Positions 1 to 64,000 of a DNA stretch of 64,000 nucleotides are shown piece by piece. Position 1 is the first letter of the stretch. Each line of letters begins with the position of its first letter. The notes beneath the pieces were generated by a model. That model was not told the origin of the DNA. It saw only the letters and a list, made by a program, of their open reading frames with translations, and searched no databases. A program made the position numbers and the translations under genes. Location: contig NZ_CP070225.1 of NCBI RefSeq assembly GCF_021631985.1, positions 124,001-188,000 of the forward strand. The letters run 5' to 3'. The stretch comes from Sandaracinus amylolyticus. Its GTDB lineage: Bacteria; Myxococcota_A; Polyangia; Polyangiales; Sandaracinaceae.

Positions 1-64
1 GCGCCTCGAGGGTCGTGTCGACGCGTCGCGCGCGGGCACCGGGCGCCCCGGCAGCGTCGCGCGC

Positions 65-1345
65 GTGAACGTGCGCGAGCGCCCGCCCAGCAGCCCCACG
101 GTGCCGAGCGCCGATGCGTCGACACGTCGTCCGACGCCGCCCGCGATGCCGGCGACGACGTCACCTACGCCCTCCGAGCCCGCTGCGGTTGCCGCACCTT
201 CGAGCGCCGGCTCCCAGCCCGCGGAGATCGACCTCCCGCCCGAGCGTCGCAAGCGCATCGACGAGCTCTATCCGGTGCTCGAGCTCCTCGATCACTACGA
301 GGTGCTCGGCCTGCGCCCGAACGTCGAGCTCAAGGACATCCGCGCGACGTACTTCGAGCTCTCGAAGGTCTTCCATCCCGACACCGCGTTCCGGAAGAGC
401 CTCGGCCCCTACAAGGCGAAGATGGAGGCGATCTTCACCCGCCTCACCGAGGCCTACGACGTGCTCGGCAAGAAGAAGTCGCGCGCCGAGTACGACGCCT
501 ACCTCGCGCTGCAGGGCGACACCCGCGCGGTCGAGGACGCGATGCGCGCGACGGCGAAGCCCGTCGCGAGCCCTCCGCCCGAGCCTCCTCCGCCGACCCC
601 GCCGACCCCGACCCCGCAGGCGCCCACCGAGAGTCCGACGCGTGCGCTCAGCGACGAGGGCCGCCGCCGCGCCCGCGAGCTGCTCCAGCGACGCCTCCAG
701 GGCGCGCGGCCGGGGACCGCGACGTCGGCGGGCGGTGTGCCCGCGCCGGCCTCCTCCGCGCCGCGCGCGCGCGACGAGGTGCTGCGCGACCTCGCGAGCA
801 GCCTGAAGAGCACCGCCTCGCTCACCGGCGGCATCGATCGCATCTCGCGCCACCAGCGCGACGCGCAGCGCCTCGAGGCCGAGGGCGATCTCGCCGGTGC
901 GAGCCGCGAGCTGCGCATGGCGACGGCGCTCGCGCCGCAGCGCGACGACCTCCGGCTCGAGCACGAGCGCGTCTCGCGCCTCCTCGCGGTGCAGCTCGCC
1001 GACAAGTACGAGCAGGCCGCGCTCTACGAAGAGAAGCACCGCAAGTGGGCCGCGGCGGCGGCCAGCTGGTCGAAGGTGGTCGATGGTCGCCCCGACGACG
1101 TCGCGGCGCTGCTCCGCGCCGCCCTCGCGCTGGTCGAGGCGAAGGGCGATCTCCACCAGGCGCAGCGCTTCGCACAGCGTGCGTGCGAGCTGAGGCCGGA
1201 CGACGTCGCCGCACGCCGGACGCTCGGTCGCGTCTATCTCGCGGCGGGGCTCCAGCTCAACGCGCGCCGCGAGCTCGAGCGTGCCGCGTTGCTGGACCCC
1301 ACCGACCAGATCGTCAAGAATCTCCTGGGCGAGCTGAAGGGCTGA
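65..1345 (+). CDS. DnaJ-domain protein with C-terminal TPR region
   Basis: Likely a co-chaperone or adaptor that stimulates an Hsp70, probably the DnaK encoded 113 bp downstream. The first ~70 residues are Pro/Ser/Thr-rich and look disordered. A J domain spans about residues 75-147 and carries the catalytic HPD tripeptide at 104-106 (context VFHPDTAF). A proline-rich linker (about 165-195) follows, and the C-terminal ~150 residues are helical with TPR-like periodicity. It lacks the Gly/Phe and Cys-rich zinc modules of true DnaJ, so it is a type III J-protein. The GTG at 65 is the first start in view, but the frame is open back to base 2, so the true start could lie upstream of the window. Family assignment is firm; the partner is inferred from position. 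Confidence 0.85.
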   Translation: MNVRERPPSSPTVPSADASTRRPTPPAMPATTSPTPSEPAAVAAPSSAGSQPAEIDLPPERRKRIDELYPVLELLDHYEVLGLRPNVELKDIRATYFELSKVFHPDTAFRKSLGPYKAKMEAIFTRLTEAYDVLGKKKSRAEYDAYLALQGDTRAVEDAMRATAKPVASPPPEPPPPTPPTPTPQAPTESPTRALSDEGRRRARELLQRRLQGARPGTATSAGGVPAPASSAPRARDEVLRDLASSLKSTASLTGGIDRISRHQRDAQRLEAEGDLAGASRELRMATALAPQRDDLRLEHERVSRLLAVQLADKYEQAALYEEKHRKWAAAAASWSKVVDGRPDDVAALLRAALALVEAKGDLHQAQRFAQRACELRPDDVAARRTLGRVYLAAGLQLNARRELERAALLDPTDQIVKNLLGELKG

Positions 1346-1428
1346 GATCGTCCTTCGCGCGCCTTTCGTCCTCGACGTCGTCACCGAAATCGTCGAGCAT
1401 CGTAGGCGAGACGCGATCGATCGGAGCC

Positions 1429-1443
1429 GGGCTCGGCGAGCCC
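1429..1443 (+). other. Small hairpin just upstream of dnaK
   Basis: A perfect 6-bp stem (GGGCTC/GAGCCC) with a 3-nt loop sits 15 nt before the dnaK ATG, immediately ahead of the GGGGAG ribosome-binding site. No CIRCE-like operator was seen. It may be an attenuator or chance structure. Confidence 0.3.
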
Positions 1444-1458
1444 TGACGTGGGGAGCGG

Positions 1459-3285
<1,827 letters not shown>

Positions 3286-3292
3286 ACGTGCG

Positions 3293-4165
3293 ATGAGCCG
3301 GAGCGCATCGTCGGGGGACGGTCGAGCGAGCAGCCCGCCGGGCGCGGGTCGCTCCACGCGTCCCCCGCACCGCGTGACGCTCGAGTTCGCCGGGCCTCCG
3401 CTCGCGCTCCCCGACGACCCCACGCCGAGCGAGCCCGACTCCGATCGCCCCGAGCCGCTGCAGCTCGACACGACCGAGCTCGCTGCGCCGCCTCCGAGCG
3501 AGCCCACCGCGAAGACGCGGGCGACGATCGATCCCGAGGGCTTCCTCGATCCCGATCTCGTCACCGAGGATCGCGGCACCGATCAGGCGCTGCGCCTCGA
3601 CCTCGACGAGCTCGAGACGAGCGGCGCGCGCACCGACGACGGATGGGGTCGCCTCCGCGAGGGCAACGCGCCGGCGCGACCGCGCTCGGTCACGCCGCCC
3701 GCGATGACGCGCGACGATGCGCTCGATCTCGTCACGCGCCGCTCGCGCCCGCCCTCGACCCCGGGCCTCGACCTCGCGGGCGAGATGGCGGATCGCTACG
3801 CACTCGGCGACTACACCGGCGCGCTCCGGGTCGCCGAGCTGCTGCTCGGGCGCGACCCCGACGACCTGCGCGCCCAGCGCTGCGCCGAGAGCAGCCGCGA
3901 GCGCCTGCTCGCGCTCTACACCGCGCGCCTGGGCTCGGTGTCGGGCGTCGCGAGCGCGGAGGTGGGCTCGCGCGTGCCGCGCGTCACGGTGCCCGAGCAC
4001 GAGATCCGCTGGCTCGGTCTCGATCATCGCCAGGGCTTCCTGCTCTCGCGCCTCGACGGCAGCGTGACGGTCGACGATCTGGTCGACGTGAGCGGCATGT
4101 CGCGCCTCGAGGTGCTCCGCACGCTCGTCGAGCTCGTCGAGTCGGGCGCCGTCGGGGTGCGGTGA
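3293..4165 (+). CDS. Uncharacterised protein with TPR-like and winged-helix-like C-terminus
   Basis: Function not recognised. The gene starts 7 bp after dnaK and is almost certainly co-transcribed with it. The first ~150 residues are low-complexity and acidic/proline-rich. About residues 160-210 resemble one or two TPR helices (context ALGDYTGALRVAELLLGRD). The last ~70 residues look like a small winged-helix-type fold ending LEVLRTLVELVESGAVGVR, similar to C-terminal modules of myxobacterial multi-domain regulators. There is no signal peptide, so it is probably cytosolic. Its place at the end of the J-protein/DnaK operon suggests a client- or complex-specific adaptor, which is inference. Confidence 0.7.
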   Translation: MSRSASSGDGRASSPPGAGRSTRPPHRVTLEFAGPPLALPDDPTPSEPDSDRPEPLQLDTTELAAPPPSEPTAKTRATIDPEGFLDPDLVTEDRGTDQALRLDLDELETSGARTDDGWGRLREGNAPARPRSVTPPAMTRDDALDLVTRRSRPPSTPGLDLAGEMADRYALGDYTGALRVAELLLGRDPDDLRAQRCAESSRERLLALYTARLGSVSGVASAEVGSRVPRVTVPEHEIRWLGLDHRQGFLLSRLDGSVTVDDLVDVSGMSRLEVLRTLVELVESGAVGVR

Positions 4166-4247
4166 GAGCGCGCGGCATCCCCGCCTCACGGCGAGGTGGG
4201 CGCTGCGCAGGCGGTCGGCCGATCGTCCGAAGATCGGGACGAACCCT

Positions 4248-4275
4248 TGCTCCCCGGGAGCCGTCGCTCTAGTCT
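4248..4275 (+). promoter_or_regulatory. Candidate sigma-70 type promoter
   Basis: TTGCTC, a 17-bp spacer and TAGTCT form a plausible -35/-10 pair 39 nt before the GTG start of the CNNM/CorC gene. Assigned by eye only. Confidence 0.35.
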
Positions 4276-4314
4276 CTTCCTTCGCTCCGCTGCCCAGCTA
4301 CGGAGCGCAATCCC

Positions 4315-5637
4315 GTGCCCGACTCGCCCGAAGGTCCAGGTCTCGCTGCCACCATCATCATCGTCTCCGCCCTCGTCGGAGCCGTGATGAGCGCGCTGAC
4401 CGCCGCGATGTACGCACTGCCCGAGGAGCTCCTCATGGCGGTGCGCGACGAGGAGGGGCCCGATGCCCCGACTGCGCTACGCGTGCTGCGCGAGCGCGGC
4501 GCGATACGCGCGCGGTTGCTCACCGGCCGCGTGATGAGCGCGGCGGCGCTCGCCACCGCGACCGCCTACCTCGTGATGGGCCAGATGCCCCTCTGGGCGG
4601 GCGTGCTGGTGGTCGCCGGCGCGGCGCTCGGCTACGCGGTGGTCGCCGAGGTCGCCCAGACGTTCGCGCGCGCCCGAGCGCGTGTGCTCGGCCTCCGGCT
4701 GCTGCGCTGGTCGCGGCCGCTCGAGATGCTGCTCGCGCCGCTCGCGTGGCCCATCCAGGTCGTCGCGTCGTTCGCCGAGCGCCTGCTCCCGCAGCGCGAC
4801 GAGGCGGTCGACGAGGATCTCGCGGCGCGCGAGGTCGAGCACATGATCGAGCGCCGCGAGGAAGAAGGCGTCATCCCCGAGGAGTTCGCGCAGCTCCTGC
4901 TGCGCGTCCTGGAGTTCAAGGACACCGTCGCGCGCGAGGTGATGGTCCCGCGCACGCGCATGGTGGCGATCGACGTCTCGACGCCGATCGACGACGTGGT
5001 CGCGCGCGTGGTCGAAGAGGGCCACAGCCGCTATCCGGTCTATCGCGAGCGCGTCGATCGCATCGAGGGCATCCTGCACGCGAAGGATCTCTTCCGCGCG
5101 ATGCGCGAGAAGAAGGGCCGCGTGAACCTGCTCTCGATCGTGCGCAAGCCCGCGCTCTTCGTCGCGGAGTCGCAGAAGATCGGCCACGTGCTGCGCGAGA
5201 TGCAGAGCAAGCGGCAGCACCTCGCGCTGGTCGTCGACGAGTTCGGCGGCACCTCGGGCGTGGTGACGCTCGAGGACATCCTCGAGGAGATCGTCGGCGA
5301 GATCCAGGACGAGCACGACGCCGAGGAGAGCCTGGTCACCGAGATCGGGCCGAACACGTTCCTCGCCGATGCGCGCGTGTCGATCCACGAGCTCGGCGAG
5401 CTGCTCGACACCGAGCTCGGCGAGGCCGCCGAGAACGCCGAGGTCGAGGTCGACTCGCTCGGTGGGCTCGTCGTGGGCCTCGCGGGCAAGGTGCCCGAGC
5501 CGGGCGAGAGCGTCACGCTGGACGGGCTCGATCTGATCGTGCGCGAGGCCGACGAGAAGCACGTCACGCGCGTCGAGATCCGGCGCAAGACCACCGCGCC
5601 TCCCTCGTCGGCCGAGCCCGCCGAAGGCGCGGTCTAG
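4315..5637 (+). CDS. CNNM/CorC-HlyC family membrane protein with CBS pair
   Basis: Inner-membrane protein of the CNNM (DUF21) class, proposed in the family to act in Mg/Co efflux or ion homeostasis. Hydrophobic segments occur at about residues 5-27 and 78-110. They are followed by an amphipathic stretch and a CBS domain pair (about 205-320; signature AREVMVPRTRMVAI and the second-repeat HLALVVDEFGGTSGVVTLED). A C-terminal CorC/HlyC transporter-associated domain lies at about 340-425. Length 440 aa is normal. The GTG start at 4315 follows a candidate promoter. The next gene overlaps its stop by one base (TAGTG), so the two are translationally coupled. Confidence 0.88.
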   Translation: MPDSPEGPGLAATIIIVSALVGAVMSALTAAMYALPEELLMAVRDEEGPDAPTALRVLRERGAIRARLLTGRVMSAAALATATAYLVMGQMPLWAGVLVVAGAALGYAVVAEVAQTFARARARVLGLRLLRWSRPLEMLLAPLAWPIQVVASFAERLLPQRDEAVDEDLAAREVEHMIERREEEGVIPEEFAQLLLRVLEFKDTVAREVMVPRTRMVAIDVSTPIDDVVARVVEEGHSRYPVYRERVDRIEGILHAKDLFRAMREKKGRVNLLSIVRKPALFVAESQKIGHVLREMQSKRQHLALVVDEFGGTSGVVTLEDILEEIVGEIQDEHDAEESLVTEIGPNTFLADARVSIHELGELLDTELGEAAENAEVEVDSLGGLVVGLAGKVPEPGESVTLDGLDLIVREADEKHVTRVEIRRKTTAPPSSAEPAEGAV

Positions 5638-6086
5638 TGCCGCAGAAAGCGCGCGAGGCTGCGCTCGCGGAGGCTCTCGCACCGGTCTCGCCGGGGCGCG
5701 TGTTGTGGATCGGCGTGGCGCCGATCGACGCGCTCGATGCCGCACGAGGCGCGAACCGGGCGAGCCTCGATGCGCTCCCGGCTGATGCGCGCTTCGACGC
5801 GGTGGTGCTCGGGCCCACGTCGAGCGGGCTCGTCGACGCGAGCGCGGCGGTGCGCGCGTGCGTGCGCGCCGGCGGCGTGATCGCGGTGGTGCTGCCGGTC
5901 GAGCGGGTCGGATTCCGTGCGTTCACGCAGCGCGCGATCAGCGCGTTCGACGCGACGCGACGTGCGCGGCCACTCGAGGAAGCGTGCGGTGCGCTGCTCT
6001 CGGCGGGCGTCGCGCCGGTGAAGGTGATCGACGTCAAGGGCGCGCTCGGCGAGGCCGTCGTGCACGGCGTCGTGCACGCGACGTGA
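5637..6086 (+). CDS. Uncharacterised small protein, Rossmann/methyltransferase-like
   Basis: A 149-residue protein not assigned to a family. It starts at a GTG that shares its G with the TAG stop of the CNNM/CorC gene. The middle has the alternating strand-helix pattern of a nucleotide- or SAM-binding half-domain (VLWIGVAPIDAL, then FDAVVLGPTS and GVIAVVLPVERVGF), resembling the C-terminal strands of a class I methyltransferase without a recognisable glycine-rich SAM loop. Probably cytosolic. It could be a degenerate methyltransferase used as a subunit; that is a guess from fold pattern only. Confidence 0.6.
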   Translation: MPQKAREAALAEALAPVSPGRVLWIGVAPIDALDAARGANRASLDALPADARFDAVVLGPTSSGLVDASAAVRACVRAGGVIAVVLPVERVGFRAFTQRAISAFDATRRARPLEEACGALLSAGVAPVKVIDVKGALGEAVVHGVVHAT

Positions 6087-6119
6087 GCCCCCGGGGCTCC
6101 CGGAACGCCGCATCGGCGC

Positions 6120-6125
6120 TAGATT
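6120..6125 (+). promoter_or_regulatory. -10-like hexamer TAGATT, leaderless promoter candidate
   Basis: Ends 9 nt before the ATG at 6135, placing the expected transcription start at or within a few bases of the start codon. No Shine-Dalgarno sequence lies between. Confidence 0.5.
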
Positions 6126-6134
6126 CAGCCGCCG

Positions 6135-6803
6135 ATGGCCAGCTCCCGTAACGCGCCCGCCTCTGCGCCGATGGCGTTCCTCGCCGACATCCACGGCAAC
6201 CTCGCCGCGCTCGACGCCGTGCTCGAGGACATTCGGCGCCGCGATGTCCGCATCGTCTACGTCGCGGGCGATCTGCTGTTCGGCGGCGACGATCCGCTCG
6301 CGGTGTGGAAGCGCCTGGTCGAGGTGAAGGCCAAGTGCGTGCGCGGCCTCTCGGACGCGGCGCTCGCGACGCTCGATCCCACGCGCATGAACCCGACCGA
6401 CGACGCGCAGCGCGAGCGCATGGAGCGCTTCCTCCGCACCCGCACCGCGGTCGGCGAGCTCGTGCTGAAGTACCTCGAGCGACTGCCCGACTCGATGCGC
6501 ATCCCGCTGGTCGACGGCCGCGAGATCGTCGTGGTGCACGGCTCGCCCGCGGACCCGACGACCGAGCTCAGCCACGACATGAGCGACGAAGAGATGATGG
6601 CGCTGATCGCCGACGATCCCGCGGACATCGTCGCGTGCGGCGGCTCGCACGTGCCCTTCCAGCGCGACGTCGACGAGGTGCGCGTGATCGGGCTCGGCTC
6701 GGTGGGGCAGAGCCCCGAGGGCGGCATCGCGCACTACACCGTCGTGACGCCGCGCCTCGAGGGCACCCTGGTCGAGCAGACCTGGATCCGCTACGCGGCC
6801 TGA
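6135..6803 (+). CDS. Calcineurin-like metallophosphoesterase
   Basis: Predicted two-metal phosphoesterase of the YfcE/diadenosine-tetraphosphatase-like group; substrate unknown. Metal-ligand motifs appear in order: DIHGN near residue 18, GDLLFGG near 48, VVHGSP near 135 and GGSHVPF near 172. The usual GNHE/D block is replaced by RGLSDAAL near 75, so one metal or phosphate contact is atypical. At 222 residues it is a single compact domain without signal peptide or membrane segment. It stands alone between a convergent halogenase-like gene that ends on the very next base (6804) and the CNNM operon. Its -10-like element lies 9 nt before ATG, suggesting leaderless translation. Confidence 0.85.
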   Translation: MASSRNAPASAPMAFLADIHGNLAALDAVLEDIRRRDVRIVYVAGDLLFGGDDPLAVWKRLVEVKAKCVRGLSDAALATLDPTRMNPTDDAQRERMERFLRTRTAVGELVLKYLERLPDSMRIPLVDGREIVVVHGSPADPTTELSHDMSDEEMMALIADDPADIVACGGSHVPFQRDVDEVRVIGLGSVGQSPEGGIAHYTVVTPRLEGTLVEQTWIRYAA

Positions 6804-8537
6804 TCAGTCCGCGCGATCCCAGTCGCGGTTGTAGCCCGTGACGAAGTCGCGACCGAGCGTTCGGACGAGCCGCCCCGCGTAGCCGAGCTCCGACGCCCAC
6901 TCGTCCGCCGCCATCTTCACGACGTGGCGCAGCACGAAGCGGCGCGCGTAGCTGTCGCGGATCCCCTGCGGCGCGTCGCGCTGCATCCACTGGATCAGCG
7001 GGCCGACCTTGGGCAGCGTGAAGACGCCCGGATGACGCGCGTGCGGGCTGCCCCAGGGCGCCGGCCAGAGGCGACTCTCCTCGATCACCGCGAAGATGCG
7101 ATCCGCAGCCTGCGATGCGGTGATGCGCTTCTCCGCGTACGCGTCGACCTCCGCCGCCGCGCGCTCGAAGAGCGCCATGTACTCGGGGAGATCCGAGCCC
7201 TGCAGACCGCCGAAGGGCTCGAGCTCGTAGGTCTCGAAGCGCGTGTCCGCGCCGTGCGTGAGGAGCTCGCCGATCGCCTCGAGGGTGCCGGTGCCGCCGA
7301 AGATCGTCCCGAGCGCCCAGATCTTGTACCAGGCGTTCCACAGCTCGAAGTCGGAGAACGCCACGTACGAGCGGCTCACCAGTCGATCGACGTGCGCGAA
7401 GTTGCGCTTCACGCGCGCGTCGATCGGCATGAAGCGCTCGGTCGAGTAGTCGCCGTCCTTCTTCGCCTCGATCAGGCGCCACGCGAGCATGTTGATCGCG
7501 CCCATCGAGATGCCGAGGCCGCTCGAGAAGAGCGGATCGACGAACGCGAACGCGTGCGGCATCAGGCAGTAGCGATCACCGACGACGCGCGTCGACGAGA
7601 ACTGCAGTCGATCGGTGGAGACCCACTCGCGGATCGGATGCGCGTTCTCGAACTGCTTCGCGAGCGCGGGATATCGCGCGACGAAGCGCCGGAACTCTTC
7701 GTCCGCGGGAAGGCCCGTCGGCGGGTGCACGCGCGGATCGAGGTTCAGCCCGACGCTCGTGAGGCGGTTGGTCGACGACGGATGGTTGTCGAACGGGATG
7801 ACCCACATCCATCCGCCGTCGAACAGGTGGTGCAGCGTTCCTTGCGAGAGCGGGCTCGGAAGACCGTGCGCCTCGCGCGGTCCGATGCACGCGTCGAACG
7901 GCGTCACGCCGTGGAAGTGCGTGAAGATCGATCGCGAGTGGGTGCGCATCGTCGTCGGCTGCTCGCGCAGACCGAAGAGCTTCGCGACCGGCGCCTGCAC
8001 GCCGCCCGCGTCGACGACGTAGCTCGCGCGGAACGCGCTGCCGTCGCGGCACTTCAGCTCGACGCCGGTCGCGCCGAAGTCGAGGCTCGTCACGTCGGTC
8101 CGCTGCCGCACCACCGCGCCGTGCGCGGCCGCGACGCCGAGCAGGTACGCGTCGACGTCCTGTCGGAACAGGTGCACGTCGGGCCCCATCGGCGGCGACA
8201 ACGTCGGCAGCTGCGACGACTCGTGCGCGCGCAGCGGCTCGTCCGCCCGATGGAAGACGAACGAGAAATTGCGCTTCACCCCCGATGTCGTGCCGACCGT
8301 GCGCCGGACGCGATTGTAGGTGCTCAGCTGCGAGATCTCCGGGACGCCGTATCGCATCCCGAGCAGCCGGAACAAGAACGTCGTCTCTGGCACCGTGGAC
8401 TCGCCGATCGCGAACCGCGGATGCGATCCCTGCTCGACGAGCAACGTGCGCACGCCGTTCTCGGCGAGGATCGCGCCGAGAATGCTGCCGGCGATCCCGC
8501 TCCCGAGGATCGCCACGTCGAACGTCCTGTCACTCAT
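6804..8537 (-). CDS. Flavin-dependent halogenase-like FAD enzyme
   Basis: A 577-residue FAD-dependent enzyme of the tryptophan-halogenase superfamily. Members use reduced flavin, O2 and halide to make HOX inside the protein. The N-terminal dinucleotide fold has GSGIAG at 12-17, followed by GESTVP at 45-50. The halogenase signature WxWxIP is intact (WMWVIP, 243-248), and the second marker FxDPxxSxG appears as FVDPLFSSG at 332-340. These favour a halogenase or close relative over a generic monooxygenase. The substrate is unknown and no PKS/NRPS or flavin reductase gene is nearby. The ATG at 8537 is preceded by a good GGGAGG ribosome-binding site; in-frame sequence upstream overlaps the MerR-TPR gene and was excluded. 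It converges on the metallophosphoesterase with no intergenic base. Confidence 0.85.
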   Translation of the reverse strand: MSDRTFDVAILGSGIAGSILGAILAENGVRTLLVEQGSHPRFAIGESTVPETTFLFRLLGMRYGVPEISQLSTYNRVRRTVGTTSGVKRNFSFVFHRADEPLRAHESSQLPTLSPPMGPDVHLFRQDVDAYLLGVAAAHGAVVRQRTDVTSLDFGATGVELKCRDGSAFRASYVVDAGGVQAPVAKLFGLREQPTTMRTHSRSIFTHFHGVTPFDACIGPREAHGLPSPLSQGTLHHLFDGGWMWVIPFDNHPSSTNRLTSVGLNLDPRVHPPTGLPADEEFRRFVARYPALAKQFENAHPIREWVSTDRLQFSSTRVVGDRYCLMPHAFAFVDPLFSSGLGISMGAINMLAWRLIEAKKDGDYSTERFMPIDARVKRNFAHVDRLVSRSYVAFSDFELWNAWYKIWALGTIFGGTGTLEAIGELLTHGADTRFETYELEPFGGLQGSDLPEYMALFERAAAEVDAYAEKRITASQAADRIFAVIEESRLWPAPWGSPHARHPGVFTLPKVGPLIQWMQRDAPQGIRDSYARRFVLRHVVKMAADEWASELGYAGRLVRTLGRDFVTGYNRDWDRAD

Positions 8538-8634
8538 CGCACCACCTCCCGCGTATGGAGAGCCATACGACCATTGGTGGTGGCCGCGGGTACAGGATTT
8601 CCCCGACCTGAGTCGCGTACCCCGAGTACGCAGG

Positions 8635-9732
8635 TCAGAGATGTCGCTTCGCGATCTCGGCCCAGGGCCCGCTGGGATCGAGCTTGAGGTACGTCTCCCA
8701 GTGCACGCGAGCCTCGCGCGTCCGCCCGATCTCCTCGAGCGCCATCGCGAGGTTGAAGTGCGCGTCGGCGAAGCTCGGATCGCTCGACACCGCGCGATCG
8801 AAGAGCCGCACCGCCTCTTCGAGCTCGCTGCGCTCGAACGCGAGGAAGCCGAGGTTGTACCAGGCCTCCGGCTGCTCGGGATCGAGCTCGATCGCGCGCT
8901 CGTAGAGCCCGCGCGCTTCCTTGCCGTCACCGCGGCGGAAGCGGAGGTTGCCGAGGTTCGTGAGCGCGTTCGCGAGCGCGGGGTCGAGCGAGATCGCGCG
9001 GCGGTAACACGCCTCGGCGCGATCGAGCGTCGACTCGTCCTCGTCGAGCCGACAGCCCTCGAGGTACGCCTCGTACGCGGCGCGACGGCGCGCGGGATCG
9101 AGCGCGTCGGGGCGCAGCACGCGCACCACGTCGTCGCGCAGCTCGCGCACCTCGAAGTCCATCACGACCTGGCCGGTGCGCGGCTCGAACGACGACTTCT
9201 CGTCGCGCACGATCACGCTCTGTCCGTCGGTGAGCACGCGCAGCTCGGAGAGCGGGCGCACCACGTCGGGCAGCGTCGTGCGCAGCGCGTCGACCGTCTT
9301 GCGCACGCGGCGCAGCGGCACGCCGCGCTCGAGCAGCGTCTTCGCGGTGCGCACGCCGATCAGATCCTGGAACGTGTAGAGACGCCGCGCGCCGACGACG
9401 CCCGAGGGCGAGAGGAACCCGGTGCGATCCCAGTAGCGCAGCTTGCTCTCGGGGATGCCGAAGAGGCGCGCGACCTCGGCGCGACCGTAGAGGTCGCCGG
9501 TGGGATCACGACGGCGCGCCTGCTTCTCGAGCTCGGCCTCTCGTGCCGCGACGTCGGCCGCGAGCGTCTCCTCGTCGGGCGCCGGCGCGGCGATCGGCTC
9601 GGCGGGCGGGGGCACCGGCGTGGTCGGCGCGCTCTTCGGCGGCGTGCTGCTCGCGGGGATGGCACGACGACCACCACCGGGGCCGAACTGGACGTGGATG
9701 ATCTTCCCACCCACCGGATCGCGCTGGCTCAT
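8635..9732 (-). CDS. MerR-family HTH protein fused to TPR repeats
   Basis: Likely transcription regulator whose DNA-binding head is joined to a protein-interaction domain in place of a small-molecule sensor. Residues ~1-75 are Pro/Ala-rich. A MerR-type winged HTH lies at about 80-150 (YGRAEVARLFGIPESKLRYW, then a wing ending GARRLYTFQDL). A short linker follows, and three to four canonical TPRs occupy about 240-350 (pattern AxxNLGxLxxxxGxxxEAxxxYxxAIxLDP). Its start overlaps the stop of the upstream gene by four bases (ATGA-type), so the pair is coupled. Its target is unknown, but the halogenase-like gene is 97 bp downstream on the same strand and is an obvious candidate. Confidence 0.85.
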   Translation of the reverse strand: MSQRDPVGGKIIHVQFGPGGGRRAIPASSTPPKSAPTTPVPPPAEPIAAPAPDEETLAADVAAREAELEKQARRRDPTGDLYGRAEVARLFGIPESKLRYWDRTGFLSPSGVVGARRLYTFQDLIGVRTAKTLLERGVPLRRVRKTVDALRTTLPDVVRPLSELRVLTDGQSVIVRDEKSSFEPRTGQVVMDFEVRELRDDVVRVLRPDALDPARRRAAYEAYLEGCRLDEDESTLDRAEACYRRAISLDPALANALTNLGNLRFRRGDGKEARGLYERAIELDPEQPEAWYNLGFLAFERSELEEAVRLFDRAVSSDPSFADAHFNLAMALEEIGRTREARVHWETYLKLDPSGPWAEIAKRHL

Positions 9733-10175
9733 CGAACGGAATCCCTGGCTCGCGAAGATAGATCGACCGGCACCTCGAGATCGACGTCGAGCAGGAGCAA
9801 CGAGCCGTCGAGGCGGAAGCGGGTCTCGGTGGTCGCGGTGCCGAGGCGCTTGTCGGGGTGACGTCGCGCGACGTCGGCGAGCGCGAGGCGCATCGCGCGG
9901 AGGCGCACGCGCACCGAGCCACTCACGGCGTCGAAGAGGCGGCGGCGCTCGGCCTCGCCCTCGGGCCCGCGCAGCTGCGGCGCGACCTTCTCGAGATCGA
10001 TCGTGATCAGCGCCGAGCCGAAGAACGCGCTGCGATCGAGGCGTCCTTCGGTCAGCACCTCCGCCACCCGGAAGAGCTCTTCCTCGGCGCGAGGGCCGAG
10101 CGCGAATCCGTCGCGCGGACGCAAGAGGGCGCCGGGCCGCACGCGGACGGGCGGCTTGAGCAGGGTGGGGGACAC
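9729..10175 (-). CDS. Conserved-looking hypothetical protein
   Basis: Function not recognised. The protein has 148 residues, no signal peptide and no membrane segment, with Arg/Leu-rich helices and two beta-strand-like stretches near the C-terminus (TETRFRLDGSLLLLDVDLEV). It overlaps the MerR-TPR gene by four bases and is co-transcribed ahead of it. This suggests a partner of that regulator, possibly the protein read by its TPR domain; that is inference. The GTG at 10175 is 7 nt from a TAGCAT hexamer at 10183-10188, consistent with a leaderless start. Confidence 0.65.
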   Translation of the reverse strand: MSPTLLKPPVRVRPGALLRPRDGFALGPRAEEELFRVAEVLTEGRLDRSAFFGSALITIDLEKVAPQLRGPEGEAERRRLFDAVSGSVRVRLRAMRLALADVARRHPDKRLGTATTETRFRLDGSLLLLDVDLEVPVDLSSRARDSVR

Positions 10176-10182
10176 GGATCGA

Positions 10183-10188
10183 ATGCTA
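10183..10188 (-). promoter_or_regulatory. -10-like hexamer TAGCAT upstream of the regulator operon
   Basis: Ends 7 nt before the GTG start at 10175 on the minus strand; fits the leaderless pattern seen at other genes in the window. Confidence 0.4.
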
Positions 10189-10258
10189 TCGGGGCGGTGG
10201 CGATCAGATCAAAGATCCGCACGAGGCGACGAGCGCGCTTCGTGACGTCGCGCTCTGG

Positions 10259-10264
10259 TAGACT
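10259..10264 (+). promoter_or_regulatory. -10-like hexamer TAGACT
   Basis: Ends 12 nt before the ATG at 10277; short or absent leader expected. Confidence 0.45.
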
Positions 10265-10276
10265 CGCGCGCTCCGG

Positions 10277-10966
10277 ATGAGCAGTGGTCAGCAACGCGGC
10301 GCCGACGTCCTCCTCGTCGCGTCCCACGCGCCCGATCTCGCAGGCATGCGCCCCTACCTCGGGGAACGTCTCGACGGCGTGATCCGGAACGTGCGGGTGC
10401 GCGCGAAGATCGTCGGCATGGGCATGGCGGTCGCGGCCGCGGCGGCGGCGCGCGGCATCCTCGCGGTGCAGCCACGCGCGGTGCTGATGATCGGCACGTG
10501 CGGCGTGTACCCGAACCTCCCGCAGTACCGTCCGCACGACTTGCTCGTCCCGAGCCGCGCGCAGCTCGTCGATCACGCGGTGCTCGCGGTGCGCGCGTCG
10601 TTCCCCGAGCCGATGCAGACGGTCGCCGAGACCCACGCGCTGATGAGCAGTGCGCTGCGTGCGTGTCATCCGCGTGGACATCTCGCGCCGGTCGCGAGCC
10701 CGCTCGCGCAGACGACCGACGACACGCTCGCCGCCGCGATCACGCCCTCGACCGGATGCGAAGCGGAGAACCTCGAGCTCTTCGCGGTCGCGATGGCGTG
10801 CCGCGCCGCGGACGTCCCGTTCGCGGCTGCGCTCGGGATCAGCAACATCGCGGGCTCGACGGGCCGCCACGACTGGTCGCAATTCCAGCGCGACGCGGTG
10901 AGCAGCGCGGCGAGCGCGGTCGCTGCGTGGATGCACAACGGCGCGCAGGGTCTTCCTCACAACTGA
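10277..10966 (+). CDS. Nucleoside phosphorylase-family protein
   Basis: A 229-residue member of the PNP/UDP phosphorylase-1 fold, which includes MTA/SAH nucleosidase and futalosine hydrolase. Visible hallmarks are the central strand VLMIGTCGVYP near residue 75, the ribose-contact segment GCEAENLELFAVA near 162 (the family normally has E-x-E or ME here), and ISNIAG near 192 followed by HDW, where the catalytic Asp loop normally lies. Substrate cannot be told; futalosine hydrolase or a purine nucleosidase are options. There is no operon partner. A leaderless-type promoter precedes it and a long repeat-rich intergenic region follows. Confidence 0.75.
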   Translation: MSSGQQRGADVLLVASHAPDLAGMRPYLGERLDGVIRNVRVRAKIVGMGMAVAAAAAARGILAVQPRAVLMIGTCGVYPNLPQYRPHDLLVPSRAQLVDHAVLAVRASFPEPMQTVAETHALMSSALRACHPRGHLAPVASPLAQTTDDTLAAAITPSTGCEAENLELFAVAMACRAADVPFAAALGISNIAGSTGRHDWSQFQRDAVSSAASAVAAWMHNGAQGLPHN

Positions 10967-11141
10967 GCCGGAAGGCCGACCGGCTGAGGAGAGCAGGAAC
11001 GAGAAGGAACACCACGTCGGTGTGTCTTCTCGATCGTCGATGCGCTCGAAGCGCGCTCCTTCGGGATTTTCTGAGGAAAGCAGGAGGAGAAGGAAGACCA
11101 CGTCGGTGTGTCTTCTCGATCTTCTTGATCGCTCGTCCGTG

Positions 11142-11212
11142 CTCGACCCGCAGACGTCTGTGCCTCGACCCGCAGACGTCTGCGCCTCGACCCGCAGGCG
11201 TCTGCGCCCCGA
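11142..11212 (+). repeat. 22-bp tandem repeat array
   Basis: Three copies of a 22-bp unit (CTCGACCCGCAGACGTCTG plus 3 nt) start at 11142, 11164 and 11186, with a decayed fourth at 11208. Each unit contains the palindrome CAGACGTCTG (third copy has one change), so it could bind a dimeric protein. Confidence 0.8.
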
Positions 11213-11227
11213 CGACGAACGACGACG

Positions 11228-11395
11228 ACGAGCTCGTTTCGCGCGTCGCGTCCGCGTGTCGCGCATCGTCGTGGTGTTCCTAACCCTCCTGCTCTCCTCA
11301 GAAATTCTCCCGAACGAGCTCGTGCGCGCGATGCGTCCGCGTGTCGCGCATCGCCTTGGTGGTCTTGGGCGTCCTGCTCTCCTCAGAAATTCTTT
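11228..11395 (+). repeat. Two tandem 85-bp imperfect copies
   Basis: Matching blocks offset by exactly 85 bp: GCGTCCGCGTGTCGCGCATC at 11248 and 11333, and TCCTGCTCTCCTCAGAAATT at 11287 and 11372. The intervening sequence has diverged. Confidence 0.75.
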
Positions 11396-11426
11396 CCTGC
11401 ACTCCGCGGTGCTAAGGTGAGCGCGC

Positions 11427-12557
11427 GTGCGCGGGGGGAGCTCCAGACAACACGACGACGCGGGCCTCGCGGATCTCGGTCCCGCTCCGCCCGTCACCGT
11501 CACCACACCCATCCCCGCGCCGCCCTACGACGCGCATCGCGTCGTGCATCGCTGGGACCTCGACAAGACGTATCTGCGCACCGAGTTCGACACGGTGAAG
11601 GACCTGCTCCGCACCGCGTTCGAGTCCGCCGCGCAGAAGAAGACCGTCCCCGGCGCGTCCGCGCTGCTCCGCGAGATCCGCGCGACCGATCCCGCGGGCA
11701 TCTACATCCTCTCGGGCAGCCCCACGCAGATGCGCAAAGTGCTCGAGGCGAAGCTGCGCCTCGACGGCATCCGCTGGGACACGCTCGTCCTCAAGCCGCA
11801 GCTGACGAACATCCTCCGCGGGCGCTTCCGGTTCGTGAAGGACCAGGTCGGCTACAAGCTCGCGGCGCTGCTCGACACCCGCGCGTCGATGCCCTCCGAC
11901 ACGCTCGAGTACATGTTCGGCGACGACGCCGAGGCCGACGCGTTCATCTACTCGATCTACACCGACCTCTGCGCGGGCCGCGTCGAAGTGCCGACGCTCA
12001 TGCAAGTGCTGGAGATCGCCGGTGTCTATCCCGACGTGCTCCCGCGCGTCGTGCGCATGGCCGAGCGCGTGCCGCGCGGCGGCGGCGCGATCCGCATCTT
12101 CATCCACCTCGATCGCGTCAGCTCGCCGAACGCGTTCGAGGAGTACGGGCCGCGCGTCTGCCCGTTCTACAACTACTTCCAGCCCGCGTGCGTGCTGCTC
12201 GAGCACGGCGTGCTGCCTCCGCTCTCGGCGCTGCGCGTGGCCGCGGAGCTCGTGATCCATCACGGATTCACCGCGGACGCGCTCGTCGCGTCGTACATGG
12301 ATCTCGTCGCGCGAAAGCAGCTCGGTCGCTACGGCGCGGACGTGCTCGCGCGCTTCCTCGAAGAGGTCGACGAGTCGCTGCTCGCGACGACTGCGCCGGT
12401 GCTCCGCGCGTTCGGAAGACAGCTCGACGAGGAATGCCCGAGGGATCTTCCGTCGCCGCCTCCTCCACCGCCGATCGAGATCGACTGGCCCGGGCTCTTC
12501 GATCGCGACCGCGCGCGTGCGCGCGCCGCGAAGCTGCGATCGCTCGGACGTCTCTGA
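11427..12557 (+). CDS. App1-like (DUF2183) HAD-type phosphatase
   Basis: Predicted phosphatase related to the catalytic domain of yeast App1 phosphatidate phosphatase. The HAD-like DxDxT nucleophile motif is at 44-48 (WDLDKTYL). The second motif YILSGSP lies near 93, and the acidic motif FGDDAEAD near 157, in the family's order. Length 376 aa, with a Pro-rich N-terminus and a Pro-rich insertion near 345, and no signal peptide. The GTG at 11427 follows a TAAGGT hexamer at 11413-11418. Substrate could be a phospholipid or a phosphoprotein; not resolvable here. It is monocistronic, just downstream of the repeat mosaic. Confidence 0.8.
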   Translation: MRGGSSRQHDDAGLADLGPAPPVTVTTPIPAPPYDAHRVVHRWDLDKTYLRTEFDTVKDLLRTAFESAAQKKTVPGASALLREIRATDPAGIYILSGSPTQMRKVLEAKLRLDGIRWDTLVLKPQLTNILRGRFRFVKDQVGYKLAALLDTRASMPSDTLEYMFGDDAEADAFIYSIYTDLCAGRVEVPTLMQVLEIAGVYPDVLPRVVRMAERVPRGGGAIRIFIHLDRVSSPNAFEEYGPRVCPFYNYFQPACVLLEHGVLPPLSALRVAAELVIHHGFTADALVASYMDLVARKQLGRYGADVLARFLEEVDESLLATTAPVLRAFGRQLDEECPRDLPSPPPPPPIEIDWPGLFDRDRARARAAKLRSLGRL

Positions 12558-12603
12558 TCACGCGATCTCGACGCGCGCAACAGCGGGAGCTATTTGTTGT
12601 GGC

Positions 12604-13935
12604 GTGGCGCAACGCGTCTTGGGGCCTCGGGTCGGGCTCGCCCCGCGCTGCCTTTGGTGGCCGCTCGCGGTGATGCTCGTCGGTTGTGGAGCCAAGACAG
12701 GGCTCCTCGCACCTGACGCTCAGGTCGACGCCGGCATGGATGCCGGGCCTGACGCGCAGATTCCATGCATCGAGATCCCGCTCGATGGTGGGCTCATCGA
12801 GATCCCGCTCGAGACGGAGGTGCAGCTCGGTCGCGCGGACGTGGTCCTCGCGATCGACACCACCGCGTCGATGGGCCAGGAGATCGGGGAGATCCGCCGC
12901 ACGCTGCGTGATCAGATCGTGCCCGGCATCCGGAGCGCGATCCCCGACGCGAACCTCGGCGTGACGACGTACGCGGACTTCCCCGAGGGCGGATGCGGCA
13001 GCTCGGGCGACAACGATCTGCCGTTCCGTCTCGTGCTGCCGGTGACCGAGGACGTCGGTCGCGTGCAGAGCGCCGTCGACTCGGTGCGCCTCAACAACGG
13101 CGCGGACACGCCGGAGTCGCAGGTCGAGGCGCTCTATCAGATCGCCACCGGCGAAGGCGTCGGGCGCTACGTGCCCGCGAGCTTCGGATGTCCGATGGGT
13201 GGCTTCGGCTATCCGTGCTTCCGCACCGACGCGCTCCCCGTCGTGCTGCTCTTCAGCGATGCGCCGTTCCACAACGGGCCGGGCGGCGGGAGCCCGTACT
13301 CCGATTCGATGGCGTGCCCCGCGGTCGCGACCGTCGCACACGACTACGACGACGCGGTCGAGGCGCTGCAGCGCAACGAGATCCGCGTGATCGGCCTCTA
13401 CTCCGGCCCGCCGCGCGATCGCGGGCTGCCCGACATGCGGCAGCTGGCGCTCGACACCAACGCGCTGGGCGACGGTGACGAGCCGCTGGTGTTCGACATC
13501 GGCGAGAACGGCGAGCGCCTGTCGACGAGCGTGATCGATGCGATCACCACGCTCGCCGAGGTCATCGAGCTCGACATCGACACCGTGCTGATGGACGTCG
13601 ATCGCACCGACGCGGTCGATCCGCGCGACTTCGTCGAGGCGGTGGTGCCGCTGCGCGCCGATCCGATGGACGGCGTGCGCGAGATCGACGTCGCGGCAGG
13701 CGCGTTCCTCGGGGTGCGCACCGGGACGACCGTCGTGTTCGGTCTGACGCTGCGCAACGATGCGGTCGCGCCGGGCGCGGGCCCGCAGCGATTCCTCCTC
13801 GAGGTCGTGTTCCGCGGCGATGGTCGCACCCGCATCGGCTCGGTGATCATCGAGATCGTCGTGCCCGGCGCGGACGGCACCGGATGCGAGGAGATGACGG
13901 GCACGGTGCTGGAGATCCGCGGTCCGTCCGATTGA
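12604..13935 (+). CDS. VWA-domain lipoprotein (tandem paralogue 1)
   Basis: Exported lipoprotein with a von Willebrand A fold, likely a surface or periplasmic metal-dependent adhesion protein. GTG at 12604 gives a short signal peptide ending in the lipobox LVGC near residue 28. Upstream in-frame sequence would add unlikely N-terminal residues. The mature start GAKTGLLAPDA and an Asp-Ala-Gly linker are followed by the VWA domain (about 70-300), with a MIDAS-type motif DTTAS (VVLAIDTTASMG). Several Cys pairs, for example GCPMGGFGYPCF in related form, are shared with its two paralogues. The C-terminal ~120 residues look beta-rich. It begins an array of three related genes. Confidence 0.85.
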   Translation: MAQRVLGPRVGLAPRCLWWPLAVMLVGCGAKTGLLAPDAQVDAGMDAGPDAQIPCIEIPLDGGLIEIPLETEVQLGRADVVLAIDTTASMGQEIGEIRRTLRDQIVPGIRSAIPDANLGVTTYADFPEGGCGSSGDNDLPFRLVLPVTEDVGRVQSAVDSVRLNNGADTPESQVEALYQIATGEGVGRYVPASFGCPMGGFGYPCFRTDALPVVLLFSDAPFHNGPGGGSPYSDSMACPAVATVAHDYDDAVEALQRNEIRVIGLYSGPPRDRGLPDMRQLALDTNALGDGDEPLVFDIGENGERLSTSVIDAITTLAEVIELDIDTVLMDVDRTDAVDPRDFVEAVVPLRADPMDGVREIDVAAGAFLGVRTGTTVVFGLTLRNDAVAPGAGPQRFLLEVVFRGDGRTRIGSVIIEIVVPGADGTGCEEMTGTVLEIRGPSD

Positions 13936-14009
13936 GCTGATTGGAGACGCGGCGTGCCGCGAGCGACTTGCTCGTGGCCGGGTCCAGAGCAGGATGCGTC
14001 GGGCTTGTC

Positions 14010-15278
14010 GTGAAGGTTCGAGCTTCGATCGCGCGCTTGAGCTCGCTGGCGTTGCTCGCCGGCGTGATGTCGTGCGGCGCGCGCACCGGGCTCGACGCGC
14101 CCGACGCGCAGATCGACTCGGGCATGGACGCGGGGCCTCCGCCGCCTCCTCCGCCGCTCTGCGTGGACGTGACGCCCGAAGAGCCGCGCGTGACCGTCGA
14201 CCTCGCGATCCCCGCGAGCCTGCGCGTCGTCGACGTGATGTTCCTGATCGACTCGACCGCGAGCATGCAGGACGAGATCGACTCGGTGCGCGAGCGACTG
14301 CGTGATCGCGTGGTGCCCGGGGTGCGCGAGCTGATCCCCGATGCCGCGTTCGGCGTCGCGCTCTTCGGCGAGTTCCCGGTGCCTCCCCACGCGATCGCGG
14401 GCGACGACGTGGGGCCCTTCCTGCTGCGCACGCCGATCACGACCGACGTGGTGCGCATCGAGACCGCGCTCGCGCGCACGCCGGTGTGGGGCAACCTCGA
14501 CGACGCCGAGGCCGCGATCGAAGGGCTCTTCCAGGTCGCGACCGGTGCCGGCCTGACGCCCTTCATCCCCGCGAGCGTCGGCTGTCCGAGCGGCGGCGTC
14601 GGCGGTGCGTGCTTCCGCGACGACGCGTTCCGCATCGTGATGCTCGTGACCGATGCGCCGATGCACAACGGCCCGCCCGGGGTCGAGCCCGTGTCGAATT
14701 ACGAACGGGTCCGGCCCGTGCCGCACACCTATCTCGAGACGGTGGACGCGACGCGCGCGCTGGACCTCTTCGTGATCGGGCTCGCGGCGTCGGACGCGGG
14801 ACGCCCGAGCGCGTTCCAGCATCTCGTCGCGCTCGCGCGCGACACCGAGTCGGTCGACGGCGCAGGGAACCCGATCGTGTTCGACATCGGAGGACGCGGC
14901 GATCGCATCGGGACGGGCATCATCGATGCGGTCCGGCGCGTCGCCGAGGAAGTGCCGCTCGACGTCGACGCGACCGTCGAGGATCGACCGGGCGATGCGC
15001 TCGATGCGCTCGACGTGATCCGCGGGATCCGCGCGCGCTCGGCCGAGCCCCCGAGCGGCATCGCGGGCATGGACGGGGCGCGCTTCCTCGGCGTGCGCCC
15101 GGGGACGCGGCTCACGTTCGAGCTCGAGATCGACGCGAGCGAGCTGCCGCCGTCGCCGGCGCGGCGAGAGTTCGCGGCCCGTGTGATATTCCGGGAGTCG
15201 GGGCGCAGTCGCATCGAGGTGCGCGAGATCGTGATCGTCGTGCCGGGCGACGACGGTATCGGGTGCGAGGACGAGTGA
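14010..15278 (+). CDS. VWA-domain lipoprotein (tandem paralogue 2)
   Basis: Paralogue of the preceding and following genes with the same order of domains. The GTG at 14010 gives a clean lipoprotein signal (MKVRASIARLSS, hydrophobic core, lipobox VMSC); a TTG at 13941 is an alternative that would bury the signal. A Pro-rich linker precedes the VWA domain. The MIDAS motif is DSTAS (MFLIDSTASMQDEI), the most canonical of the three. The C-terminal portion has the conserved IVFDIGGRGDRIGTG-like block also seen in paralogues 1 and 3. Its TGA overlaps the next ATG by one base (TGATG), so paralogues 2 and 3 are translationally coupled. Confidence 0.85.
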   Translation: MKVRASIARLSSLALLAGVMSCGARTGLDAPDAQIDSGMDAGPPPPPPPLCVDVTPEEPRVTVDLAIPASLRVVDVMFLIDSTASMQDEIDSVRERLRDRVVPGVRELIPDAAFGVALFGEFPVPPHAIAGDDVGPFLLRTPITTDVVRIETALARTPVWGNLDDAEAAIEGLFQVATGAGLTPFIPASVGCPSGGVGGACFRDDAFRIVMLVTDAPMHNGPPGVEPVSNYERVRPVPHTYLETVDATRALDLFVIGLAASDAGRPSAFQHLVALARDTESVDGAGNPIVFDIGGRGDRIGTGIIDAVRRVAEEVPLDVDATVEDRPGDALDALDVIRGIRARSAEPPSGIAGMDGARFLGVRPGTRLTFELEIDASELPPSPARREFAARVIFRESGRSRIEVREIVIVVPGDDGIGCEDE

Positions 15279-16588
15279 TGGGACCAGATCGGCGCGTGCT
15301 CGGGGTGGTCGCGGCGCTCGCGCTGCTCGGTTGTGGATCGAAGACGGGGCTCTTCGCGCCCGACGCGGAGGTGCCCTTCGATGCCGCGCTCGATGCGCCG
15401 CTCGACGCGTTCGTGCCGCCCGATGCGTTCGTGCCGCCCGATGCATTCGTGCCGCCCGACGTGTGCATCGAGCTCCCGCCGATGGAGCCGCCGCGCTCGG
15501 TCGACGTGTCGTTCGTCAGCCGCGTGCTGAGCGCCGAGGTGTACTTCCTCGTCGACGTGACGGGCTCGATGGGCGAGGAGATCGGCGAGATCCGCGCGCG
15601 CCTGCGCGACACGATCATCCCCGGCGTCGCGGCGCAGATCCCCGACGTGCGCTTCAGCGTCGGGCGTTATGCGGACTTCCCGGTCGATCCCTACGGCTCC
15701 GACGGGCGCACCGGCGGCATGCCCGCGGACGACCTCTATCGCCTCGAGCAGCGCAGCACGACCAACATCGATCTCGTGCAGCGCGCGCTCGATCGCCTCG
15801 AGCGCCAGGGCGGCGGCGACCTGCCCGAGGCGACGGTGGAGGCGCTCTGGGTGACGGCGACGTCGGATGCGCCGATGCGCCTCGTGCCCGCGCGCGCCTG
15901 CCCCGCGGGGACGGTCGGCTATCCGTGCTTCGAGCGCGAGGGCTCGCGCATCTTCCTGCTCTTCACCGATGCGCCGATGCACAACGGGCCCGACGGCTCG
16001 GATCGGTACGCGCCGGTGCTCGGGTTCCGCAATCACACGTACGAAGAGACGGTGATGGCGCTGCGGACGATCGGCGCGAAGGTGCTCGGTCTCTACAGCG
16101 GCGACGGCACCGACGGTGGGCACGAGCAGCTCGAGCGGCTGGCGCGCGACACCGGCGCAGTGCGCCCCGGCGGATCGCCGATCGTGTTCGACATCGGGAC
16201 GAACGGCGCGAGCCTCGGGCCCGACGTGGTCGAGGCGGTGCGCACGCTCGTCGAGGAAGTGCCGATCGACGTCGACGCGCTCACCGAGGACTGGCCCGGT
16301 GATGCGACGGACGCGACGGAGTTCGTGACCGAGATCCTCGCGGTGTCGGCGGAGCCTGCGAGCGGTGCGACGCGGCTGCGCGATCGGTTCGTGGACGTGC
16401 GTCCGGGCACGCGCGTGACGTTCTCGATCATGCTCGCGAACGAGCGCTTCGTGCAGATGGACGAGCCCCAGGTGTTCCGGCTGATCGTGGTGCTGCGCGG
16501 CGACGGAGTGACGCGGCTGAGCGAGACGATCGTCGACATCGTGGTGCCGTCGATCGATGGAGATGGGTGCTCGGAGATCGGTCGGTGA
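15278..16588 (+). CDS. VWA-domain lipoprotein (tandem paralogue 3)
   Basis: Third member of the array, 436 aa. The signal peptide ends ALALLGC and the mature protein begins GSKTGLFAPDA, nearly the same anchor peptide as paralogue 1. Residues ~40-62 are a hexapeptide repeat (DAFVPP three times) encoded by an 18-bp tandem repeat. The VWA domain carries MIDAS-type DVTGS (YFLVDVTGSMGEE) and the C-terminal domain matches the other two. The three proteins may form a surface complex or present alternative ligand specificities; no secretion or pilus genes adjoin them. Confidence 0.85.
   Translation: MGPDRRVLGVVAALALLGCGSKTGLFAPDAEVPFDAALDAPLDAFVPPDAFVPPDAFVPPDVCIELPPMEPPRSVDVSFVSRVLSAEVYFLVDVTGSMGEEIGEIRARLRDTIIPGVAAQIPDVRFSVGRYADFPVDPYGSDGRTGGMPADDLYRLEQRSTTNIDLVQRALDRLERQGGGDLPEATVEALWVTATSDAPMRLVPARACPAGTVGYPCFEREGSRIFLLFTDAPMHNGPDGSDRYAPVLGFRNHTYEETVMALRTIGAKVLGLYSGDGTDGGHEQLERLARDTGAVRPGGSPIVFDIGTNGASLGPDVVEAVRTLVEEVPIDVDALTEDWPGDATDATEFVTEILAVSAEPASGATRLRDRFVDVRPGTRVTFSIMLANERFVQMDEPQVFRLIVVLRGDGVTRLSETIVDIVVPSIDGDGCSEIGR
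15409..15462 (+). repeat. 18-bp in-frame tandem repeat
   Basis: Three near-identical copies of GTTCGTGCCGCCCGATGC encode DAFVPP repeats in the linker of VWA paralogue 3; a likely site of length variation between strains. Confidence 0.75.
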
Positions 16589-16716
16589 GGCCTCGGTGAG
16601 AGGCGCAGGGTGGTGGGTCCGCCGCCCTGGCTCGCGGGCTGCCGTTCGATCGCGGTGAGAGTTGGGAAGCGCTTCGCGCTCTGCCGCGATGCTTCGACCA
16701 CGAAAGATCGTGCGGT

Positions 16717-17790
16717 TCAGCCCGGCTTGCGGGCGTCGGCGAGACCGACGTGCACCGTGAGCGAGATCGGGCCGCCTGCGAAGTACGTGTCGAGCGCTTT
16801 CTCGACCTGCTCGAGCATCGCCTCGTCGCCCGGCTGCATGCCGCAGAGCCAGCGCCACTCCGGCATCGCGACCAGGCGCACCATCGGGTCGCTGAAGATC
16901 TCGCGCGCGTTGCGGAAGGGCAGGCGCACCTCTTCGACGTGGATCTGCACGTCGTCGAGCCCCGCGCCCGTGAGCTGCGCGCGCCACGCGCTCGCGCTCG
17001 GGTGACGTAGCGCGAGCTGCTCGATGCGCCGCGCGAGCGCCGCGTGATCGCGACGCACCGCGATCTCGCGGAACATGTCGAGCACCTCTTCGAACGTGCC
17101 GGCGAGCGGGCGCGTCAGCAACGCGCGTCCTCCCGGCGCGAGCACGCGACGGATCTCCGAGAGCGATGCGCCCTCGTCGTCCACCGAGCTCATCACCAGG
17201 TTGCCGACCGCGATGTCGAAGACCTCGTCGCCGAACGAGAGGTGCTCGACCGGCTCGATCTTGAAGAAGATGCGCTTGCCCGCGTCGTCCAGCGCGCGGC
17301 GTCGCGCGAGATCGACGAGCGCCGGATCCCGATCGATAGCGATCACGCGGCCGCCCTCGCCGAGCCGGCGCATCACCTCGAACGCGGGATGCCCGGTGCC
17401 GCACCCGACGTCGAGCACCGTGAGGCGCGCGCCCTGGGGGATGCGCGCGACGATCGTGCGCCCGAAGAGCGAGGACCAGCGCGGCACCACGGCGCTGTCG
17501 TAGAGCGCAGCTTCCTGCGGCGTGGTGGTCGGCCCTACGCGCGCGCCGCGTGGCGACGGCGGAGGCTCGGAGCGCGGCCGCACCGCGGGCATCTGGGGCG
17601 TCGAGGGAGGACGGCGCTGCGTGGGCTCGTCGCTCGCGAGCGCCGCCTCGGGATCGTGCATCGCGGGCAGCTCGGGCTGCGACGCGGGACGCCGCGCCAC
17701 CGGCGGGATCGGCGGAGGCGCCGGCGTCGGGCCATGCGGGGAAGGGTGACCAGGGTACGTCGGACGACGCGGGCCCCGGTCGCCGCTCAC
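16717..17790 (-). CDS. Class I SAM-dependent methyltransferase with long disordered N-terminus
   Basis: Probable small-molecule methyltransferase of the UbiE/methyltransferase-11 type. Residues 1-95 are Pro/Arg-rich and low-complexity. The Rossmann core spans ~100-260 with motif I VLDVGCGTGHPA, an acidic residue ending strand 2 (VIAIDRDPALV), motif IV FDIAVGNLVMSS and motif VI LAPGGRALLTRP. The C-terminal ~90 residues form a variable cap. The GTG start overlaps the stop of the HEAT-repeat gene upstream (GTGA), so the two are coupled. Substrate unknown. Confidence 0.82.
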   Translation of the reverse strand: MSGDRGPRRPTYPGHPSPHGPTPAPPPIPPVARRPASQPELPAMHDPEAALASDEPTQRRPPSTPQMPAVRPRSEPPPSPRGARVGPTTTPQEAALYDSAVVPRWSSLFGRTIVARIPQGARLTVLDVGCGTGHPAFEVMRRLGEGGRVIAIDRDPALVDLARRRALDDAGKRIFFKIEPVEHLSFGDEVFDIAVGNLVMSSVDDEGASLSEIRRVLAPGGRALLTRPLAGTFEEVLDMFREIAVRRDHAALARRIEQLALRHPSASAWRAQLTGAGLDDVQIHVEEVRLPFRNAREIFSDPMVRLVAMPEWRWLCGMQPGDEAMLEQVEKALDTYFAGGPISLTVHVGLADARKPG

Positions 17791-18434
17791 GCGCCGGCCC
17801 CCGGATCGCCCTCGAGCTCCGCGATCGCGTCCGCCGCGAGATCACCGATGGTCGCGGTCGCGTCTTCGAGCTCGGGCAGCGTGACCTCGCGCGGGTCTTC
17901 GGTGAGCTTCTCGAGGTGGCGGATCGCGCCGGGATCGCCGTACGCCGCGAGCGCCTCGATCGCCGCCGCGACGACCTCGCCGCGCGGATGGGCGAGGAAG
18001 CGCGCGACGAGCGGGAGCGGATCGGGATCGCGGATCTCGCAGAGCACGAAGGGCAGCTCCTCCATCGAGTGCCCCGAGTGACCGCGCGCGAGCAGGCGCT
18101 CGATCCCGGTCGCGACCTCCTTGAAGCGCTCGTACGCGACGTCGAGGAGGCACTCGCCCGCCTCGTTGCGCACCGAGGGCTCCTCGTGATCGAGGATCGC
18201 GAGCAGCGCGTCCACGGTCTCCGGGCCCTGCACCTGCGCGCAGAGATCGGCGAGGCGCATGAGGCGCATCTCCTGCTCGTCCGGGTCGTCCAGCGAGAGC
18301 GCTTCGCGCACCGCGGACGACAGCGTGTGCGCGATCTGCTTCTCCTCGGCGGACTCGAGGAACGCGTCCTCGGCTGCGCGGAGCGCGCGATCGGCGTCGA
18401 AGAGGGCGTTCAGTTGCTCGCGCGCGCGGTCCAT
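17787..18434 (-). CDS. HEAT-repeat protein
   Basis: A 215-residue, acidic, all-helical protein. About residues 65-190 show HEAT/armadillo periodicity (VDALLAILDHEEPSVRNEAG; then LVARFLAHPRGEVVAAAIEA and DPGAIRHLEKLTED). HEAT proteins act as scaffolds. This one is coupled to the methyltransferase by a four-base overlap and may present or regulate it. It lies divergently from the FHA-sigma54 activator gene with ~155 bp between starts. Confidence 0.72.
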   Translation of the reverse strand: MDRAREQLNALFDADRALRAAEDAFLESAEEKQIAHTLSSAVREALSLDDPDEQEMRLMRLADLCAQVQGPETVDALLAILDHEEPSVRNEAGECLLDVAYERFKEVATGIERLLARGHSGHSMEELPFVLCEIRDPDPLPLVARFLAHPRGEVVAAAIEALAAYGDPGAIRHLEKLTEDPREVTLPELEDATATIGDLAADAIAELEGDPGAGA

Positions 18435-18573
18435 GTGGTCGCTCCAGGTGACCGTCGCGTGTATGCGCCGCGGCGTCGTACGTCAAGGTGTGGGGCCGGC
18501 GCGGCGCGCGTCACCGAACGCTCGCTCACAAGTGCGCTCTCTCTCAGTCGTGCGAGGCGCTGGGTGGTCGTGG

Positions 18574-18579
18574 TAACTT
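18574..18579 (+). promoter_or_regulatory. -10-like hexamer TAACTT
   Basis: Ends 10 nt before the ATG at 18590 of the sigma54 activator gene. Confidence 0.35.
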
Positions 18580-18589
18580 CTCGCCTCGC

Positions 18590-20047
18590 ATGGAGAGTGG
18601 AGAGCAGGGCGGTCCCGGCGCGGGCGAGGGAACGTTCCGGGGGACGCAGATCCGCGACGACGGCACGGGACCGGTGCTGCTCGAGCACCGGCAGAAGGTC
18701 GTCGTGGTGGCGGGGCCGGACCGCGGTCTGGAGGCCGAGATCACTGGCAATTCGCTGGCGATCGGCACGGCACCGACCAACGACCTGGTGCTGGCCGACG
18801 ACACGGTGAGCCGTCGTCACTGCATGATCTCCGTGCAGCGCGATCGCTACGTGGTGCGCGATCTCGAGTCGACGAACGGCACGATCGTCGACGGGACGCC
18901 GGTCCTCGAGGCGTTCCTCGCGCCCGGCGCGCGCATTCGCCTCGGCGACACCGAGATCCTCTTCCAGCCCAAGAAGAAGTGGGAGCGCATCGAGCAGCAG
19001 AGCGGCGACCGCTTCGGTCAGCTCTGGGGCCGCAGCGAGGCGATGAAGCCGGTGTTCGCGCTGCTCGCGAAGCTCGCGCCGACCGACCTCTCGTGCATCC
19101 TCGTCGGCGAGACCGGCACCGGCAAGGAGCTCGCGGCGCGTGCGATCCACGATGCGTCGCGGCGCGCGGCCAAGCCCTTCGTCGTCGTCGACTGCGGCGC
19201 GATCAGCGACAACCTGATCGAGAGCGAGCTCTTCGGTCACGAGCGCGGCGCGTTCACCGGCGCGGATCGCCAGCGCATCGGCGCGTTCGAGGCGGCGCAC
19301 GGCGGCACGGTGTTCCTCGACGAGATCGGCGAGCTGCCGATCGATCTGCAGCCGAAGCTGCTGCGCGTGCTCGAGCGTCGCGAGATCAAGCGGCTCGGCT
19401 CGACGCGCCTGCTCGAGGTCGACGTGCGCGTGGTGGCCGCGACCCACCGCGATCTGCCGGGGATGGTGCGGCAGGGACAGTTCCGCGAGGACCTCTACTA
19501 CCGCCTCGCCGAGGTGGTCGTGTCGCTGCCCGCGCTGCGCGAGCGGCGCGGCGACGTGGGGCTGCTCGCGCAGCGCATCCTCGACGAGTACGCGGAGCCG
19601 GGCGCGCGCCCGCCGCAGCTCGACGGGTCGGCGATCGAGGAGCTCGAGCGCCGCAACTGGCCGGGCAACGTGCGCGAGCTGCGGAACGTGCTGCGTCGCT
19701 CGATGATGATGACGAGCGGCCCGATGCTGCGCGCCGCCGACCTGCGCCTGGGCGCGGGCCCGGGTGGCACCTCGAGCCGGCCGCCTCCGCCTTCGCCGGT
19801 CGATCTCACGGGCGAGGAGGCGACGTCGCCGTCGATCGACGTCGCGGACGATCTGCCCATCAAGGACGCGCGCGAGCGCTGGGTCGCGCCGATGGAGCGC
19901 GAGTACCTCATCCGCGTGCTGAAGCGCTGCGGCGGTGATCTCGATCGCGCGGCGGCAGACGCGGGCGTGCACCGGAAGAGCTTCGAGCGCCTGCTGCGCC
20001 AGCACGGCATCAAGGCGGGCGAGGTCCTCGACACCGAGGACGAGTGA
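18590..20047 (+). CDS. FHA-domain sigma54-dependent transcriptional activator
   Basis: Enhancer-binding protein that remodels sigma54 RNA polymerase by ATP hydrolysis. Its sensor is an N-terminal FHA domain (about 45-120; SRRHCMI and STNGTIVDG) that reads phosphothreonine, implying input from a Ser/Thr kinase. This architecture is common in myxobacteria. The AAA+ domain (about 140-365) has Walker A GETGTGKE, the sigma54-contact loop GAFTGA, Walker [10 protein letters not shown] and R-finger-region motifs. A Fis-type HTH lies near the C-terminus ([20 protein letters not shown]). ATG at 18590 was preferred because upstream in-frame sequence is non-conserved and a -10-like TAACTT ends 10 nt before it. 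No kinase gene is adjacent. Confidence 0.93.
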
Positions 20048-20053
20048 GCGCTC

Positions 20054-20139
20054 ACCGCAGTGCTCGCTGATCAGCGCAGTGCTGGCTGATCACCGCAGTG
20101 CTGGCTGATCACCGCAGTGCTGGCTGATCAATGCAGTGC
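20054..20139 (+). repeat. 19-bp tandem repeat at the ends of two convergent genes
   Basis: Four copies of a 19-bp unit (ACCGCAGTGCTGGCTGATC; period exactly 19) start at 20054, 20073, 20092 and 20111, with a partial fifth at 20130. The array runs into the 3' end of the minus-strand gene and includes its stop codon region. Each unit contains TGATCA or a near match at its junction. Confidence 0.85.
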
Positions 20140-21066
20140 GAGGGTCGCGATCACCGGGCGGTGATCGCTGCCTTCGCCCTGGCCTTCGCGCACGTCGCGC
20201 GCGTCGATCTCGCGCGAGACGAGCACGTGATCGAGACGCATCGGCGGTAGCAGGCGCGTGCCGTTGGGCCACGTCGTCGCGAGGCCGCGTCCCGTGGACT
20301 CGTGCGCGCCGCGCAGGCCTGCGTCGAGCAGCGTGCGATAGCCGCGGCCGAAGGGGCTCGCGTTGAGGTCGCCGGTGACGACGACGGGCTCGCGCGACGA
20401 CGAGACGATGCGCGCGAGCAGCGCGAGCTGCGCGTTCCAGGTCGTCGCCTCGATCCCGAGGGGCGGCATCGTGTGGACCGCGAGCACGCGCACCGGGCCG
20501 GTGCGGGTCGTGAGGCGCGCGTCGATCATCGGGACTCCATCGAGATCCTCGATCGTCGCGTCCATCGGCACGCGTGAGAGCAGCGCGATGCCGAAGCAGT
20601 CGTCGCGATCCGCGATCACACGGTGCGGAAAGCGCGCGAGCACGCCGCGCTCGCCGAGCACCTCGCGCCAGCGCGGCGTGACCTCTTCGAGCGCGAGCAC
20701 GTCGACCTCGAGCGCGGCGAGCTCGTCGGCGAGCACCTCCGCGCGCGGGTTGCCGGCGTAGAGGTTCGCGGTCGCGACGCGCAGCACGAGCGCGTCGTCC
20801 TCGGCGCGCGCCGCGCCCGCTGTGAAGAGCGTCGCGACGAGCATCGCGTGCACGAGGGCCGCGGGCGACGCGAGAAGCGCGACGGCGTGGGCACGACGCG
20901 CGAGCGCGTACACGAGCGCGAGCCACGCGGGCGCGAGCGCCCAGCCGGTGAACGCTTCGATCGCATCGAAGGGATGCCCAGTGAGCCCCGGCGTGATCCG
21001 CAGCAGCGCGATCGCAGCGAGCGGCGTCGTCAGCGCGAGCACGACGCGATCGAGTGAGGCGAGCAC
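20128..21066 (-). CDS. Membrane-anchored endonuclease/exonuclease/phosphatase-fold protein
   Basis: Predicted phosphodiesterase or nuclease with the EEP (DNase I-like) fold, tethered to the membrane. Two to three hydrophobic segments occupy about residues 1-85. The EEP domain follows with ATANLYAGNP, a metal-binding Glu in ALEEVTP, GDLNASP and the C-terminal GSDHRPV, giving the family's Asn, Glu, Asp-Asn and Asp-His catalytic set. GTG at 21066 is chosen because a GGGAG sits 9 nt upstream and a longer reading would overlap the divergent gene's start. Similar proteins cleave DNA, phosphoinositides or sphingomyelin; substrate unknown. Confidence 0.8.
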   Translation of the reverse strand: MLASLDRVVLALTTPLAAIALLRITPGLTGHPFDAIEAFTGWALAPAWLALVYALARRAHAVALLASPAALVHAMLVATLFTAGAARAEDDALVLRVATANLYAGNPRAEVLADELAALEVDVLALEEVTPRWREVLGERGVLARFPHRVIADRDDCFGIALLSRVPMDATIEDLDGVPMIDARLTTRTGPVRVLAVHTMPPLGIEATTWNAQLALLARIVSSSREPVVVTGDLNASPFGRGYRTLLDAGLRGAHESTGRGLATTWPNGTRLLPPMRLDHVLVSREIDARDVREGQGEGSDHRPVIATLALH

Positions 21067-21181
21067 CCGCACCTTCTCCCATCGCGCGCACGTCCGAGCA
21101 CGCGGAGATTGGTCCGCGAAACAGCGGCGAAGATGTGGCGGCGCTTGACGCGGAGCGCGCGGGCATCCGAGAACGTCGCTC

Positions 21182-22147
21182 ATGCGCGCCGTCCTCTGCG
21201 AGTCGCTCGGTCCCGTCTCCTCGTCGCTCGCCGTCCGCGAGATCGATGCGCCCCACGCGTCGGGCGGACAGCTCGTGATCGACGTGAAGGCCGCGCCCGT
21301 GAACTTCCCCGATCTCCTGATGGTGCAGGGCCTCTATCAGATGCGCCCGCCGCTGCCGTTCTCTCCGGGCGGCGAGATCGCAGGCGTCGTGCGCGAGGTC
21401 GGGCCCGGCGTGCTCGGGTTCGCGCCGGGGCAGCGCGTGATGGCGTTCTGCGGGTTCGGCGGGTTCGCCGAGCAGATCGTGCTCGCGCCGGCGCAGTGCT
21501 TCTCGATGCCCGACGAGATGCCCTTCGAGGTCGGCGCGTCGCTCTTCCTCACCTACTGCACCGCGCACCACGCGCTCGTCGATCGCGGCCGGCTCACGAA
21601 GGGCGAGACGCTGCTCGTGCTCGGCGCGGCGGGCGGCGTGGGTGTCGCGGCGATCCAGATCGGCAAGGCGCTCGGCGCGCGCGTGATCGCGACCGCCTCG
21701 AGCGAAGAGAAGCGCCGGTTCTGCCTCTCGCTCGGCGCGGACCAGGCGATCGATCCCGGCGCTGATCTGAAGGGCACGCTCAAGTCGCTCGGCGGCGTCG
21801 ACGTGGTGTTCGATCCGGTGGGCGGTGATCTGAGCGAGCCCGCGCTGCGCGCGCTGCGGCCGCGCGGGCGCTTCCTCGTGATCGGGTTCGCGAGCGGGAC
21901 GATCCCGAAGCTGCCGCTGAACCTCGCGCTGCTGAAGGAGTGCGACGTGGTCGGCGTGCAGTGGGGCGCGTTCGCCCTGCGCGAGCCCGACAAGCAGCGC
22001 GCGATCGTCGAGGACCTGATCCGGATGTGGCGCGCGGGGGCGGTGAAGCCGCCGATCCACCGCACCTACTCGCTCGACGAGACCGCGCAGGCGCTCGACG
22101 ACCTCGCGCAGCGTCGCGTGATGGGCAAGGTCGTCGTTACGCCGTGA
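21182..22147 (+). CDS. Zinc-free MDR NADPH:quinone oxidoreductase
   Basis: A 321-residue medium-chain reductase of the QorA/zeta-crystallin group, which reduces quinones or enones with NADPH. The GroES-like N-terminal half has PVNFPDLLMVQG and the PFSPGGEIAGVV block. The nucleotide-binding fold has AAGGVGVAAIQIGKALGA near 142. No structural zinc-ligand cysteines are evident, as expected for the quinone-reductase branch. The C-terminus ends GKVVVTP, a typical family ending. It is monocistronic; its stop abuts the terminator of the convergent sugar-dehydrogenase operon. Confidence 0.92.
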   Translation: MRAVLCESLGPVSSSLAVREIDAPHASGGQLVIDVKAAPVNFPDLLMVQGLYQMRPPLPFSPGGEIAGVVREVGPGVLGFAPGQRVMAFCGFGGFAEQIVLAPAQCFSMPDEMPFEVGASLFLTYCTAHHALVDRGRLTKGETLLVLGAAGGVGVAAIQIGKALGARVIATASSEEKRRFCLSLGADQAIDPGADLKGTLKSLGGVDVVFDPVGGDLSEPALRALRPRGRFLVIGFASGTIPKLPLNLALLKECDVVGVQWGAFALREPDKQRAIVEDLIRMWRAGAVKPPIHRTYSLDETAQALDDLAQRRVMGKVVVTP

Positions 22148-22187
22148 AAAAGTAAACGGCGTTCACGAAACCGTGAACGCCGTTTAC
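22145..22187 (-). terminator. Strong intrinsic terminator of the sugar-dehydrogenase operon
   Basis: A perfect 16-bp stem (GTAAACGGCGTTCACG and its complement) with a 4-nt loop at 22152-22187 is followed on the minus strand by five T residues. It lies 17 bp past the stop of the minus-strand operon. The hairpin may also end transcription of the plus-strand gene that stops at 22147, though no T-run follows on that strand. Confidence 0.92.
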
Positions 22188-22204
22188 GAATCAGCGGGCG
22201 CCGC

Positions 22205-23443
22205 TCACTCCGCGACGCTCACGCGCCACAGGCCCGCGGGCTCGAGCGGGCCCGCGCCGGGGTCGTCGCACAAGCCGAGCGTCGTGACGTAGAGCAGGTC
22301 GTCGCCGCCCTGCACCCACTGCGAGATGTACGGGCGGTGGCCGTCGAAACGATCCTCCACCGCGCGGCCGTCGCTGCCGCGCTGCACCGAGCGCACCCAG
22401 CCCGCGCACATGTCGCCGTAGATCATGCGTCCCGTGAGGCGCCCGCCGTACTGATCGGCGTTGCGCGGCTGGTACTCGACGCCGACGTACGCGTTGCGCT
22501 TCGTCGTGTTCTCGGTCTCCTCGTCCTCGAGCACGTAGCGGTGATCGTCGGTGTGCGACCACGAGACGATCGGCTGCACGAAGTCGTCGCAGTCGAGCTC
22601 GCGGCAGAGGCCCTCGTGCACCGGCCAGCCGAGGTTCTGCCCCGGGCCGGTCACCACGTTGACCTCCTCCCACGTGTTCTCGCCGACGTCGGCGACCCAG
22701 AGGTTCCCGCTCGCGTCGAGCGCGCCGCGGAACGGCGAGCGCACGCCCCACGTCCAGACGTTCGGGCTCTCGTCGCCGCCGCCCGACGCGAACGGGTTGA
22801 GCGGCGAGGGCGTCGAGCCGCCGCTCGCGGGATCGCGGCTCGGCACGATGCGCAGGATCTTGCCGAGGTCGTTCGTCACGTCCTGCGCGTTCGCGCTGCG
22901 GAGCTGCTCGCCGAAGAGCGCCCACATCGAGCCGTCGTCGAAGAAGCCGATCGAGCCGACCTGGTGCCAGGCGCGCGTCGCCATCGGCTCGTCGACGAAG
23001 TAGATACGCTGCGCGCTCGCGACCACGCTCTCGTAGTCGGGGGGCGCGAACGTGTAGCGCACGATCTCGCTGCCGGTGACCGTCGTGCACTGACCGAGGT
23101 AGAGGAAGTGGTTCGTCTCCCACTCGGGATCGAACGCGGTCGAGAGCAGCGAGCAGCCGTCTTCGAGCGTGATCGTGAACGAGCCGAGCTCCGTGACCGT
23201 GTCCCCCTCGATGCGCACGTGGCGCACCGTGCCGAGGATCTCGAGGAGGATCATCTCGTCCTCGGTGCCCGGCACCGCGGCCGCACCGACGAGCGGCAGC
23301 GTGCCCTCGGGCAGCTGGAGGCGAGTGAACTCCATCCACGGTTCGACGGGGCCCGCGGGGGCGTCGTCGTCACCGCCGCACGCGGTGAGCGCGAGCGCGA
23401 GAGAGAGCGTGAGAAGCGATCGATTCCGCACTGCCAACCTCAC
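22205..23443 (-). CDS. PQQ-type glucose/sorbosone dehydrogenase lipoprotein
   Basis: Predicted periplasmic or surface lipoprotein of the soluble aldose sugar dehydrogenase (GSDH) beta-propeller family, which oxidises sugars using PQQ. The signal peptide ends in lipobox LTAC. Propeller landmarks are LGKILRI, GVRSPFRGALD, GNLWVADVGENTWEEVN and GQNLGWP, the conserved run of this family. The GTG at 23443 overlaps the upstream stop (GTGA); a TTG at 23461 is an alternative. Last gene of a three-gene operon ending in a strong terminator. The cytochrome-like lipoprotein encoded first in the operon is a plausible electron acceptor. Confidence 0.88.
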   Translation of the reverse strand: MRLAVRNRSLLTLSLALALTACGGDDDAPAGPVEPWMEFTRLQLPEGTLPLVGAAAVPGTEDEMILLEILGTVRHVRIEGDTVTELGSFTITLEDGCSLLSTAFDPEWETNHFLYLGQCTTVTGSEIVRYTFAPPDYESVVASAQRIYFVDEPMATRAWHQVGSIGFFDDGSMWALFGEQLRSANAQDVTNDLGKILRIVPSRDPASGGSTPSPLNPFASGGGDESPNVWTWGVRSPFRGALDASGNLWVADVGENTWEEVNVVTGPGQNLGWPVHEGLCRELDCDDFVQPIVSWSHTDDHRYVLEDEETENTTKRNAYVGVEYQPRNADQYGGRLTGRMIYGDMCAGWVRSVQRGSDGRAVEDRFDGHRPYISQWVQGGDDLLYVTTLGLCDDPGAGPLEPAGLWRVSVAE

Positions 23444-24339
23444 AGACGCCAGCCCAGCCAAGCGCGATAGAACTCACCGTCGTCGAGCCCCTCGTCGGGC
23501 GTGAGATCCACGCCCGCGGCGGCGCCCACGACGAGACCGAAATCGAGGCGCGCCTCGACGTACCCGCCGAGCCACGTCGCGGGGTGCAGGTTGCCCCCGG
23601 CGGTCTCGACGAAGAGGTGCTCCCAGTAGGGCCCCAGCGCGACGATGTCGAAGAAGTACGGACCCACCCGCGCGATCGTGTGGAACAGCGTGCGCGTCTC
23701 GCCCGACCCCTGCCGCAGCGGCGCGAAGACCGTGAACTGCGCGAGCCCGTCGATGCCCACCACGTGATCGATCAGCGGCACGCGCGCGTCGACGTACGGA
23801 CGCACCGCGATGCCGTCGAGCGGGATGGCCTCCGAGCTGTCGGAGAGCAGCGCGCCGTGCATGAGCCCGATCTCGCCGCCGGCCCACAGCGCGCCGTCGA
23901 GCAGCACCGCGCGCGCGCCGACGCCGGTCTCGACCCAGAGGACGTCGACGGTGCGGCTGCTCGCTCCGCCGAGCCGCGGGTTCGTGTAGAGCGTCGCGTG
24001 CACGGTGAGATCGACCATCTCGTGCACGGGGATCGCGCCGCGGCCGTGGATGTGGAAGCCCCAGAACGTGTCGATGATCGCCTCGCCCTCGAACGCGTGG
24101 GGGCGGACCTGACGGGGCGCGGGCGGCTCGACCGTCACGGCGGGCGGCGCTTCGGCGTAGACAGGCGCGCGCTCCGTCGTCTCGGTGGTGGCGGTCGTCT
24201 CGGTGGTGGTGGTCTCGAGCGGCGTCGCCTCGGGCGCGGGCTCGGTCGCGACGGGCTCGTCCTGCGCGAGGGCTGGGCTCGTGGTCACGACGATCAAGAA
24301 CAGGAACAGGGCGAAGGAAGGGAACGAGCGAGAGACCAT
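23440..24339 (-). CDS. Exported protein, predicted beta-barrel or envelope protein
   Basis: A 299-residue protein with a clear Sec signal (MVSRSFPSFALFLF ... PALAQ) and a Thr/Glu/Pro-rich low-complexity stretch up to ~80. The rest is rich in alternating aromatic/aliphatic strands, ends WLGWRL with a C-terminal hydrophobic residue, and could be an outer-membrane barrel. No named family was recognised. ATG at 24339 has GAGAT ribosome-binding sequence. It lies between the cytochrome-like and sugar-dehydrogenase genes (13 bp after the first, overlapping the second), so it probably serves the same oxidative pathway in the envelope. Confidence 0.72.
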   Translation of the reverse strand: MVSRSFPSFALFLFLIVVTTSPALAQDEPVATEPAPEATPLETTTTETTATTETTERAPVYAEAPPAVTVEPPAPRQVRPHAFEGEAIIDTFWGFHIHGRGAIPVHEMVDLTVHATLYTNPRLGGASSRTVDVLWVETGVGARAVLLDGALWAGGEIGLMHGALLSDSSEAIPLDGIAVRPYVDARVPLIDHVVGIDGLAQFTVFAPLRQGSGETRTLFHTIARVGPYFFDIVALGPYWEHLFVETAGGNLHPATWLGGYVEARLDFGLVVGAAAGVDLTPDEGLDDGEFYRAWLGWRL

Positions 24340-24352
24340 CTTCGAATCTCCG

Positions 24353-25366
24353 TCAGCGCGTCGACGGCAGCGCTGCGATCCAGCGTCGGATGAGCGCGAT
24401 CGACTCGGCGTCGCGGCGCTGCACTCCGAGCGGAGGCATCGCGCGCGCACCGTCGTCGTCGAGCATCGCGCTCACGATGACGCTCGTGTCGGGATCACCG
24501 GGCACCACGCGGATGCCCGCGGCAGACGCCTCGCTCTCGGTCTCGCGATCGATCGTGTTCTCGAGGAACACCTCGGGACGCAGATCGAACGCGGCGTTCG
24601 TGCCGACGCTGCCGTCGTGACAGTGCGCGCAGTTGGCCCACGCGTACGCGATCACCGCGCGCTCGTCCGCGCTCTCGTGCGCGGGGATGACGAGCGGCGT
24701 GCGAGCGCCGAGATCGATCGCGCCCGACTCGACGAGTCGATCGATCTGGTTCGTGTCGTCGGCGAGCGAGCGATCGTTGAGCCCGAGCACGCGTCGCCGA
24801 CCGGCCTCGTGGCACTGGCGGCACTGGCGCTGGCTCGGGATCGCGTGATCGAAGGACTCGCCGAACGCGTCGACGGGCACAGTCTCCGCGACGCGCAGCT
24901 CGGCGCGCGCACCGCCGCGACCATCGCCGTCCCAGCGGTACGACGCGAAGTCCCACTCGCCCTCTTCGTTCAGGCGCATGACGCGCGTCTCGACGGGGCG
25001 CGACGTTCCGTCTTCGCGCGGATAGGCGAACGTCTTGAAGAGCAGCGTGCCGGTGGGGAAGGTCCAGCGCTCGGGATCGGCCGCGTCGATCGTCTCGCCC
25101 TCGGGCAGCACGACGTAGCGATGTTTGTCGGCGCCGTTCGTCCAGAGCTGGTGCGTCGGCGCGTACGCGACTGCGCGCACGTCGACGGTGTCGAGATCCG
25201 CGGGATCCGGGTAGATGCCGAGCTGCTCGACGCTCGATGGGAATTCACCGAGCGGCGCTTCGATCAGGGTCGGCCCCGCGTCCTCGCAGCTCGCGAGCAG
25301 GAGCGCGATCGCGATGGGACGAATGCAATTCCAGGCGTTCATCAGGCGCATGGCGCGGGCGGACAT
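24353..25366 (-). CDS. Lipoprotein with two CxxCH heme-type motifs
   Basis: Exported lipoprotein (signal peptide ending LLLASC) of the SO2930/diheme-lipoprotein type often found beside sugar dehydrogenases. Two heme-c attachment motifs are visible: CRQCH near residue 205 and CAHCH near 272. A Met-Pro-Pro-Leu motif near the C-terminus (AMPPLG) could provide an axial ligand. About residues 60-180 are beta-rich. Three starts are possible (25366, 25351, 25342); the first gives the most complete signal n-region. First gene of the operon. Expected to shuttle electrons from sugar oxidation to the respiratory chain; inferred from motif plus context. Confidence 0.82.
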   Translation of the reverse strand: MSARAMRLMNAWNCIRPIAIALLLASCEDAGPTLIEAPLGEFPSSVEQLGIYPDPADLDTVDVRAVAYAPTHQLWTNGADKHRYVVLPEGETIDAADPERWTFPTGTLLFKTFAYPREDGTSRPVETRVMRLNEEGEWDFASYRWDGDGRGGARAELRVAETVPVDAFGESFDHAIPSQRQCRQCHEAGRRRVLGLNDRSLADDTNQIDRLVESGAIDLGARTPLVIPAHESADERAVIAYAWANCAHCHDGSVGTNAAFDLRPEVFLENTIDRETESEASAAGIRVVPGDPDTSVIVSAMLDDDGARAMPPLGVQRRDAESIALIRRWIAALPSTR

Positions 25367-25467
25367 TGGGGCGACCCCGTGGGCCTTGCAAGTCGAGGTC
25401 GTGATGGAGGACCGCGACATACCCGCGCCGTCTCACGCGCCCCGACGTGCGTGGCTGTGGGGTTGCG

Positions 25468-27312
25468 TCAGAGCGTCTCGAGCGCGCGCAGCAGCGCGTC
25501 GCCGCGGGCGCGATCGATCATCTGCACGTACGCGATCTTCCCGCGCAGCCACGCCTCGAAGTCGGGCTTGCTCTCGCGGTTCTGCGCGGCGAGGCCGGTC
25601 TTCTTCGCGTTGTGGAGGATCGCGCGCAGCATGCGCACGTCCTCGCGCGGCACGCCGAGCTTGTGCGTCTCGTTCACCACGATGCCGGTGACGGTCTGGC
25701 GGCCACCCGCGCGCTGCACGCGGCCCTTCTTCACCTGGATCCGGAAGCCTTCTTCTTCGACGACGTGGCGGACCCGCGCGATCAAGCGCGCGATCTCGCC
25801 GCGCTTTCCTTCGGGCGCGCTGAACGTGAGGTCGTCGGCGTAGCGCGTGTACGTCCAGCCGCGCGCGACTGCGAGACCGCGCAGCCGTTGATCGAGCTTG
25901 CGCGCGATCTGGTTCGAGATCGCGGGGCTCGTGCACGCGCCCTGCGGCAATGCGCGCGGGCCGGTCGCGACGTCGTACTTCGCGCCGTCGTACTCCGCGC
26001 GCGTGCGCGCGCTCTCGGTGCAGAGCAGCGCGAGGATCGTCGCGACCGCGGGCGAGTACCCGACGCCGGTGAAGAGCCCGCGCACCCGCGGGAACGTGAT
26101 CGACGGGAAGAAGCTCTCGAGATCGAGATTGATCACGACGTCGCGCCCGACGTGCTCGCGCGCGTTCGTCACCGTCGATCGACCGGGCACGAAGCCGTGC
26201 GCGGGGCGCTCCACCGGGAGCTTCTCGAGCACGTGCTCGAGCACCCACTGCTGCGCAGCGGCGAGGCGCGGCATCGGTGCGCTCAGTCGACGTGTGCCGC
26301 CCGAGCGCTTCGGCACGTCGAACTGCACGTAGTGCGAGCGGCGCGCGGCCTCGGCGTGGAAGCACAAGAAGCGCAGCGTCGGGATGGTGACGCCGAGCGC
26401 CTTCGCGACGTCGGCCGGGCTCGCCATCACCGGCAGACCGAGCGCATTCAGCTTCTCGACGTGCGCGCGGCGATCCCCGAGCAGCGCCGAGACGCCGCGC
26501 CCGAGGTAGACGATGTCCTCGCGCTTGCGGCGCGCGATGCGCTCGGCGCGTGCCTGCTTCCGTGCCTCGCTCGCGGCGCGCTTCTCTTCCTTCGTGCGCG
26601 CGCGATCGGCGCGCAGCTGCGCGACCGCTTCGTCCGCGTTCTTCGCGGCGATCGACGACGCGAGCCGGTGCGCGTCCTTGTGCTTCAGCCACTCGTCGCC
26701 GATGCGATGGATCTCGACGAGCTGTGCGCGCGTGAGCAATCCCCGCAGCTCGAGCCCGCGATCGATCAGCGCGGTGCGCTCGTCGCTCTCGGGCGGGATC
26801 ACGTCGGTGCGCCCGATCCACGCGGTGCGCCACGGCACGATCTTCAGCGCGCGCGTGCGCAGCTCCGCGGGCGTGAGCGTGAGCAGCGACCCGACGTCGT
26901 AGGGATCGAGCGTCGGGGCGCTCGGCGTGCTCGCCTTGAGCGCGGGCTGCGCGACGAGCACGGGCTGCGCGACGAGAGGCGCGCTCGCGCTCCGGTGATA
27001 GACCCAGTTCTGTCCGCTGGGCGTGCTCGTCAGCGTGCGCGTGTAGCCGTGCGGAGCGAAGAGGCCTCGCGCGAAGAACGCATCGACGAACGCGATGCCG
27101 TCGGTGACCGTCTTCACGGTGCGCCCGGGCGTGCCGCGCGTCGCGTCGTCGACGACGTCGATGGGCGTGAAGCTCTCGCCCTTGGCCATGCGCGCCTTGA
27201 TCGCGCTCCAGACCGCGGCCTCGAGCGGTGAGCCGGTCGTGCCCACCTCGCTCGTCACGATCGGCGTCGGGCCTCCGGTGAAGAAGTCGACGACCTTCTT
27301 CCAGAAGCTCAT
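25468..27312 (-). CDS. Retron reverse transcriptase with long N-terminal extension
   Basis: Reverse transcriptase that copies part of its own upstream noncoding RNA into msDNA. The catalytic region (about 325-600) contains the retron-specific NAxxH motif (NAREH, 383-387), the first catalytic Asp in LDLESFFP (397), LPQGACTSP (455-463), the active-site YADD (491-494) and the retron VTG motif (541-543). The C-terminus resembles the RNA-recognising thumb. Residues 1-280 are an unusual extension: a wing-like region ~25-105, then a charged helical Arg/Lys/Ala segment ~225-268. Total 614 aa is longer than typical retron RTs (~320-490). The ATG at 27312 lies only 3 nt after the a2 repeat of the ncRNA, as expected for a retron. 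Follows the HEAT and SWIM genes on the same strand. Confidence 0.96.
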   Translation of the reverse strand: MSFWKKVVDFFTGGPTPIVTSEVGTTGSPLEAAVWSAIKARMAKGESFTPIDVVDDATRGTPGRTVKTVTDGIAFVDAFFARGLFAPHGYTRTLTSTPSGQNWVYHRSASAPLVAQPVLVAQPALKASTPSAPTLDPYDVGSLLTLTPAELRTRALKIVPWRTAWIGRTDVIPPESDERTALIDRGLELRGLLTRAQLVEIHRIGDEWLKHKDAHRLASSIAAKNADEAVAQLRADRARTKEEKRAASEARKQARAERIARRKREDIVYLGRGVSALLGDRRAHVEKLNALGLPVMASPADVAKALGVTIPTLRFLCFHAEAARRSHYVQFDVPKRSGGTRRLSAPMPRLAAAQQWVLEHVLEKLPVERPAHGFVPGRSTVTNAREHVGRDVVINLDLESFFPSITFPRVRGLFTGVGYSPAVATILALLCTESARTRAEYDGAKYDVATGPRALPQGACTSPAISNQIARKLDQRLRGLAVARGWTYTRYADDLTFSAPEGKRGEIARLIARVRHVVEEEGFRIQVKKGRVQRAGGRQTVTGIVVNETHKLGVPREDVRMLRAILHNAKKTGLAAQNRESKPDFEAWLRGKIAYVQMIDRARGDALLRALETL

Positions 27313-27315
27313 TCG

Positions 27316-27341
27316 TCACCGGCCCTGCGAGGAGCCCCGCG
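27316..27341 (-). repeat. Retron a2 inverted repeat
   Basis: 3' arm of the a1/a2 duplex that closes the msr-msd RNA; matches the complement of a1 at 24 of 26 positions. The RT start codon begins 3 nt beyond it. Confidence 0.9.
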
Positions 27342-27379
27342 TGCTCGACTTCGTGCGTTGGACCACGTCCGATCACGAA

Positions 27380-27452
27380 GGCACCGCGGGGGCCTGTGTT
27401 TCGACGGACTCATCGAGTCGCTTCGGTGTCGAACACAGGCCCCTGCGGTGCC
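27380..27452 (-). other. msd inner hairpin
   Basis: A ~25-bp near-perfect stem (arms 27380-27405 and 27428-27452, one mismatch and one bulged base) with a nested perfect 5-bp apical hairpin at 27407-27419. This is the expected shape of the DNA stem in msDNA. Confidence 0.9.
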
Positions 27453-27553
27453 CAAAAGAACATCGGGCGTGGGGTTGCATGAGGAAGCAGTGTCCACCAC
27501 GGCGTAACGCCGCGGTCTCCGCGCTGCCGAAGCAGACGGAGTGGGCTCGTGCG

Positions 27554-27579
27554 CGCGGAGCTCCTCGCAGGGTCGGTGA
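27554..27579 (-). repeat. Retron a1 inverted repeat
   Basis: 5' arm of the a1/a2 duplex. Priming from the branched G requires this pairing in characterised retrons. It is followed after about 7 nt by the AGC candidate branch site. Confidence 0.9.
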
Positions 27580-27600
27580 GAGTGAGAGTGCCAATCGAGC

Positions 27601-27625
27601 GGGTGAATCATCATCGCATTCACCC
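27601..27625 (-). other. Hairpin spanning the SWIM-protein stop codon
   Basis: Perfect 8-bp stem (GGGTGAAT/ATTCACCC) with a 9-nt loop. The TGA stop of the SWIM gene lies in the 5' arm. It sits ~22 nt before the retron a1 repeat and could be a processing site or partial terminator separating mRNA from the ncRNA. Confidence 0.55.
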
Positions 27626-29311
27626 GAAAAAGGAACCGCCGATCGAGCCGGCGGCGAGACGGACATCGGCGCTGCCGATCACCGTCAGGCGCAGCGCGAG
27701 CAAGTGACGGCACGCGCCGTTGCGCAGACCGAAGCGACGGTGGTGCGTGCAGGTGCAGCGCGCGCGTGAGAACACGCCGTCGCGATCGAGGATCGTCTCC
27801 GGGGACTCGCCCGAGATGCGCGCGACGAGGAGGCGCTTGCCGCCGGGGAGCGCTTCTTCGCGCTCCATCTTCACGCGGTGCTCGACGAAGAGCTTGCGCG
27901 CCGCGGTGAGCTCCTCGGGCTCGGGGCCGATCACCTTCTCGGCCTCGCGCGCCTCGACCACGTCGCGGAAGCGATAGGCGCCCGCCGCGAAGTCGTAGAC
28001 CGCCTGGCCCTGCTTGCTCAAACGATGCAGCGCGGCGGCGACGCTCTTCTGCGCGTCGCCGGTCTCGCTCGCGAGCGACGCCGGAGTGCCGGTGCGGCGC
28101 ACGCGCAACGTCGAGCCCACACGCTCGAGGGTCGCGGCGTCGGCGGTGAACGTGCCCGTGATCAGATCGAGGTTCGTGCCGCCCGACCAATCGCTTTCGG
28201 TCCAGCCACTCAGCGCGAGCACGAAGCGCATGCCCGGCATCGTCACGATCCAGATGCTCGGGAGGCCGTTGCCCAGCAGGTGCACGTCGACGCGCTCGGC
28301 GATCGGCAGGAGGCGCGCGAGCGCAAAGAGGCGACGGCGCCCCCACACCTTGATCGTCTCGTCCTTCTCGCCCTCGTACGCCGCGCCGCGATCCTCGATC
28401 GCGACGTTCCACGGCTCGAGCACGAGGCGCGCGGGCTTGCCGCGCACGAGCTCGAAGCGGATCGCGCGGGGCCCTTCCTTCTCGCGATGACGCTTCAGGT
28501 GCGCGAGCACCGAGTACACGCTCGCGACGTCGAGCGACACCCGCCGCATCGGAAGGCCCGTCGCCGCGGAGATCTGACCGAACCCGCGCAGCCACGAGGG
28601 CGGCAGATCGATCTTCTCCTCGCGATAGTCGGCGCGCCCTTCGACGCGCACCTCGAAGCCTTCGGGGTCGACCTTCAATCGGGTGGCGCGATAGGTGCGC
28701 AGGCCCTGGAAGTGATCGAAGAGCGGAAGTGAGTAATCGACGTTGGTCGTGCCGGGCGCGGCCTGGTGCGCGCCGTCGAGCTGCTCGCGATCGAGGTAGA
28801 GCGCGCCGTAGCTCGACTCGTCCTTCGAGAAGCACTCGAAGAACACCACGTCGTCGGCGACGGTGACGATCGGATCGCAGGGCACGAGCGAGCGGAAGAG
28901 CTGCGGATCGTTCTTCGCGAGCTCGTTCGCCCACTTCACGCGCGCATCCCAGTAGATGCGGTGCATCGTGCGGAACTGGCTCTCGAGGTCCTTCGAGGGC
29001 GGGCTGCTCGCGATCTCGGCCGCGAGGCGCACCTGCTCCTTCGCGCGCACGTCGCGGCGCACCCGCTCTTCTTCCTCGAGCTGCGCCTTCTTCCACGCTT
29101 CGTAGGCGCTCTTGTCGCGCTTCTTGAATTTCAGATCGCCGATCACGACCGCGTGCAGCGCCGAGATCGCCTCGCGGAATCGCAGCGGGTCGCGCAGCTC
29201 TCCGTCGAGCCACACCCGCTCGCGCGCGAGGTTCGGCGAGAAGCGCAGCGTGGAGCGATAGGGCCCCTGATCGACCCCGCTCTTGCCGAGATATCGCAGC
29301 TCGTAATTCAC
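27620..29311 (-). CDS. Winged-helix and SWIM zinc-finger retron accessory protein
   Basis: A 563-residue protein with a C-terminal SWIM zinc finger of the form CxC...CxH (C519, C521, C534, H536), a module that binds DNA or proteins. Before it lies a winged-helix-like segment (about 408-452; SVAAALHRLSKQGQAVYD ... YRFR). The large N-terminal region (1-400) is mixed alpha/beta with a charged coiled-coil-prone stretch near 75-115 and no recognised catalytic motif. GTG at 29311 overlaps the stop of the HEAT-protein gene by four bases (GTGA). Encoded immediately upstream of the msr-msd RNA and RT, it is very probably part of the tripartite retron; toxin versus regulator role is not known from sequence. 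Confidence 0.85.
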   Translation of the reverse strand: MNYELRYLGKSGVDQGPYRSTLRFSPNLARERVWLDGELRDPLRFREAISALHAVVIGDLKFKKRDKSAYEAWKKAQLEEEERVRRDVRAKEQVRLAAEIASSPPSKDLESQFRTMHRIYWDARVKWANELAKNDPQLFRSLVPCDPIVTVADDVVFFECFSKDESSYGALYLDREQLDGAHQAAPGTTNVDYSLPLFDHFQGLRTYRATRLKVDPEGFEVRVEGRADYREEKIDLPPSWLRGFGQISAATGLPMRRVSLDVASVYSVLAHLKRHREKEGPRAIRFELVRGKPARLVLEPWNVAIEDRGAAYEGEKDETIKVWGRRRLFALARLLPIAERVDVHLLGNGLPSIWIVTMPGMRFVLALSGWTESDWSGGTNLDLITGTFTADAATLERVGSTLRVRRTGTPASLASETGDAQKSVAAALHRLSKQGQAVYDFAAGAYRFRDVVEAREAEKVIGPEPEELTAARKLFVEHRVKMEREEALPGGKRLLVARISGESPETILDRDGVFSRARCTCTHHRRFGLRNGACRHLLALRLTVIGSADVRLAAGSIGGSFFG

Positions 29312-31050
29312 TCGATCACCAGCGAGGGCACGTGCACGCGCACCGCGTCGCGCACCGTCGGTGATGCGATGGCCGAGCGCACCAGCGCCACGATCGCGCC
29401 GCGTCGCTCCGTCTCGCGCACGCTGCGCAGCGTGATCGCGAGCAGCGGCAGGAGCGCATCGGCCTCGTGCTCGCCCTGCGCGATGCGCGCGGCAATTTGG
29501 CGCAGCGCAGCCCGCTTCGCGCGGCTCCCGCGGTGCACCGCGAGGAGCGTCGTCGCCCACACGTGGCGCAGGCTCTGCGGCGCGAGGGCGCTCGATCGCG
29601 CTTCGAGGTGCGTGATCAGTCGCTCGCGCGCGTCGGGATGGGGCGTCTCGGCGAGCGCGGCCCAGAGCTCGGGCTCGTCGCGGAAGCGCACAGTGCCCGC
29701 GAGCACGTCGAGCGCGCGGGCGCGCACGTCGTCGAAGCGGCTGTCGAGCAGATCGCGCAGGTGCCGCGTCTCGCCGATCCCGATCACGAGCGGCATCAGC
29801 CACTCCAGTGCTTCGCCGCGCACGGTGCCGACCGGGGCCTGCACGATCGGCAGCGCGGTCTCGAGCGCGGCCGCGTCCTTCACGCCCTTGTCCTTCGCCC
29901 ACGCGAGCCCGAGCTCCGCGATCGGCGCGGCGCTCGCACACGCCCATCGGGCGCAGGTCGCGAGATCGACGCGCGAGGGGCTCACGTGGGCGCGCATCGA
30001 GGTCGCGAGCGTCGCGGTGAGCGCGGGATGATCAATCGCGAGCAGCGCGTCCCACTCGCTCATCGAGAGCGACTCGATGCCGCGGGCATTCGCGAAGAGC
30101 CGCGACGCGAGCTCGATCACGTCGGCGTGCGGGCACGCGAGGAGCGGGCGGAGCGTCGTGATCGAGAGCGACTCGAGCTCGCTCTTCATCTCCTGCTCGA
30201 GGAACGCCGCGACCTGCCGGCGCACGTACAGCGAGCGGGCGCGCACCAGGAGCGAGAGCAGCGCGTCGAGATCGCGCCACGCCTCGGGGTGCAGCGGGGA
30301 AGGGCGCAGATCCTTGAGGCTGCGCCCGTGCACGATCGTCGTGCGCCGCGGCGACAGCGCGATCGCGTCCGAGCCGTGATGCAGCAGCTGCATGAGGCTC
30401 CAGCTCGCGACGAGGTCCTCGGGCTTGCCGACGTGCGCGTCGTCGTAGCGCGCGAGCGCATCGAAGACCCACCGGCGGAACGCCGCGGGATCGCGGCGGC
30501 CCATCACGCGGAAGAAGCGCAGCGCGCGACGGCGCAGGTGCGCGCGGGTGTGGCTCGAGAAGATCGGCGCGCGCACCGGGTCGGCGCCCGGCGTCTTCGT
30601 GCGCGTCAGGATCGCGACCTCGCGCGTCGTGCTGGTCTGCCAGTCCCATCGCCGCGCGCGCTTCAGCGAGTAGCGGAAGAGCCGATCGAACGCGACGAGG
30701 AACGCCGCGATCACCTCGGCATCACCCGCCGCCTCCGCCGATTTGAAGACGTGCTTCACGAGCGGTCGCTGGCCCGGCGCCCCGCCCGCGGTCTCGTCGA
30801 TCCAGCGCAGCAGCATGTGCCGCGCCCACGGCCGCGTGTCGCGCGCCCACTTCTCGCCGAGCGCGCCGAGCCGTGTCGCGGCGAACGGGCCTCGCCGCTT
30901 GGGCAGCTCCCACGTGTGCTTGCCCTGGCCCTGCTTCGTCGTCTCGGCAGGCTGCCGGAACGCGACGATCTCGGCGAGGAAGCGTGGGTCCTCCTGCGCG
31001 AAGAGCTCTTCGAGCAGGAGCATCGAGCCTGGCTTCGTCGTGACCGCCAT
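29308..31050 (-). CDS. HEAT/ARM-repeat retron accessory protein
   Basis: A 580-residue all-helical protein. From about residue 240 onward it shows repeated ~35-40-residue helical hairpins of HEAT/ARM type (RSLYVRRQVAAFLEQEMKSE; ACPHADVIELASRLFANA; DDVRARALDVLAGTVRF; ALRQIAARIAQGEHEAD). The N-terminal ~200 residues are Arg-rich and may contact nucleic acid. No enzyme motif was found. First gene of the retron operon, translationally coupled to the SWIM protein. The two presumably form a complex whose activity is held or triggered by the RT-msDNA particle, by analogy with other tripartite retrons. ATG at 31050 is taken; 31023 is a possible internal alternative. Confidence 0.83.
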   Translation of the reverse strand: MAVTTKPGSMLLLEELFAQEDPRFLAEIVAFRQPAETTKQGQGKHTWELPKRRGPFAATRLGALGEKWARDTRPWARHMLLRWIDETAGGAPGQRPLVKHVFKSAEAAGDAEVIAAFLVAFDRLFRYSLKRARRWDWQTSTTREVAILTRTKTPGADPVRAPIFSSHTRAHLRRRALRFFRVMGRRDPAAFRRWVFDALARYDDAHVGKPEDLVASWSLMQLLHHGSDAIALSPRRTTIVHGRSLKDLRPSPLHPEAWRDLDALLSLLVRARSLYVRRQVAAFLEQEMKSELESLSITTLRPLLACPHADVIELASRLFANARGIESLSMSEWDALLAIDHPALTATLATSMRAHVSPSRVDLATCARWACASAAPIAELGLAWAKDKGVKDAAALETALPIVQAPVGTVRGEALEWLMPLVIGIGETRHLRDLLDSRFDDVRARALDVLAGTVRFRDEPELWAALAETPHPDARERLITHLEARSSALAPQSLRHVWATTLLAVHRGSRAKRAALRQIAARIAQGEHEADALLPLLAITLRSVRETERRGAIVALVRSAIASPTVRDAVRVHVPSLVIE

Positions 31051-31103
31051 CGCGCGCGAGAGATGCGTCTCATGCGGGCGCGCCGCGGGTCAAGCGCGCG
31101 TGC

Positions 31104-31109
31104 TAGATC
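31104..31109 (+). promoter_or_regulatory. -10-like hexamer TAGATC
   Basis: Ends 9 nt before the ATG at 31119. It lies in the 68-bp divergent gap shared with the retron operon, whose own promoter must be in the same interval. Confidence 0.45.
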
Positions 31110-31118
31110 GCGCCCGAC

Positions 31119-32120
31119 ATGACGAGCGAGCCGCGTTTCGAGGGCAAGGCGCTGATCACCGGCGCGAGCGGGTTCATCGGTGGACGGCTGCGCGACGCGC
31201 TGCTCGCGCGCGGCGCCGACGTCGTCGCGATCCGTCGCAAGGGCTCGCCCGCGGCGAAGAAGGGCCGCTCGGTCGAGGCCGAGTACGACGACGTCGCGGG
31301 GCTCGAGCGCGTGATGCGCGAGGAGAAGCCCGACTACGTCCTTCACGTCGCGGGCGCGACGAAGGGCGTGACGTACGAGGACTTCCGCCGCGCGAACGTG
31401 GTGCCCACCAAGAACCTGCTCGAGGCGCTGCTGCGCGCGCACCCGGGCGTGAAGCGCTTCGTGCACGTCTCGTCGCTCACCGCGTACGGCCCTTCGACGG
31501 CGGAGCGCCCGCTCGTCGAGAGCGATCCGCGCAAGCCGATCGAGTTCTACGGCGAGAGCAAGCGCGAGGCGGAGGAAGCGGTCGAGTCGGTCGGGGATCG
31601 ACTGCCGTGGACGATCCTGCGACCGGGCGGCGTGTACGGGCCGGGCGACGTCGACTACTTCGAGCTCTTCAAGGAGGTCAGTCGCGGTCGCAACGTGTTC
31701 TTCGGCAATCGCAAGCGCTGGTTCTCCGCGATCTACGTCGACGACTTCGTGAGCGCGACGCTCGCTGCATCGGCGCATCCGGGCGCGATCGGCAAGGGCT
31801 TCTTCGTCTGCGACAACACGCCGATCACGTGGGAGCGCTTCCAGGGCGCGATCGTCGAGGCCGCGGGCAAGCGCGTGATGACGCTCGATCTGCCGGAGAT
31901 GCTGGTCTCGGTCGCAGCGTTCGGTGGTGAGCTCGCGACGAAGGTCGACGGCAAGCCGCGCCTCTTCAACCGACAGAAGGCGAAGATGGGCGCGCAGGAA
32001 GCGTGGACCTGCAAGAGCGACGCGATCCGCAGCGCGATCGGATGGAAGCACGAGCATCCGGTCGAGCGCGGTGTGCGCGAGGCGCTCGAGTGGTATCGCC
32101 GCGAGGGCTGGATCCGCTGA
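31119..32120 (+). CDS. Extended SDR NAD-dependent epimerase/dehydratase
   Basis: Nucleotide-sugar epimerase or related reductase-like enzyme of the extended short-chain dehydrogenase family, 333 aa. The NAD-binding loop is TGASGFIGG near residue 14. The catalytic triad is recognisable as Ser in HVSSLTAYG and the YxxxK motif YGESK near 144. ILRPGGVYGPGD is the family's post-active-site signature. Substrate could be a UDP-sugar or a lipid/terpenoid-linked group. It is divergent from the retron operon and ends at a hairpin terminator. No sugar biosynthesis genes adjoin it. Confidence 0.88.
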   Translation: MTSEPRFEGKALITGASGFIGGRLRDALLARGADVVAIRRKGSPAAKKGRSVEAEYDDVAGLERVMREEKPDYVLHVAGATKGVTYEDFRRANVVPTKNLLEALLRAHPGVKRFVHVSSLTAYGPSTAERPLVESDPRKPIEFYGESKREAEEAVESVGDRLPWTILRPGGVYGPGDVDYFELFKEVSRGRNVFFGNRKRWFSAIYVDDFVSATLAASAHPGAIGKGFFVCDNTPITWERFQGAIVEAAGKRVMTLDLPEMLVSVAAFGGELATKVDGKPRLFNRQKAKMGAQEAWTCKSDAIRSAIGWKHEHPVERGVREALEWYRREGWIR

Positions 32121-32126
32121 CGTGAT

Positions 32127-32158
32127 CGCGGCTCGTGCTCGGGCGAGCACGAGCCGCG
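32127..32158. terminator. Bidirectional hairpin between convergent genes
   Basis: Perfect 15-bp inverted repeat (CGCGGCTCGTGCTCG and its complement) with a 2-nt gap, between the SDR gene (stop 32120) and the TSP3 lipoprotein gene (stop 32164). No T-run, so probably Rho-assisted or an RNA-stabilising structure. Confidence 0.7.
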
Positions 32159-32163
32159 TGGTG

Positions 32164-33873
32164 TCACGCTCCGCAGGTCGGCGGGTCGCCGCCGGTCGGG
32201 CAGGGATCGTCGATGTCGCGGATGCCGTCGTTGTCGGTGTCGGGGCAGCCGCCGAGCGGCGGCGGGCCGGGGTCCGCGGGGCACGCATCGGCCATGTCCG
32301 GGAGGCCGTCCGCGTCGGTGTCCGCGCAGCCGCCGAGCTCGATCGGGCCGGGCTCCGCGGGGCACGAGTCGGCGTGGTCGGGGATGCCGTCTTCGTCGGT
32401 GTCGGGGCAGCCCTGGAGCTCGACCGGGCCGGGCGTCTCGGGGCACGCGTCGTGGCCGTCCTGGACGCCGTCGCCGTCGTGATCGGGGCATCCGAGCGCG
32501 GTCTCGGCGCCCTGCTCGTACGGGCACTCGTCGTCGGCGTCGAGCAGACCGTCGTCGTCCTCGTCGTGGTCGCAGGGATCGCCCTCCTCGTCGTCCGCCG
32601 AGTCGGGGCACGCATCGATCGCGTCGGGGTTGCCGTCCATGTCGCGATCGGGGAACGAGACCGGCGCGCGCTGCGCGGTGGCGCGCGTGTCGCCGACGCT
32701 GCGCGCGAGGAGCGACGCGACGTAGCCGTCGATGTCGGCGGTTCGCTGGAGGCGAACCGTCACGCCCGTCGCCGTGGCGTTGGGACGGAAGACGGCGAGC
32801 GCATCCGGCAGCTCGGGCAGTCGCGCGCTCCTGCGATCGGGCGGCATCAGCACGCGCCACGCGATGCCGGTGTCGCCCGCCGCGTAGTTGAACGTGGCGG
32901 CGACGGTGTCGACCTCGGGATCGTCGCCCACGGTCCACGAGACCGTCGGACGCTCGACCTCGGTCACGTTCGCGTCGATCTCGGGCACCTCGGGGAAGTC
33001 CGTGGCGTCGAACGAGACCGCGCCGAGCGTGGGGGTGGCGACGGACGCGGCGCGCGTGAGGCGGGTCGCGAACGCGCCGGTGCGCCACGAGATCGAGTGG
33101 CGATACGACTCGCCGAGCCCGGGGATCGCGGCGATCGACGCGGGCGCCTCCGCCGCGGTGAAATTCTGCGAGGCCGCGAGGATCTCGAACGTGTCGGGGG
33201 CCTGCGGGTACGCGCGGATGCTGAACGTGAGGTCGCCCTCGTCGAAGCCCGTCAGCGTGAGCGGGACGTTCTCGAGATCGGTGCGCCACGCGGGGAACGT
33301 CGCGTCGGCGTCGCCTTCGAGCCCGCGCAGCACCGAGTAGCCGATCACCGTGCCCTCGGCGTCGCGCGCGACCGCGACGAGGCTGTAGATGCCGTCGTCA
33401 CCGATGCCGCACGGCGTGACGTGGAGCAGCTCGGTCGGATCCATCGTCGAGGCCTCGGCGCACTCGCCGAGCCCCGCGGTGTACGTCTCTGCGCCCTCGA
33501 GCGGTCCCGGCAGTCGCGCCGTCACCTCGGTGGCGCCGAGCCCGAGCTCGACCGGGACGCGCGCGCCCCGCGGCACGTCGACGAACGTGCTGAGCGAGAC
33601 GCCGCCACCGATGAAGCCCGAGAGCACGGTGATCGTCGCGGTCTCCTCGGGCGGCTGCCAGCGCACGATGCCGTCGGGGTCGGCCGTGAGCGTCGCGAGG
33701 TACGAGCCGTCGTTCGAATGGGCGAGGACGAGCACGTCGGAGTCGCGCGGACCGACGAGCTCGACGCGGACGAGCTGCGAATCGGGGACTCCGGAGTTGC
33801 TGCAGGCGGCGAGCGCGAGGGCGGAGAGCGCGAGGAGCGGGCGGCGACGAAGATCTAGTATATCTGGAATCAT
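32164..33873 (-). CDS. Lipoprotein with C-terminal thrombospondin type 3 repeats
   Basis: A 569-residue exported lipoprotein. The signal peptide (MIPDILDLRRRPLLAL) ends in lipobox LAAC. About residues 25-400 are beta-rich with fibronectin/Ig-like strand patterns and no assigned family. The last ~150 residues are Asp-rich calcium-binding TSP3 repeats (PDRDMDGNPDAIDACP; DTDEDGIPDHADSCP; DTDADGLPDMADACP) ending in a Cys-rich tail. Likely surface-anchored and calcium-stabilised. The start lies in an unusually AT-rich 20-bp patch (33855-33873). It is divergent from the glycine-rich lipoprotein, so the two may be co-regulated. Confidence 0.85.
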   Translation of the reverse strand: MIPDILDLRRRPLLALSALALAACSNSGVPDSQLVRVELVGPRDSDVLVLAHSNDGSYLATLTADPDGIVRWQPPEETATITVLSGFIGGGVSLSTFVDVPRGARVPVELGLGATEVTARLPGPLEGAETYTAGLGECAEASTMDPTELLHVTPCGIGDDGIYSLVAVARDAEGTVIGYSVLRGLEGDADATFPAWRTDLENVPLTLTGFDEGDLTFSIRAYPQAPDTFEILAASQNFTAAEAPASIAAIPGLGESYRHSISWRTGAFATRLTRAASVATPTLGAVSFDATDFPEVPEIDANVTEVERPTVSWTVGDDPEVDTVAATFNYAAGDTGIAWRVLMPPDRRSARLPELPDALAVFRPNATATGVTVRLQRTADIDGYVASLLARSVGDTRATAQRAPVSFPDRDMDGNPDAIDACPDSADDEEGDPCDHDEDDDGLLDADDECPYEQGAETALGCPDHDGDGVQDGHDACPETPGPVELQGCPDTDEDGIPDHADSCPAEPGPIELGGCADTDADGLPDMADACPADPGPPPLGGCPDTDNDGIRDIDDPCPTGGDPPTCGA

Positions 33874-33945
33874 CCGCTGATGGTACCCAAGTGGCGGACT
33901 CCGGTCGAGGGCTTGTGGTGGTGGCGCGGGACGCATGTCGAGCCG

Positions 33946-35376
33946 GTGGTCCGCTTCACGTTCTTCGCGCTGAGCTGTGCGCTGGTGGGATGCGTGCTCG
34001 ATCCCATCGCCCTCGAAGGGCGGCGATGCCCATGCATCGAGGGTTGGGTCTGCGACGAGGAGCGCGACGTCTGCGTGGTGCGGCTCGAGCCGCGCCTCGA
34101 TGCGGGCAGCGCGCCCGACGCGAGCGAGCCGATCGACGCGAGCGAGCCGATCGACGCGCACCCGCCGATCGACGCGCGCGCGCCGATCGACGCGCGTGAG
34201 CCGATCGATGCGCGCGACGAGATCGACGCGGGCGACCCCGTCGTGCCGAGCAATGTGGGCGGCGCGGTGTCGTTCGAGGACGGGCGCGCCGGGCTCTACG
34301 TCGGGGGCGACGAGACGTGGACCGTCGATCCCGACAACGGGATGATCGTCGTTCGCCCGAGCCAGACGACCGAGCCCTACGTGATGCGCGGGCCCGGCAC
34401 CGGTGTCTCGGCGGGCGTGCGGTACGAGCAGGTCGCCGAGTACGGCGTGTTCGTCGTCCGCGCGCTCCACGTCGCGACGGGCGGGAAGCTCGTCGGTGCG
34501 CGCGGCGCCACGCGCGCGTTGATCCTGATCTCCGCGGGCGACGTGATCGTCGACGGTCGCATCTCGGTGAGCGCGGGCCCCGAGGGCCCGGGCCCCGGCG
34601 GCGCGTGGGGCGGACACGGTCGCGGCGGCGGTGGAGCGGGAGGCGGCGAGGCCGGCGCGAGCGCGGCGTTCGGCAACGATCGCGGCGGCGGCGGTGGCGG
34701 CGCGCTCGGCAGCGCGGGAGGCACGGGCGGCAGCGGTGCCCTCGGCGCGAACGGTGGTGTCGGAGGCGTCGTGTGGTGCGACGAGAAGCTCGTCCCGTTG
34801 TGCGCGGGCTCGGGTGGTGGCGCGGGCGCGGGCCCGAGCGACTCCGGCGGTCGCGGAGGTCACGGCGGCGGCGCGATCCAGATCACGAGCGCGACGCGCA
34901 TCGACGTGCGCGGCGCGATCGACGCGTCGGGCGAGGGCGGCGCGGGCGGCACGGCGATGCGCGGCCGTCGCGGAGGCGCGGGCGGCGGGGGCGGATCGGG
35001 CGGGGCGATCCTGCTCGAGTCCGACGTGATCACGATCGGTGGAAGGCTCTCTGCGCTCGGCGGTGCGGGCGGACGCGGCGCGCGCTGTGACGACTGCGAC
35101 GAGAGCGGCGGTGGCGGTGCGACCTACGACGGATCGCAACCGCCGCCGGCGCGCGGTCATGGCCCGGAGGGATCGGGCGGAGGCGGAGGCGCGGGCGCCG
35201 ATCCCAACGGCGTCGCGCAGCGCGGGGGCGACGCGGATCGCGGCGGTGGTGGGGGCGGCGGCGCAGGGAGGATTCGAATCCTCACGACGTACGGTGACGA
35301 GCACTACGAGCCTGCGACGTTCTATCCGTCTCGCGCGACCGAGCTCACGACCGTCGGAATGCGCACGCGCCCCTGA
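33946..35376 (+). CDS. Glycine-rich repeat lipoprotein
   Basis: Surface lipoprotein of 476 aa (from the GTG at 33946; ATG at 33880 and TTG at 33914 are alternatives, but 33880 leaves only 6 bp to the divergent gene). The lipobox is LVGC. A linker of PIDA(S/R/H)-type hexapeptide repeats follows. The rest is >40% glycine interspersed with regularly spaced strand motifs (LISAGDVIVDGRISVSAG; RIDVRGAIDASGEGG; DVITIGGRLSALGGAGG). This suggests a beta-helix or beta-roll stalk. Several Cys pairs occur (CDDCDE). It probably sits on the outer surface; no enzymatic domain seen. Confidence 0.78.
   Translation: MVRFTFFALSCALVGCVLDPIALEGRRCPCIEGWVCDEERDVCVVRLEPRLDAGSAPDASEPIDASEPIDAHPPIDARAPIDAREPIDARDEIDAGDPVVPSNVGGAVSFEDGRAGLYVGGDETWTVDPDNGMIVVRPSQTTEPYVMRGPGTGVSAGVRYEQVAEYGVFVVRALHVATGGKLVGARGATRALILISAGDVIVDGRISVSAGPEGPGPGGAWGGHGRGGGGAGGGEAGASAAFGNDRGGGGGGALGSAGGTGGSGALGANGGVGGVVWCDEKLVPLCAGSGGGAGAGPSDSGGRGGHGGGAIQITSATRIDVRGAIDASGEGGAGGTAMRGRRGGAGGGGGSGGAILLESDVITIGGRLSALGGAGGRGARCDDCDESGGGGATYDGSQPPPARGHGPEGSGGGGGAGADPNGVAQRGGDADRGGGGGGGAGRIRILTTYGDEHYEPATFYPSRATELTTVGMRTRP
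34118..34222 (+). repeat. In-frame 18-bp tandem repeat coding PIDA linker
   Basis: Six imperfect copies built on GAGCCGATCGACGCGAGC encode EPIDAS-like hexapeptides in the glycine-rich lipoprotein; candidate phase- or length-variable tract. Confidence 0.7.
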
Positions 35377-35434
35377 CGAAATCACGACTACGTCCTTGCG
35401 CGCGACGCGACTGGCGCACATCACTGGCAACATC

Positions 35435-35539
35435 ATGCGTACCGACTCCACGACGCTGCGCCTCGCGTGCCCCCGCACGCGCGCCGTCGTGCGCGTGCGC
35501 GTGACGGCGTTCTACGGTCGCGACGCCGAGTCGCTCTGA
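35435..35539 (+). CDS. Possible 34-residue leader peptide upstream of EF-G
   Basis: A short Arg/Thr-rich reading frame (begins MRTDSTTLRLACP, ends YGRDAESL) in the 389-bp gap before the EF-G gene. It has no good ribosome-binding site. Its only support is position ahead of a structured leader; could be chance in GC-rich DNA. Confidence 0.25.
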   Translation: MRTDSTTLRLACPRTRAVVRVRVTAFYGRDAESL

Positions 35540-35545
35540 CCGCGG

Positions 35546-35744
35546 CGCGGGCTCGCCCGCGGCGTGGACGGTGTGCGCTCGAGGACGCGCGTTCCGTCGT
35601 GATCACGCCGCAGGTGGCCGCGTACGCGGTGCCGCGACCAGCCCTGCTCGCTCGAGCCCTCGCGGGCGAGCGTCGATGTTCTCCTCCGCGCGAGTGCCAT
35701 GCAGACTGGCACTCTCGCGCGGCGACGGACGCGTGCGTCCGTCG
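35546..35744 (+). promoter_or_regulatory. Structured leader of the EF-G paralogue gene
   Basis: Three hairpins precede the EF-G ATG at 35766: 35546-35561 (6-bp stem), 35688-35720 (12-bp stem with a 2-nt bulge) and 35724-35743 (9-10-bp stem, 2-nt loop). The last two are almost adjacent and lie only 22-78 nt before the start. An attenuation or translation-sensing role is plausible but unproven. The rest of the gap holds nothing else recognisable. Confidence 0.5.
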
Positions 35745-35765
35745 TCGTTCCGAATCGAGACTCTC

Positions 35766-37817
<2,052 letters not shown>

Positions 37818-37820
37818 CGT

Positions 37821-37862
37821 GAGTCGGACGAGGAGGGCCGCAAAGCCTTCCTCGTCCGACTC
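37821..37862 (+). terminator. Hairpin terminator after EF-G gene
   Basis: Perfect 14-bp stem (GAGTCGGACGAGGA and its complement) enclosing a 14-nt loop, starting 3 bp after the stop codon; a short T-run follows nearby. Confidence 0.75.
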
Positions 37863-38163
37863 GTCGCATTTCGTGCGTCGATGAGCGTGATTGGAGCGCT
37901 GCAATCGAATTCGAGCGCTCACTGAGGAGCAGAGTCTCCAGCGGAGCAATCTTTGCGGCGCGCGGAACGAGCGCCGCTCTCCGACGAGCGCGAGTGCGTT
38001 CCTCCAAAGGAATCCGGCGATCCACTCGAGGGGCATGCGGGTTGCTCGGTTGCGAGCGCCCCCGACGTCGATTCGTGCGCTTCGACCCTGCGCGTGTGTC
38101 GTACCGAGGGCCTCTTCGCCTACTCGAGATTGCTCGGGGAGGGAGCTGCGTTTCGGACGGTCC
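37863..38163. other. Intergenic region without recognised gene
   Basis: About 300 bp, noticeably less GC-rich than its surroundings, between the EF-G terminator and a small lipoprotein gene. No convincing coding frame, RNA gene or repeat family was seen, apart from two copies of GAGCGCT near 37895 and 37914. It presumably holds the lipoprotein promoter. Confidence 0.5.
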
Positions 38164-38176
38164 AAGGAGGATATCG

Positions 38177-38863
38177 ATGAGTGGAATGCGACTGGTAGGG
38201 ATTGGCCGATGGTGTGTGTGTGTGGCGCTCTCGGCGCTCACCTTCGCGTGCGCGGCGGACGTCGGCTCCGATCTCGACGAGGACAGTGATCTGCTGCGAC
38301 GAGGCGAGACGGGAAACGGGAGCCCGTCGGGAGGCAGCGAGTTCACGCTCAACGTCATCGGGGTACCGCGGGACAAGAGCCCGAATCTCACGGGCGGAGA
38401 TGGGAGGCGGATCTTCATCGATCTCTTCGGTGAGAGTCGCATCCTGCTGAGCGAAGGCGATTTCGCCGTGCTCGATGCGAATGGCACCGACGGACAGGCG
38501 TCGTTCCAATTGCCGAGCCCCGATGCCGACGGTGACGGTGTGACGGAGTACTCGGTCTTCGCGCGTGCGCTCGGCACTCCGGGCGGCTCGGCGCGGATCA
38601 CGACGTGTGGCACGGAGGTGACCACGGAGACCGAGATCTGCAGCGAGGAGAACATCGTGCTCGTGCGGAGCACCGGGCGCTCGCGGTTCGCGAACGTCTC
38701 GCGTGAGCTGCTCTTCGTGTTCGCCGATCTCGACGGTGACGGTGTCGTCGAGCGCATTCCGCTCTTCGACGACCGGCTCGAGGGGTTCCTCTGGCAGATC
38801 GACAATCAAGGGCTGCGGCTCGCGCAGCTTCGATTCGTCGAAGTGCCGACCGACGTGAACTGA
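38177..38863 (+). CDS. Small secreted lipoprotein
   Basis: A 228-residue lipoprotein of unknown function. The signal peptide (MSGMRLVGIGRWCV...) ends in a lipobox-like TFAC. The mature part is acidic and beta-rich, with EF-hand-like Asp clusters (PDADGDGVTEYSVFA; FADLDGDGVVERIPLFDD) and four Cys (for example ITTCGTEV, TEICSEEN). It has one of the best ribosome-binding sites in the window (AAGGAGG, 6-nt spacing), which fixes the ATG at 38177. The weaker GC bias of its first ~150 bp and upstream region suggests recent acquisition or strong expression. It is flanked by hairpins on both sides. Confidence 0.78.
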   Translation: MSGMRLVGIGRWCVCVALSALTFACAADVGSDLDEDSDLLRRGETGNGSPSGGSEFTLNVIGVPRDKSPNLTGGDGRRIFIDLFGESRILLSEGDFAVLDANGTDGQASFQLPSPDADGDGVTEYSVFARALGTPGGSARITTCGTEVTTETEICSEENIVLVRSTGRSRFANVSRELLFVFADLDGDGVVERIPLFDDRLEGFLWQIDNQGLRLAQLRFVEVPTDVN

Positions 38864-38872
38864 AGTGGGGAG

Positions 38873-38906
38873 AGGACGCGGCGCGTGAAGAGCGCGTCCG
38901 CGTCCT
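38873..38906 (+). terminator. Hairpin after small lipoprotein gene
   Basis: Nine-bp perfect outer stem (AGGACGCGG/CCGCGTCCT) with further internal pairing, 10 bp after the stop codon. Confidence 0.6.
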
Positions 38907-38963
38907 GCTCGTCCGTCCTCCACGTTCTTGCGATCCGCGGCGATCGCTGATGCGATCCGGTGC

Positions 38964-40319
38964 ATGCAGGCTCCGTCGACGCCGATCCTCAATCCCACCG
39001 CTCGCCGCACACGCGAGCGCGCCGGCTTGCCCGTCGTTCGCGGCGCGTTCCCGATCGTCGGTCATCTGCCTGCGCTCGCGAGCGATCCACTCGGCCTCGA
39101 TCGACTCGGCGAGCGCGAGGTCGGCCCGGTGTTCTGGACCGAGGTCGGGTTCGGCAAGTGGCAGCTCCGCTGCTTGCTGCCCGAGTCGTTCGACCTGTTC
39201 AAGAACGTGCAGACGAGCTCCGACTACGTCTCGGAGTCCGTGCCCGATCTCTTCGGCCGCAGCCTGATCACGCTCGACGGCAAGCCGCACCGCCACGCAC
39301 GCTCCGTGATGGGCCCGGCGTTCACGCCGAAGGGCCTGTCGTCGGCGAAGGTGGGCGCGCTCTTCGCCGAGATCATCGAGCGGCACGTGCAGGGCTGGAT
39401 CGATCGCGGCGCGATCACCACGCTCGCGTCGACGCGCGAGCTCGTGCTCGCGCTCATCCTGCGGATGCTCGGGGTGCCGGAAGGCGATCTCGGCGAGTGG
39501 AGGCGCGACTACGAGGAGCACATGCTCCTCGGGCTCAACGTGCCCATCGATCTGCCGGGCCTGCCCCGGCGTCGCGGCCTCGTCGCCAAGAAGCGCCTCG
39601 ATGCGCGCATCGGAGCGCTGGTCCGCGCGGCGCGCGCAGGGAGCGACACCACGATCCTCGCCCAGCTCGCGCGCGCGAAGGGCGAGAACGGAGAGCCGCT
39701 CGACGAGGCCGAGCTGCTCGACAACCTGCGCCTGCTGATCCTCGCCGGCCACGAGACGACCGCGACCGTCGTCGCGTGGTCGCTCGCGATCCTCGCGGAG
39801 CGACCCGCGCTGCTCGAGCGCCTCCAGGCCGAGGCGACCGCGGCGTCCGACGTGCCGCGCGCGCCCGGCGATCTCCGCGCGTTCCCGTTCACCGAGGCGC
39901 TCTTCCGCGAGGTGCTGCGCCTCCATCCGCCGGTGGCCCACGACGCGCGTCGGGTGGTGGTCGATCTCGACCTAGGCGGTCGTCGCGTGCCCGCGGGGAC
40001 GATCGTCGCGATCTCGATCCAGCACCTCTCGCGCAGCCCGGCGTCCTACGACGACCCCGACTCGCTCGCGCCCGAGCGCTGGATGCGGAAGACACAGCCG
40101 CCGACGCCGCTCGAGCTCGTGCAATTCGGCGGTGGGCCGCACTTCTGCCTCGGCTACCACGTCGCGTGGCTCGAGGTCGTGCAGACGCTCGTGATCCTCG
40201 CCCGCGCGCTGCACGCACGCGGCGTTCGCCTCGCGCTCGACGGACCCTTCCCGCGCGCGCGGCACTTGCCGCTGCGCCATCCCGAGCCCGCCGCGCGCAT
40301 CCGCTTCGTGCTCGCCTGA
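38964..40319 (+). CDS. Cytochrome P450 (paralogue A)
   Basis: Heme-thiolate monooxygenase, 451 aa, soluble (no N-terminal anchor). It shows the I-helix oxygen-activation motif AGHETTA, the K-helix EVLR (ExxR), the PERF-like region PERWMRK and the heme-binding loop FGGGPHFCLG with the axial Cys. ATG 38964 is selected because N-terminal similarity to the second copy begins right after it. No ferredoxin or reductase gene is adjacent, so redox partners must come from elsewhere. About four residues in five match paralogue B by eye, indicating a recent tandem duplication with a MAPEG gene trapped between. Confidence 0.93.
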   Translation: MQAPSTPILNPTARRTRERAGLPVVRGAFPIVGHLPALASDPLGLDRLGEREVGPVFWTEVGFGKWQLRCLLPESFDLFKNVQTSSDYVSESVPDLFGRSLITLDGKPHRHARSVMGPAFTPKGLSSAKVGALFAEIIERHVQGWIDRGAITTLASTRELVLALILRMLGVPEGDLGEWRRDYEEHMLLGLNVPIDLPGLPRRRGLVAKKRLDARIGALVRAARAGSDTTILAQLARAKGENGEPLDEAELLDNLRLLILAGHETTATVVAWSLAILAERPALLERLQAEATAASDVPRAPGDLRAFPFTEALFREVLRLHPPVAHDARRVVVDLDLGGRRVPAGTIVAISIQHLSRSPASYDDPDSLAPERWMRKTQPPTPLELVQFGGGPHFCLGYHVAWLEVVQTLVILARALHARGVRLALDGPFPRARHLPLRHPEPAARIRFVLA

Positions 40320-40323
40320 GCGC

Positions 40324-40743
40324 TCACCAGAGCAGCAGCGCGGCGCGGATCGCGAGCGCGAGCAGCACCAGCGACGACACGAAGAAGAGCACGAAGCGCG
40401 CTTCGATCTTGTTCACCGTCGCCTGGAAGACGCTGTGCGCGACGCGCAGCGCGACGTACGCCCACGCGAGCCCTGCTTCGAGCGCGCCGTCGGCGCCCAT
40501 CACCGCGAGCGAGATCGTGGTCGCGTAGAAGATCGTCGGCTGCTCGAAGAGGTGGTTGTAGTTGTCGGCCTTCCAGCGCACGACGGACGGCAGCGTGGAC
40601 ATCTGCTCGCCGCGCGGCGCGTCCGGGTCGAGCTTCATCCCGGCGCGACGGATCGCGGGGATGCGCGTCACGTACATCCAGGCCCACATCACGAAGGTCC
40701 AGAGGACGAGCGCGATCGTCGGTCGCAGCAGCGTGGTGCTCAT
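40324..40743 (-). CDS. MAPEG-family membrane protein
   Basis: A 139-residue integral membrane protein with four hydrophobic helices, matching the MAPEG superfamily (eicosanoid and glutathione metabolism; bacterial members largely uncharacterised). It carries the characteristic LRVAHSVFQ segment (R-x-x-HS) in helix 3 and an N-terminal RxxNHLFEQ-like segment (YNHLFEQP). ATG 40743 is chosen; a longer start at 40782 would overlap sequence upstream of the second P450. It converges on P450 A with a 4-bp gap and is divergent from P450 B. Possible link to lipid-peroxide or glutathione chemistry of P450 products. Confidence 0.82.
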   Translation of the reverse strand: MSTTLLRPTIALVLWTFVMWAWMYVTRIPAIRRAGMKLDPDAPRGEQMSTLPSVVRWKADNYNHLFEQPTIFYATTISLAVMGADGALEAGLAWAYVALRVAHSVFQATVNKIEARFVLFFVSSLVLLALAIRAALLLW

Positions 40744-40846
40744 CGGTCTCGGAATGTTCGCCGATGCCCCGAGCGCGCACACGTTCCTTGCGATCGGTGG
40801 TGATCACTGCTGCCATGCCGGCCATGTTCGACCAGGAGCGCGTGTC

Positions 40847-42190
40847 TTGAGCCCGATCTTGAATCCGCTCGCGCGGCGGACACACGAGCGCCACGGCTTG
40901 CCCGTGATCCGCGGCGCGTTCCCGGTGCTCGGCCACCTGCCGGCGCTCGCGAGCGATCCGCTCGGGCTCGACCGCCTCGCCGAGCGCGAGATCGGGCCCT
41001 TGTACTGGACCGACACCGGCTTCGGCCGGTGGCAGCTGCGCTGTCTCGCGCCCGAGTCGTTCGATCTGTTCAAGAACGTGCAGACCAGCTCCGACTACGT
41101 CGGCGAGACCCTGCCCGACCTCTTCGGGCACAGCGTCATCACGCTCGACGGCAAGCCGCACCGACACGCCCGCGCGGTGATGGGCCCGGCGTTCACCCCG
41201 GGCGGGCTCTCCGCCGCGAAGGTGGGATCGCTCTTCGCCGACATCATCGAGCGTCACGTGCACGACTGGATCGATCGCGGCGTGATCACCACGCTCGCGT
41301 CGACGCGCGAGCTGGTGCTCGCGCTCATCCTGCGCATGCTCGGCGTGCCCGAGCGCGATCTCGAGGTGTGGAGGCGCGACTACGAGGATCACATGCTCCT
41401 CGCGCTCGGCGTGCCGATCGATCTGCCGGGCACGCCGCGGCGCCGCGGCCTCGACGCGAAGGCGCGCCTCGACGCGCGCATCGGTGCGCTGGTGCGCGAG
41501 GCGCGCGCGGGGAGCGACACCACGATCCTCGCGCAGCTCTCGCGCGCGAAGGACGAGCACGGCGAGCCGCTCGCCGACGCCGAGCTCCTCGACAATCTTC
41601 GTCTCCTGATCCTCGCGGGGCACGAGACGACCGCGACGGTGGTCGCGTGGCTCGTCGCGTATCTCGCGGAGTCCCCGGCGTTGCTCGAGCGCCTCCAGAC
41701 CGAGGCGATCGCCGCGAACGACGTGCCGCGTACGCCCGCCGATCTCCGCTCGTTCCGCTACGCCGAAGCGCTCTTCCGCGAGGTGCTGCGCCTGCAACCG
41801 CCGGTGGCGCGCGATGCCCGGCGCGCCGTCGTCGATCTCGAGATCGCGGGACGACGCGTGCCCGCGGGGACCATCGTCGCGATCCCGATCGAGCTCCTCT
41901 CGCGCAGCGCGCGGACCTACGAGGATCCCGACTCGTTCGTGCCCGAGCGCTGGCTCGGCAAGACGTCGCCGCCGACTGCGCTCGAGCTCGTGCAGTTCGG
42001 CGCCGGGCCGCACTTCTGCCTCGGCTACCACGTCGCGTGGATGGAGGTCGTGCAGACCGTCGTGATCCTGGCGCGCGCGCTGCGCTCCCGCGGTGTGCGC
42101 CTCGCGCTCGCCGGTGCGTTCCCGCGCGTCCGGCACCTGCCGCTGCGGCACCCCGAGGCTTCGTCGCGTGTGCGCTTCGTGCGTGCGTGA
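40847..42190 (+). CDS. Cytochrome P450 (paralogue B)
   Basis: Near-duplicate of the P450 1.9 kb upstream, 447 aa. The same motifs are present: AGHETTA, EVLR, PERWLGK and the heme loop FGAGPHFCLG. No ATG or GTG exists at the position aligning with paralogue A's N-terminus. A TTG at 40847, preceded by AGGAG with 9-nt spacing, gives MSPILNPLARRTHERHG, matching paralogue A, and is taken as the start. Differences from A cluster in the region after the F/G helices and before the K helix, where substrate recognition lies, so the two may differ in substrate. Confidence 0.92.
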   Translation: MSPILNPLARRTHERHGLPVIRGAFPVLGHLPALASDPLGLDRLAEREIGPLYWTDTGFGRWQLRCLAPESFDLFKNVQTSSDYVGETLPDLFGHSVITLDGKPHRHARAVMGPAFTPGGLSAAKVGSLFADIIERHVHDWIDRGVITTLASTRELVLALILRMLGVPERDLEVWRRDYEDHMLLALGVPIDLPGTPRRRGLDAKARLDARIGALVREARAGSDTTILAQLSRAKDEHGEPLADAELLDNLRLLILAGHETTATVVAWLVAYLAESPALLERLQTEAIAANDVPRTPADLRSFRYAEALFREVLRLQPPVARDARRAVVDLEIAGRRVPAGTIVAIPIELLSRSARTYEDPDSFVPERWLGKTSPPTALELVQFGAGPHFCLGYHVAWMEVVQTVVILARALRSRGVRLALAGAFPRVRHLPLRHPEASSRVRFVRA

Positions 42191-42349
42191 CGGGCCCAAC
42201 AACCTGAATCGTTTCCGCCTGTTATGCGGACGACCAGTGCATCGCCGGCGGCTCGCCGCGCGTGCCTCGCGGCGCTGAGCGGGCGACGAGTCGCCGGACG
42301 GAGCGTGTCGGCTTGCGTGTGCGCGGCCGGCGTCGAATGACGGGCGCGC

Positions 42350-43129
42350 ATGGCAGCGGTCCTCGAGATGAACGTCGCGCGGTGGGAGCGCGAAGGGCGC
42401 GTGGTCCTCGACGGCGTGCGCCTCACGATCGAGCGCGGTGAGCACTGGGTGATCCTCGGACCGAACGGTGCGGGGAAGAGCTCGCTGCTCTCGATCCTGA
42501 CGGCGTACGAGTGGCCCACCGAGGGCGTCGTGCGCGTGCTCGGCGAGACGTACGGGCGCTGCGACATGACCGCGATGAAGCGGCGCATGGGCATCGTGAG
42601 CGCGACGCTCGGCGCGTGGCTGCGTCCCGAGGACGTCGCGGAAGAGGTCGCCGCGTCCGGGCTCTACGCGCTGATCGGTCCGTGGCGCACCTACGACGAC
42701 GAGGATCGCCGTCGCGGTCGCGAGGCGCTCGCGCGGCTGCGTGCGCAGGCGCTGGCGGGACGTCCCTACGGGCGCCTCTCGCAGGGAGAGCGGCAGCGCG
42801 TGCTCATCGCGCGAGCGCTGGTCGGCGCGCCCGATCTGCTCGTGCTCGACGAGCCCTGCGTGTCGCTCGATCCGAGCGCGCGCGAGCGTTTCCTCGACGA
42901 CGTCGAGCGTCTCGTCGACGAGGGCGGACCGACGACGCTCGTGGTCACCCACCACGTCGAGGAGATCCCCCGCTTCGTCACCCACGCGCTGGTGCTGCGA
43001 GAAGGACGCGTCGTCGCGAGCGGGCCGATCGATCGCGCGCTCACGAGCGCGACGCTGAGCGAGGCGTTCGGCGCCCCGTGCACGCTCCACCGCGACGCGG
43101 GTCGCTTCCGTCTCGCGATCGGGCGCTGA
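42350..43129 (+). CDS. Orphan ABC transporter ATP-binding protein
   Basis: A single ABC ATPase of 259 aa. Walker A is GPNGAGKSS, the signature is LSQGERQ (one change from LSGGQ), Walker B is LLVLDEP and the H-loop VTHH is present. It resembles ModF/iron-uptake-type ATPases with the LSQGE signature. No permease gene is adjacent, so it either partners with a distant membrane subunit or acts outside transport. An intergenic 160 bp with no feature separates it from P450 B; it converges with an uncharacterised gene at 43130. Confidence 0.9.
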   Translation: MAAVLEMNVARWEREGRVVLDGVRLTIERGEHWVILGPNGAGKSSLLSILTAYEWPTEGVVRVLGETYGRCDMTAMKRRMGIVSATLGAWLRPEDVAEEVAASGLYALIGPWRTYDDEDRRRGREALARLRAQALAGRPYGRLSQGERQRVLIARALVGAPDLLVLDEPCVSLDPSARERFLDDVERLVDEGGPTTLVVTHHVEEIPRFVTHALVLREGRVVASGPIDRALTSATLSEAFGAPCTLHRDAGRFRLAIGR

Positions 43130-43639
43130 TCACGCCGGCTCGACCGAGTACAGCTGCTTGTGCCCGCGCGCCTCGTACGTCGCGCGCGCGCACTCCGCCG
43201 CGAAGCGCGAGTCGAACGTGTGCATGACCGCGCGGATCCCGTTGTCGTCCTGGCGCGCGAGGCGCCAACGCTGGGGCAACACCACGCGCTCGTACGTCGT
43301 CCCGCCATCCGCGCGCCACGTCACTCCACCGGGCAGCGCGACGTGGAAGAGCACGTGATCGACGTCCGCGTCGTTCGCGAGGATCGATGCGATCTCGGGC
43401 ATCTCCCCGAGCGGGTGCACGCAGCACACGGCGGCGCGGCACCCGCACGGCCACTCGAACGCCCACTCCTCGAACGGCCCGATCCCGTCGAGATCACCCT
43501 CGTGGTGCGGCGGCCCGAGCGCCGCGTGCAGCGCGTCGTGTCCGATCGCGACGCACGCGGCGTGGGGCGGTGCTGCAACGCGGCCGAGGGTCTCACCGGG
43601 CTCGAGCCGCCGCCCGGGCCATGACTCCCACTTGCTCAT
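43130..43639 (-). CDS. Uncharacterised Cys/Trp-containing protein
   Basis: Function not recognised. It has 169 residues, no signal peptide, a cysteine-rich segment PCGCRAAVCCVHP near 64-76 that could bind metal, and a C-terminal region ending KQLYSVEPA. The stop codon starts at the base after the ABC ATPase stop. The ATG at 43639 is preceded by a TAGCGA hexamer 15 nt upstream. Probably monocistronic. Confidence 0.65.
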   Translation of the reverse strand: MSKWESWPGRRLEPGETLGRVAAPPHAACVAIGHDALHAALGPPHHEGDLDGIGPFEEWAFEWPCGCRAAVCCVHPLGEMPEIASILANDADVDHVLFHVALPGGVTWRADGGTTYERVVLPQRWRLARQDDNGIRAVMHTFDSRFAAECARATYEARGHKQLYSVEPA

Positions 43640-43678
43640 GCCGCGACGCTGAGGTCGCTACGAGCGTGGGGCGAGCCT

Positions 43679-44407
43679 TCAGCTCGTCGACCAGCGCACG
43701 CGCAGCTGGACCGTCACCCGCGTCACGCCCGGCTCGATCGGCGTCGCCTGCGCGCTGTCGGCCGCCATGCGCGCCTCCATCATCATCGGGCGCGGCCCGT
43801 CGTCGATCGCCACCTCTTCGATCGCGATCGGAGCGCCGAGCTCGACGCCCGCGAGCCGTGCGAGCTGCTCGGCCGTCGCGCGCGCACGCTGCATCGCCTG
43901 CTCGCGCGCTTGCGCGCGCACCGCGGCGGGATCCGAGACCTCGAACTGGATTCCGTCGAGGCGCACCAGATCACCGCCCGCGCCGACCGCGGCGTCGATC
44001 GTCGCCGAGAGCCGCGCGACGTCGGTCACGCGCACGTGCACCGCGTTGCGGACCGTGTATCCGAGCAGCCGCTGGCCCTGGTCCGTGTACTCGTACTCGG
44101 GGCTCACGGAGAGCGAGTCGGTCTGCACGTCGGCATCGCCGATCCCGTTCGCACGCAGCGCGTCCAGCACGCGGCGCTGCGCGTCGGCCGCCGCGTCGCG
44201 CGCCTCGGCGACGGTCGGGCGGCGCGCCTCGACGCCGACGTGGAACCGAGCGCGATCGGGCCGGGCCTCGGCCTCGCCCCGCTCCGACACCAGGATCCCG
44301 TGCTCGCTCTCGCGCAGCACGAGCGTCTCGCCGGAGCGGAGCGATCCTCCACACGCGACGCACACGAACGACACGACCACGAGCAGAACGATCAGAGCGC
44401 GATCCAC
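43679..44407 (-). CDS. SIMPL-domain (DUF541) lipoprotein
   Basis: Periplasmic lipoprotein of the SIMPL/BP26/OMP28 family, whose members form large oligomers in the envelope and are linked to oxidative stress. The signal (VDRALIVLLVVVSFV) ends in lipobox VCVAC. The SIMPL domain covers most of the 242 residues (VSERGEAEARPDRARFHVGV; the helix-turn RVLDALRANGIGDADVQT; GYTVRNAVHVRV). GTG at 44407 has GGAGG 9 nt upstream, preferred over the upstream start at 44470. Monocistronic; a repeat element lies 120 bp upstream. Confidence 0.88.
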   Translation of the reverse strand: MDRALIVLLVVVSFVCVACGGSLRSGETLVLRESEHGILVSERGEAEARPDRARFHVGVEARRPTVAEARDAAADAQRRVLDALRANGIGDADVQTDSLSVSPEYEYTDQGQRLLGYTVRNAVHVRVTDVARLSATIDAAVGAGGDLVRLDGIQFEVSDPAAVRAQAREQAMQRARATAEQLARLAGVELGAPIAIEEVAIDDGPRPMMMEARMAADSAQATPIEPGVTRVTVQLRVRWSTS

Positions 44408-44529
44408 GATGAGTGCCTCCTTCGAAGGTCGCGCAGAGTGACGTGCCCGCCATCGCGGTCCTTCACGCACCCAAGATCTTCGTGGCGGCCGTGTAGCGCC
44501 GGGAATTCATCGCAGAGAAAGAGATGCCG

Positions 44530-44610
44530 CTGAGGAGAGCAGGAGTTGCAGAGGGATTCGCTCGAAGAGCAACTTCTCCTTCCCTCCTGAACACTCCTGC
44601 TCTCCTGAGA
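44530..44610. repeat. Second copy of the dispersed CTGAGGAGAGCAGGA repeat
   Basis: Inverted pair AGGAGAGCAGGAGT (44533-44546) and its exact complement (44593-44606), with a nested AGTTGC/GCAACT pair inside. The motif is the same one that builds the mosaic at 10984-11401, so the family is dispersed in this genome. It lies between the SIMPL and serine dehydratase genes; this 237-bp gap holds no gene. Confidence 0.8.
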
Positions 44611-44644
44611 GATTGGTGTGCGGGACGAGCCGTTCGGCGGGGGC

Positions 44645-46027
<1,383 letters not shown>

Positions 46028-46158
46028 AGCAAGCTAGCAAAGCGTCGCGCGCACCGTCGAACGTCGATGTGGTGCGCGCTCACGCTCCGAGCGAACGGCT
46101 CACGCGTGCGTGCGAACGCGCACCCTGTGGTGCCCACGTGCGGTCCATAGTCGCGCCG

Positions 46159-46854
46159 ATGCGACCGGCCCCGATGGCGATCACGCTCCTCCTCCTGCTG
46201 ACCAGCGCGTGCGGCGACGACGACGCCGTGGGCACACCCGACGCAGGCGGGACCGACGCGGGCTCGGGCCTCGACGCAGCCACGATCGACGCCGGCCGCG
46301 AGGACGCGGGCGAGGACGAGGAGCTCGACTCCGGTGCGCCGGATGCCGGCGAGGGCGATGCCGGCGACACCGATGCGGGCGCGATCGATGCCGGCGCGAG
46401 CGACGCGGGCGCGAGCGACGCGGGCACCGACGCCGGCAGCACGCCCGACTCGGGCATGGTCCGCACGCCGCTGCTCGTGCAGTGGTGCCCGATCTCGGGA
46501 TCGACGCCGGCGGGCGCGTACCGCGGCACGCTCGCGTCGAGCCTGAACGAGGTCACCACGTCGTGCGGCGGGGGCTCGGCGCCCGGCCGCGATGCGGCGG
46601 TGCGCATCGAGCTCGCGCCCGGCGCGACCCTCGGCGCGACGTACCGCCACGCCGGCGACGGCATCCTCTCGCTGGTCGACAGCTGCCCGGCGATCCCGAC
46701 CTGCCTCGAGGCCGGCCTCTCGTCGTCGAGCGGCGAGACGCTCTCGTGGACCAACACCGGCGCGACCTCGAACCCCGTCTATCTGATCCTCGACAGCGAC
46801 GCGCTCGACGGGCCGCAGACGTTCGAGCTCGATCTCGTGATCACCGCGCCCTGA
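46159..46854 (+). CDS. Lipoprotein with Asp-Ala-Gly repeat linker
   Basis: A 231-residue surface-type lipoprotein. The signal peptide ends LLTSAC. Residues ~20-105 are a low-complexity linker built on DAG(x) units. The C-terminal ~120 residues form a beta-rich domain with four Cys (QWCPISGS, TTSCGGGS, SCPAIPTC), possibly a small pre-peptidase or lectin-like module. No family was recognised. ATG 46159 follows a CATAGT hexamer by 7 nt. The 3' end overlaps the convergent lipase-maturation-factor gene by 14 bp. Confidence 0.75.
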   Translation: MRPAPMAITLLLLLTSACGDDDAVGTPDAGGTDAGSGLDAATIDAGREDAGEDEELDSGAPDAGEGDAGDTDAGAIDAGASDAGASDAGTDAGSTPDSGMVRTPLLVQWCPISGSTPAGAYRGTLASSLNEVTTSCGGGSAPGRDAAVRIELAPGATLGATYRHAGDGILSLVDSCPAIPTCLEAGLSSSSGETLSWTNTGATSNPVYLILDSDALDGPQTFELDLVITAP

Positions 46855-48277
46855 CGACGTCGCCCCACGGGCGCGGTCGCGAGCGCGTCCACGTCACGTC
46901 GCTGCCCGGCGGGGCGAGCTCGTAGTCCCACTCGATCACGCGCACGAAGCGCGGCGCCACGCCGTCGAAGGGATCGCGCTCGAAGAGCGCGAGCACCGGG
47001 GCGCGTCGCTCGACCAGCGCGATCTGGAGCGCGCGCACCCAGGGCGCGCCTTCCGGCCCGGTGAGCGCGGCGAACCACGACATCCAGTCGAGCCGCGGCA
47101 TGTGCGTGAGCGTGATCGGCAGGCCCTCGGCGAGATCGTCGCCGGGCTTGTCGCGGAAGTCGTAGGCGACCCAGGTCTCGCCATCGAGGCTGCCTTCGAT
47201 CACGAGCTCGGGGCGCTCGGTCGTCATGTCGGCGAAGAGCCCGTACGAGCTGGTCGCCCAGAGGGCCTGGGTGCGCTCCATCAGCGTCGCGATCCCGTCG
47301 CGCACCGGCGCGCCGAGCGAGCTCGCGAATTGCGCGATCTGCAGCACGATCAGCAGCGACGCGATCGCGGAAGGGATGACGACCTGCCACGGTCGCACCG
47401 CCGCGACGCCGGGCGCCTTCCATCGCGCGGGGAGCACACGATCGAGCATCGCGTCGTCGGGCAAGGGCACGCAGAGCGCGATCGCGAGCAGGTTGAAGAA
47501 CCCGTAGTTGCCGGTGATCGCGATCATCCCCTGGAGCACCACGAAGCCGGCGAACGCGATCGCCCGCGCACGTCGTCCCGCGAGCACGAAGAAGGGCAGC
47601 GCGAGCTCGATCACGAACGTCAGGATCGCGCCGAGCGTGTGCGTCCATCGCGGCCCGGCGTGCATCCACGGCGAGAGCGGGTTCGGCAGCGGCTGTGTCT
47701 CGTAGTGGTACGAGAGCGCGCTCAGGTCGCGCCACACCTCGTCGCCGGCCCACTTCACGATCCCGCTCGCGAGCATCAGCCGCGCGACGAGCAGCCAGAT
47801 CGCCCAGCGCGCGACGTGCGGTGGCTCGCTCGCCCGCGCCGGGGTCGCGAGCACGGTGCGCCACGGCGAGACCAGCGCGGTGAGCCACAGCGTCTCGATC
47901 AGCAGCGTGTCCCACTGGAGCGGGAAGAACGGCGATCCGACGTGGACGATCGACACGTACCCGAGCGCCGCGATCACCGCGCTCGGGCCGGGGAGCACAC
48001 CGAGCGCGAGCATCAGCGACGCGAGCTCGCCGATCACGCAGAGCGCGCTCAGCGCGCCGTCGCCCGCGCCGGTCGAGAGCAGGAGCGAAGGGCGCGTCCA
48101 CCAGACCTCGTCGCCGAGCACGCTCTGCAAGCGCGCGAGGCGCGGGCCGAGCGGGAGGATGCCCTCTTCGCCGAAGAGCCCGTGGATCTGCGCGTGCGCC
48201 GAGACGAACGCGCCGAGCGACGCCGCGCCGACGAGGCGGGCGAAGAGCCACGTCGATCTCGCGTACGAGCTACGCAC
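46841..48277 (-). CDS. Lipase maturation factor family membrane protein
   Basis: A 478-residue polytopic membrane protein resembling the LMF1 (DUF1222) family, which in animals assists lipase folding; bacterial function is not established. About eight hydrophobic segments occupy residues 10-330. Conserved-type blocks include GSPFFPLQWDTLLIETLWL, LASGIVKW and YHYETQPLPNPLSPW, and a soluble C-terminal domain with EGSLDGETW follows. GTG 48277 overlaps the sirtuin gene stop by 8 bp, so it is the last gene of a TPR-sirtuin-LMF operon. Confidence 0.88.
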   Translation of the reverse strand: MRSSYARSTWLFARLVGAASLGAFVSAHAQIHGLFGEEGILPLGPRLARLQSVLGDEVWWTRPSLLLSTGAGDGALSALCVIGELASLMLALGVLPGPSAVIAALGYVSIVHVGSPFFPLQWDTLLIETLWLTALVSPWRTVLATPARASEPPHVARWAIWLLVARLMLASGIVKWAGDEVWRDLSALSYHYETQPLPNPLSPWMHAGPRWTHTLGAILTFVIELALPFFVLAGRRARAIAFAGFVVLQGMIAITGNYGFFNLLAIALCVPLPDDAMLDRVLPARWKAPGVAAVRPWQVVIPSAIASLLIVLQIAQFASSLGAPVRDGIATLMERTQALWATSSYGLFADMTTERPELVIEGSLDGETWVAYDFRDKPGDDLAEGLPITLTHMPRLDWMSWFAALTGPEGAPWVRALQIALVERRAPVLALFERDPFDGVAPRFVRVIEWDYELAPPGSDVTWTRSRPRPWGDVVRAR

Positions 48278-49103
48278 GTTCGATCAGCGCGCGCGTGATC
48301 GCCGGGACGTACTGCGTCGCGGTGCCGCGCAGCACGGCCGCGCTGGAGAGGCGCTCGGCGATCTGCGTGAACGGGCTCTCGTCCTGGTTCACCACGAGCA
48401 TCGGCACGCGCCGGTGCGCCGCGACGTTCACGATGTGGCTCGGCAGCGTCGTCGCGCCCGAGGTGCCGATCACCACGACGAGCGACGCCCGCCGCACCGC
48501 GTCCATCGAGCTCTCGAAGCGGAAGAGCGGCTCGTCGTAGCTCTCGTCGAACCAGAGCACGTGCGGGCGCGACCACCGTCCGCGCCCACAGCACTGCAGG
48601 AGCGCGCGCTCCGCGTCGTCGATGCGCCGCGTCTTCGGCCACTCGAGCGCGATGCCCGCGGGGATCTCGCGGATGCGCGGGTGCTCGTCCTCGCACCGCA
48701 GGTAGTCGATGTTGCCGTGGATCTGGAAGGTGCGCGCGAGCGTGTTGCCCGCGCGCAGGTGCAGCCCGTCGACGTTCTGGGTGACGAGCAGGAAGCGATC
48801 GCCGAGCGCGCGCTCGAGCTCGACCAGCGCGAGGTGTGCCGCGTTCGCGCTCGCGGCGCGACACACGCTGCGCCGATAGAGGTACCAGGCCCAGACCTCC
48901 TCGGGCATGCGCGTGAACGCGTCGTAGGTCGCGAGCTCCTCGGCGCGATAATTCTTCGAGCCGATCGTCCAGTAGCCCTCGGGGCCGCGGAACGTGGGGA
49001 TGCCGCTCTCCGCCGAGATCCCCGCGCCGGTGAGGAAGAGCAGCGGGCCCTCGCGCGAGAGCGCGTCGTCGAGCAGCGCGAGCACCTGCGGTTCGAGCGT
49101 CAT
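48270..49103 (-). CDS. Sir2-family NAD-dependent deacylase
   Basis: A sirtuin that removes acyl groups from lysine using NAD, 277 aa. Motifs: GAGISAESGIPTFRG near 26, TQNVDGLH near 109, catalytic His in QIHGN near 129, GTSGATTLPS and VNQDESP in the NAD site. The zinc ribbon is degenerate: LRC without a CxxC partner and a CC pair 50 residues later, so zinc binding is doubtful. It has no defence-type effector fusion. Middle gene of a three-gene operon; a TAGGAT hexamer ends 6 nt before its ATG, so it may also have its own leaderless promoter. Confidence 0.92.
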   Translation of the reverse strand: MTLEPQVLALLDDALSREGPLLFLTGAGISAESGIPTFRGPEGYWTIGSKNYRAEELATYDAFTRMPEEVWAWYLYRRSVCRAASANAAHLALVELERALGDRFLLVTQNVDGLHLRAGNTLARTFQIHGNIDYLRCEDEHPRIREIPAGIALEWPKTRRIDDAERALLQCCGRGRWSRPHVLWFDESYDEPLFRFESSMDAVRRASLVVVIGTSGATTLPSHIVNVAAHRRVPMLVVNQDESPFTQIAERLSSAAVLRGTATQYVPAITRALIERA

Positions 49104-49109
49104 GGGTCG

Positions 49110-49115
49110 ATCCTA
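49110..49115 (-). promoter_or_regulatory. -10-like hexamer TAGGAT before the sirtuin gene
   Basis: Ends 6 nt before the ATG at 49103 and overlaps the last codons of the upstream TPR gene. Confidence 0.35.
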
Positions 49116-50426
49116 CAGAAAGCGCGCGCTCGGGACCGGGCCGCCGAGGCGCTGGTGCCATCGCTGTCCGCTCGCGCGATGGAGGCCGAGCCGGTACGCC
49201 TCGGGCAGCGAGGCGAGGGCGCGCGCGATCGCGATCACCCGATCGCGCGACGTGACGCTCTCGTCCTCCGACTTCGTCGCGAGGATCTCCGCGGCGAGCG
49301 CGTCGTCGCTGCGCGGATCGGGTGAGGCGCGCGTGATCTGCTGGGTCGCGGGATCGACCTCCATCGCGCCGCCGGTCCACGGGTGCGTGATCGACTGGTA
49401 GAGGATCGTCGTCACGTCGGGCGCGTACGCGAGGGGCTCGGTCCAGCACGAAGCGTGGGCGAAGAGCCGCTGTCCCGGCGCGTGCATGTGCATCGCGCGG
49501 AGGAACGTCGAGTCCTCGATCGCCTCGAGCGACCACACGACCACCAGCCCCTCGCCGCGCTCGACGCCGGCGCTCCAGTCGATGCACGGCACGCCGAGCC
49601 GCGTCGCGGTGGCGCGCGCGAGGATGCGGCTCGCACGATCGGGCGCCGCGATCACGCGCGAGGGGCGCTCGATCACGGTCACGAGCCGCTCGATGCCTTC
49701 GCGCATCAGCGGGGGCGAGTCCTGCACGAACGCGTAGCGGCCGCGCATCGGGTGATCGTGGCCGTGCGGCGACTCGTGCAGCAGCAGCGATCCCGAGAGC
49801 ACCGCGTGCCACGCGGTGAGCGAACGATCGTCGAGCGTGATCTCCGCCGCGATCAGCGCGCCCGCACGCGCGAGCATCCCTTCCAGCGCGCGACGCATGA
49901 ACACGATGCGCTCGTCGTCGAGACCTGCGAGCAGCGCCACGCGCTCCCGCGGCACCTCGAGCTCGCCGCTCATGATCCAGTGGAACCCGCTCAGGTACGC
50001 GCAGAACGGGTCGCGCTCCGGCGTGCCCGATGCGTCGAGCAGCAGCGCGGCCTCGCCGCTCCGCATCAACCGCTCGAGCGCGGTCGCGAGCTCCGACACG
50101 ATCGCGGACTGTCCGGGCGCGAGGCGGTTCGCGCGCGCGAGCATCGTCGCCGCGAGATCGAACTGGCTCTGCTCGTAGAGCCCGTAGCCCGCGTCGTAGA
50201 GCGCGCGCACGTCGTCGGGCTCGCGTGCGATCTTCGCGATCGTCTCCGCGAGCGGCCCCGCGCCGAAGCGTCGCGAGAGCTCCGCGAGCAGGGTCGCCGC
50301 GCGCGCGAAGAGCGCGCGATCGTCGAGCCCGGTCGCTGGGTATCCCGCCACCGCGCGCAGCGCTCGATACGCGCCCTGTACGTCGTTCGCCGCGAGCTGC
50401 CGCTCCGCCTCTTCGAGCTCGTTCAT
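49113..50426 (-). CDS. TPR-containing hypothetical protein
   Basis: A 437-residue cytosolic protein with TPR-like helical pairs in the first ~130 residues (YDAGYGLYEQSQFDLAATML). A large domain of unknown function follows, with a His-rich segment (HESPHGHDHPMRG) that might bind metal. No family was recognised. ATG 50426 is preferred to the one 12 nt upstream. It leads the operon with the sirtuin (9-bp gap) and LMF genes. It is divergent from the TSP3 protein gene with 59 bp between starts. Confidence 0.65.
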   Translation of the reverse strand: MNELEEAERQLAANDVQGAYRALRAVAGYPATGLDDRALFARAATLLAELSRRFGAGPLAETIAKIAREPDDVRALYDAGYGLYEQSQFDLAATMLARANRLAPGQSAIVSELATALERLMRSGEAALLLDASGTPERDPFCAYLSGFHWIMSGELEVPRERVALLAGLDDERIVFMRRALEGMLARAGALIAAEITLDDRSLTAWHAVLSGSLLLHESPHGHDHPMRGRYAFVQDSPPLMREGIERLVTVIERPSRVIAAPDRASRILARATATRLGVPCIDWSAGVERGEGLVVVWSLEAIEDSTFLRAMHMHAPGQRLFAHASCWTEPLAYAPDVTTILYQSITHPWTGGAMEVDPATQQITRASPDPRSDDALAAEILATKSEDESVTSRDRVIAIARALASLPEAYRLGLHRASGQRWHQRLGGPVPSARFL

Positions 50427-50470
50427 GGCGCGCAGCATCGCACGCTGAACACGGCGCGCGCCCGAGCGTC

Positions 50471-50476
50471 TATGCT
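50471..50476 (+). promoter_or_regulatory. -10-like hexamer TATGCT
   Basis: Ends 9 nt before the ATG at 50486. Confidence 0.45.
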
Positions 50477-50485
50477 CGCGTCACG

Positions 50486-52312
50486 ATGCGGGCCCGCTTC
50501 GTCTCTTCCTTCGCAGTCGTGTGTCTGCTGCTCGCGCCCTCGCTCGCGCGAGCGCAGCGCAACCTCGACGTGGAGCGCTTCGCGCCCGCGCCCGACGGCG
50601 ACGGCTTCCTCACGATCCCCGGCACACGCACGCCCGGCCCGTGGCGATGGAACGTCGCGCTGTGGCTCGGCTACGCGCACGAGCCGCTCACGGTGCGCCT
50701 CGCCGACGGATCGAGCGTGCCCGCGGTCGAGAACCGCTTCGGCGGCGATCTGCTCTTCCAGCTCGGCATCCTCGGCCGCTTCGCGGTGGTGATCGACGCG
50801 CCGATCGTGCTCTACCAGGACGGCGAGCCGCAGGTGATCGACATGCGCGGCCCACTGCAGACCGTCGCGCTCCGCGATCCCCGCATCGCAGTGCGCGCGC
50901 GCCTGCTCGGCGAGGACGCGACCGAGGAGCGCGAGCGCCACGAGGGCGAGGGCCTCGCGATCCAGATCGCGACCACGGTGCCGATCGGCCACGAGGACAC
51001 CTACGCGGGCGAAGGCAATCCGCAGCTCGACGGCGCGCTGCTCGCGGACTTCCACCTGCTCGATCTCGGCGTCGGCGGCATCGTCGGCGTGCGCCATCGC
51101 TTCGCCGAGCCGACGATCCTCGGGGTCCCCTTCCGCAACGAGCTCTACTTCGGGCTCGGCCTGCAGGTGCCCGCGTTCTTCGTCGAGGATCTCTTCGCGC
51201 TCGCGGAGGTGAACGTCGCGACCGATCTCGAGAATCCGTTCGGCGACGAGGCGAGCACCTACGTCGAGTGGCTGCTCGGTGTGCGCGGCCGTCCGGTGCG
51301 CGACCTCGAGCTCTCGCTCGCGGGCGGCACCGGGCTCACCGGCGGCGTCGGCACCACGGCGTTCCGCGTCGTCGCCGGCGTGTCGTGGGCCCCGCGCTTC
51401 CACGATCGCGATCACGATCAGATCGGCGACGACGACGACGAGTGCCCGACGTTGCCCGAGGACCTCGACGAGCACCTCGACGAGGACGGCTGCCCCGAGC
51501 CCGACAACGACGGCGATCTGGTGCCCGATCTCGACGATCGCTGTCCGAACGAGGCCGCGGACTTCGGCAGCGACAACGACGACGACGGCTGCAACGATCC
51601 GCAGCTCGATCAGGACGGCGACGGGGTGCTCGACGCGAGCGACACCTGCCCCGCGATGGCGGAGGACGCCGACGGCCACGACGACGGCGACGGCTGCCCC
51701 GACCTCGACGACGACGGCGACGAGGTGCCCGACGATCGCGACGCGTGCCGCGCCGAGCCCGAGGATCGCGACGGCGCGAGCGACGACGACGGCTGCCCCG
51801 ATCTCGACGACGACGGCGACGGGATCCCGCAGGGCGAGGATCGCTGCGAGGGCGCGGCCGAGGATCGCGACGGAGTCGACGACGCCGATGGCTGCCCCGA
51901 CGTCGACGACGATCGCGACGGCGTGCTCGACGCGAGCGACACCTGTCGCGATCGCGCCGAGGACGTCGACGGGCGCGCCGACGACGACGGCTGCCCGGAG
52001 CCCGGCGGTCGCGCGGCATGGCGCGTCGAGGGCACGGCGGGCACCGCCGATCGTGTGATCACCGGCAGCGCCCCGCGCTTCGCGGCGGACGGAACGATCG
52101 CGCCCGGATCGAGCGCGGCGATCGATCAGCTCGCGCGTCTGGTGATCGCGTCGTGGGGCACCCGCGCACGCGTCGCGATCGGGGGTGCCGCGGACGAGGC
52201 CCGCGTGGCGGGGCTGCGTGCGGCGCTGATCGCCCGCGGTGTGAGCGAAGGTGCGATCGACGTCGTGGCGGATCCCTCCGTGCGCGGCCTGCGCGTGACC
52301 TTCACGCCGTGA
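50486..52312 (+). CDS. Outer-membrane-type protein with TSP3 repeats
   Basis: A 608-residue exported protein of the layout often annotated OmpA-like in myxobacteria: Sec signal (ending LARAQ), an N-terminal ~280-residue beta-barrel-like region, then ~190 residues of Asp-rich calcium-binding thrombospondin type 3 repeats (DHDQIGDDDDECPTLPED; PDNDGDLVPDLDDRCP; DQDGDGVLDASDTCP, about eight units). The C-terminal ~90 residues have a short helix-strand pattern like the end of an OmpA C-domain (ARVAIGGAADEARVAGLRAA), but the classic peptidoglycan-binding NxxLSxxRA motif is not clear. Likely a calcium-stiffened envelope protein. Confidence 0.85.
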   Translation: MRARFVSSFAVVCLLLAPSLARAQRNLDVERFAPAPDGDGFLTIPGTRTPGPWRWNVALWLGYAHEPLTVRLADGSSVPAVENRFGGDLLFQLGILGRFAVVIDAPIVLYQDGEPQVIDMRGPLQTVALRDPRIAVRARLLGEDATEERERHEGEGLAIQIATTVPIGHEDTYAGEGNPQLDGALLADFHLLDLGVGGIVGVRHRFAEPTILGVPFRNELYFGLGLQVPAFFVEDLFALAEVNVATDLENPFGDEASTYVEWLLGVRGRPVRDLELSLAGGTGLTGGVGTTAFRVVAGVSWAPRFHDRDHDQIGDDDDECPTLPEDLDEHLDEDGCPEPDNDGDLVPDLDDRCPNEAADFGSDNDDDGCNDPQLDQDGDGVLDASDTCPAMAEDADGHDDGDGCPDLDDDGDEVPDDRDACRAEPEDRDGASDDDGCPDLDDDGDGIPQGEDRCEGAAEDRDGVDDADGCPDVDDDRDGVLDASDTCRDRAEDVDGRADDDGCPEPGGRAAWRVEGTAGTADRVITGSAPRFAADGTIAPGSSAAIDQLARLVIASWGTRARVAIGGAADEARVAGLRAALIARGVSEGAIDVVADPSVRGLRVTFTP

Positions 52313-52434
52313 TTGCGCGGACATGCATGGCGATACGGAGCGCACGATCGTCGGCGTCGACGTGGGAGCGTGGCGCACCGTTTTCGGTCCGAGCCGTTGA
52401 CGACGACGATCGCGGGAGAGACGCTTCATCGTCG

Positions 52435-53370
52435 ATGGCGGTCCGGCTTCCGTCCCTCGCGCGGACGACCCGAGGCGTCCTCCTCGCAGCGCTCGCAGCG
52501 ATCTTCGTCGCGGCGATCGCGATCGCGCCGCTGCGCGCGCAGGATCGGACGACGGTGCTCCGCGTGCTCCGTGAGAGCCGCGACTTCCGCGCGCGCGTGC
52601 GTGCCGCGATGGCGCTCGGCGCGAGCGCGGATCCCGCGATGGCGGGGCCCCTCGCAGGGGCGCTCTCCGATGCATCGCCCGCGGTGCGCGCGGCCGCGGC
52701 GGAGGCGCTCGGTCGGCTCGGCAACCCGGACGCGCTGCCCTCGCTGCGCAGCGCGCTCGTCGATCGCGAGCGCGAGGTGCGCGACGCGGCGGGCCGTGCG
52801 ATCCGCGCGATCGGCGGATCGTCGTCGAGCGCGTCGTCGTCGACCACGCCGCCGCCCGCGCACGATCCGCTGCGCATGCCCTCGGTCGAGGTGGTGCCGC
52901 GGGAGCGCGACGTCGACTGGGGATCGGTGCGCTACGTGGTCGTGCTCGGCGACATGCAGAACCGCAGCGGCTTCACCCACGAGCGGCTGCAGTCGATGCT
53001 CTCGTCGGAGGTGCACCGTCACCTCCTCGTGCTCCGCGGCGTGGCGGCGCTGGACGCGGTGTCGCCCGACGCCGATCGCGAGATCGCGCGCCGGCGCCTT
53101 CCGCGCATGCGCCTCGAGGGATCGATCACACGCGTGCAGCGCCAGGCGCACGGGCGCGATCTGCAGGTGCGCTGCGAGGTCGCGTTGATGCTGATGGACG
53201 AGCCGGGGCGCAGCATCCGTGCGGCGCTCAACGGCGCGGCGACCGGGATGGAGCGGGCGTCGGCGTCGCGGGCGCAGCAGGAGGCGCGGCTCGCGGAGCA
53301 GGCGCTGCAGGGTGCGGTGCGCAGCGCGATGAGCGGCGCGGCGCGCGCGATCACCGCCAGCGTGAGGTGA
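52435..53370 (+). CDS. Exported HEAT-repeat protein
   Basis: A 311-residue protein with an N-terminal signal or anchor (about 10-35, ending LRAQ). Two to three HEAT repeats follow (RDFRARVRAAMALGASADPA; SDASPAVRAAAAEALGRLG; DREREVRDAAGRAIRAIGG). After a Ser-rich linker comes a domain of unknown function (VRYVVVLGDMQNRSGFTHER...), which resembles conserved C-terminal domains of myxobacterial HEAT proteins. ATG 52435 is supported by GGGAGAG ~15 nt upstream. Its stop overlaps the GTG of a repetitive small reading frame (GTGA). Confidence 0.75.
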   Translation: MAVRLPSLARTTRGVLLAALAAIFVAAIAIAPLRAQDRTTVLRVLRESRDFRARVRAAMALGASADPAMAGPLAGALSDASPAVRAAAAEALGRLGNPDALPSLRSALVDREREVRDAAGRAIRAIGGSSSSASSSTTPPPAHDPLRMPSVEVVPRERDVDWGSVRYVVVLGDMQNRSGFTHERLQSMLSSEVHRHLLVLRGVAALDAVSPDADREIARRRLPRMRLEGSITRVQRQAHGRDLQVRCEVALMLMDEPGRSIRAALNGAATGMERASASRAQQEARLAEQALQGAVRSAMSGAARAITASVR

Positions 53371-53567
53371 CGAAGTCGCACGGCGCCCCAGGGCAGTTGC
53401 CGGGCACCCGACGGCGGTTGCCGGGCATTGGACGGCGGTTGCCGGGCACCGGACGGCGGTTACACGGCACCGGACGGCGGTTACACGGCACCGGACGGCG
53501 GTCACACGGCGCCCGACGGCGGTCACACGGCGTCCGACGCTGGTTGCACGGCGCCGGGTCGCGCTAG
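53367..53567 (+). CDS. Possible 66-residue heptapeptide-repeat protein
   Basis: A reading frame that starts at a GTG overlapping the HEAT gene's stop (GTGA) and runs through nine 21-bp repeats. It encodes Arg-Arg-Leu-(Pro/His)-Gly-Thr-Gly-type heptads and ends at a TAG. Because 21 is a multiple of three, any such repeat stays open in some frames, so this may be only a noncoding VNTR. The overlap start and lack of stop are the only support. Confidence 0.3.
   Translation: MTKSHGAPGQLPGTRRRLPGIGRRLPGTGRRLHGTGRRLHGTGRRSHGARRRSHGVRRWLHGAGSR
53375..53563 (+). repeat. 21-bp tandem repeat array
   Basis: Nine imperfect copies of a 21-bp unit (consensus GTTGCACGGCACCGGACGGCG) start every 21 bp from 53375. 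The copies grade from TTGCCGGG through TTACACGG to TCACACGG types, which looks like stepwise duplication. Not a CRISPR: no spacers. Confidence 0.9.
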
Positions 53568-53570
53568 ATT
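53565..53570 (+). promoter_or_regulatory. -10-like hexamer TAGATT
   Basis: Ends 8 nt before the GTG at 53579; a TTGCAC 15 bp upstream, inside the last 21-bp repeat, could serve as -35. The repeat array may thus influence the promoter. Confidence 0.45.
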
Positions 53571-53578
53571 CCGCCGCC

Positions 53579-54211
53579 GTGCGCCGCCTCCTCTTCCTCT
53601 TCGCCCTCGCGCTCCTCCCCTCGATCGCCTCGTGCACGCCGCAGGGCGATCCCGGCATCGGCGCGGAGGGCCTCACCGACGACTTCGAGCGCGAGGAGCT
53701 CGGCGAGCTCTGGCACAACACCGGGGCGAGCTGGCGGATCGTCGACGGGCAGCTGAACATCCGCAACGCGCGCAACCGCCCGCTCTGGCTGCGCCGCACG
53801 CTCCCGCGCGACGTGCGCATCGAATTCGACGTGCGCAGCGAGAGCCCCGACGGCGACATCAAGGTCGAGATCTTCGGCGACGGCAGCTCGCGCGCGACGA
53901 CCGAGAGCTACACCGCGACGAGCTACGTCGTGATCTTCGGCGGCTGGAGCAACAGCATGAACGTGCTCGCGCGCATGGACGAGCACGGCGCCGATCGTGT
54001 CGTGGGCGCGCGCCGTCGCGTCGAGCCGGGCCGCACCTATCGCATGCGCATCGAGCGTCGGGGCTCGCGCATCACCGCGTGGGTCGACGACGAAGAGCTG
54101 GTCTCGATGGACGATCCGCGCCCGCTCGAGGGCCCGGGCCACGATCACTTCGCGTTCAACAACTGGCAGGTCGAGCTCTGGTTCGACAACCTGCGGATCA
54201 CCCCGCTCTGA
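53579..54211 (+). CDS. Lipoprotein with LamG/DUF1080-like jelly-roll domain
   Basis: A 210-residue lipoprotein (signal MRRLLFLFALALLP, lipobox SIASC). The mature domain looks like a concanavalin-type beta-sandwich: DDFEREELGELWHNTG at the start, then GQLNIRNARNRPLWLRR, IEFDVRSES, YRMRIERRGSRITAWVDDEE and NNWQVELWFDNLRITPL at the end, the typical layout of 3-keto-disaccharide hydrolase-like/LamG modules. Probably binds or trims carbohydrate at the cell surface. GTG 53579 has a leaderless-type -10 8 nt upstream. Confidence 0.8.
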   Translation: MRRLLFLFALALLPSIASCTPQGDPGIGAEGLTDDFEREELGELWHNTGASWRIVDGQLNIRNARNRPLWLRRTLPRDVRIEFDVRSESPDGDIKVEIFGDGSSRATTESYTATSYVVIFGGWSNSMNVLARMDEHGADRVVGARRRVEPGRTYRMRIERRGSRITAWVDDEELVSMDDPRPLEGPGHDHFAFNNWQVELWFDNLRITPL

Positions 54212-54396
54212 GCTCCCGGGGGAGGCTGCGCGCCTCCCCTCTCGACCCCTCGAGCTGCGCGCGGGTCCCCACCCGCTTGCGATGTGTGCGGCGTCGCCGC
54301 GCGTGCACGTTCCAGCGCTGTCGGATCCGCGACAAAGCCCCGCGATCCATCTCCCGCGCCTGCCCTCGTCCGCGATACAGTGAACCCGCTGTACCG

Positions 54397-55449
54397 ATGA
54401 GCCCCGGGGAGTACGAGCAGCTCTTGCACGATGCCGAGGTCCGTCTCGCGCGTCTGAAGTCGCTCTACGAGCAGTACTTCCAGGGCATCGAGAAGCTCGA
54501 GCCGGCGATCCCGCGCAAGGAGCTCGAGCGCGTGCTCGACATCCTGCGCAAGAACCAGCCGCGCAACACCGCGCTGCGGTTCCGCACCCAGATGCTGATC
54601 GCGAAGTACGGCACGTACGTGACGTACTGGCAGCGCATCGCGCGACAGATCGAGGAGGGCACCTACCGTCGCGACGTCGTGCGCGCGCAGCAGCGACGCC
54701 AGCGCGACGAGGCACGCAAGCGACGCGCGAAGGACGACGACGAGGCCGAGACGCCCGGTGCGTGGGAGCTCGACGTCGACGTCGACGAGGTCGAGGACCT
54801 CAAGAATTTCTCGTTCGACGACAGCGACGTCGACGCGATCCTCGGGGCGCTCGGTCCCGCGACGCGCGAGCCCAGCGTGCCGCCGCCCGCGCCGCGTCGC
54901 CTCTCGCCGTTCGGCTCGAGCATCCCGCCGCGCCCGAGCCCCGCCGCGAGCGATGCGCTGCGTCCGGCGCCGCTCCCCGCGTCCGCGCCGCTCCCCGCGC
55001 CGGCGCCCGCGATCACGCCGAAGCCTGCGACCGCGACGTTCGCGAAGCCGGTGAGCGCGACCTTCGGCAAGCCCGGCACCGCGACGTTCGCGAAGCCCGC
55101 CGCCGCGCCCAGCGCGAGCGCGCCGACGCCTCCCACGCCGCCCGGCTCCGCGCCCCGCGCGATCCCCCAGCCCCCGCCGCGTCCTCCCGTTGCTGCGGCG
55201 CGCCCTCCGGTCGTGCCCCCGCCTCCGCGCGACGGCCTCGACGACGCGAACATGCGCCGCCTCTACGATCGCTACGTGGAAGCGCGCCGCCGCAACAACG
55301 AGCGCGTCGACAACGTGCGGTACGAGACGCTCGCGCAGAGCGTGGAGCAGATGCTCCCGAAGCTCCGCGAGAAGCACGGTGATCGGAAGATCGACTTCGA
55401 CATCGTCGTGCAGAACGGCAAGGTCGGGCTCAAGCCGAAGGTCGGGTGA
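54397..55449 (+). CDS. MXAN_5187-like protein
   Basis: A 350-residue cytosolic protein of a myxobacterial family. The N-terminal ~110 residues are helical with coiled-coil character (LLHDAEVRLARLKSLYEQYF). The middle (about 165-280) is a Pro/Ala linker with repeats of ATFAKP type. The C-terminal ~70 residues match my memory of the MXAN_5187 C-terminal domain (MRRLYDRYVEARRRNNE, ending KIDFDIVVQNGKVGLKPK). Its function is not known. ATG 54397 is preceded by a TACAGT hexamer 15 nt upstream. It is 7 bp ahead of the GH5 lipoprotein gene, so likely co-transcribed with it. Confidence 0.78.
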   Translation: MSPGEYEQLLHDAEVRLARLKSLYEQYFQGIEKLEPAIPRKELERVLDILRKNQPRNTALRFRTQMLIAKYGTYVTYWQRIARQIEEGTYRRDVVRAQQRRQRDEARKRRAKDDDEAETPGAWELDVDVDEVEDLKNFSFDDSDVDAILGALGPATREPSVPPPAPRRLSPFGSSIPPRPSPAASDALRPAPLPASAPLPAPAPAITPKPATATFAKPVSATFGKPGTATFAKPAAAPSASAPTPPTPPGSAPRAIPQPPPRPPVAAARPPVVPPPPRDGLDDANMRRLYDRYVEARRRNNERVDNVRYETLAQSVEQMLPKLREKHGDRKIDFDIVVQNGKVGLKPKVG

Positions 55450-55456
55450 GATCGCG

Positions 55457-56923
55457 ATGGATCGCAGGTTCGTGCTCGCTGGGCTGGCGCTCTCCCTGAT
55501 CTCGTGCGGCGACGATCCAGCACCGATCGTGCTGGAGCCGTGGGATCCACCCGAGCAGCCGTGGGTGCGCTCCGATCGCACGCGCTTCCGCGACGACGCC
55601 GATCGTGTGCTCGTGTTCCGCGGCATCAACGCGCGCGTCGAAGGGCTCTTCGACGTGACGTTCGACGACGGTCGCCTGCCGCTCGAGGAGATCCCCGCGT
55701 TCACGATCGACGACGCGCGGCGCATGCGCGCGCTCGGGCTCAACGCGCTGCGCCTGCCGATCAACTGGTCGGGCATCGAGCCGGTGCAGGGCGAGTACTC
55801 CGAGGCCTATCTCGAGCGGCTCGAGGAGGTCGTCGAGCTCTGCCGCCAGGCCGGCGTGCACGTGATGATCGACTTCCACCAGGACGCGTACTCGAAGGAG
55901 ATCGGCGAGGACGGCGCGCCGCTCTGGGCGATCCATCCGCCGCCCGACGAGCTGCTCGGCGGACCGCTCGGGGATCTCGAGGCGCGACGCACGAGCGAGC
56001 AGGTGCTGCGCGCGTTCGAGGGCTTCTTCGACACGCGCGACGAGGACACGACCGACGTGATGCTGCAGGCCGCGTACTTCGCGATGGCGCGGCACGTCGC
56101 GGAGCGCTTCGCCGACGATCCCTGGGTGCTCGGCTACGACCTCTACAACGAGCCGATCGCCGACGATCGCCTGCTCGCCGACTTCCACGCGCGCATGGCC
56201 GCGGAGCTGCGCGAGGTCGACGATCGCCACGTGATGTTCTTCGAGCCCAACTCGGTGCGGAACCTGACCGAGATGGGCCCGCGCGCGTCGGCGCCGTTCC
56301 CCGACGACGGCGGCGCGTACGCGGTGCACCTCTACACGCTCGCGTTCCGCGATCCGCGCAACGAGCTCGACACGGTCACGCTCGAGCGGCTGCGACCCAA
56401 CGTCGAGCGCGGGCTCATGGAGGCCTCGCTCTTCGGCGTGCCGATGTTCGTGGGCGAGTGGGGCATCCGTCCCGACTCGCCGGGCTCGGACGACTACGTG
56501 CGCTTCATGCACGAGCTCTTCGACGAGACGTTCACGAGCGCGACGGTCTGGCTGTGGAAGGAGAATTCCCAGGGGAGCTGGGGCTTCCACGACTACGACC
56601 CCGAGGGCGGCGCGTTCACCGAGCGCGACGCGGTGGTGCGCGCCCACGCGCGCGTCTACGCCGAGGCGGTCGCGGGCGAGCCGATGTCGATGCGCTACGA
56701 CCTCGACGCGCGACGCTTCGAGCTCGTCTACGAAGGACGCGCCGACGACGCGCCGAGCGTCGTGTACGTGCCCGACGCGTCGTACTTCGCGTCCTCGTTC
56801 GCCGTGCGCTGCGATGGTCGCGCGATCGAGCCCACCCCCGCGCGCGACGCGGCGACGGGCCGCGTGGAGATCGTGTGCGGCGGCCCGGGCCGGCGCACCG
56901 TGGTGCTCGAAGCCACCGAGTGA
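55457..56923 (+). CDS. GH5-family glycosidase lipoprotein (endoglycoceramidase-like)
   Basis: Secreted lipoprotein glycoside hydrolase, 488 aa. The signal peptide ends LSLISC. The (beta/alpha)8 domain shows FRGINARVEG, LRLPINWSGIEP, IDFHQDAYSKE, the acid/base Glu in DLYNEP (near 235) and the nucleophile Glu in VGEWGIRPD (near 335). HQDAYSKE and the overall order favour the endoglycoceramidase/GH5_27-29-like branch acting on glycolipids. A C-terminal beta-sandwich of ~100 residues follows, as in that branch. Expected to degrade prey or environmental glycolipids at the cell surface. Confidence 0.87.
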   Translation: MDRRFVLAGLALSLISCGDDPAPIVLEPWDPPEQPWVRSDRTRFRDDADRVLVFRGINARVEGLFDVTFDDGRLPLEEIPAFTIDDARRMRALGLNALRLPINWSGIEPVQGEYSEAYLERLEEVVELCRQAGVHVMIDFHQDAYSKEIGEDGAPLWAIHPPPDELLGGPLGDLEARRTSEQVLRAFEGFFDTRDEDTTDVMLQAAYFAMARHVAERFADDPWVLGYDLYNEPIADDRLLADFHARMAAELREVDDRHVMFFEPNSVRNLTEMGPRASAPFPDDGGAYAVHLYTLAFRDPRNELDTVTLERLRPNVERGLMEASLFGVPMFVGEWGIRPDSPGSDDYVRFMHELFDETFTSATVWLWKENSQGSWGFHDYDPEGGAFTERDAVVRAHARVYAEAVAGEPMSMRYDLDARRFELVYEGRADDAPSVVYVPDASYFASSFAVRCDGRAIEPTPARDAATGRVEIVCGGPGRRTVVLEATE

Positions 56924-56965
56924 CCTTCCCTTGCGATCGGTGGGGCGCGCACCGAGAGGATCGGA

Positions 56966-58999
56966 ATGCGCCGCCCCGTGTCTGCAGCACGCATCGCGCT
57001 GGTGTCGGTCGTCGTCGTGCTGGCGCTGGCGATCGGGGGCGGGATCGTGCTCGCGTCGATCGATCAGCGCGCGCTGACGGAGCGCGTGGTCGAGCGGGTG
57101 GTGGCGAGCGCGTCGGAGAGCCTGGGGCGAGAGGTCACGTTCGAGGGCGCGCGTGGGCGGCTACTGCCCGATGCACGCGTGACGATCAGCGGACTGCGGA
57201 TCGCGGGCCGGCCCGGTGAGCCGCCGCTCGTCGAGGTCGACGAGCTCCAGGTGCACCTCCGCACGTGGCCGATCCTGCGCTCGCTCGGGCGCGAGGTCGC
57301 GATCCGCGAGATCGCGGCGGTGCGGCCCACCGTGCGGCTGATCCGCGACGCCGAGGGGAGCTGGAGCTTCGAGGGGCTCGGTCGGGAGCGCGCGCGCGGC
57401 GCCGAGACCGAGGTGACGCTCGCGCGGATCGCGACGGTCGACGGAACCGTCGACGTGATCGATCGCAGCGCGCCGGGCGAGACCGCGGTCGCGCTCACGG
57501 ACCTCGATGCCGAGGCCGAGATGCAGGGCCGATCGCTCTCGCGGCTCCGGGTGCGGACCGCGCTCGCGAGCGATGCGCAGAACCTCGACGTCGACCTCAC
57601 GTTCGAGCACGGGCGCGAGGGCGTCGCGCATGCGAGGGAGGACGCGGGGCTCCCGCCGGTGCGAGGATCGATCGCGCTCCGCGACGCCGATCTCGTGCGG
57701 CTCGGCGGCGTGATCCCGGCCGGCGTGGCGCGCGTGCTGCGCGGTGGCCGCGTCGACGTCGAGGCGGACGTCGCGACGCAGGACGACGGGATCTACGAGC
57801 TGCGCGGCGACGCACGGCTCTCGGGGGTGCGCATGCGCGGAGGCGAGCCGGCGCAGGGCGCGATGCGCGTGATCGCGCGCGTCGATCCGGAGTCGCCCGA
57901 GACGTTCCGCGCGGTGATCGAGCGCGCGTCGCTGCGAGGCCCGGGGATCGAGCTCGCGGGCTCGGGCACGTTCACCGCGAAGCCGCGGAGCGTGACCTTC
58001 GAAGCGTACGGGCCGCTCCTCGATCTCGACGTGCTGCTCGCCGCGCTGCCCGAGGGCGAGCAACGAGCGGACGACGCGCCGCGGGCCGTCGTGCCGGCCG
58101 GCGTGCGGCGCACGCTCGAGGACACGACCGCGCGCGGCACGCTGCGCTTCGGGCGCGTGGTGAACGGGCCGCTCGAGCTCGAGGATCTGACGGCGAGGGC
58201 GCGGCTGCGCGCCGGCGTGCTCGAGCTCGAAGCGGGCGAGGCGAAGCTCTATGGCGGGCGCATCGTCGCGTCGGGGACCAGCGTCGATCTCGGGCCCTCG
58301 GTGCCGACGTGGACGCTGCGCGCGCGCCTCGAGAGCGTCGACGTGGCGTCGATGACGCGCGACGTCTCGGGGGACGAGCCGCTGATCGGACGGCTCGACG
58401 GGCGCATCGACGCGAACGGCGCGGGCGCGAGCTGGGATCAGGTGCAGGCGAGCGCCGCAGGATCGGGCGTGGTCGAGCTGCACGACGGAGTGCTCACGAC
58501 CGGCGATCTCGGCGCAGGCGTCGCGACCGCGGTCGGGGAAGCGCTGCGCCTCGCCGGGCGCGGGAGCGCGAGCGTGGACGAGGTGCGCGGCGGGCGGACC
58601 GATCTCGGCGATCTGCGCATGACGTTCCGGATCGAGCAGGGCTCGGTCGTGCTGCGCGAGCCGCTGACGGTGCAGGCGCCGTTCGGTGCGGCGCGGCTCG
58701 ACGGACGCATCGGCCTCGATCGCTCGCTCGATCTCTCGGGCACGGCGGTGCTCTCGCCGGAGTTCGTCGACGACGTCGCGAGCGTGCGGCCCGCGGGCCC
58801 GATCGAGGTGCCGCTCTCGATCGGCGGAACGCTGACCGACCCGCAGCTCTCGCTCTCGTCCGAGGCGCTCGCCTCCGCGCTCTCCGAGACCGCTCTGCGC
58901 GAAGGGGCGCGCGCGCTCGAGCAGGAGCTCGGCGACCGCGCGGGAGAGGGCCTGCGCGAGCTCCGACGGCGCATCCCGGTCCCCATCCCCGGCTTCTGA
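56966..58999 (+). CDS. AsmA-family inner-membrane/periplasmic protein
   Basis: A 677-residue protein with an N-terminal membrane anchor (about 10-32) and an AsmA-like N-terminal block (VTFEGARGRLLPDARVTISGLRIAG). A long beta-rich region follows, and an AsmA C-terminal domain (DLRMTFRIEQGSVVLREPLTV, LDGRIGLDRSLDLSGTAVLS) lies at about 530-640. The family (bridge-like lipid-transfer proteins) is linked to phospholipid traffic to the outer membrane. It starts 42 bp after the GH5 gene and may belong to the same transcript; a hairpin follows its stop. Confidence 0.88.
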   Translation: MRRPVSAARIALVSVVVVLALAIGGGIVLASIDQRALTERVVERVVASASESLGREVTFEGARGRLLPDARVTISGLRIAGRPGEPPLVEVDELQVHLRTWPILRSLGREVAIREIAAVRPTVRLIRDAEGSWSFEGLGRERARGAETEVTLARIATVDGTVDVIDRSAPGETAVALTDLDAEAEMQGRSLSRLRVRTALASDAQNLDVDLTFEHGREGVAHAREDAGLPPVRGSIALRDADLVRLGGVIPAGVARVLRGGRVDVEADVATQDDGIYELRGDARLSGVRMRGGEPAQGAMRVIARVDPESPETFRAVIERASLRGPGIELAGSGTFTAKPRSVTFEAYGPLLDLDVLLAALPEGEQRADDAPRAVVPAGVRRTLEDTTARGTLRFGRVVNGPLELEDLTARARLRAGVLELEAGEAKLYGGRIVASGTSVDLGPSVPTWTLRARLESVDVASMTRDVSGDEPLIGRLDGRIDANGAGASWDQVQASAAGSGVVELHDGVLTTGDLGAGVATAVGEALRLAGRGSASVDEVRGGRTDLGDLRMTFRIEQGSVVLREPLTVQAPFGAARLDGRIGLDRSLDLSGTAVLSPEFVDDVASVRPAGPIEVPLSIGGTLTDPQLSLSSEALASALSETALREGARALEQELGDRAGEGLRELRRRIPVPIPGF

Positions 59000-59009
59000 G
59001 CGGAAGCAG

Positions 59010-59029
59010 CGCGCCTCCCCCGAGGCGCG
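59010..59029 (+). terminator. Hairpin after AsmA gene
   Basis: Eight-bp stem (CGCGCCTC/GAGGCGCG) with a 4-nt C loop, 11 bp after the stop and 15 bp before the end of a convergent gene. No T-run. Confidence 0.5.
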
Positions 59030-59043
59030 TGCTCCCGCACGAA

Positions 59044-59325
59044 TCACCCGATCACGAGCAGGCCCATCGCCTCGCACTCGCTCGCGAGCACGGTGCCCGT
59101 GGGCACTTCGTCTCCGAGCCCCGCGTGTCGCGCGATCTCGCGGGCCGCGCCGCGCAGCTCGCGCGTCGTCGGCACCTCGGACGGCATCGGCGCGGTCACG
59201 CAGCGCGCCTTCGCGAGCCGCCACGCGGCAGCGGGCAAGCTGCCCGCCTCCTCGAGGAGCTTCCGATGCGCGTCTCGCGATCCGAGCGAGAGGAGCCATT
59301 CGGTCAGGGCCATTCCGCCGCTCAT
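59044..59325 (-). CDS. Small hypothetical protein
   Basis: A 93-residue helical protein of unknown function (begins MSGGMALTEWLLSLG). It is supported by one of the strongest ribosome-binding sites here (GAGAGGAGG about 8 nt before ATG) and normal codon bias. It lies just downstream of a palindrome at 59346-59361 that could be its operator. The remaining 240 bp up to the next gene's start hold nothing recognised. Confidence 0.6.
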   Translation of the reverse strand: MSGGMALTEWLLSLGSRDAHRKLLEEAGSLPAAAWRLAKARCVTAPMPSEVPTTRELRGAAREIARHAGLGDEVPTGTVLASECEAMGLLVIG

Positions 59326-59345
59326 GGCGATACCTCCTCTCCGGA

Positions 59346-59361
59346 GAGATCGTCCGATCTC
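59346..59361. promoter_or_regulatory. Palindrome, candidate operator
   Basis: GAGATCG-TC-CGATCTC, flanked on both sides by CCGG, 20 nt upstream of the strong-RBS small gene on the minus strand. A dimeric repressor site is plausible. Confidence 0.4.
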
Positions 59362-59587
59362 CGGAGGTCCAGAGCACGACGAGCTCGGGCCCTCCGCGCT
59401 CGTCGATGCAGCCTCTTCGTGGGGCCCCGCGAGCGGTCGCTCCAGGCCCGCGCCTCACACCGTTCGTCGGCCACTGCCAGCCTCGTGCCGCTCGCCGAGT
59501 GGCGTGCGTGCGTCGCGTAATCCCTCGGTCGGCGTGGACTCCTGCCTCGCTGCGTGGCGAACGTGCGCGCGTGGTGCAGAGAGGTAC

Positions 59588-59593
59588 TACGAT
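59588..59593 (+). promoter_or_regulatory. -10-like hexamer TACGAT
   Basis: Ends 9 nt before the ATG at 59603. Confidence 0.35.
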
Positions 59594-59602
59594 GCGCGCT
59601 CC

Positions 59603-60040
59603 ATGCAGCTCGGAGTGTTCGTGGGCTTGATGATCATCGCGGGCGCGATGATCGCGTTCCAGTCACCGATCAATGCGGCGCTCGCGCGCTCGGTCGGCGT
59701 GTACAACGCCACGTTCGTGTCGTTCGCGACCGGCGTCGTCCTCGCGGGGATCGTCGCGGCGCTGACGGGTGGTGGAGGCTCGCTGAGGCAGCTCTCGTCC
59801 GTGCCGTGGTGGCAGTGGATCGGCGGTGCGCTCGGCGTGGCGTACGTCACCACGATCATCGTGGCCGTACCGCGCATCGGCGTGACGACGATGATGGTCG
59901 CCGCGCTCGCGGGGCAGCTCACCACGGCGATGGTGATCGATCACTTCGGGTGGTTCGGGATCGAAGCGCGCGCGATGGACTGGCGACGCGCGATGGCGCT
60001 GCCTCTGCTCGCCGCGGCGCTCTACTTCATGAGGCGGTGA
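59603..60040 (+). CDS. DMT-superfamily YdcZ/DUF606 membrane protein
   Basis: A 145-residue membrane protein with five predicted helices, typical of the half-size EamA/YdcZ (DUF606) family, which functions as a dimer or a pair. Conserved features include FQSPINAALARSVG after helix 1, the GGALGVAYVTTIIVAVPRIG block in the middle and QLTTAMVIDHFGWFG. Substrate unknown; no second half-gene is adjacent, so a homodimer is likely. The start is fixed by the family's short N-terminus and a TACGAT hexamer 9 nt upstream. Confidence 0.88.
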   Translation: MQLGVFVGLMIIAGAMIAFQSPINAALARSVGVYNATFVSFATGVVLAGIVAALTGGGGSLRQLSSVPWWQWIGGALGVAYVTTIIVAVPRIGVTTMMVAALAGQLTTAMVIDHFGWFGIEARAMDWRRAMALPLLAAALYFMRR

Positions 60041-60118
60041 GCTCTTGCCGGAGTGCTCGTCCCGCAGGTCGCGGACGGGAGCGCGCGAAGCGCGCGGACG
60101 GTAGGGACCGGCGGGCGA

Positions 60119-60133
60119 GCCGATTTTTTCGGC
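60119..60133. terminator. Weak hairpin with T6 tract
   Basis: A five-bp GCCGA/TCGGC pair surrounds a run of six Ts between the YdcZ and AI-2E-type genes, 35 bp downstream of another short stem (GCGCGC/GCGCGC at 60081-60095). Together they may end the YdcZ transcript. Confidence 0.4.
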
Positions 60134-60155
60134 GGTCTTCGAGAATGAGGCGCCG

Positions 60156-61367
60156 TCACTCCGCGGCGTCCTTGCCGACGCCGGGCTCGCGCACCTGATG
60201 GAGGGTGTCGATCATCTCGTCGACCGGCGGCGCCTCGGGCGGCTTCACCTCGCCTTCGCGCGAGGGCGGCGGCGGAGGAGGCGGAGGCATCCCGCTCGCG
60301 CGCTCGTCGAGCGTCTTCCATCCCCACTCGCGCCGCTTGCTCTCCACGTACTCGTGCGAGCCGAGGAGGATCGCGATCCATCGCGTCTCCTCGTTCACCT
60401 CGAGCGCGCTGCGCAGCAGCATCGTGAGCGGTGCCGCGAAGAGCGCGCCGACGGGGCCCCACAGCCAGAAGAAGAAGAACATCGAGACGAACACGACGAG
60501 CGTGGAGAGCCCGAGCGTCTTCCCCATCAAGCGCGGCTCGAGCACGTTGCCGATGACGAACCCGATCGAGAGGTGACCCGCCGCGACCGCGGCCGCGCCC
60601 CCCGGTCCGAGCGTGAGCAGCGCGACGAGCACCGGCGGCACCAGCGAGATCGCGGGGCCCAGCGACGGGATGTAGTTCAGCAGGAACGCGAGCAAGCCCC
60701 AGAGCAGCGGGAAGTCCAGCCCGCACACGGCCATCCAGCACCCGGTGAGCACGCCGGTGAGGACCGAGAGCACGGTCTTCACGACGAGGTATCGCTGCAC
60801 CTCGTACGCGGCGATCGCGGTCTTCTCGATGTGCGGGTTCGCGCGCCCGAGCAGCAGGTGCAGCTTCTCTCTCGCGCCCCGCGTCTCGAAGAGCAGGAAC
60901 CCGAGGAGCAGGAGCACCATCAGGGTGTTGCTCACGATCTGCGTGACCTCGTGCACGAGGTCGCCGACCACACCCATCACCGCGCCGGCGGACTGGAGCT
61001 CCTCGAGCAGCCCGTAGTCGACGGGCAGGCGCCACACGCGCGCAGCGTCCACCGCCGAGTGCGCGAGGTTGTCGAGCGCGAGCTGGTACCTCGGCACGGC
61101 CTCGACGAAGCCGGGCAGCGACGTCCACAGCAGCGCGCCGAACCCCACGACGAGCCCGACGTCGAGCAGCACCGTCAGCAGGATCGCGAGCGCCTCGGGC
61201 AAGCGCGCCCGGTTCTCGAGGAAGCGCACCACCGGCGCCGAGATCACCGCGAGGAAGAGCGCAGTGATGAACGGCAGGAAGAACCCGCCGGCCACCCGCA
61301 GCCCCGCGATGACCACGACGAGCGCGGCGAGGACCAGCACGGTCTTCACCGGCGCCGCGTCTCGCAT
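60156..61367 (-). CDS. AI-2E family (PerM/TqsA-like) transporter
   Basis: A 403-residue polytopic membrane protein of the autoinducer-2 exporter/PerM superfamily. About eight helices are seen, with the typical N-terminal pair (LRVAGGFFLPFITALFLAVI), an amphipathic central region and the conserved C-terminal block LNYIPSLGPAIS followed by GNVLEPRLMGKTLGLS. A Pro-rich cytosolic tail (PPPPPPPP) extends past the family's usual end. Substrate not predictable. ATG 61367 has a TAGGTT hexamer ending 8 nt upstream. Confidence 0.9.
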   Translation of the reverse strand: MRDAAPVKTVLVLAALVVVIAGLRVAGGFFLPFITALFLAVISAPVVRFLENRARLPEALAILLTVLLDVGLVVGFGALLWTSLPGFVEAVPRYQLALDNLAHSAVDAARVWRLPVDYGLLEELQSAGAVMGVVGDLVHEVTQIVSNTLMVLLLLGFLLFETRGAREKLHLLLGRANPHIEKTAIAAYEVQRYLVVKTVLSVLTGVLTGCWMAVCGLDFPLLWGLLAFLLNYIPSLGPAISLVPPVLVALLTLGPGGAAAVAAGHLSIGFVIGNVLEPRLMGKTLGLSTLVVFVSMFFFFWLWGPVGALFAAPLTMLLRSALEVNEETRWIAILLGSHEYVESKRREWGWKTLDERASGMPPPPPPPPSREGEVKPPEAPPVDEMIDTLHQVREPGVGKDAAE

Positions 61368-61375
61368 GGATCGAC

Positions 61376-61381
61376 AACCTA
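61376..61381 (-). promoter_or_regulatory. -10-like hexamer TAGGTT
   Basis: Ends 8 nt before the ATG at 61367 on the minus strand. Confidence 0.45.
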
Positions 61382-61437
61382 GCCCCCCGGTGAGGGCCCG
61401 TCACGCGACGCACCCGCCGCGCACGGTCACGATCGCG

Positions 61438-62241
61438 TCACGGCGCCGCGCCGAAGAGCGCCGCGAAGTTGTCGCTCATGCGCGCGCGCACTTCGTCCTC
61501 GCTGCACTTCCAGAGCTCGGCCGCGAACGCGGCGGTGCCCGCGACGTGCGCGGGCTCGCTGCGCTGTCCGGGCTCGGGTGCGAGGTAGGGACAGTCGGTC
61601 TCGAGCAGCACCTTGTCGCGCGGGAGCGTCTCGAGCATGCGCGTGAACGCCTCGTTGCGGCGCGCGTTCGCGGGGATCGAGAGCCAGTGACCGCGATCCG
61701 CGATCTCTCTCGCAAGCTTCACGCGGCCGCCGAAGCAGTGCCAGTCGACGCGCTTCGCGCCCATCTCGTCGAGGATCTCGAGGGCGCGCCGCTCGCGCTT
61801 GCGGGTGTGGATGATGATCGGCTTGTCGTGCTCGAGCGCGATCGCCACGAGCGCGCGGAAGACCTTCTCCTGCGCGTCCCAGAGCGCCTCGGGCACCCAG
61901 TATCCGTCGAGGCCGATCTCGCCGATCGCGAACGCCTCGCGCGCGTGATCGCGTACCCACGCGACGCCTTCCTCCGCGCTGACGGGCGGGACGTCGCGCG
62001 GATAGTCGACGCCCATCGCCTCCATCTCGCGGAGCACGGTGTCGACCGGATAGAAGCCGAACGCGGGCTTCACGATCGGCGCTCGCGCGGCGAGCGCGCG
62101 CACCGCCTCGTTGTCGGTGGGGTTGAGCCCGTTCGAGACGATCGTCGTGACGCCCGCGGCGCGCGCGTTCGCGATCACGTCGTCGACGCGCGGTGCGAGC
62201 TCGGGGTGGGTGAGGTGTGCGTGGACGTCGAACAGGCCCAT
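61438..62241 (-). CDS. TatD-family metal-dependent hydrolase
   Basis: A 267-residue TIM-barrel hydrolase of the TatD DNase family, with reported roles in DNA repair and 3'-5' exonuclease activity. Metal ligands appear in order: DVHAHL at the N-terminus, GEIGLDGYW near 106, IIHTRKRE near 143, HCFGG near 168 and the C-terminal ETDCPYLAPEP near 217. Length is normal. ATG 62241 is preceded by TAGAAC ending 10 nt upstream. It is separated from the AI-2E-type gene by 70 bp with no feature. Confidence 0.93.
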   Translation of the reverse strand: MGLFDVHAHLTHPELAPRVDDVIANARAAGVTTIVSNGLNPTDNEAVRALAARAPIVKPAFGFYPVDTVLREMEAMGVDYPRDVPPVSAEEGVAWVRDHAREAFAIGEIGLDGYWVPEALWDAQEKVFRALVAIALEHDKPIIIHTRKRERRALEILDEMGAKRVDWHCFGGRVKLAREIADRGHWLSIPANARRNEAFTRMLETLPRDKVLLETDCPYLAPEPGQRSEPAHVAGTAAFAAELWKCSEDEVRARMSDNFAALFGAAP

Positions 62242-62251
62242 GAAGGGCGCA

Positions 62252-62257
62252 GTTCTA
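62252..62257 (-). promoter_or_regulatory. -10-like hexamer TAGAAC
   Basis: Ends 10 nt before the ATG at 62241. Confidence 0.45.
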
Positions 62258-62312
62258 GGGCCCGGTCATGAGCAAGTCGATCGGCGAGAGCGACCGACTC
62301 GTTCATGGGCCC
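62258..62312 (-). terminator. Imperfect long hairpin between two minus-strand genes
   Basis: GGGCCC at both ends (62258-62263 and 62307-62312) with further partial pairing inside; follows the membrane-protein stop (62313) directly and precedes the TatD promoter. Confidence 0.4.
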
Positions 62313-62879
62313 TCAGGGCTTCGCGGGCTCGGTGTCCTCGTCCGGCTCGTCCTTCTTGCGCGGCTCGCGACCGGTCATCCATGCGACGACGCCGAGCAGC
62401 AGCACGAGGAACACGCTCGCCGCGACGACCCAGAGCCCGAGCGCGGTGTGCTGCACGAACATCGTGAGCAGCACGTAGAGCGTGTAGCCGATCAGCCCGA
62501 CCGCGACGCCGACCGCGACCTGCGCCGACCAGCGGAACCCCATGAACGCAACGGCGGTGAGCGCGATGCCGAGCGCGGGCACGAGGAACAGAAGCGGCGC
62601 GAGGGTGCCGACCAGCATGCCGTTCGTGCTCGTCGCGAGCGTGAGCCCGCTGTGCTCGACGAACGTGCCGGCGCGATCCCCGACGCCGCTCTCGCGGTAC
62701 CACGGCAGGAAGAAGCCCACGAGGAGCGCGAGCCCGCCGAACCCGATGAGCACCCGCAGCGCGATCTGCAGCGGCGACTGCGCCTTGCTCGTCGTGCTCG
62801 GTGCCGCGGGCGTCGCCACGCTCACGTCGTCGTCGTCGTCGCTCGCGCTCTTCTTCGTCGTGCTGAGGGGCTCGGCCAT
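62313..62879 (-). CDS. Small membrane protein with four predicted helices
   Basis: A 188-residue protein. It has an acidic N-terminal tail with five consecutive Asp (residues ~15-19), four hydrophobic helices between about 38 and 165, and a charged C-terminus (GREPRKKDEPDEDTEP). No family was recognised; possibly an inner-membrane structural or sensory protein. ATG 62879 has a TAAGGT hexamer ending 10 nt upstream. Confidence 0.7.
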   Translation of the reverse strand: MAEPLSTTKKSASDDDDDVSVATPAAPSTTSKAQSPLQIALRVLIGFGGLALLVGFFLPWYRESGVGDRAGTFVEHSGLTLATSTNGMLVGTLAPLLFLVPALGIALTAVAFMGFRWSAQVAVGVAVGLIGYTLYVLLTMFVQHTALGLWVVAASVFLVLLLGVVAWMTGREPRKKDEPDEDTEPAKP

Positions 62880-62889
62880 CGCGTGAACG

Positions 62890-62895
62890 ACCTTA
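62890..62895 (-). promoter_or_regulatory. -10-like hexamer TAAGGT
   Basis: Ends 10 nt before the ATG at 62879. Confidence 0.4.
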
Positions 62896-62958
62896 CCGCA
62901 ACTCGCGGCGACGTGTGCGACTGGCGCGACCCATCTCCGCGCGGCAACCTCGCGCGCC

Positions 62959-63468
62959 GTGGACTTCCCGAGACCCGTCGATCCCGAGTTCGTCGCCGAC
63001 TGTCCCTACGGCCCGGGCGGGCTCCTCATCGATGCGATCCTCGCCGTCGATCCCGCGGCGAACATGGTGCGTGCGCGCATGCCCACGCACGACGAGCTGC
63101 CGCTGACGCGCGAGCAGCGCGCCCATCCGGTGCGTCATCCGCGCCACGTGAGCGGTGGGCTCATGGTGCACATGACGGGCATGGTCGGCTTCGCGCACGC
63201 CTACTACGTGCTCGGCCTGCGCCACGCGGACGGATGGATCGGCTACGGCGGGCGCATCCACAACGCGCGGTTCCGCGCGCTCGCGTCGCCCGGCGAGCCG
63301 ATGGAGCTCGAGTGCATCGCGAAGCTGGTGCGGCGCGGCGCGAAGCGCGTGCTCGCGCGCTACGACCTGCGCTTCTACCAGGGCGCGAAGCTGATCTACG
63401 AAGGCGATCAGACCGCGATGTGGCTGCGCGTCGAAGAGGGCATGGACCTCAGCGCGCTCGAAGACTGA
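62959..63468 (+). CDS. Hotdog-fold protein (FabZ/FabA-like)
   Basis: A 169-residue single hotdog domain, as in FabA/FabZ dehydratases and acyl-CoA thioesterases. It shows the family's strand order: a His-Pro-containing helix entry (HPRHVSGGLMVHMTGMVGFA), then FRALASPGEPMELECIAKLVRRG and LRFYQGAKLIYEGDQTAMW. The His and Gly of HVSGG may correspond to the catalytic loop, but the exact FabZ HFPxxP motif is absent, so activity is uncertain. GTG 62959. The 3' end overlaps the convergent gene by 20 bp. Confidence 0.75.
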   Translation: MDFPRPVDPEFVADCPYGPGGLLIDAILAVDPAANMVRARMPTHDELPLTREQRAHPVRHPRHVSGGLMVHMTGMVGFAHAYYVLGLRHADGWIGYGGRIHNARFRALASPGEPMELECIAKLVRRGAKRVLARYDLRFYQGAKLIYEGDQTAMWLRVEEGMDLSALED

Positions 63469-63994
63469 TCGTGCGGGCGCGCGAGCGCGCGCCCCAGCGG
63501 GTCGTCCACTCGAGCTCGTCGCCGCGCAACGTGATCGCGTGATCTCCGCCCGCGCCGCGACGCCAGAGCGTGCGCTCGGAGAGGAGCGCGCCGTCGTCGA
63601 TGCGCAGCACCGCGAGGTGGAGCTCGGTGCCGAGCGCCGAGCAGTCGGACCAGCGCACGCGCGTGAGCACCGCGATGCGGCGCGCGTCGGGGTCGAAGCT
63701 CATCGCGAGCACCGACGTCTCGTCGGCGACGACGGGCCACGGGATCGCGAGCTCGCGCACCAGTGCTCCGTCGGCGACGCGATGGATGCGCACGAAGCTC
63801 GGCGCGCACGAGGGCGTGACCGGCACCGTCACGCCGCTCGTGCCGAAGCACGCGCCCGCGATCGCGACGAGCGTGCCCGACCGATCGAGCACCGCGTGGG
63901 TGAGGCGAGCGCGACGATGGCGCGCGCCGGTCCCGACCGATCCATCGGGACGCGGTGGGGGATAGCCGGGCACCTCGATGGCCCCGATCCGCAC
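63449..63994 (-). CDS. Uncharacterised beta-propeller-like protein, possibly N-terminally truncated by the window edge
   Basis: At least 181 residues are visible from a GTG at 63994, but the frame is open to the last base, so the true start may lie outside. The visible part alternates strands with Trp/Asp turns (HAVLDRSGTLVAIAGACFG; VLAMSFDPDARRIAVLTRV; LAVLRIDDGALLSERTLWRR), the pattern of WD40/YncE-type propeller blades. Two to three cysteines occur in the blades. No signal peptide is visible. Function unknown. Confidence 0.6.
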   Translation of the reverse strand: MRIGAIEVPGYPPPRPDGSVGTGARHRRARLTHAVLDRSGTLVAIAGACFGTSGVTVPVTPSCAPSFVRIHRVADGALVRELAIPWPVVADETSVLAMSFDPDARRIAVLTRVRWSDCSALGTELHLAVLRIDDGALLSERTLWRRGAGGDHAITLRGDELEWTTRWGARSRARTISLRAR

Positions 63995-64000
63995 GTGATC

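What the first reader, a model, noticed from the sequence alone, without database searches (positions are those of the whole stretch)
25468..31050. Complete tripartite retron: HEAT/ARM protein, WH-SWIM protein, msr-msd RNA and reverse transcriptase
Seen: an RT with NAREH, YADD and VTG motifs; an adjacent 264-nt RNA with a1/a2 repeats and msd hairpin; two upstream accessory genes coupled by a GTGA overlap on the same strand. Established: retrons are anti-phage systems made of RT, msDNA and effector; I recall type XIII in the Mestre et al. 2020 classification as having ARM/HEAT and winged-helix-SWIM partners, and myxobacteria as the source of the first msDNAs. Inference: this is a type XIII-like retron in a new host, with an unstudied RNA and unknown effector mechanism.
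Basis: partly seen in the sequence, partly recalled or inferred. Interest (0 to 1): 0.93.

Follow-up and report, generated by a model that had tools for sequence, protein, structure and literature searches.

The report
Type XIII retron with plasmid msDNA copy
This is a complete bacterial retron of a kind already catalogued (type XIII) in the soil bacterium Sandaracinus, and a stray copy of just its DNA-product segment, found on the same strain's plasmid, suggests that the retron really makes that DNA and that it can become pasted into other DNA.

Summary
On the minus strand lie an ARM/HEAT gene, a WH-SWIM gene (GTGA overlap), a 264-nt structured RNA and a retron RT. All three proteins hit PADLOC's type XIII models (E 9e-136 to 2e-171), so this is an ordinary member of a catalogued type, in Sandaracinus sp. 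MSr10575. The RNA is real: fold z = -9.1; in 16 relatives 31 of 50 pairs show changes on both sides. Of 74 other SWIM loci examined, 68 have the RT on the same strand; the other 6 are cut by contig ends.

More interesting: the strain's plasmid pSa001 carries a 137-nt, 99% identical copy of only the msd segment (window 27350-27487). One end lies 1 nt from the predicted start of reverse transcription; a1, a2, the msr hairpin and an RT are absent. It sits inside a short reading frame whose two compared homologues lack it. I read it as captured msDNA: indirect evidence for a ~138-nt msDNA in vivo. A precedent is reported for Nannocystis exedens (known to me by titles and a review sentence). It is rare: 1 of 32 genomes screened. 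Anti-phage function and the effector step remain inferred.

The parts
29308..31050 (-). ARM/HEAT alpha-solenoid protein, 580 aa, first gene of the operon
   Evidence: PADLOC HEAT-ARM_XIII E 8.7e-136; AlphaFold model almost all helical, mean pLDDT 74; Foldseek best hits are HEAT/ARM solenoids such as the PP2A A subunit, with low TM-scores
27620..29311 (-). WH-SWIM protein, 563 aa, GTG start, GTGA overlap with the upstream stop
   Evidence: PADLOC SWIM_XIII E 2.4e-171; SWIM motif CxCx12CxH at C519/C521/C534/H536 invariant in 4 of 4 sequences; Pfam SWIM reaches 3 of these 4 weakly (best E 0.0097) but not the window's own protein. A helix-helix-helix-strand-strand order at about 392-448 would suit a winged helix, but only the first two helices are modelled well (local pLDDT about 80, the rest 50-60; whole model 46.7)
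27316..27579 (-). retron non-coding RNA (msr-msd), 264 nt
   Evidence: fold z -9.07; covariance model R1 built from it and 15 relatives; whole-genome hit 206 bits (it is a training sequence)
27547..27579 (-). a1, 5' arm of the long terminal stem
   Evidence: 33-nt inverted repeat with a2; helix 1: 20 of 22 pairs with changes on both sides
27546..27546 (-). predicted branching G, directly after a1 in the invariant CGAG
   Evidence: C33 G34 A35 G36 invariant in 16 of 16 RNAs; the role is inferred from the retron rule described in PMC6868368
27496..27516 (-). msr hairpin
   Evidence: model helix 4, 96.5% of cells paired
27350..27487 (-). predicted msd, template of a ~138-nt msDNA; the stretch found again on plasmid pSa001
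   Evidence: 137-nt copy, one gap, no mismatch
27316..27348 (-). a2, 3' arm of the terminal stem; 3 nt separate it from the RT start codon
25468..27312 (-). retron reverse transcriptase, 614 aa: short conserved N-terminal segment, variable N-terminal insert, RT domain
   Evidence: PADLOC RT_XIII E 4.2e-156; Pfam RVT_1 7.6e-18; retron RT structures best matched; five-sequence alignment

Best explanation
A type XIII retron, kept at the same place in two Sandaracinus genomes. Shown by sequence: one ARM/HEAT-SWIM-RNA-RT operon with a terminal a1/a2 stem. Inferred from retron biology: the RT primes at the 2'-OH of G27546 and copies the msd from next to a2 towards the msr hairpin, giving a branched msDNA of about 138 nt. 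Supported here: that DNA has been made, because a copy with these ends is inserted in plasmid pSa001. Inferred, not tested: the RT-msDNA particle binds the WH-SWIM/ARM-HEAT pair and keeps it silent; phage damage to, or binding of, the msDNA releases the pair, which stops the infected cell. I take the WH-SWIM protein as the active partner (nucleic-acid binding through winged helix and zinc motif) and the length-variable ARM/HEAT solenoid as scaffold or recruiter.
For: Three PADLOC type XIII models; structured, covarying RNA; RT on the strand of SWIM in 68 of 74 loci, the other 6 cut by contig ends; upstream HEAT-ARM_XIII in 5 of 6 further loci tested, three of them about 2,000 aa; msd-only copy on pSa001 ending 1 nt from the a2-adjacent template base that follows, which ran before the copy was seen; msDNA as latch of effectors in Eco8, Ec86 and Ec83 (PMC13158370, part 1 of 2 read).
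Against: No msDNA was measured, and I have no phage assay for this locus. No catalytic domain was recognised in the SWIM or HEAT proteins, so the effector step is a guess. The exact msDNA ends rest on one insertion in one assembly; the msr-side end had not been predicted to the base beforehand. The winged helix is poorly modelled. One of the 6 upstream proteins tested matched no PADLOC model (L064).
Confidence: 0.72

Rival explanations
1. The plasmid segment is an ordinary DNA-level duplication of part of the retron locus (recombination or template switching), not captured msDNA.
For: Only one clear case; no RNA-specific mark such as a tail or branch scar can be seen; no target-site duplication was seen by eye.
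Against: It contains no a1, a2 or msr hairpin; it starts 8 nt past the msr hairpin and stops 1 nt short of the predicted start of reverse transcription; the flanks can be read on in frame and the two homologues compared lack it. For random break points in 268 nt I estimate roughly 0.1% for both ends to fall so near (own rough estimate, not a call; the msr-side end was judged after the fact).
Confidence: 0.2
2. The operon is a decayed or purely selfish retroelement without defence function.
For: No defence assay; myxobacterial retrons have been described as vertically inherited (PMC6868368 passage), and this locus is syntenic in a second Sandaracinus genome.
Against: All three ORFs and RT motifs are intact and conserved, the RNA pairs are maintained by compensatory change, and the accessory genes stay with the RT across the phylum.
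Confidence: 0.1
3. The accessory pair works as a toxin-antitoxin-like or regulatory module in which the ARM/HEAT protein, not the SWIM protein, is the toxic effector.
For: The HEAT protein is the partner that varies most in length (580 to about 2,000 aa), as effectors vary between retron types.
Against: Only solenoid repeats were recognised in it, apart from a BRCT domain in one long relative, L073, and no enzyme domain.
Confidence: 0.3

Closest known systems
Retron type XIII (Mestre et al. 2020 scheme, recalled; as implemented in PADLOC-DB 2.0.0)
   Same: RT_XIII, SWIM_XIII and HEAT-ARM_XIII all match strongly and lie in one operon with the RNA.
   Different: Compact 580-aa ARM/HEAT protein; the RNA lies between SWIM and RT and abuts the RT start; the RT carries an extra N-terminal insert that its Myxococcus and Pyxidicoccus relatives lack.
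Second type XIII retron of the same genome (G000:C1 3.04 Mb, L054)
   Same: RT_XIII 1.7e-159, SWIM_XIII 2.7e-160; related RNA architecture.
   Different: Upstream protein best matches WGR_XIII (1.8e-92), shorter RT (468 aa), different RNA class.
Nannocystis exedens msDNA-like repeats and partial msDNA copy (Lampson and Rice 1997; Lampson et al. 2002; seen only as titles in a reference list and one sentence of PMC6868368)
   Same: msDNA-like sequence away from an RT in a myxobacterium, proposed there as retrotransposition.
   Different: Here the source retron, both ends, a plasmid target and homologues without the insertion are identified. Whether the 1997 and 2002 papers did the same I cannot tell; I did not read them.
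Mx162, Sa163, Mx65 retrons
   Same: Myxobacterial retrons with N-terminally extended RTs; Mx65 shares the GAGC motif (PMC6868368).
   Different: Mx162 and Sa163 have CAGC by the same source; no direct sequence comparison was made here.

Membership tests
Retron type XIII | RT of the type XIII clade | tested here: met
   RT_XIII 518.6 bits against 347.1 for the next model, RT_other; no tree was built
Retron type XIII | WH-SWIM partner gene | tested here: met
   SWIM_XIII 2.4e-171; CxCx12CxH; Pfam SWIM not reached by the window protein itself
Retron type XIII | HEAT/ARM (or WGR) partner gene | tested here: met
   HEAT-ARM_XIII 8.7e-136; solenoid model
Retron | structured RNA with a1/a2 repeats and msd hairpin | tested here: met
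Retron | priming G after a1 | tested here: met
   invariant CGAG in 16 of 16 RNAs; position only, chemistry not testable
Retron | RT motifs NAxxH, YxDD, VTG | tested here: met
Retron | msDNA produced | tested here: inconclusive
   indirect: msd-only copy on pSa001 with ends near those expected
Anti-phage retron | protection against phage | not testable with these tools
   no assay
Group II intron or DGR RT | closest RT relatives are intron or DGR RTs | tested here: not met
   best solved relatives are retron RTs, E 2e-51; best chain named group II intron RT 2.9e-10. NCBIfam: retron models 201-220 bits, group_II_RT_mat 53 bits, all below their own cut-offs. DGR RTs were not compared separately
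Mx162/Sa163-like retron | CAGC priming motif | tested here: not met
   GAGC in the window RNA; motif assignment from PMC6868368

The most novel reading that the evidence does not exclude
Type XIII msDNA is occasionally captured as a complete, blunt, mutation-poor insertion in another replicon, here plasmid pSa001. Retron cDNA would then act as a bacterial source of processed-pseudogene-like insertions, whose ends record the msDNA termini of unstudied retrons from genome sequence alone.
Probability: 0.6. Interest if true: 0.62.

Novelty: new member of a known kind. Interest (0 to 1): 0.45.

Why it matters
I found no study of type XIII function in the held library: full-text searches gave only one passing PADLOC listing in Variovorax; subscription papers are mostly not held. 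This locus gives an intact operon, an RNA model with strong covariation, predicted msDNA ends and a second retron in the same strain, all testable. If the plasmid segment is captured msDNA, retron DNA products can enter genomes although no retron endonuclease was seen here, and such fossils can be used to read msDNA termini and past activity from sequence.

Tried and rejected
Rejected: group II intron RT. The plasmid copy as part of the neighbouring IS110 element: five other near-full-length places in the own genome begin at query 475-504, after the copy ends at 454; of four in G177, one begins at 448, a 7-nt overlap that I take as chance, the others at 502-503. Phage decoys of the msd: no match in the phage records, no exact 17-nt match in viral contigs. 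Other plasmids with the msd: only pSa001 in the collection.

Led nowhere: structure of the SWIM protein (pLDDT 46.7); PDB sequence matches for SWIM or HEAT; the RNA of relatives in which SWIM and RT overlap without a gap (I looked for a1/a2 downstream of the RT only, and scanned the stretches with R1, and R2; R2 hit only L060 and L104 among the 20 gapless loci given to it); the Mestre 2020 and Lampson 2002 papers are not held. Weak extra matches in genomes with a retron (G325, G159 with R1; G077, G335 with R2; 28-30 bits) show no copy of that genome's own retron RNA (alignment scores 23-32 against 269 for the pSa001 copy); G471 at 31 bits is only distantly similar. A second msd-derived scrap was found for the other retron, but its ends do not mark an msDNA end.
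Full report
OBSERVATION. On the minus strand, in transcription order: ARM/HEAT gene 29308-31050, WH-SWIM gene 27620-29311 (GTG start, GTGA overlap), RNA 27316-27579, RT 25468-27312. No Rfam family matches the window at gathering score, and ARAGORN found no tRNA. GC content (0.70) does not stand out from the window (0.69-0.74).

IDENTITY. PADLOC models: RT_XIII 4.2e-156 (518.6 bits; next RT_other 347.1), SWIM_XIII 2.4e-171, HEAT-ARM_XIII 8.7e-136. Pfam finds RVT_1 in the RT and nothing above cut-off in the other two; its SWIM model reaches 3 of 4 aligned relatives weakly but not the window protein. In the PDB the RT profile matches retron RTs first (Ec86, 2e-51), the best chain named group II intron RT only at 2.9e-10. 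NCBIfam retron models match the RT at 201-220 bits, below their own cut-offs. The genome is 10.96 Mb in two contigs; the second contig is as long as NZ_MW053453.1 (209,732 bp), plasmid pSa001 of Sandaracinus sp. MSr10575, and 100% identical to it over the 7,001 bases compared.

RELATIVES. 66 of 377 genomes of the phylum have a SWIM_XIII match. I examined 74 loci: 70 of the 72 places listed there down to E 1.2e-101 (left out: the window itself, and G135:C803, not refetched with flanks) plus 4. Weaker rows were not examined. 68 of 74 have an RT on the same strand; the other six (L048, L061, L066, L067, L077, L103) are cut by contig ends. In L071 the RT lies about 3 kb away. My own HEAT profile found the ARM/HEAT partner in 34 of 74. 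Of the 40 without it, I gave six upstream proteins to PADLOC: five match HEAT-ARM_XIII, three of these about 2,000 aa long and running to near the edge of the stretch; the sixth, L064, matches nothing. So the solenoid partner is widespread and its length varies. The window retron and the genome's second type XIII retron are each syntenic in a second genome of the genus, G177 (89-94% DNA identity). A third RT (RT_other, 2.8e-151) lies at 9.53 Mb.

RNA. The 310-nt intergenic stretch folds at -170.5 kcal/mol, z -9.07, 0 of 100 shuffles as good. A stem search found an a1/a2 repeat in the window RNA and in all 15 window-type relatives chosen. In the alignment of 16, CGAG directly after a1 is invariant. 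For a 50-pair structure taken from RNAalifold (the five other predicted pairs dropped), 93.2% of cells pair, 31 pairs change on both sides, and the covariation score is 0.467 against a shuffle mean of 0.196 and at most 0.132 in slid registers; the structure came from the same alignment, which favours it. A covariance model (R1) found full RNAs in 10 of 192 genomes of the class (an eleventh, G471, only at 31 bits, stricter filters), in 4 of 4 genomes behind L034-L037 and in G367, G369 and G372; most of these RNAs are in the training set. A sister RNA class, including the second retron of this genome, gave model R2; R2 also finds the window RNA weakly (20.9 bits, E 3.6e-4), which suggests a common origin.

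THE PLASMID COPY. Searching the own genome with R1 gave, besides the retron itself, a 90.8-bit match on pSa001 and one at 22.9 bits (C1 9.27 Mb) that was not pursued. By BLAST the plasmid match is C2:22474-22610, covering only RNA positions 95-232 of 268, 99% identical; the alignment shows one gap in a T run and no mismatch. In window terms it is 27350-27487. One search, run before this was seen, places a2 at 27316-27348, so the expected first template base is 27349: the copy stops 1 nt short of it. The other end lies 8 nt beyond the msr hairpin (27496-27516). a1, branch site, msr hairpin and a2 are absent, and the base next to each junction does not continue the retron sequence. The copy interrupts a short reading frame near its 3' end: the left flank can be read as ...ASTGASRDA and the right flank goes on in frame as IDATYEDASSDADVPLD-stop. 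A homologue in the own chromosome reads ...STPRDSAVDALRDAESDAEVMHD-stop, and one in G177 also lacks the insert (right flank against the chromosomal homologue: 1 of 1000 shuffles as good). Further upstream the best match to the homologues lies in another frame, so the plasmid gene may already have been a pseudogene, and the in-frame joint is weak evidence by itself. An IS110 element begins about 50 nt away but is separate. The plasmid record annotates nothing under the copy. I read this as msDNA, or a double strand made from it, joined into the plasmid. It is a single case: of 32 genomes with an R1 or R2 retron RNA (17 with R1; 18 with R2; three in both) only this one has a strong msd-only copy; four weak extra matches are not copies of the genome's own retron RNA. 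The screen would miss copies that lack the conserved lower msd stem. A 43-nt scrap of the second retron's msd lies at C1:120076-120118 (93%, E 8.5e-10; alignment), but its ends are not informative.

PRECEDENT. PMC6868368 (passages read) says that Ne160 contains several duplicated msr and msd repeats without an RT within a kilobase, and cites Lampson and Rice 1997 and Lampson et al. 2002 ('partial copy of msDNA ... likely a retrotransposed DNA', Nannocystis exedens). The 2002 paper is not held; the 1997 paper was not looked up. So the kind of event is not new; the plasmid target, the identified source and the ends near those expected are what this case shows.

MECHANISM. Steps shown here by sequence: operon, RNA structure, conserved priming site. 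Supported indirectly: msDNA synthesis. Inferred from other retrons (PMC13158370, part 1 of 2 read): msDNA holds an effector complex silent and phage interference with the msDNA releases it. For type XIII I found no described effector. The HEAT protein models as a plain solenoid (Foldseek best hits PP2A-A and ARM proteins with low TM-scores). The SWIM protein is the more conserved partner (mean column identity 79% against 67% in the four-sequence alignments), with the zinc motif and a possible winged helix, so I favour it as the active component, with modest confidence.

WHAT COUNTS AGAINST. No expression, msDNA or phage data. One assembly only for the insertion. The SWIM model is poor. Many relatives (for example L038, L039, L092) have no room for an RNA between SWIM and RT, and I did not locate their RNA.

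Noticed in passing
G000:C2:22474-22610 (pSa001; L110:1527-1663): 137-nt copy of only the msd of the window retron, inserted in a short plasmid reading frame; the two homologues compared lack it.
   Followed up: yes
G000:C1:120076-120118 (about 4 kb before the window starts): 43-nt piece of the msd of the second type XIII retron (93%), away from that retron.
   Followed up: partly
G000:C1 3.04 Mb (L054): Second complete type XIII retron in the same genome, with a WGR-type upstream protein and a different RNA class.
   Followed up: partly
27547-27579 (-) and the same place in relatives: a1 holds AGGAG in 15 of 16 RNAs (L050 lacks it). It looks like a Shine-Dalgarno core inside the stem; unexplained.
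   Followed up: no
27312-27316 (-): The RT start codon follows a2 by 3 nt, so translation of the RT might compete with folding of its own RNA template.
   Followed up: no
L045 about 8143-8301 (G177): About 160 bp between a2 and the RT, absent in the window, with 25-nt inverted repeats near both its ends: MITE-like.
   Followed up: no
RT residues 1-130 (window 26923-27312): A short N-terminal segment (M..FW......F.G, invariant residues in five of five RTs) is followed by an insert in the window, L035 and L036 that is replaced by a low-complexity linker in Myxococcus and Pyxidicoccus. The insert may be a winged helix (guess).
   Followed up: no
   Followed up: partly
L038, L059, L073: Upstream HEAT-ARM_XIII partners of about 2,000 aa running to near the edge of the stretch, one (L073) with a BRCT domain.
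   Followed up: partly

Follow-up and report, generated by a model that had tools for sequence, protein, structure and literature searches.

Two retrons of Myxococcus xanthus, Retron-Mxa1 (Mx162) and Retron-Mxa2 (Mx65), have been described from the myxobacteria, and variants of the branch site have been reported for both, CAGC for Mx162 and GAGC for Mx65 (PMC6868368). The retron presented here, which lies within a 64,000-nucleotide stretch of Sandaracinus DNA (the window), resembles these two when compared by description, in that it is myxobacterial and has a reverse transcriptase (RT) with an extended N-terminus, and by description it also shares the GAGC branch site with Mx65 (PMC6868368). 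Its predicted msDNA of 138 nt, however, differs from their msDNAs of 65 or 162 nt. By its proteins it groups with the type XIII retrons, whose partner proteins are SWIM and HEAT/ARM (or WGR) and for which PADLOC-DB has the models RT_XIII, SWIM_XIII and HEAT-ARM_XIII; all three proteins of the operon match these models at E ≤ 9e-136. In a literature search we found no paper describing or testing the mechanism of type XIII. Retrons in general seem to be without integrative retrohoming, according to a 2022 review (PMC8867640).

The type XIII operon

Judged by gene content and order, the locus is a complete type XIII retron operon with four parts, HEAT/ARM, SWIM, ncRNA and RT, all on the minus strand of the window. 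The first gene (29308–31050) encodes a HEAT/ARM-repeat protein (HEAT-ARM_XIII, E = 9e-136, 452 bits) and its stop overlaps by 4 nt the GTG start of the second (27620–29311), which encodes a SWIM zinc-finger protein (SWIM_XIII, 2e-170, 565.6 bits). The ncRNA begins about 40 nt past the SWIM stop and is followed by the gene for a retron RT of 614 amino acids with an N-terminal extension (25468–27312). This RT falls in the XIII clade (RT_XIII, 4e-156, 518.6 bits, the runner-up among the PADLOC models being RT_other with 347 bits), matches Pfam RVT_1 and has the Ec86 RT as its closest solved relative. Lying directly beside the ncRNA, it carries the retron-type motifs YADD at residues 491–494 and VTG at 541–543, both of which are invariant in our alignment. 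A Pfam search of the accessory proteins returned no SWIM domain and HEAT matches below threshold only, and the names SWIM and HEAT/ARM therefore rest on the PADLOC models.

The predicted structure of the SWIM protein was too poor for use (pLDDT 50). In the RT model (pLDDT 71) a small domain at residues 29–107 (window 26992–27228) is confidently predicted, with three helices and two strands in the winged-helix order HHH-EE. It has no Pfam match, recurs in some relatives and is missing from others (L004, L007 and L013). Our guess is that this predicted winged-helix-like domain might contact the DNA hairpin or a partner protein.

In 34 of the 36 loci examined, a SWIM relative lies ahead of the RT, and the tight HEAT/ARM–SWIM–RT order is repeated in L004, L006 and L007. 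The same genome holds a second type XIII retron (L002, G000:C1:3039540–3043664) with a SWIM gene upstream and, like Mx162, a CAGC branch site (PMC6868368), as well as a third retron-type RT (L003) that matches RT_other.

Related RTs came from a genome collection and from a survey of the phylum that covered 379 genomes. Their distribution bears on the role of the operon, which could be a genuine retron with a housekeeping function in myxobacteria and no part in phage defence. Such a role would accord with the reports that myxobacterial retrons are widespread and vertically inherited (PMC6868368) and with the presence of RT relatives in many genomes of the phylum. We nevertheless regard it as unlikely, if worth keeping in mind, given that the distribution is patchy (64 of the 379 genomes at the threshold used) and that PADLOC places all three proteins among defence systems. 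The retron itself is a well-formed and ordinary addition to the known type XIII.

Fold and covariation of the retron RNA

A preliminary description of this DNA had drawn five stems by hand within 27316–27579, and an independent RNA fold of the minus strand, transcribed from 27579 to 27316, yields the same architecture. The minimum free energy is −165.6 kcal/mol compared with −110.3 ± 5.0 kcal/mol in dinucleotide shuffles, none of 200 of which matched the native energy (z = −11.0). The arms a1 (27547–27579) and a2 (27316–27348) form a stem of 30 bp across 33 positions (27579–27547 with 27348–27316), made up of helices of 6 bp (27579–27574/27321–27316) and 19 bp (27572–27554/27341–27323) and of two inner helices (27552–27551/27344–27343 and 27549–27547/27348–27346). 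The 26-nt a1/a2 pairing drawn earlier (27554–27579/27316–27341) is present, but it stopped short of the true stem. The stem closes with three pairs, CGA against UCG, that do not vary among 16 loci and directly abut G27546, the predicted branching guanosine, such that the duplex ends at an unpaired guanosine within an NAGC-like site, here GAGC.

Two msr hairpins follow, within the range of one to three that defines a retron msr. Hairpin 1 (27517–27541, 10 bp) has a TTCG loop, and the hand-drawn version of it (27524–27535) had named its tip only. Hairpin 2 (27496–27516, 9 bp) has exactly the coordinates given before and is likely the RT recognition element. Beyond these lies the long covarying msd hairpin (27363–27472) with an outer stem (27472–27462/27373–27363), a long stem (27453–27428/27405–27379) and an apical hairpin of 5 bp (27419–27407), so that both segments of the msd stem and its apical hairpin were recovered by the independent fold. 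The view that the stem mismatches are mostly wobble-compatible did not hold, since in RNA the single mismatches (A27444·C27388, C27467·A27368, A27573·C27322, C27553·A27342 and A27550·A27345) are A·C or A·A and never G·U. The two within the msd, both A·C in RNA, would become G·T wobbles in the cDNA. Strand-specific selection on the msd, scored as A·C against G·U, was not significant (13:24 in the msd versus 11:49 in a1/a2 and msr; Fisher p = 0.09).

The RT start was placed at ATG 27312, 4 nt past a2, because an in-frame stop precedes it and an M-x-FW start is common to most homologues. With the start codon at this distance, the a1/a2 duplex would contain the RT ribosome site. In the congener G178 (L008:1338–1502) a2 and the RT are separated by an element of 153 nt that has terminal inverted repeats of 18 bp, and related copies of this element occur in both Sandaracinus genomes.

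The preliminary description had proposed an alignment of homologous loci as a check for compensatory changes. We aligned 16 loci, including the window, with an ncRNA at the equivalent place and the same branch site, which is GAGC or GAGT in all of them and stands immediately past the a1/a2 duplex, as had been suggested for G27546. The arms have diverged strongly (43–46% ungapped identity) and we therefore used an alignment-free swap test, in which the a1 of each of ten non-redundant loci was paired with every a2, and the two sides of the msd stem likewise. The loci's own a1/a2 duplexes gave −57.7 kcal/mol versus −26.6 kcal/mol when swapped, and their own msd stems −56.1 versus −28.0 kcal/mol; for either stem the own partner was best in 10 of 10 loci, and 0 of 100,000 permutations equalled the native pairing. 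In the alignment of the 16 loci, 92.8% of cells are paired, 37 of 56 pairs show double-sided changes that keep the pairing, and all five covariation measures exceeded 500 of 500 shuffles and all slid controls. Covariation is thus strong in both the a1/a2 and the msd stems.

On this alignment, the conserved core of the ncRNA consists of the outer msd stem and of hairpin 2, whose helix (helix 4) has 97% of its cells paired. The TTCG hairpin has no counterpart in 14 of the 16 loci, where a gap of 21 nt takes its place; it is present in the window strain and its congener only (L008), and from the alignment it is a 21-nt insert of the genus Sandaracinus. A covariance model built from the aligned loci (R1) scores 207 bits in the window, detects the ncRNA of L011, which was not among the building loci (E = 3e-43), and also detects those of the more distant type XIII loci L020, L022, L024, L032 and L033. 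Separately, we observed three loci (L082, L083 and L087) in which inverted repeats flank a conserved msr-like hairpin and a branch-like TAGC site; by sequence, these are probably ncRNAs of another retron kind of the same order.

The fold at 27316–27579 is a real msr-msd retron RNA. The identity proposed for it in advance is borne out by the covariation, by the conserved branch site, by flanking genes that match the type XIII models, and by the edges of a plasmid-borne copy, which fit the model.

An orphan msd copy on plasmid pSa001

A search of the whole genome with R1 gave one unexpected match, on pSa001, a plasmid of the window strain itself, the soil bacterium Sandaracinus sp. MSr10575 (NZ_MW053453.1, 209,732 bp). 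The matching segment (pSa001 22474–22610; L039:8475–8611) corresponds to window 27350–27487 with an identity of 137/138, one T having been lost from a run of four, and it comes without msr, a1/a2 or RT sequence. Both of its edges are exact, the adjoining base differing on each side. The right edge is A27350. Since the a2 duplex begins with T27348 and G27349 stands opposite the branching G, copying is expected to begin at this base. In Ec86, cDNA synthesis likewise begins opposite the base that lies 5′ of the G facing the branch point, which is the position that A27350 occupies here. The left edge, C27487, is separated by 8 nt from the conserved msr hairpin 2, and an RT would be expected to stop there. 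Taken from these edges, the predicted msDNA template comprises 138 nt (27350–27487, minus strand).

The plasmid copy is 99% identical to the msd of its own strain versus 96% to that of the congener G178, and the copying event is therefore recent on that scale. It breaks the final codons of a gene remnant, and two paralogues that have no insert (in G178 at 3.49 Mb and in the own genome at 0.78 Mb) align to both flanks, with their tails ending alike. The 51-nt flank aligns less well than the long flank and needs small gaps. The empty site is known from these paralogues only, and no ortholog of the plasmid site was found. Target-site duplications mark many transposed elements; none was seen at the junctions here, nor is one expected for end-joining of free DNA.

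With the reverse-transcribed part alone present, beginning at the predicted first templated base, and with the site empty in the paralogues, the most fitting interpretation of the plasmid copy is that an msDNA of about 138 nt left a fossil in the genome. We consider it quite probable that a full-length reverse transcript made by the retron itself, free of a1/a2, branch-site and RT sequence, became inserted in a resident plasmid at a non-homologous site. The segment could instead be left over from a complete retron locus, or be a duplication at the DNA level carried by a neighbour; an IS110 element does end about 50 nt from it, and with a single copy the mechanism is not replicable within the genome. 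We judge this explanation rather improbable. The segment carries nothing else of the retron, one of its edges coincides with the base predicted to be copied first, and the opposite edge lies shortly before the msr hairpin. Furthermore, both flanks derive from a single gene family, in which the remaining members run across the junction without an insert, and the four other near-identical IS110 copies in the genome (L102–L105) have no msd alongside. Read as an msDNA fossil, the copy, though a single event, suggests from its sequence that the retron has been active, and would mark the start and the stop of its DNA product.

We found no further orphan copies of the window msd in its own genome and none for the third RT (L003). 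Among public plasmids the orphan pattern occurred in the strain's own plasmid only, and in viral contigs the exact pattern was not found. In 18 genomes with close retron relatives, extra R1 matches were considered as orphan msd copies; six of them were compared with the msd of the respective genome and proved to be noise, or else the msr of a different retron kind with a TAGC site. Some 4 kb ahead of the window, a 43-nt stretch (G000:C1:120076–120118; L124:1501–1543) adjoining a gene that resembles msrA has a 93% match to one arm and the loop of the L002 msd, and may, from this similarity, be an older partial msDNA copy of L002.

Proposed mechanism and comparison with known retrons

Taken together, we consider it very likely that the RNA of 27316–27579 is the msr-msd of a type XIII retron that makes an msDNA of about 138 nt, with an RT–msDNA complex that probably restrains the partner proteins, and that one msDNA became integrated in pSa001. 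The RT would prime from the 2′-OH of G27546, copy A27350 first, run through the msd and stop at C27487, 8 nt before hairpin 2. The RNA template would be removed by RNase H and the predicted msDNA of about 138 nt, 5'-TTCGTGCGTTGG...GCATGAGGAAG-3', would remain attached to the msr RNA at G27546. The RT–msDNA complex would then probably keep the HEAT/ARM and SWIM proteins inactive, and phage infection would release them, in the manner in which other retrons control their effectors. Transcription, the 2′–5′ link, the identity of the effector and phage defence are inferred here by analogy. One msDNA molecule would have been turned into duplex and integrated in pSa001, the copy recording both ends. 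The notion that an ordinary intergenic hairpin or a terminator, and no retron RNA, accounts for the inverted repeats has next to no probability, for although the segment is GC-rich and strongly self-complementary and matches no Rfam family at gathering score, its conserved branch site, its covariation and its fixed position ahead of a retron RT in 17 loci speak against it, and the comparison of loci, through covariation and RT linkage, already refutes it.

The fold in the window broadens a known class, bringing clean covariation and a covariance model, which is useful because the Rfam scan of the whole window gave no family at gathering score for the ncRNA and no account of the type XIII mechanism was found. 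The plasmid copy matters more than the fold. It offers sequence evidence for msDNA production in the natural host, predicts both msDNA ends to the base and bears on the capacity of retrons to return information to the genome. We suggest that orphan msd copies may be a route to the msDNA termini of other retrons without sequencing of msDNA. If our reading is true, retrons occasionally behave as retroelements, leaving end-resolved msDNA fossils in genomes.

Compared with the type XIII retrons of related myxobacteria, the window operon has the same gene order. It differs from L004, L007 and L013 in the extra winged-helix-like N-terminal domain of its RT, and from its type XIII relatives in the additional msr hairpin. 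A precedent for the msDNA fossil reading is offered by Nannocystis exedens, at least as its sequences are summarised in a review: retrotransposition was proposed as the origin of its msDNA-like repeats and of a partial copy of msDNA (Lampson and Rice 1997; Lampson et al. 2002, via PMC6868368), and several duplicated msr and msd repeats are noted for Nannocystis Ne160 (PMC6868368). As far as that summary goes, both cases concern myxobacterial sequence that derives from msDNA and lies away from any RT, whereas pSa001 differs in having a single, full-length and msd-only copy, located on a plasmid, with both edges resolved and with paralogues of the empty site. The plasmid copy is a rare case in that both of its edges are resolved.
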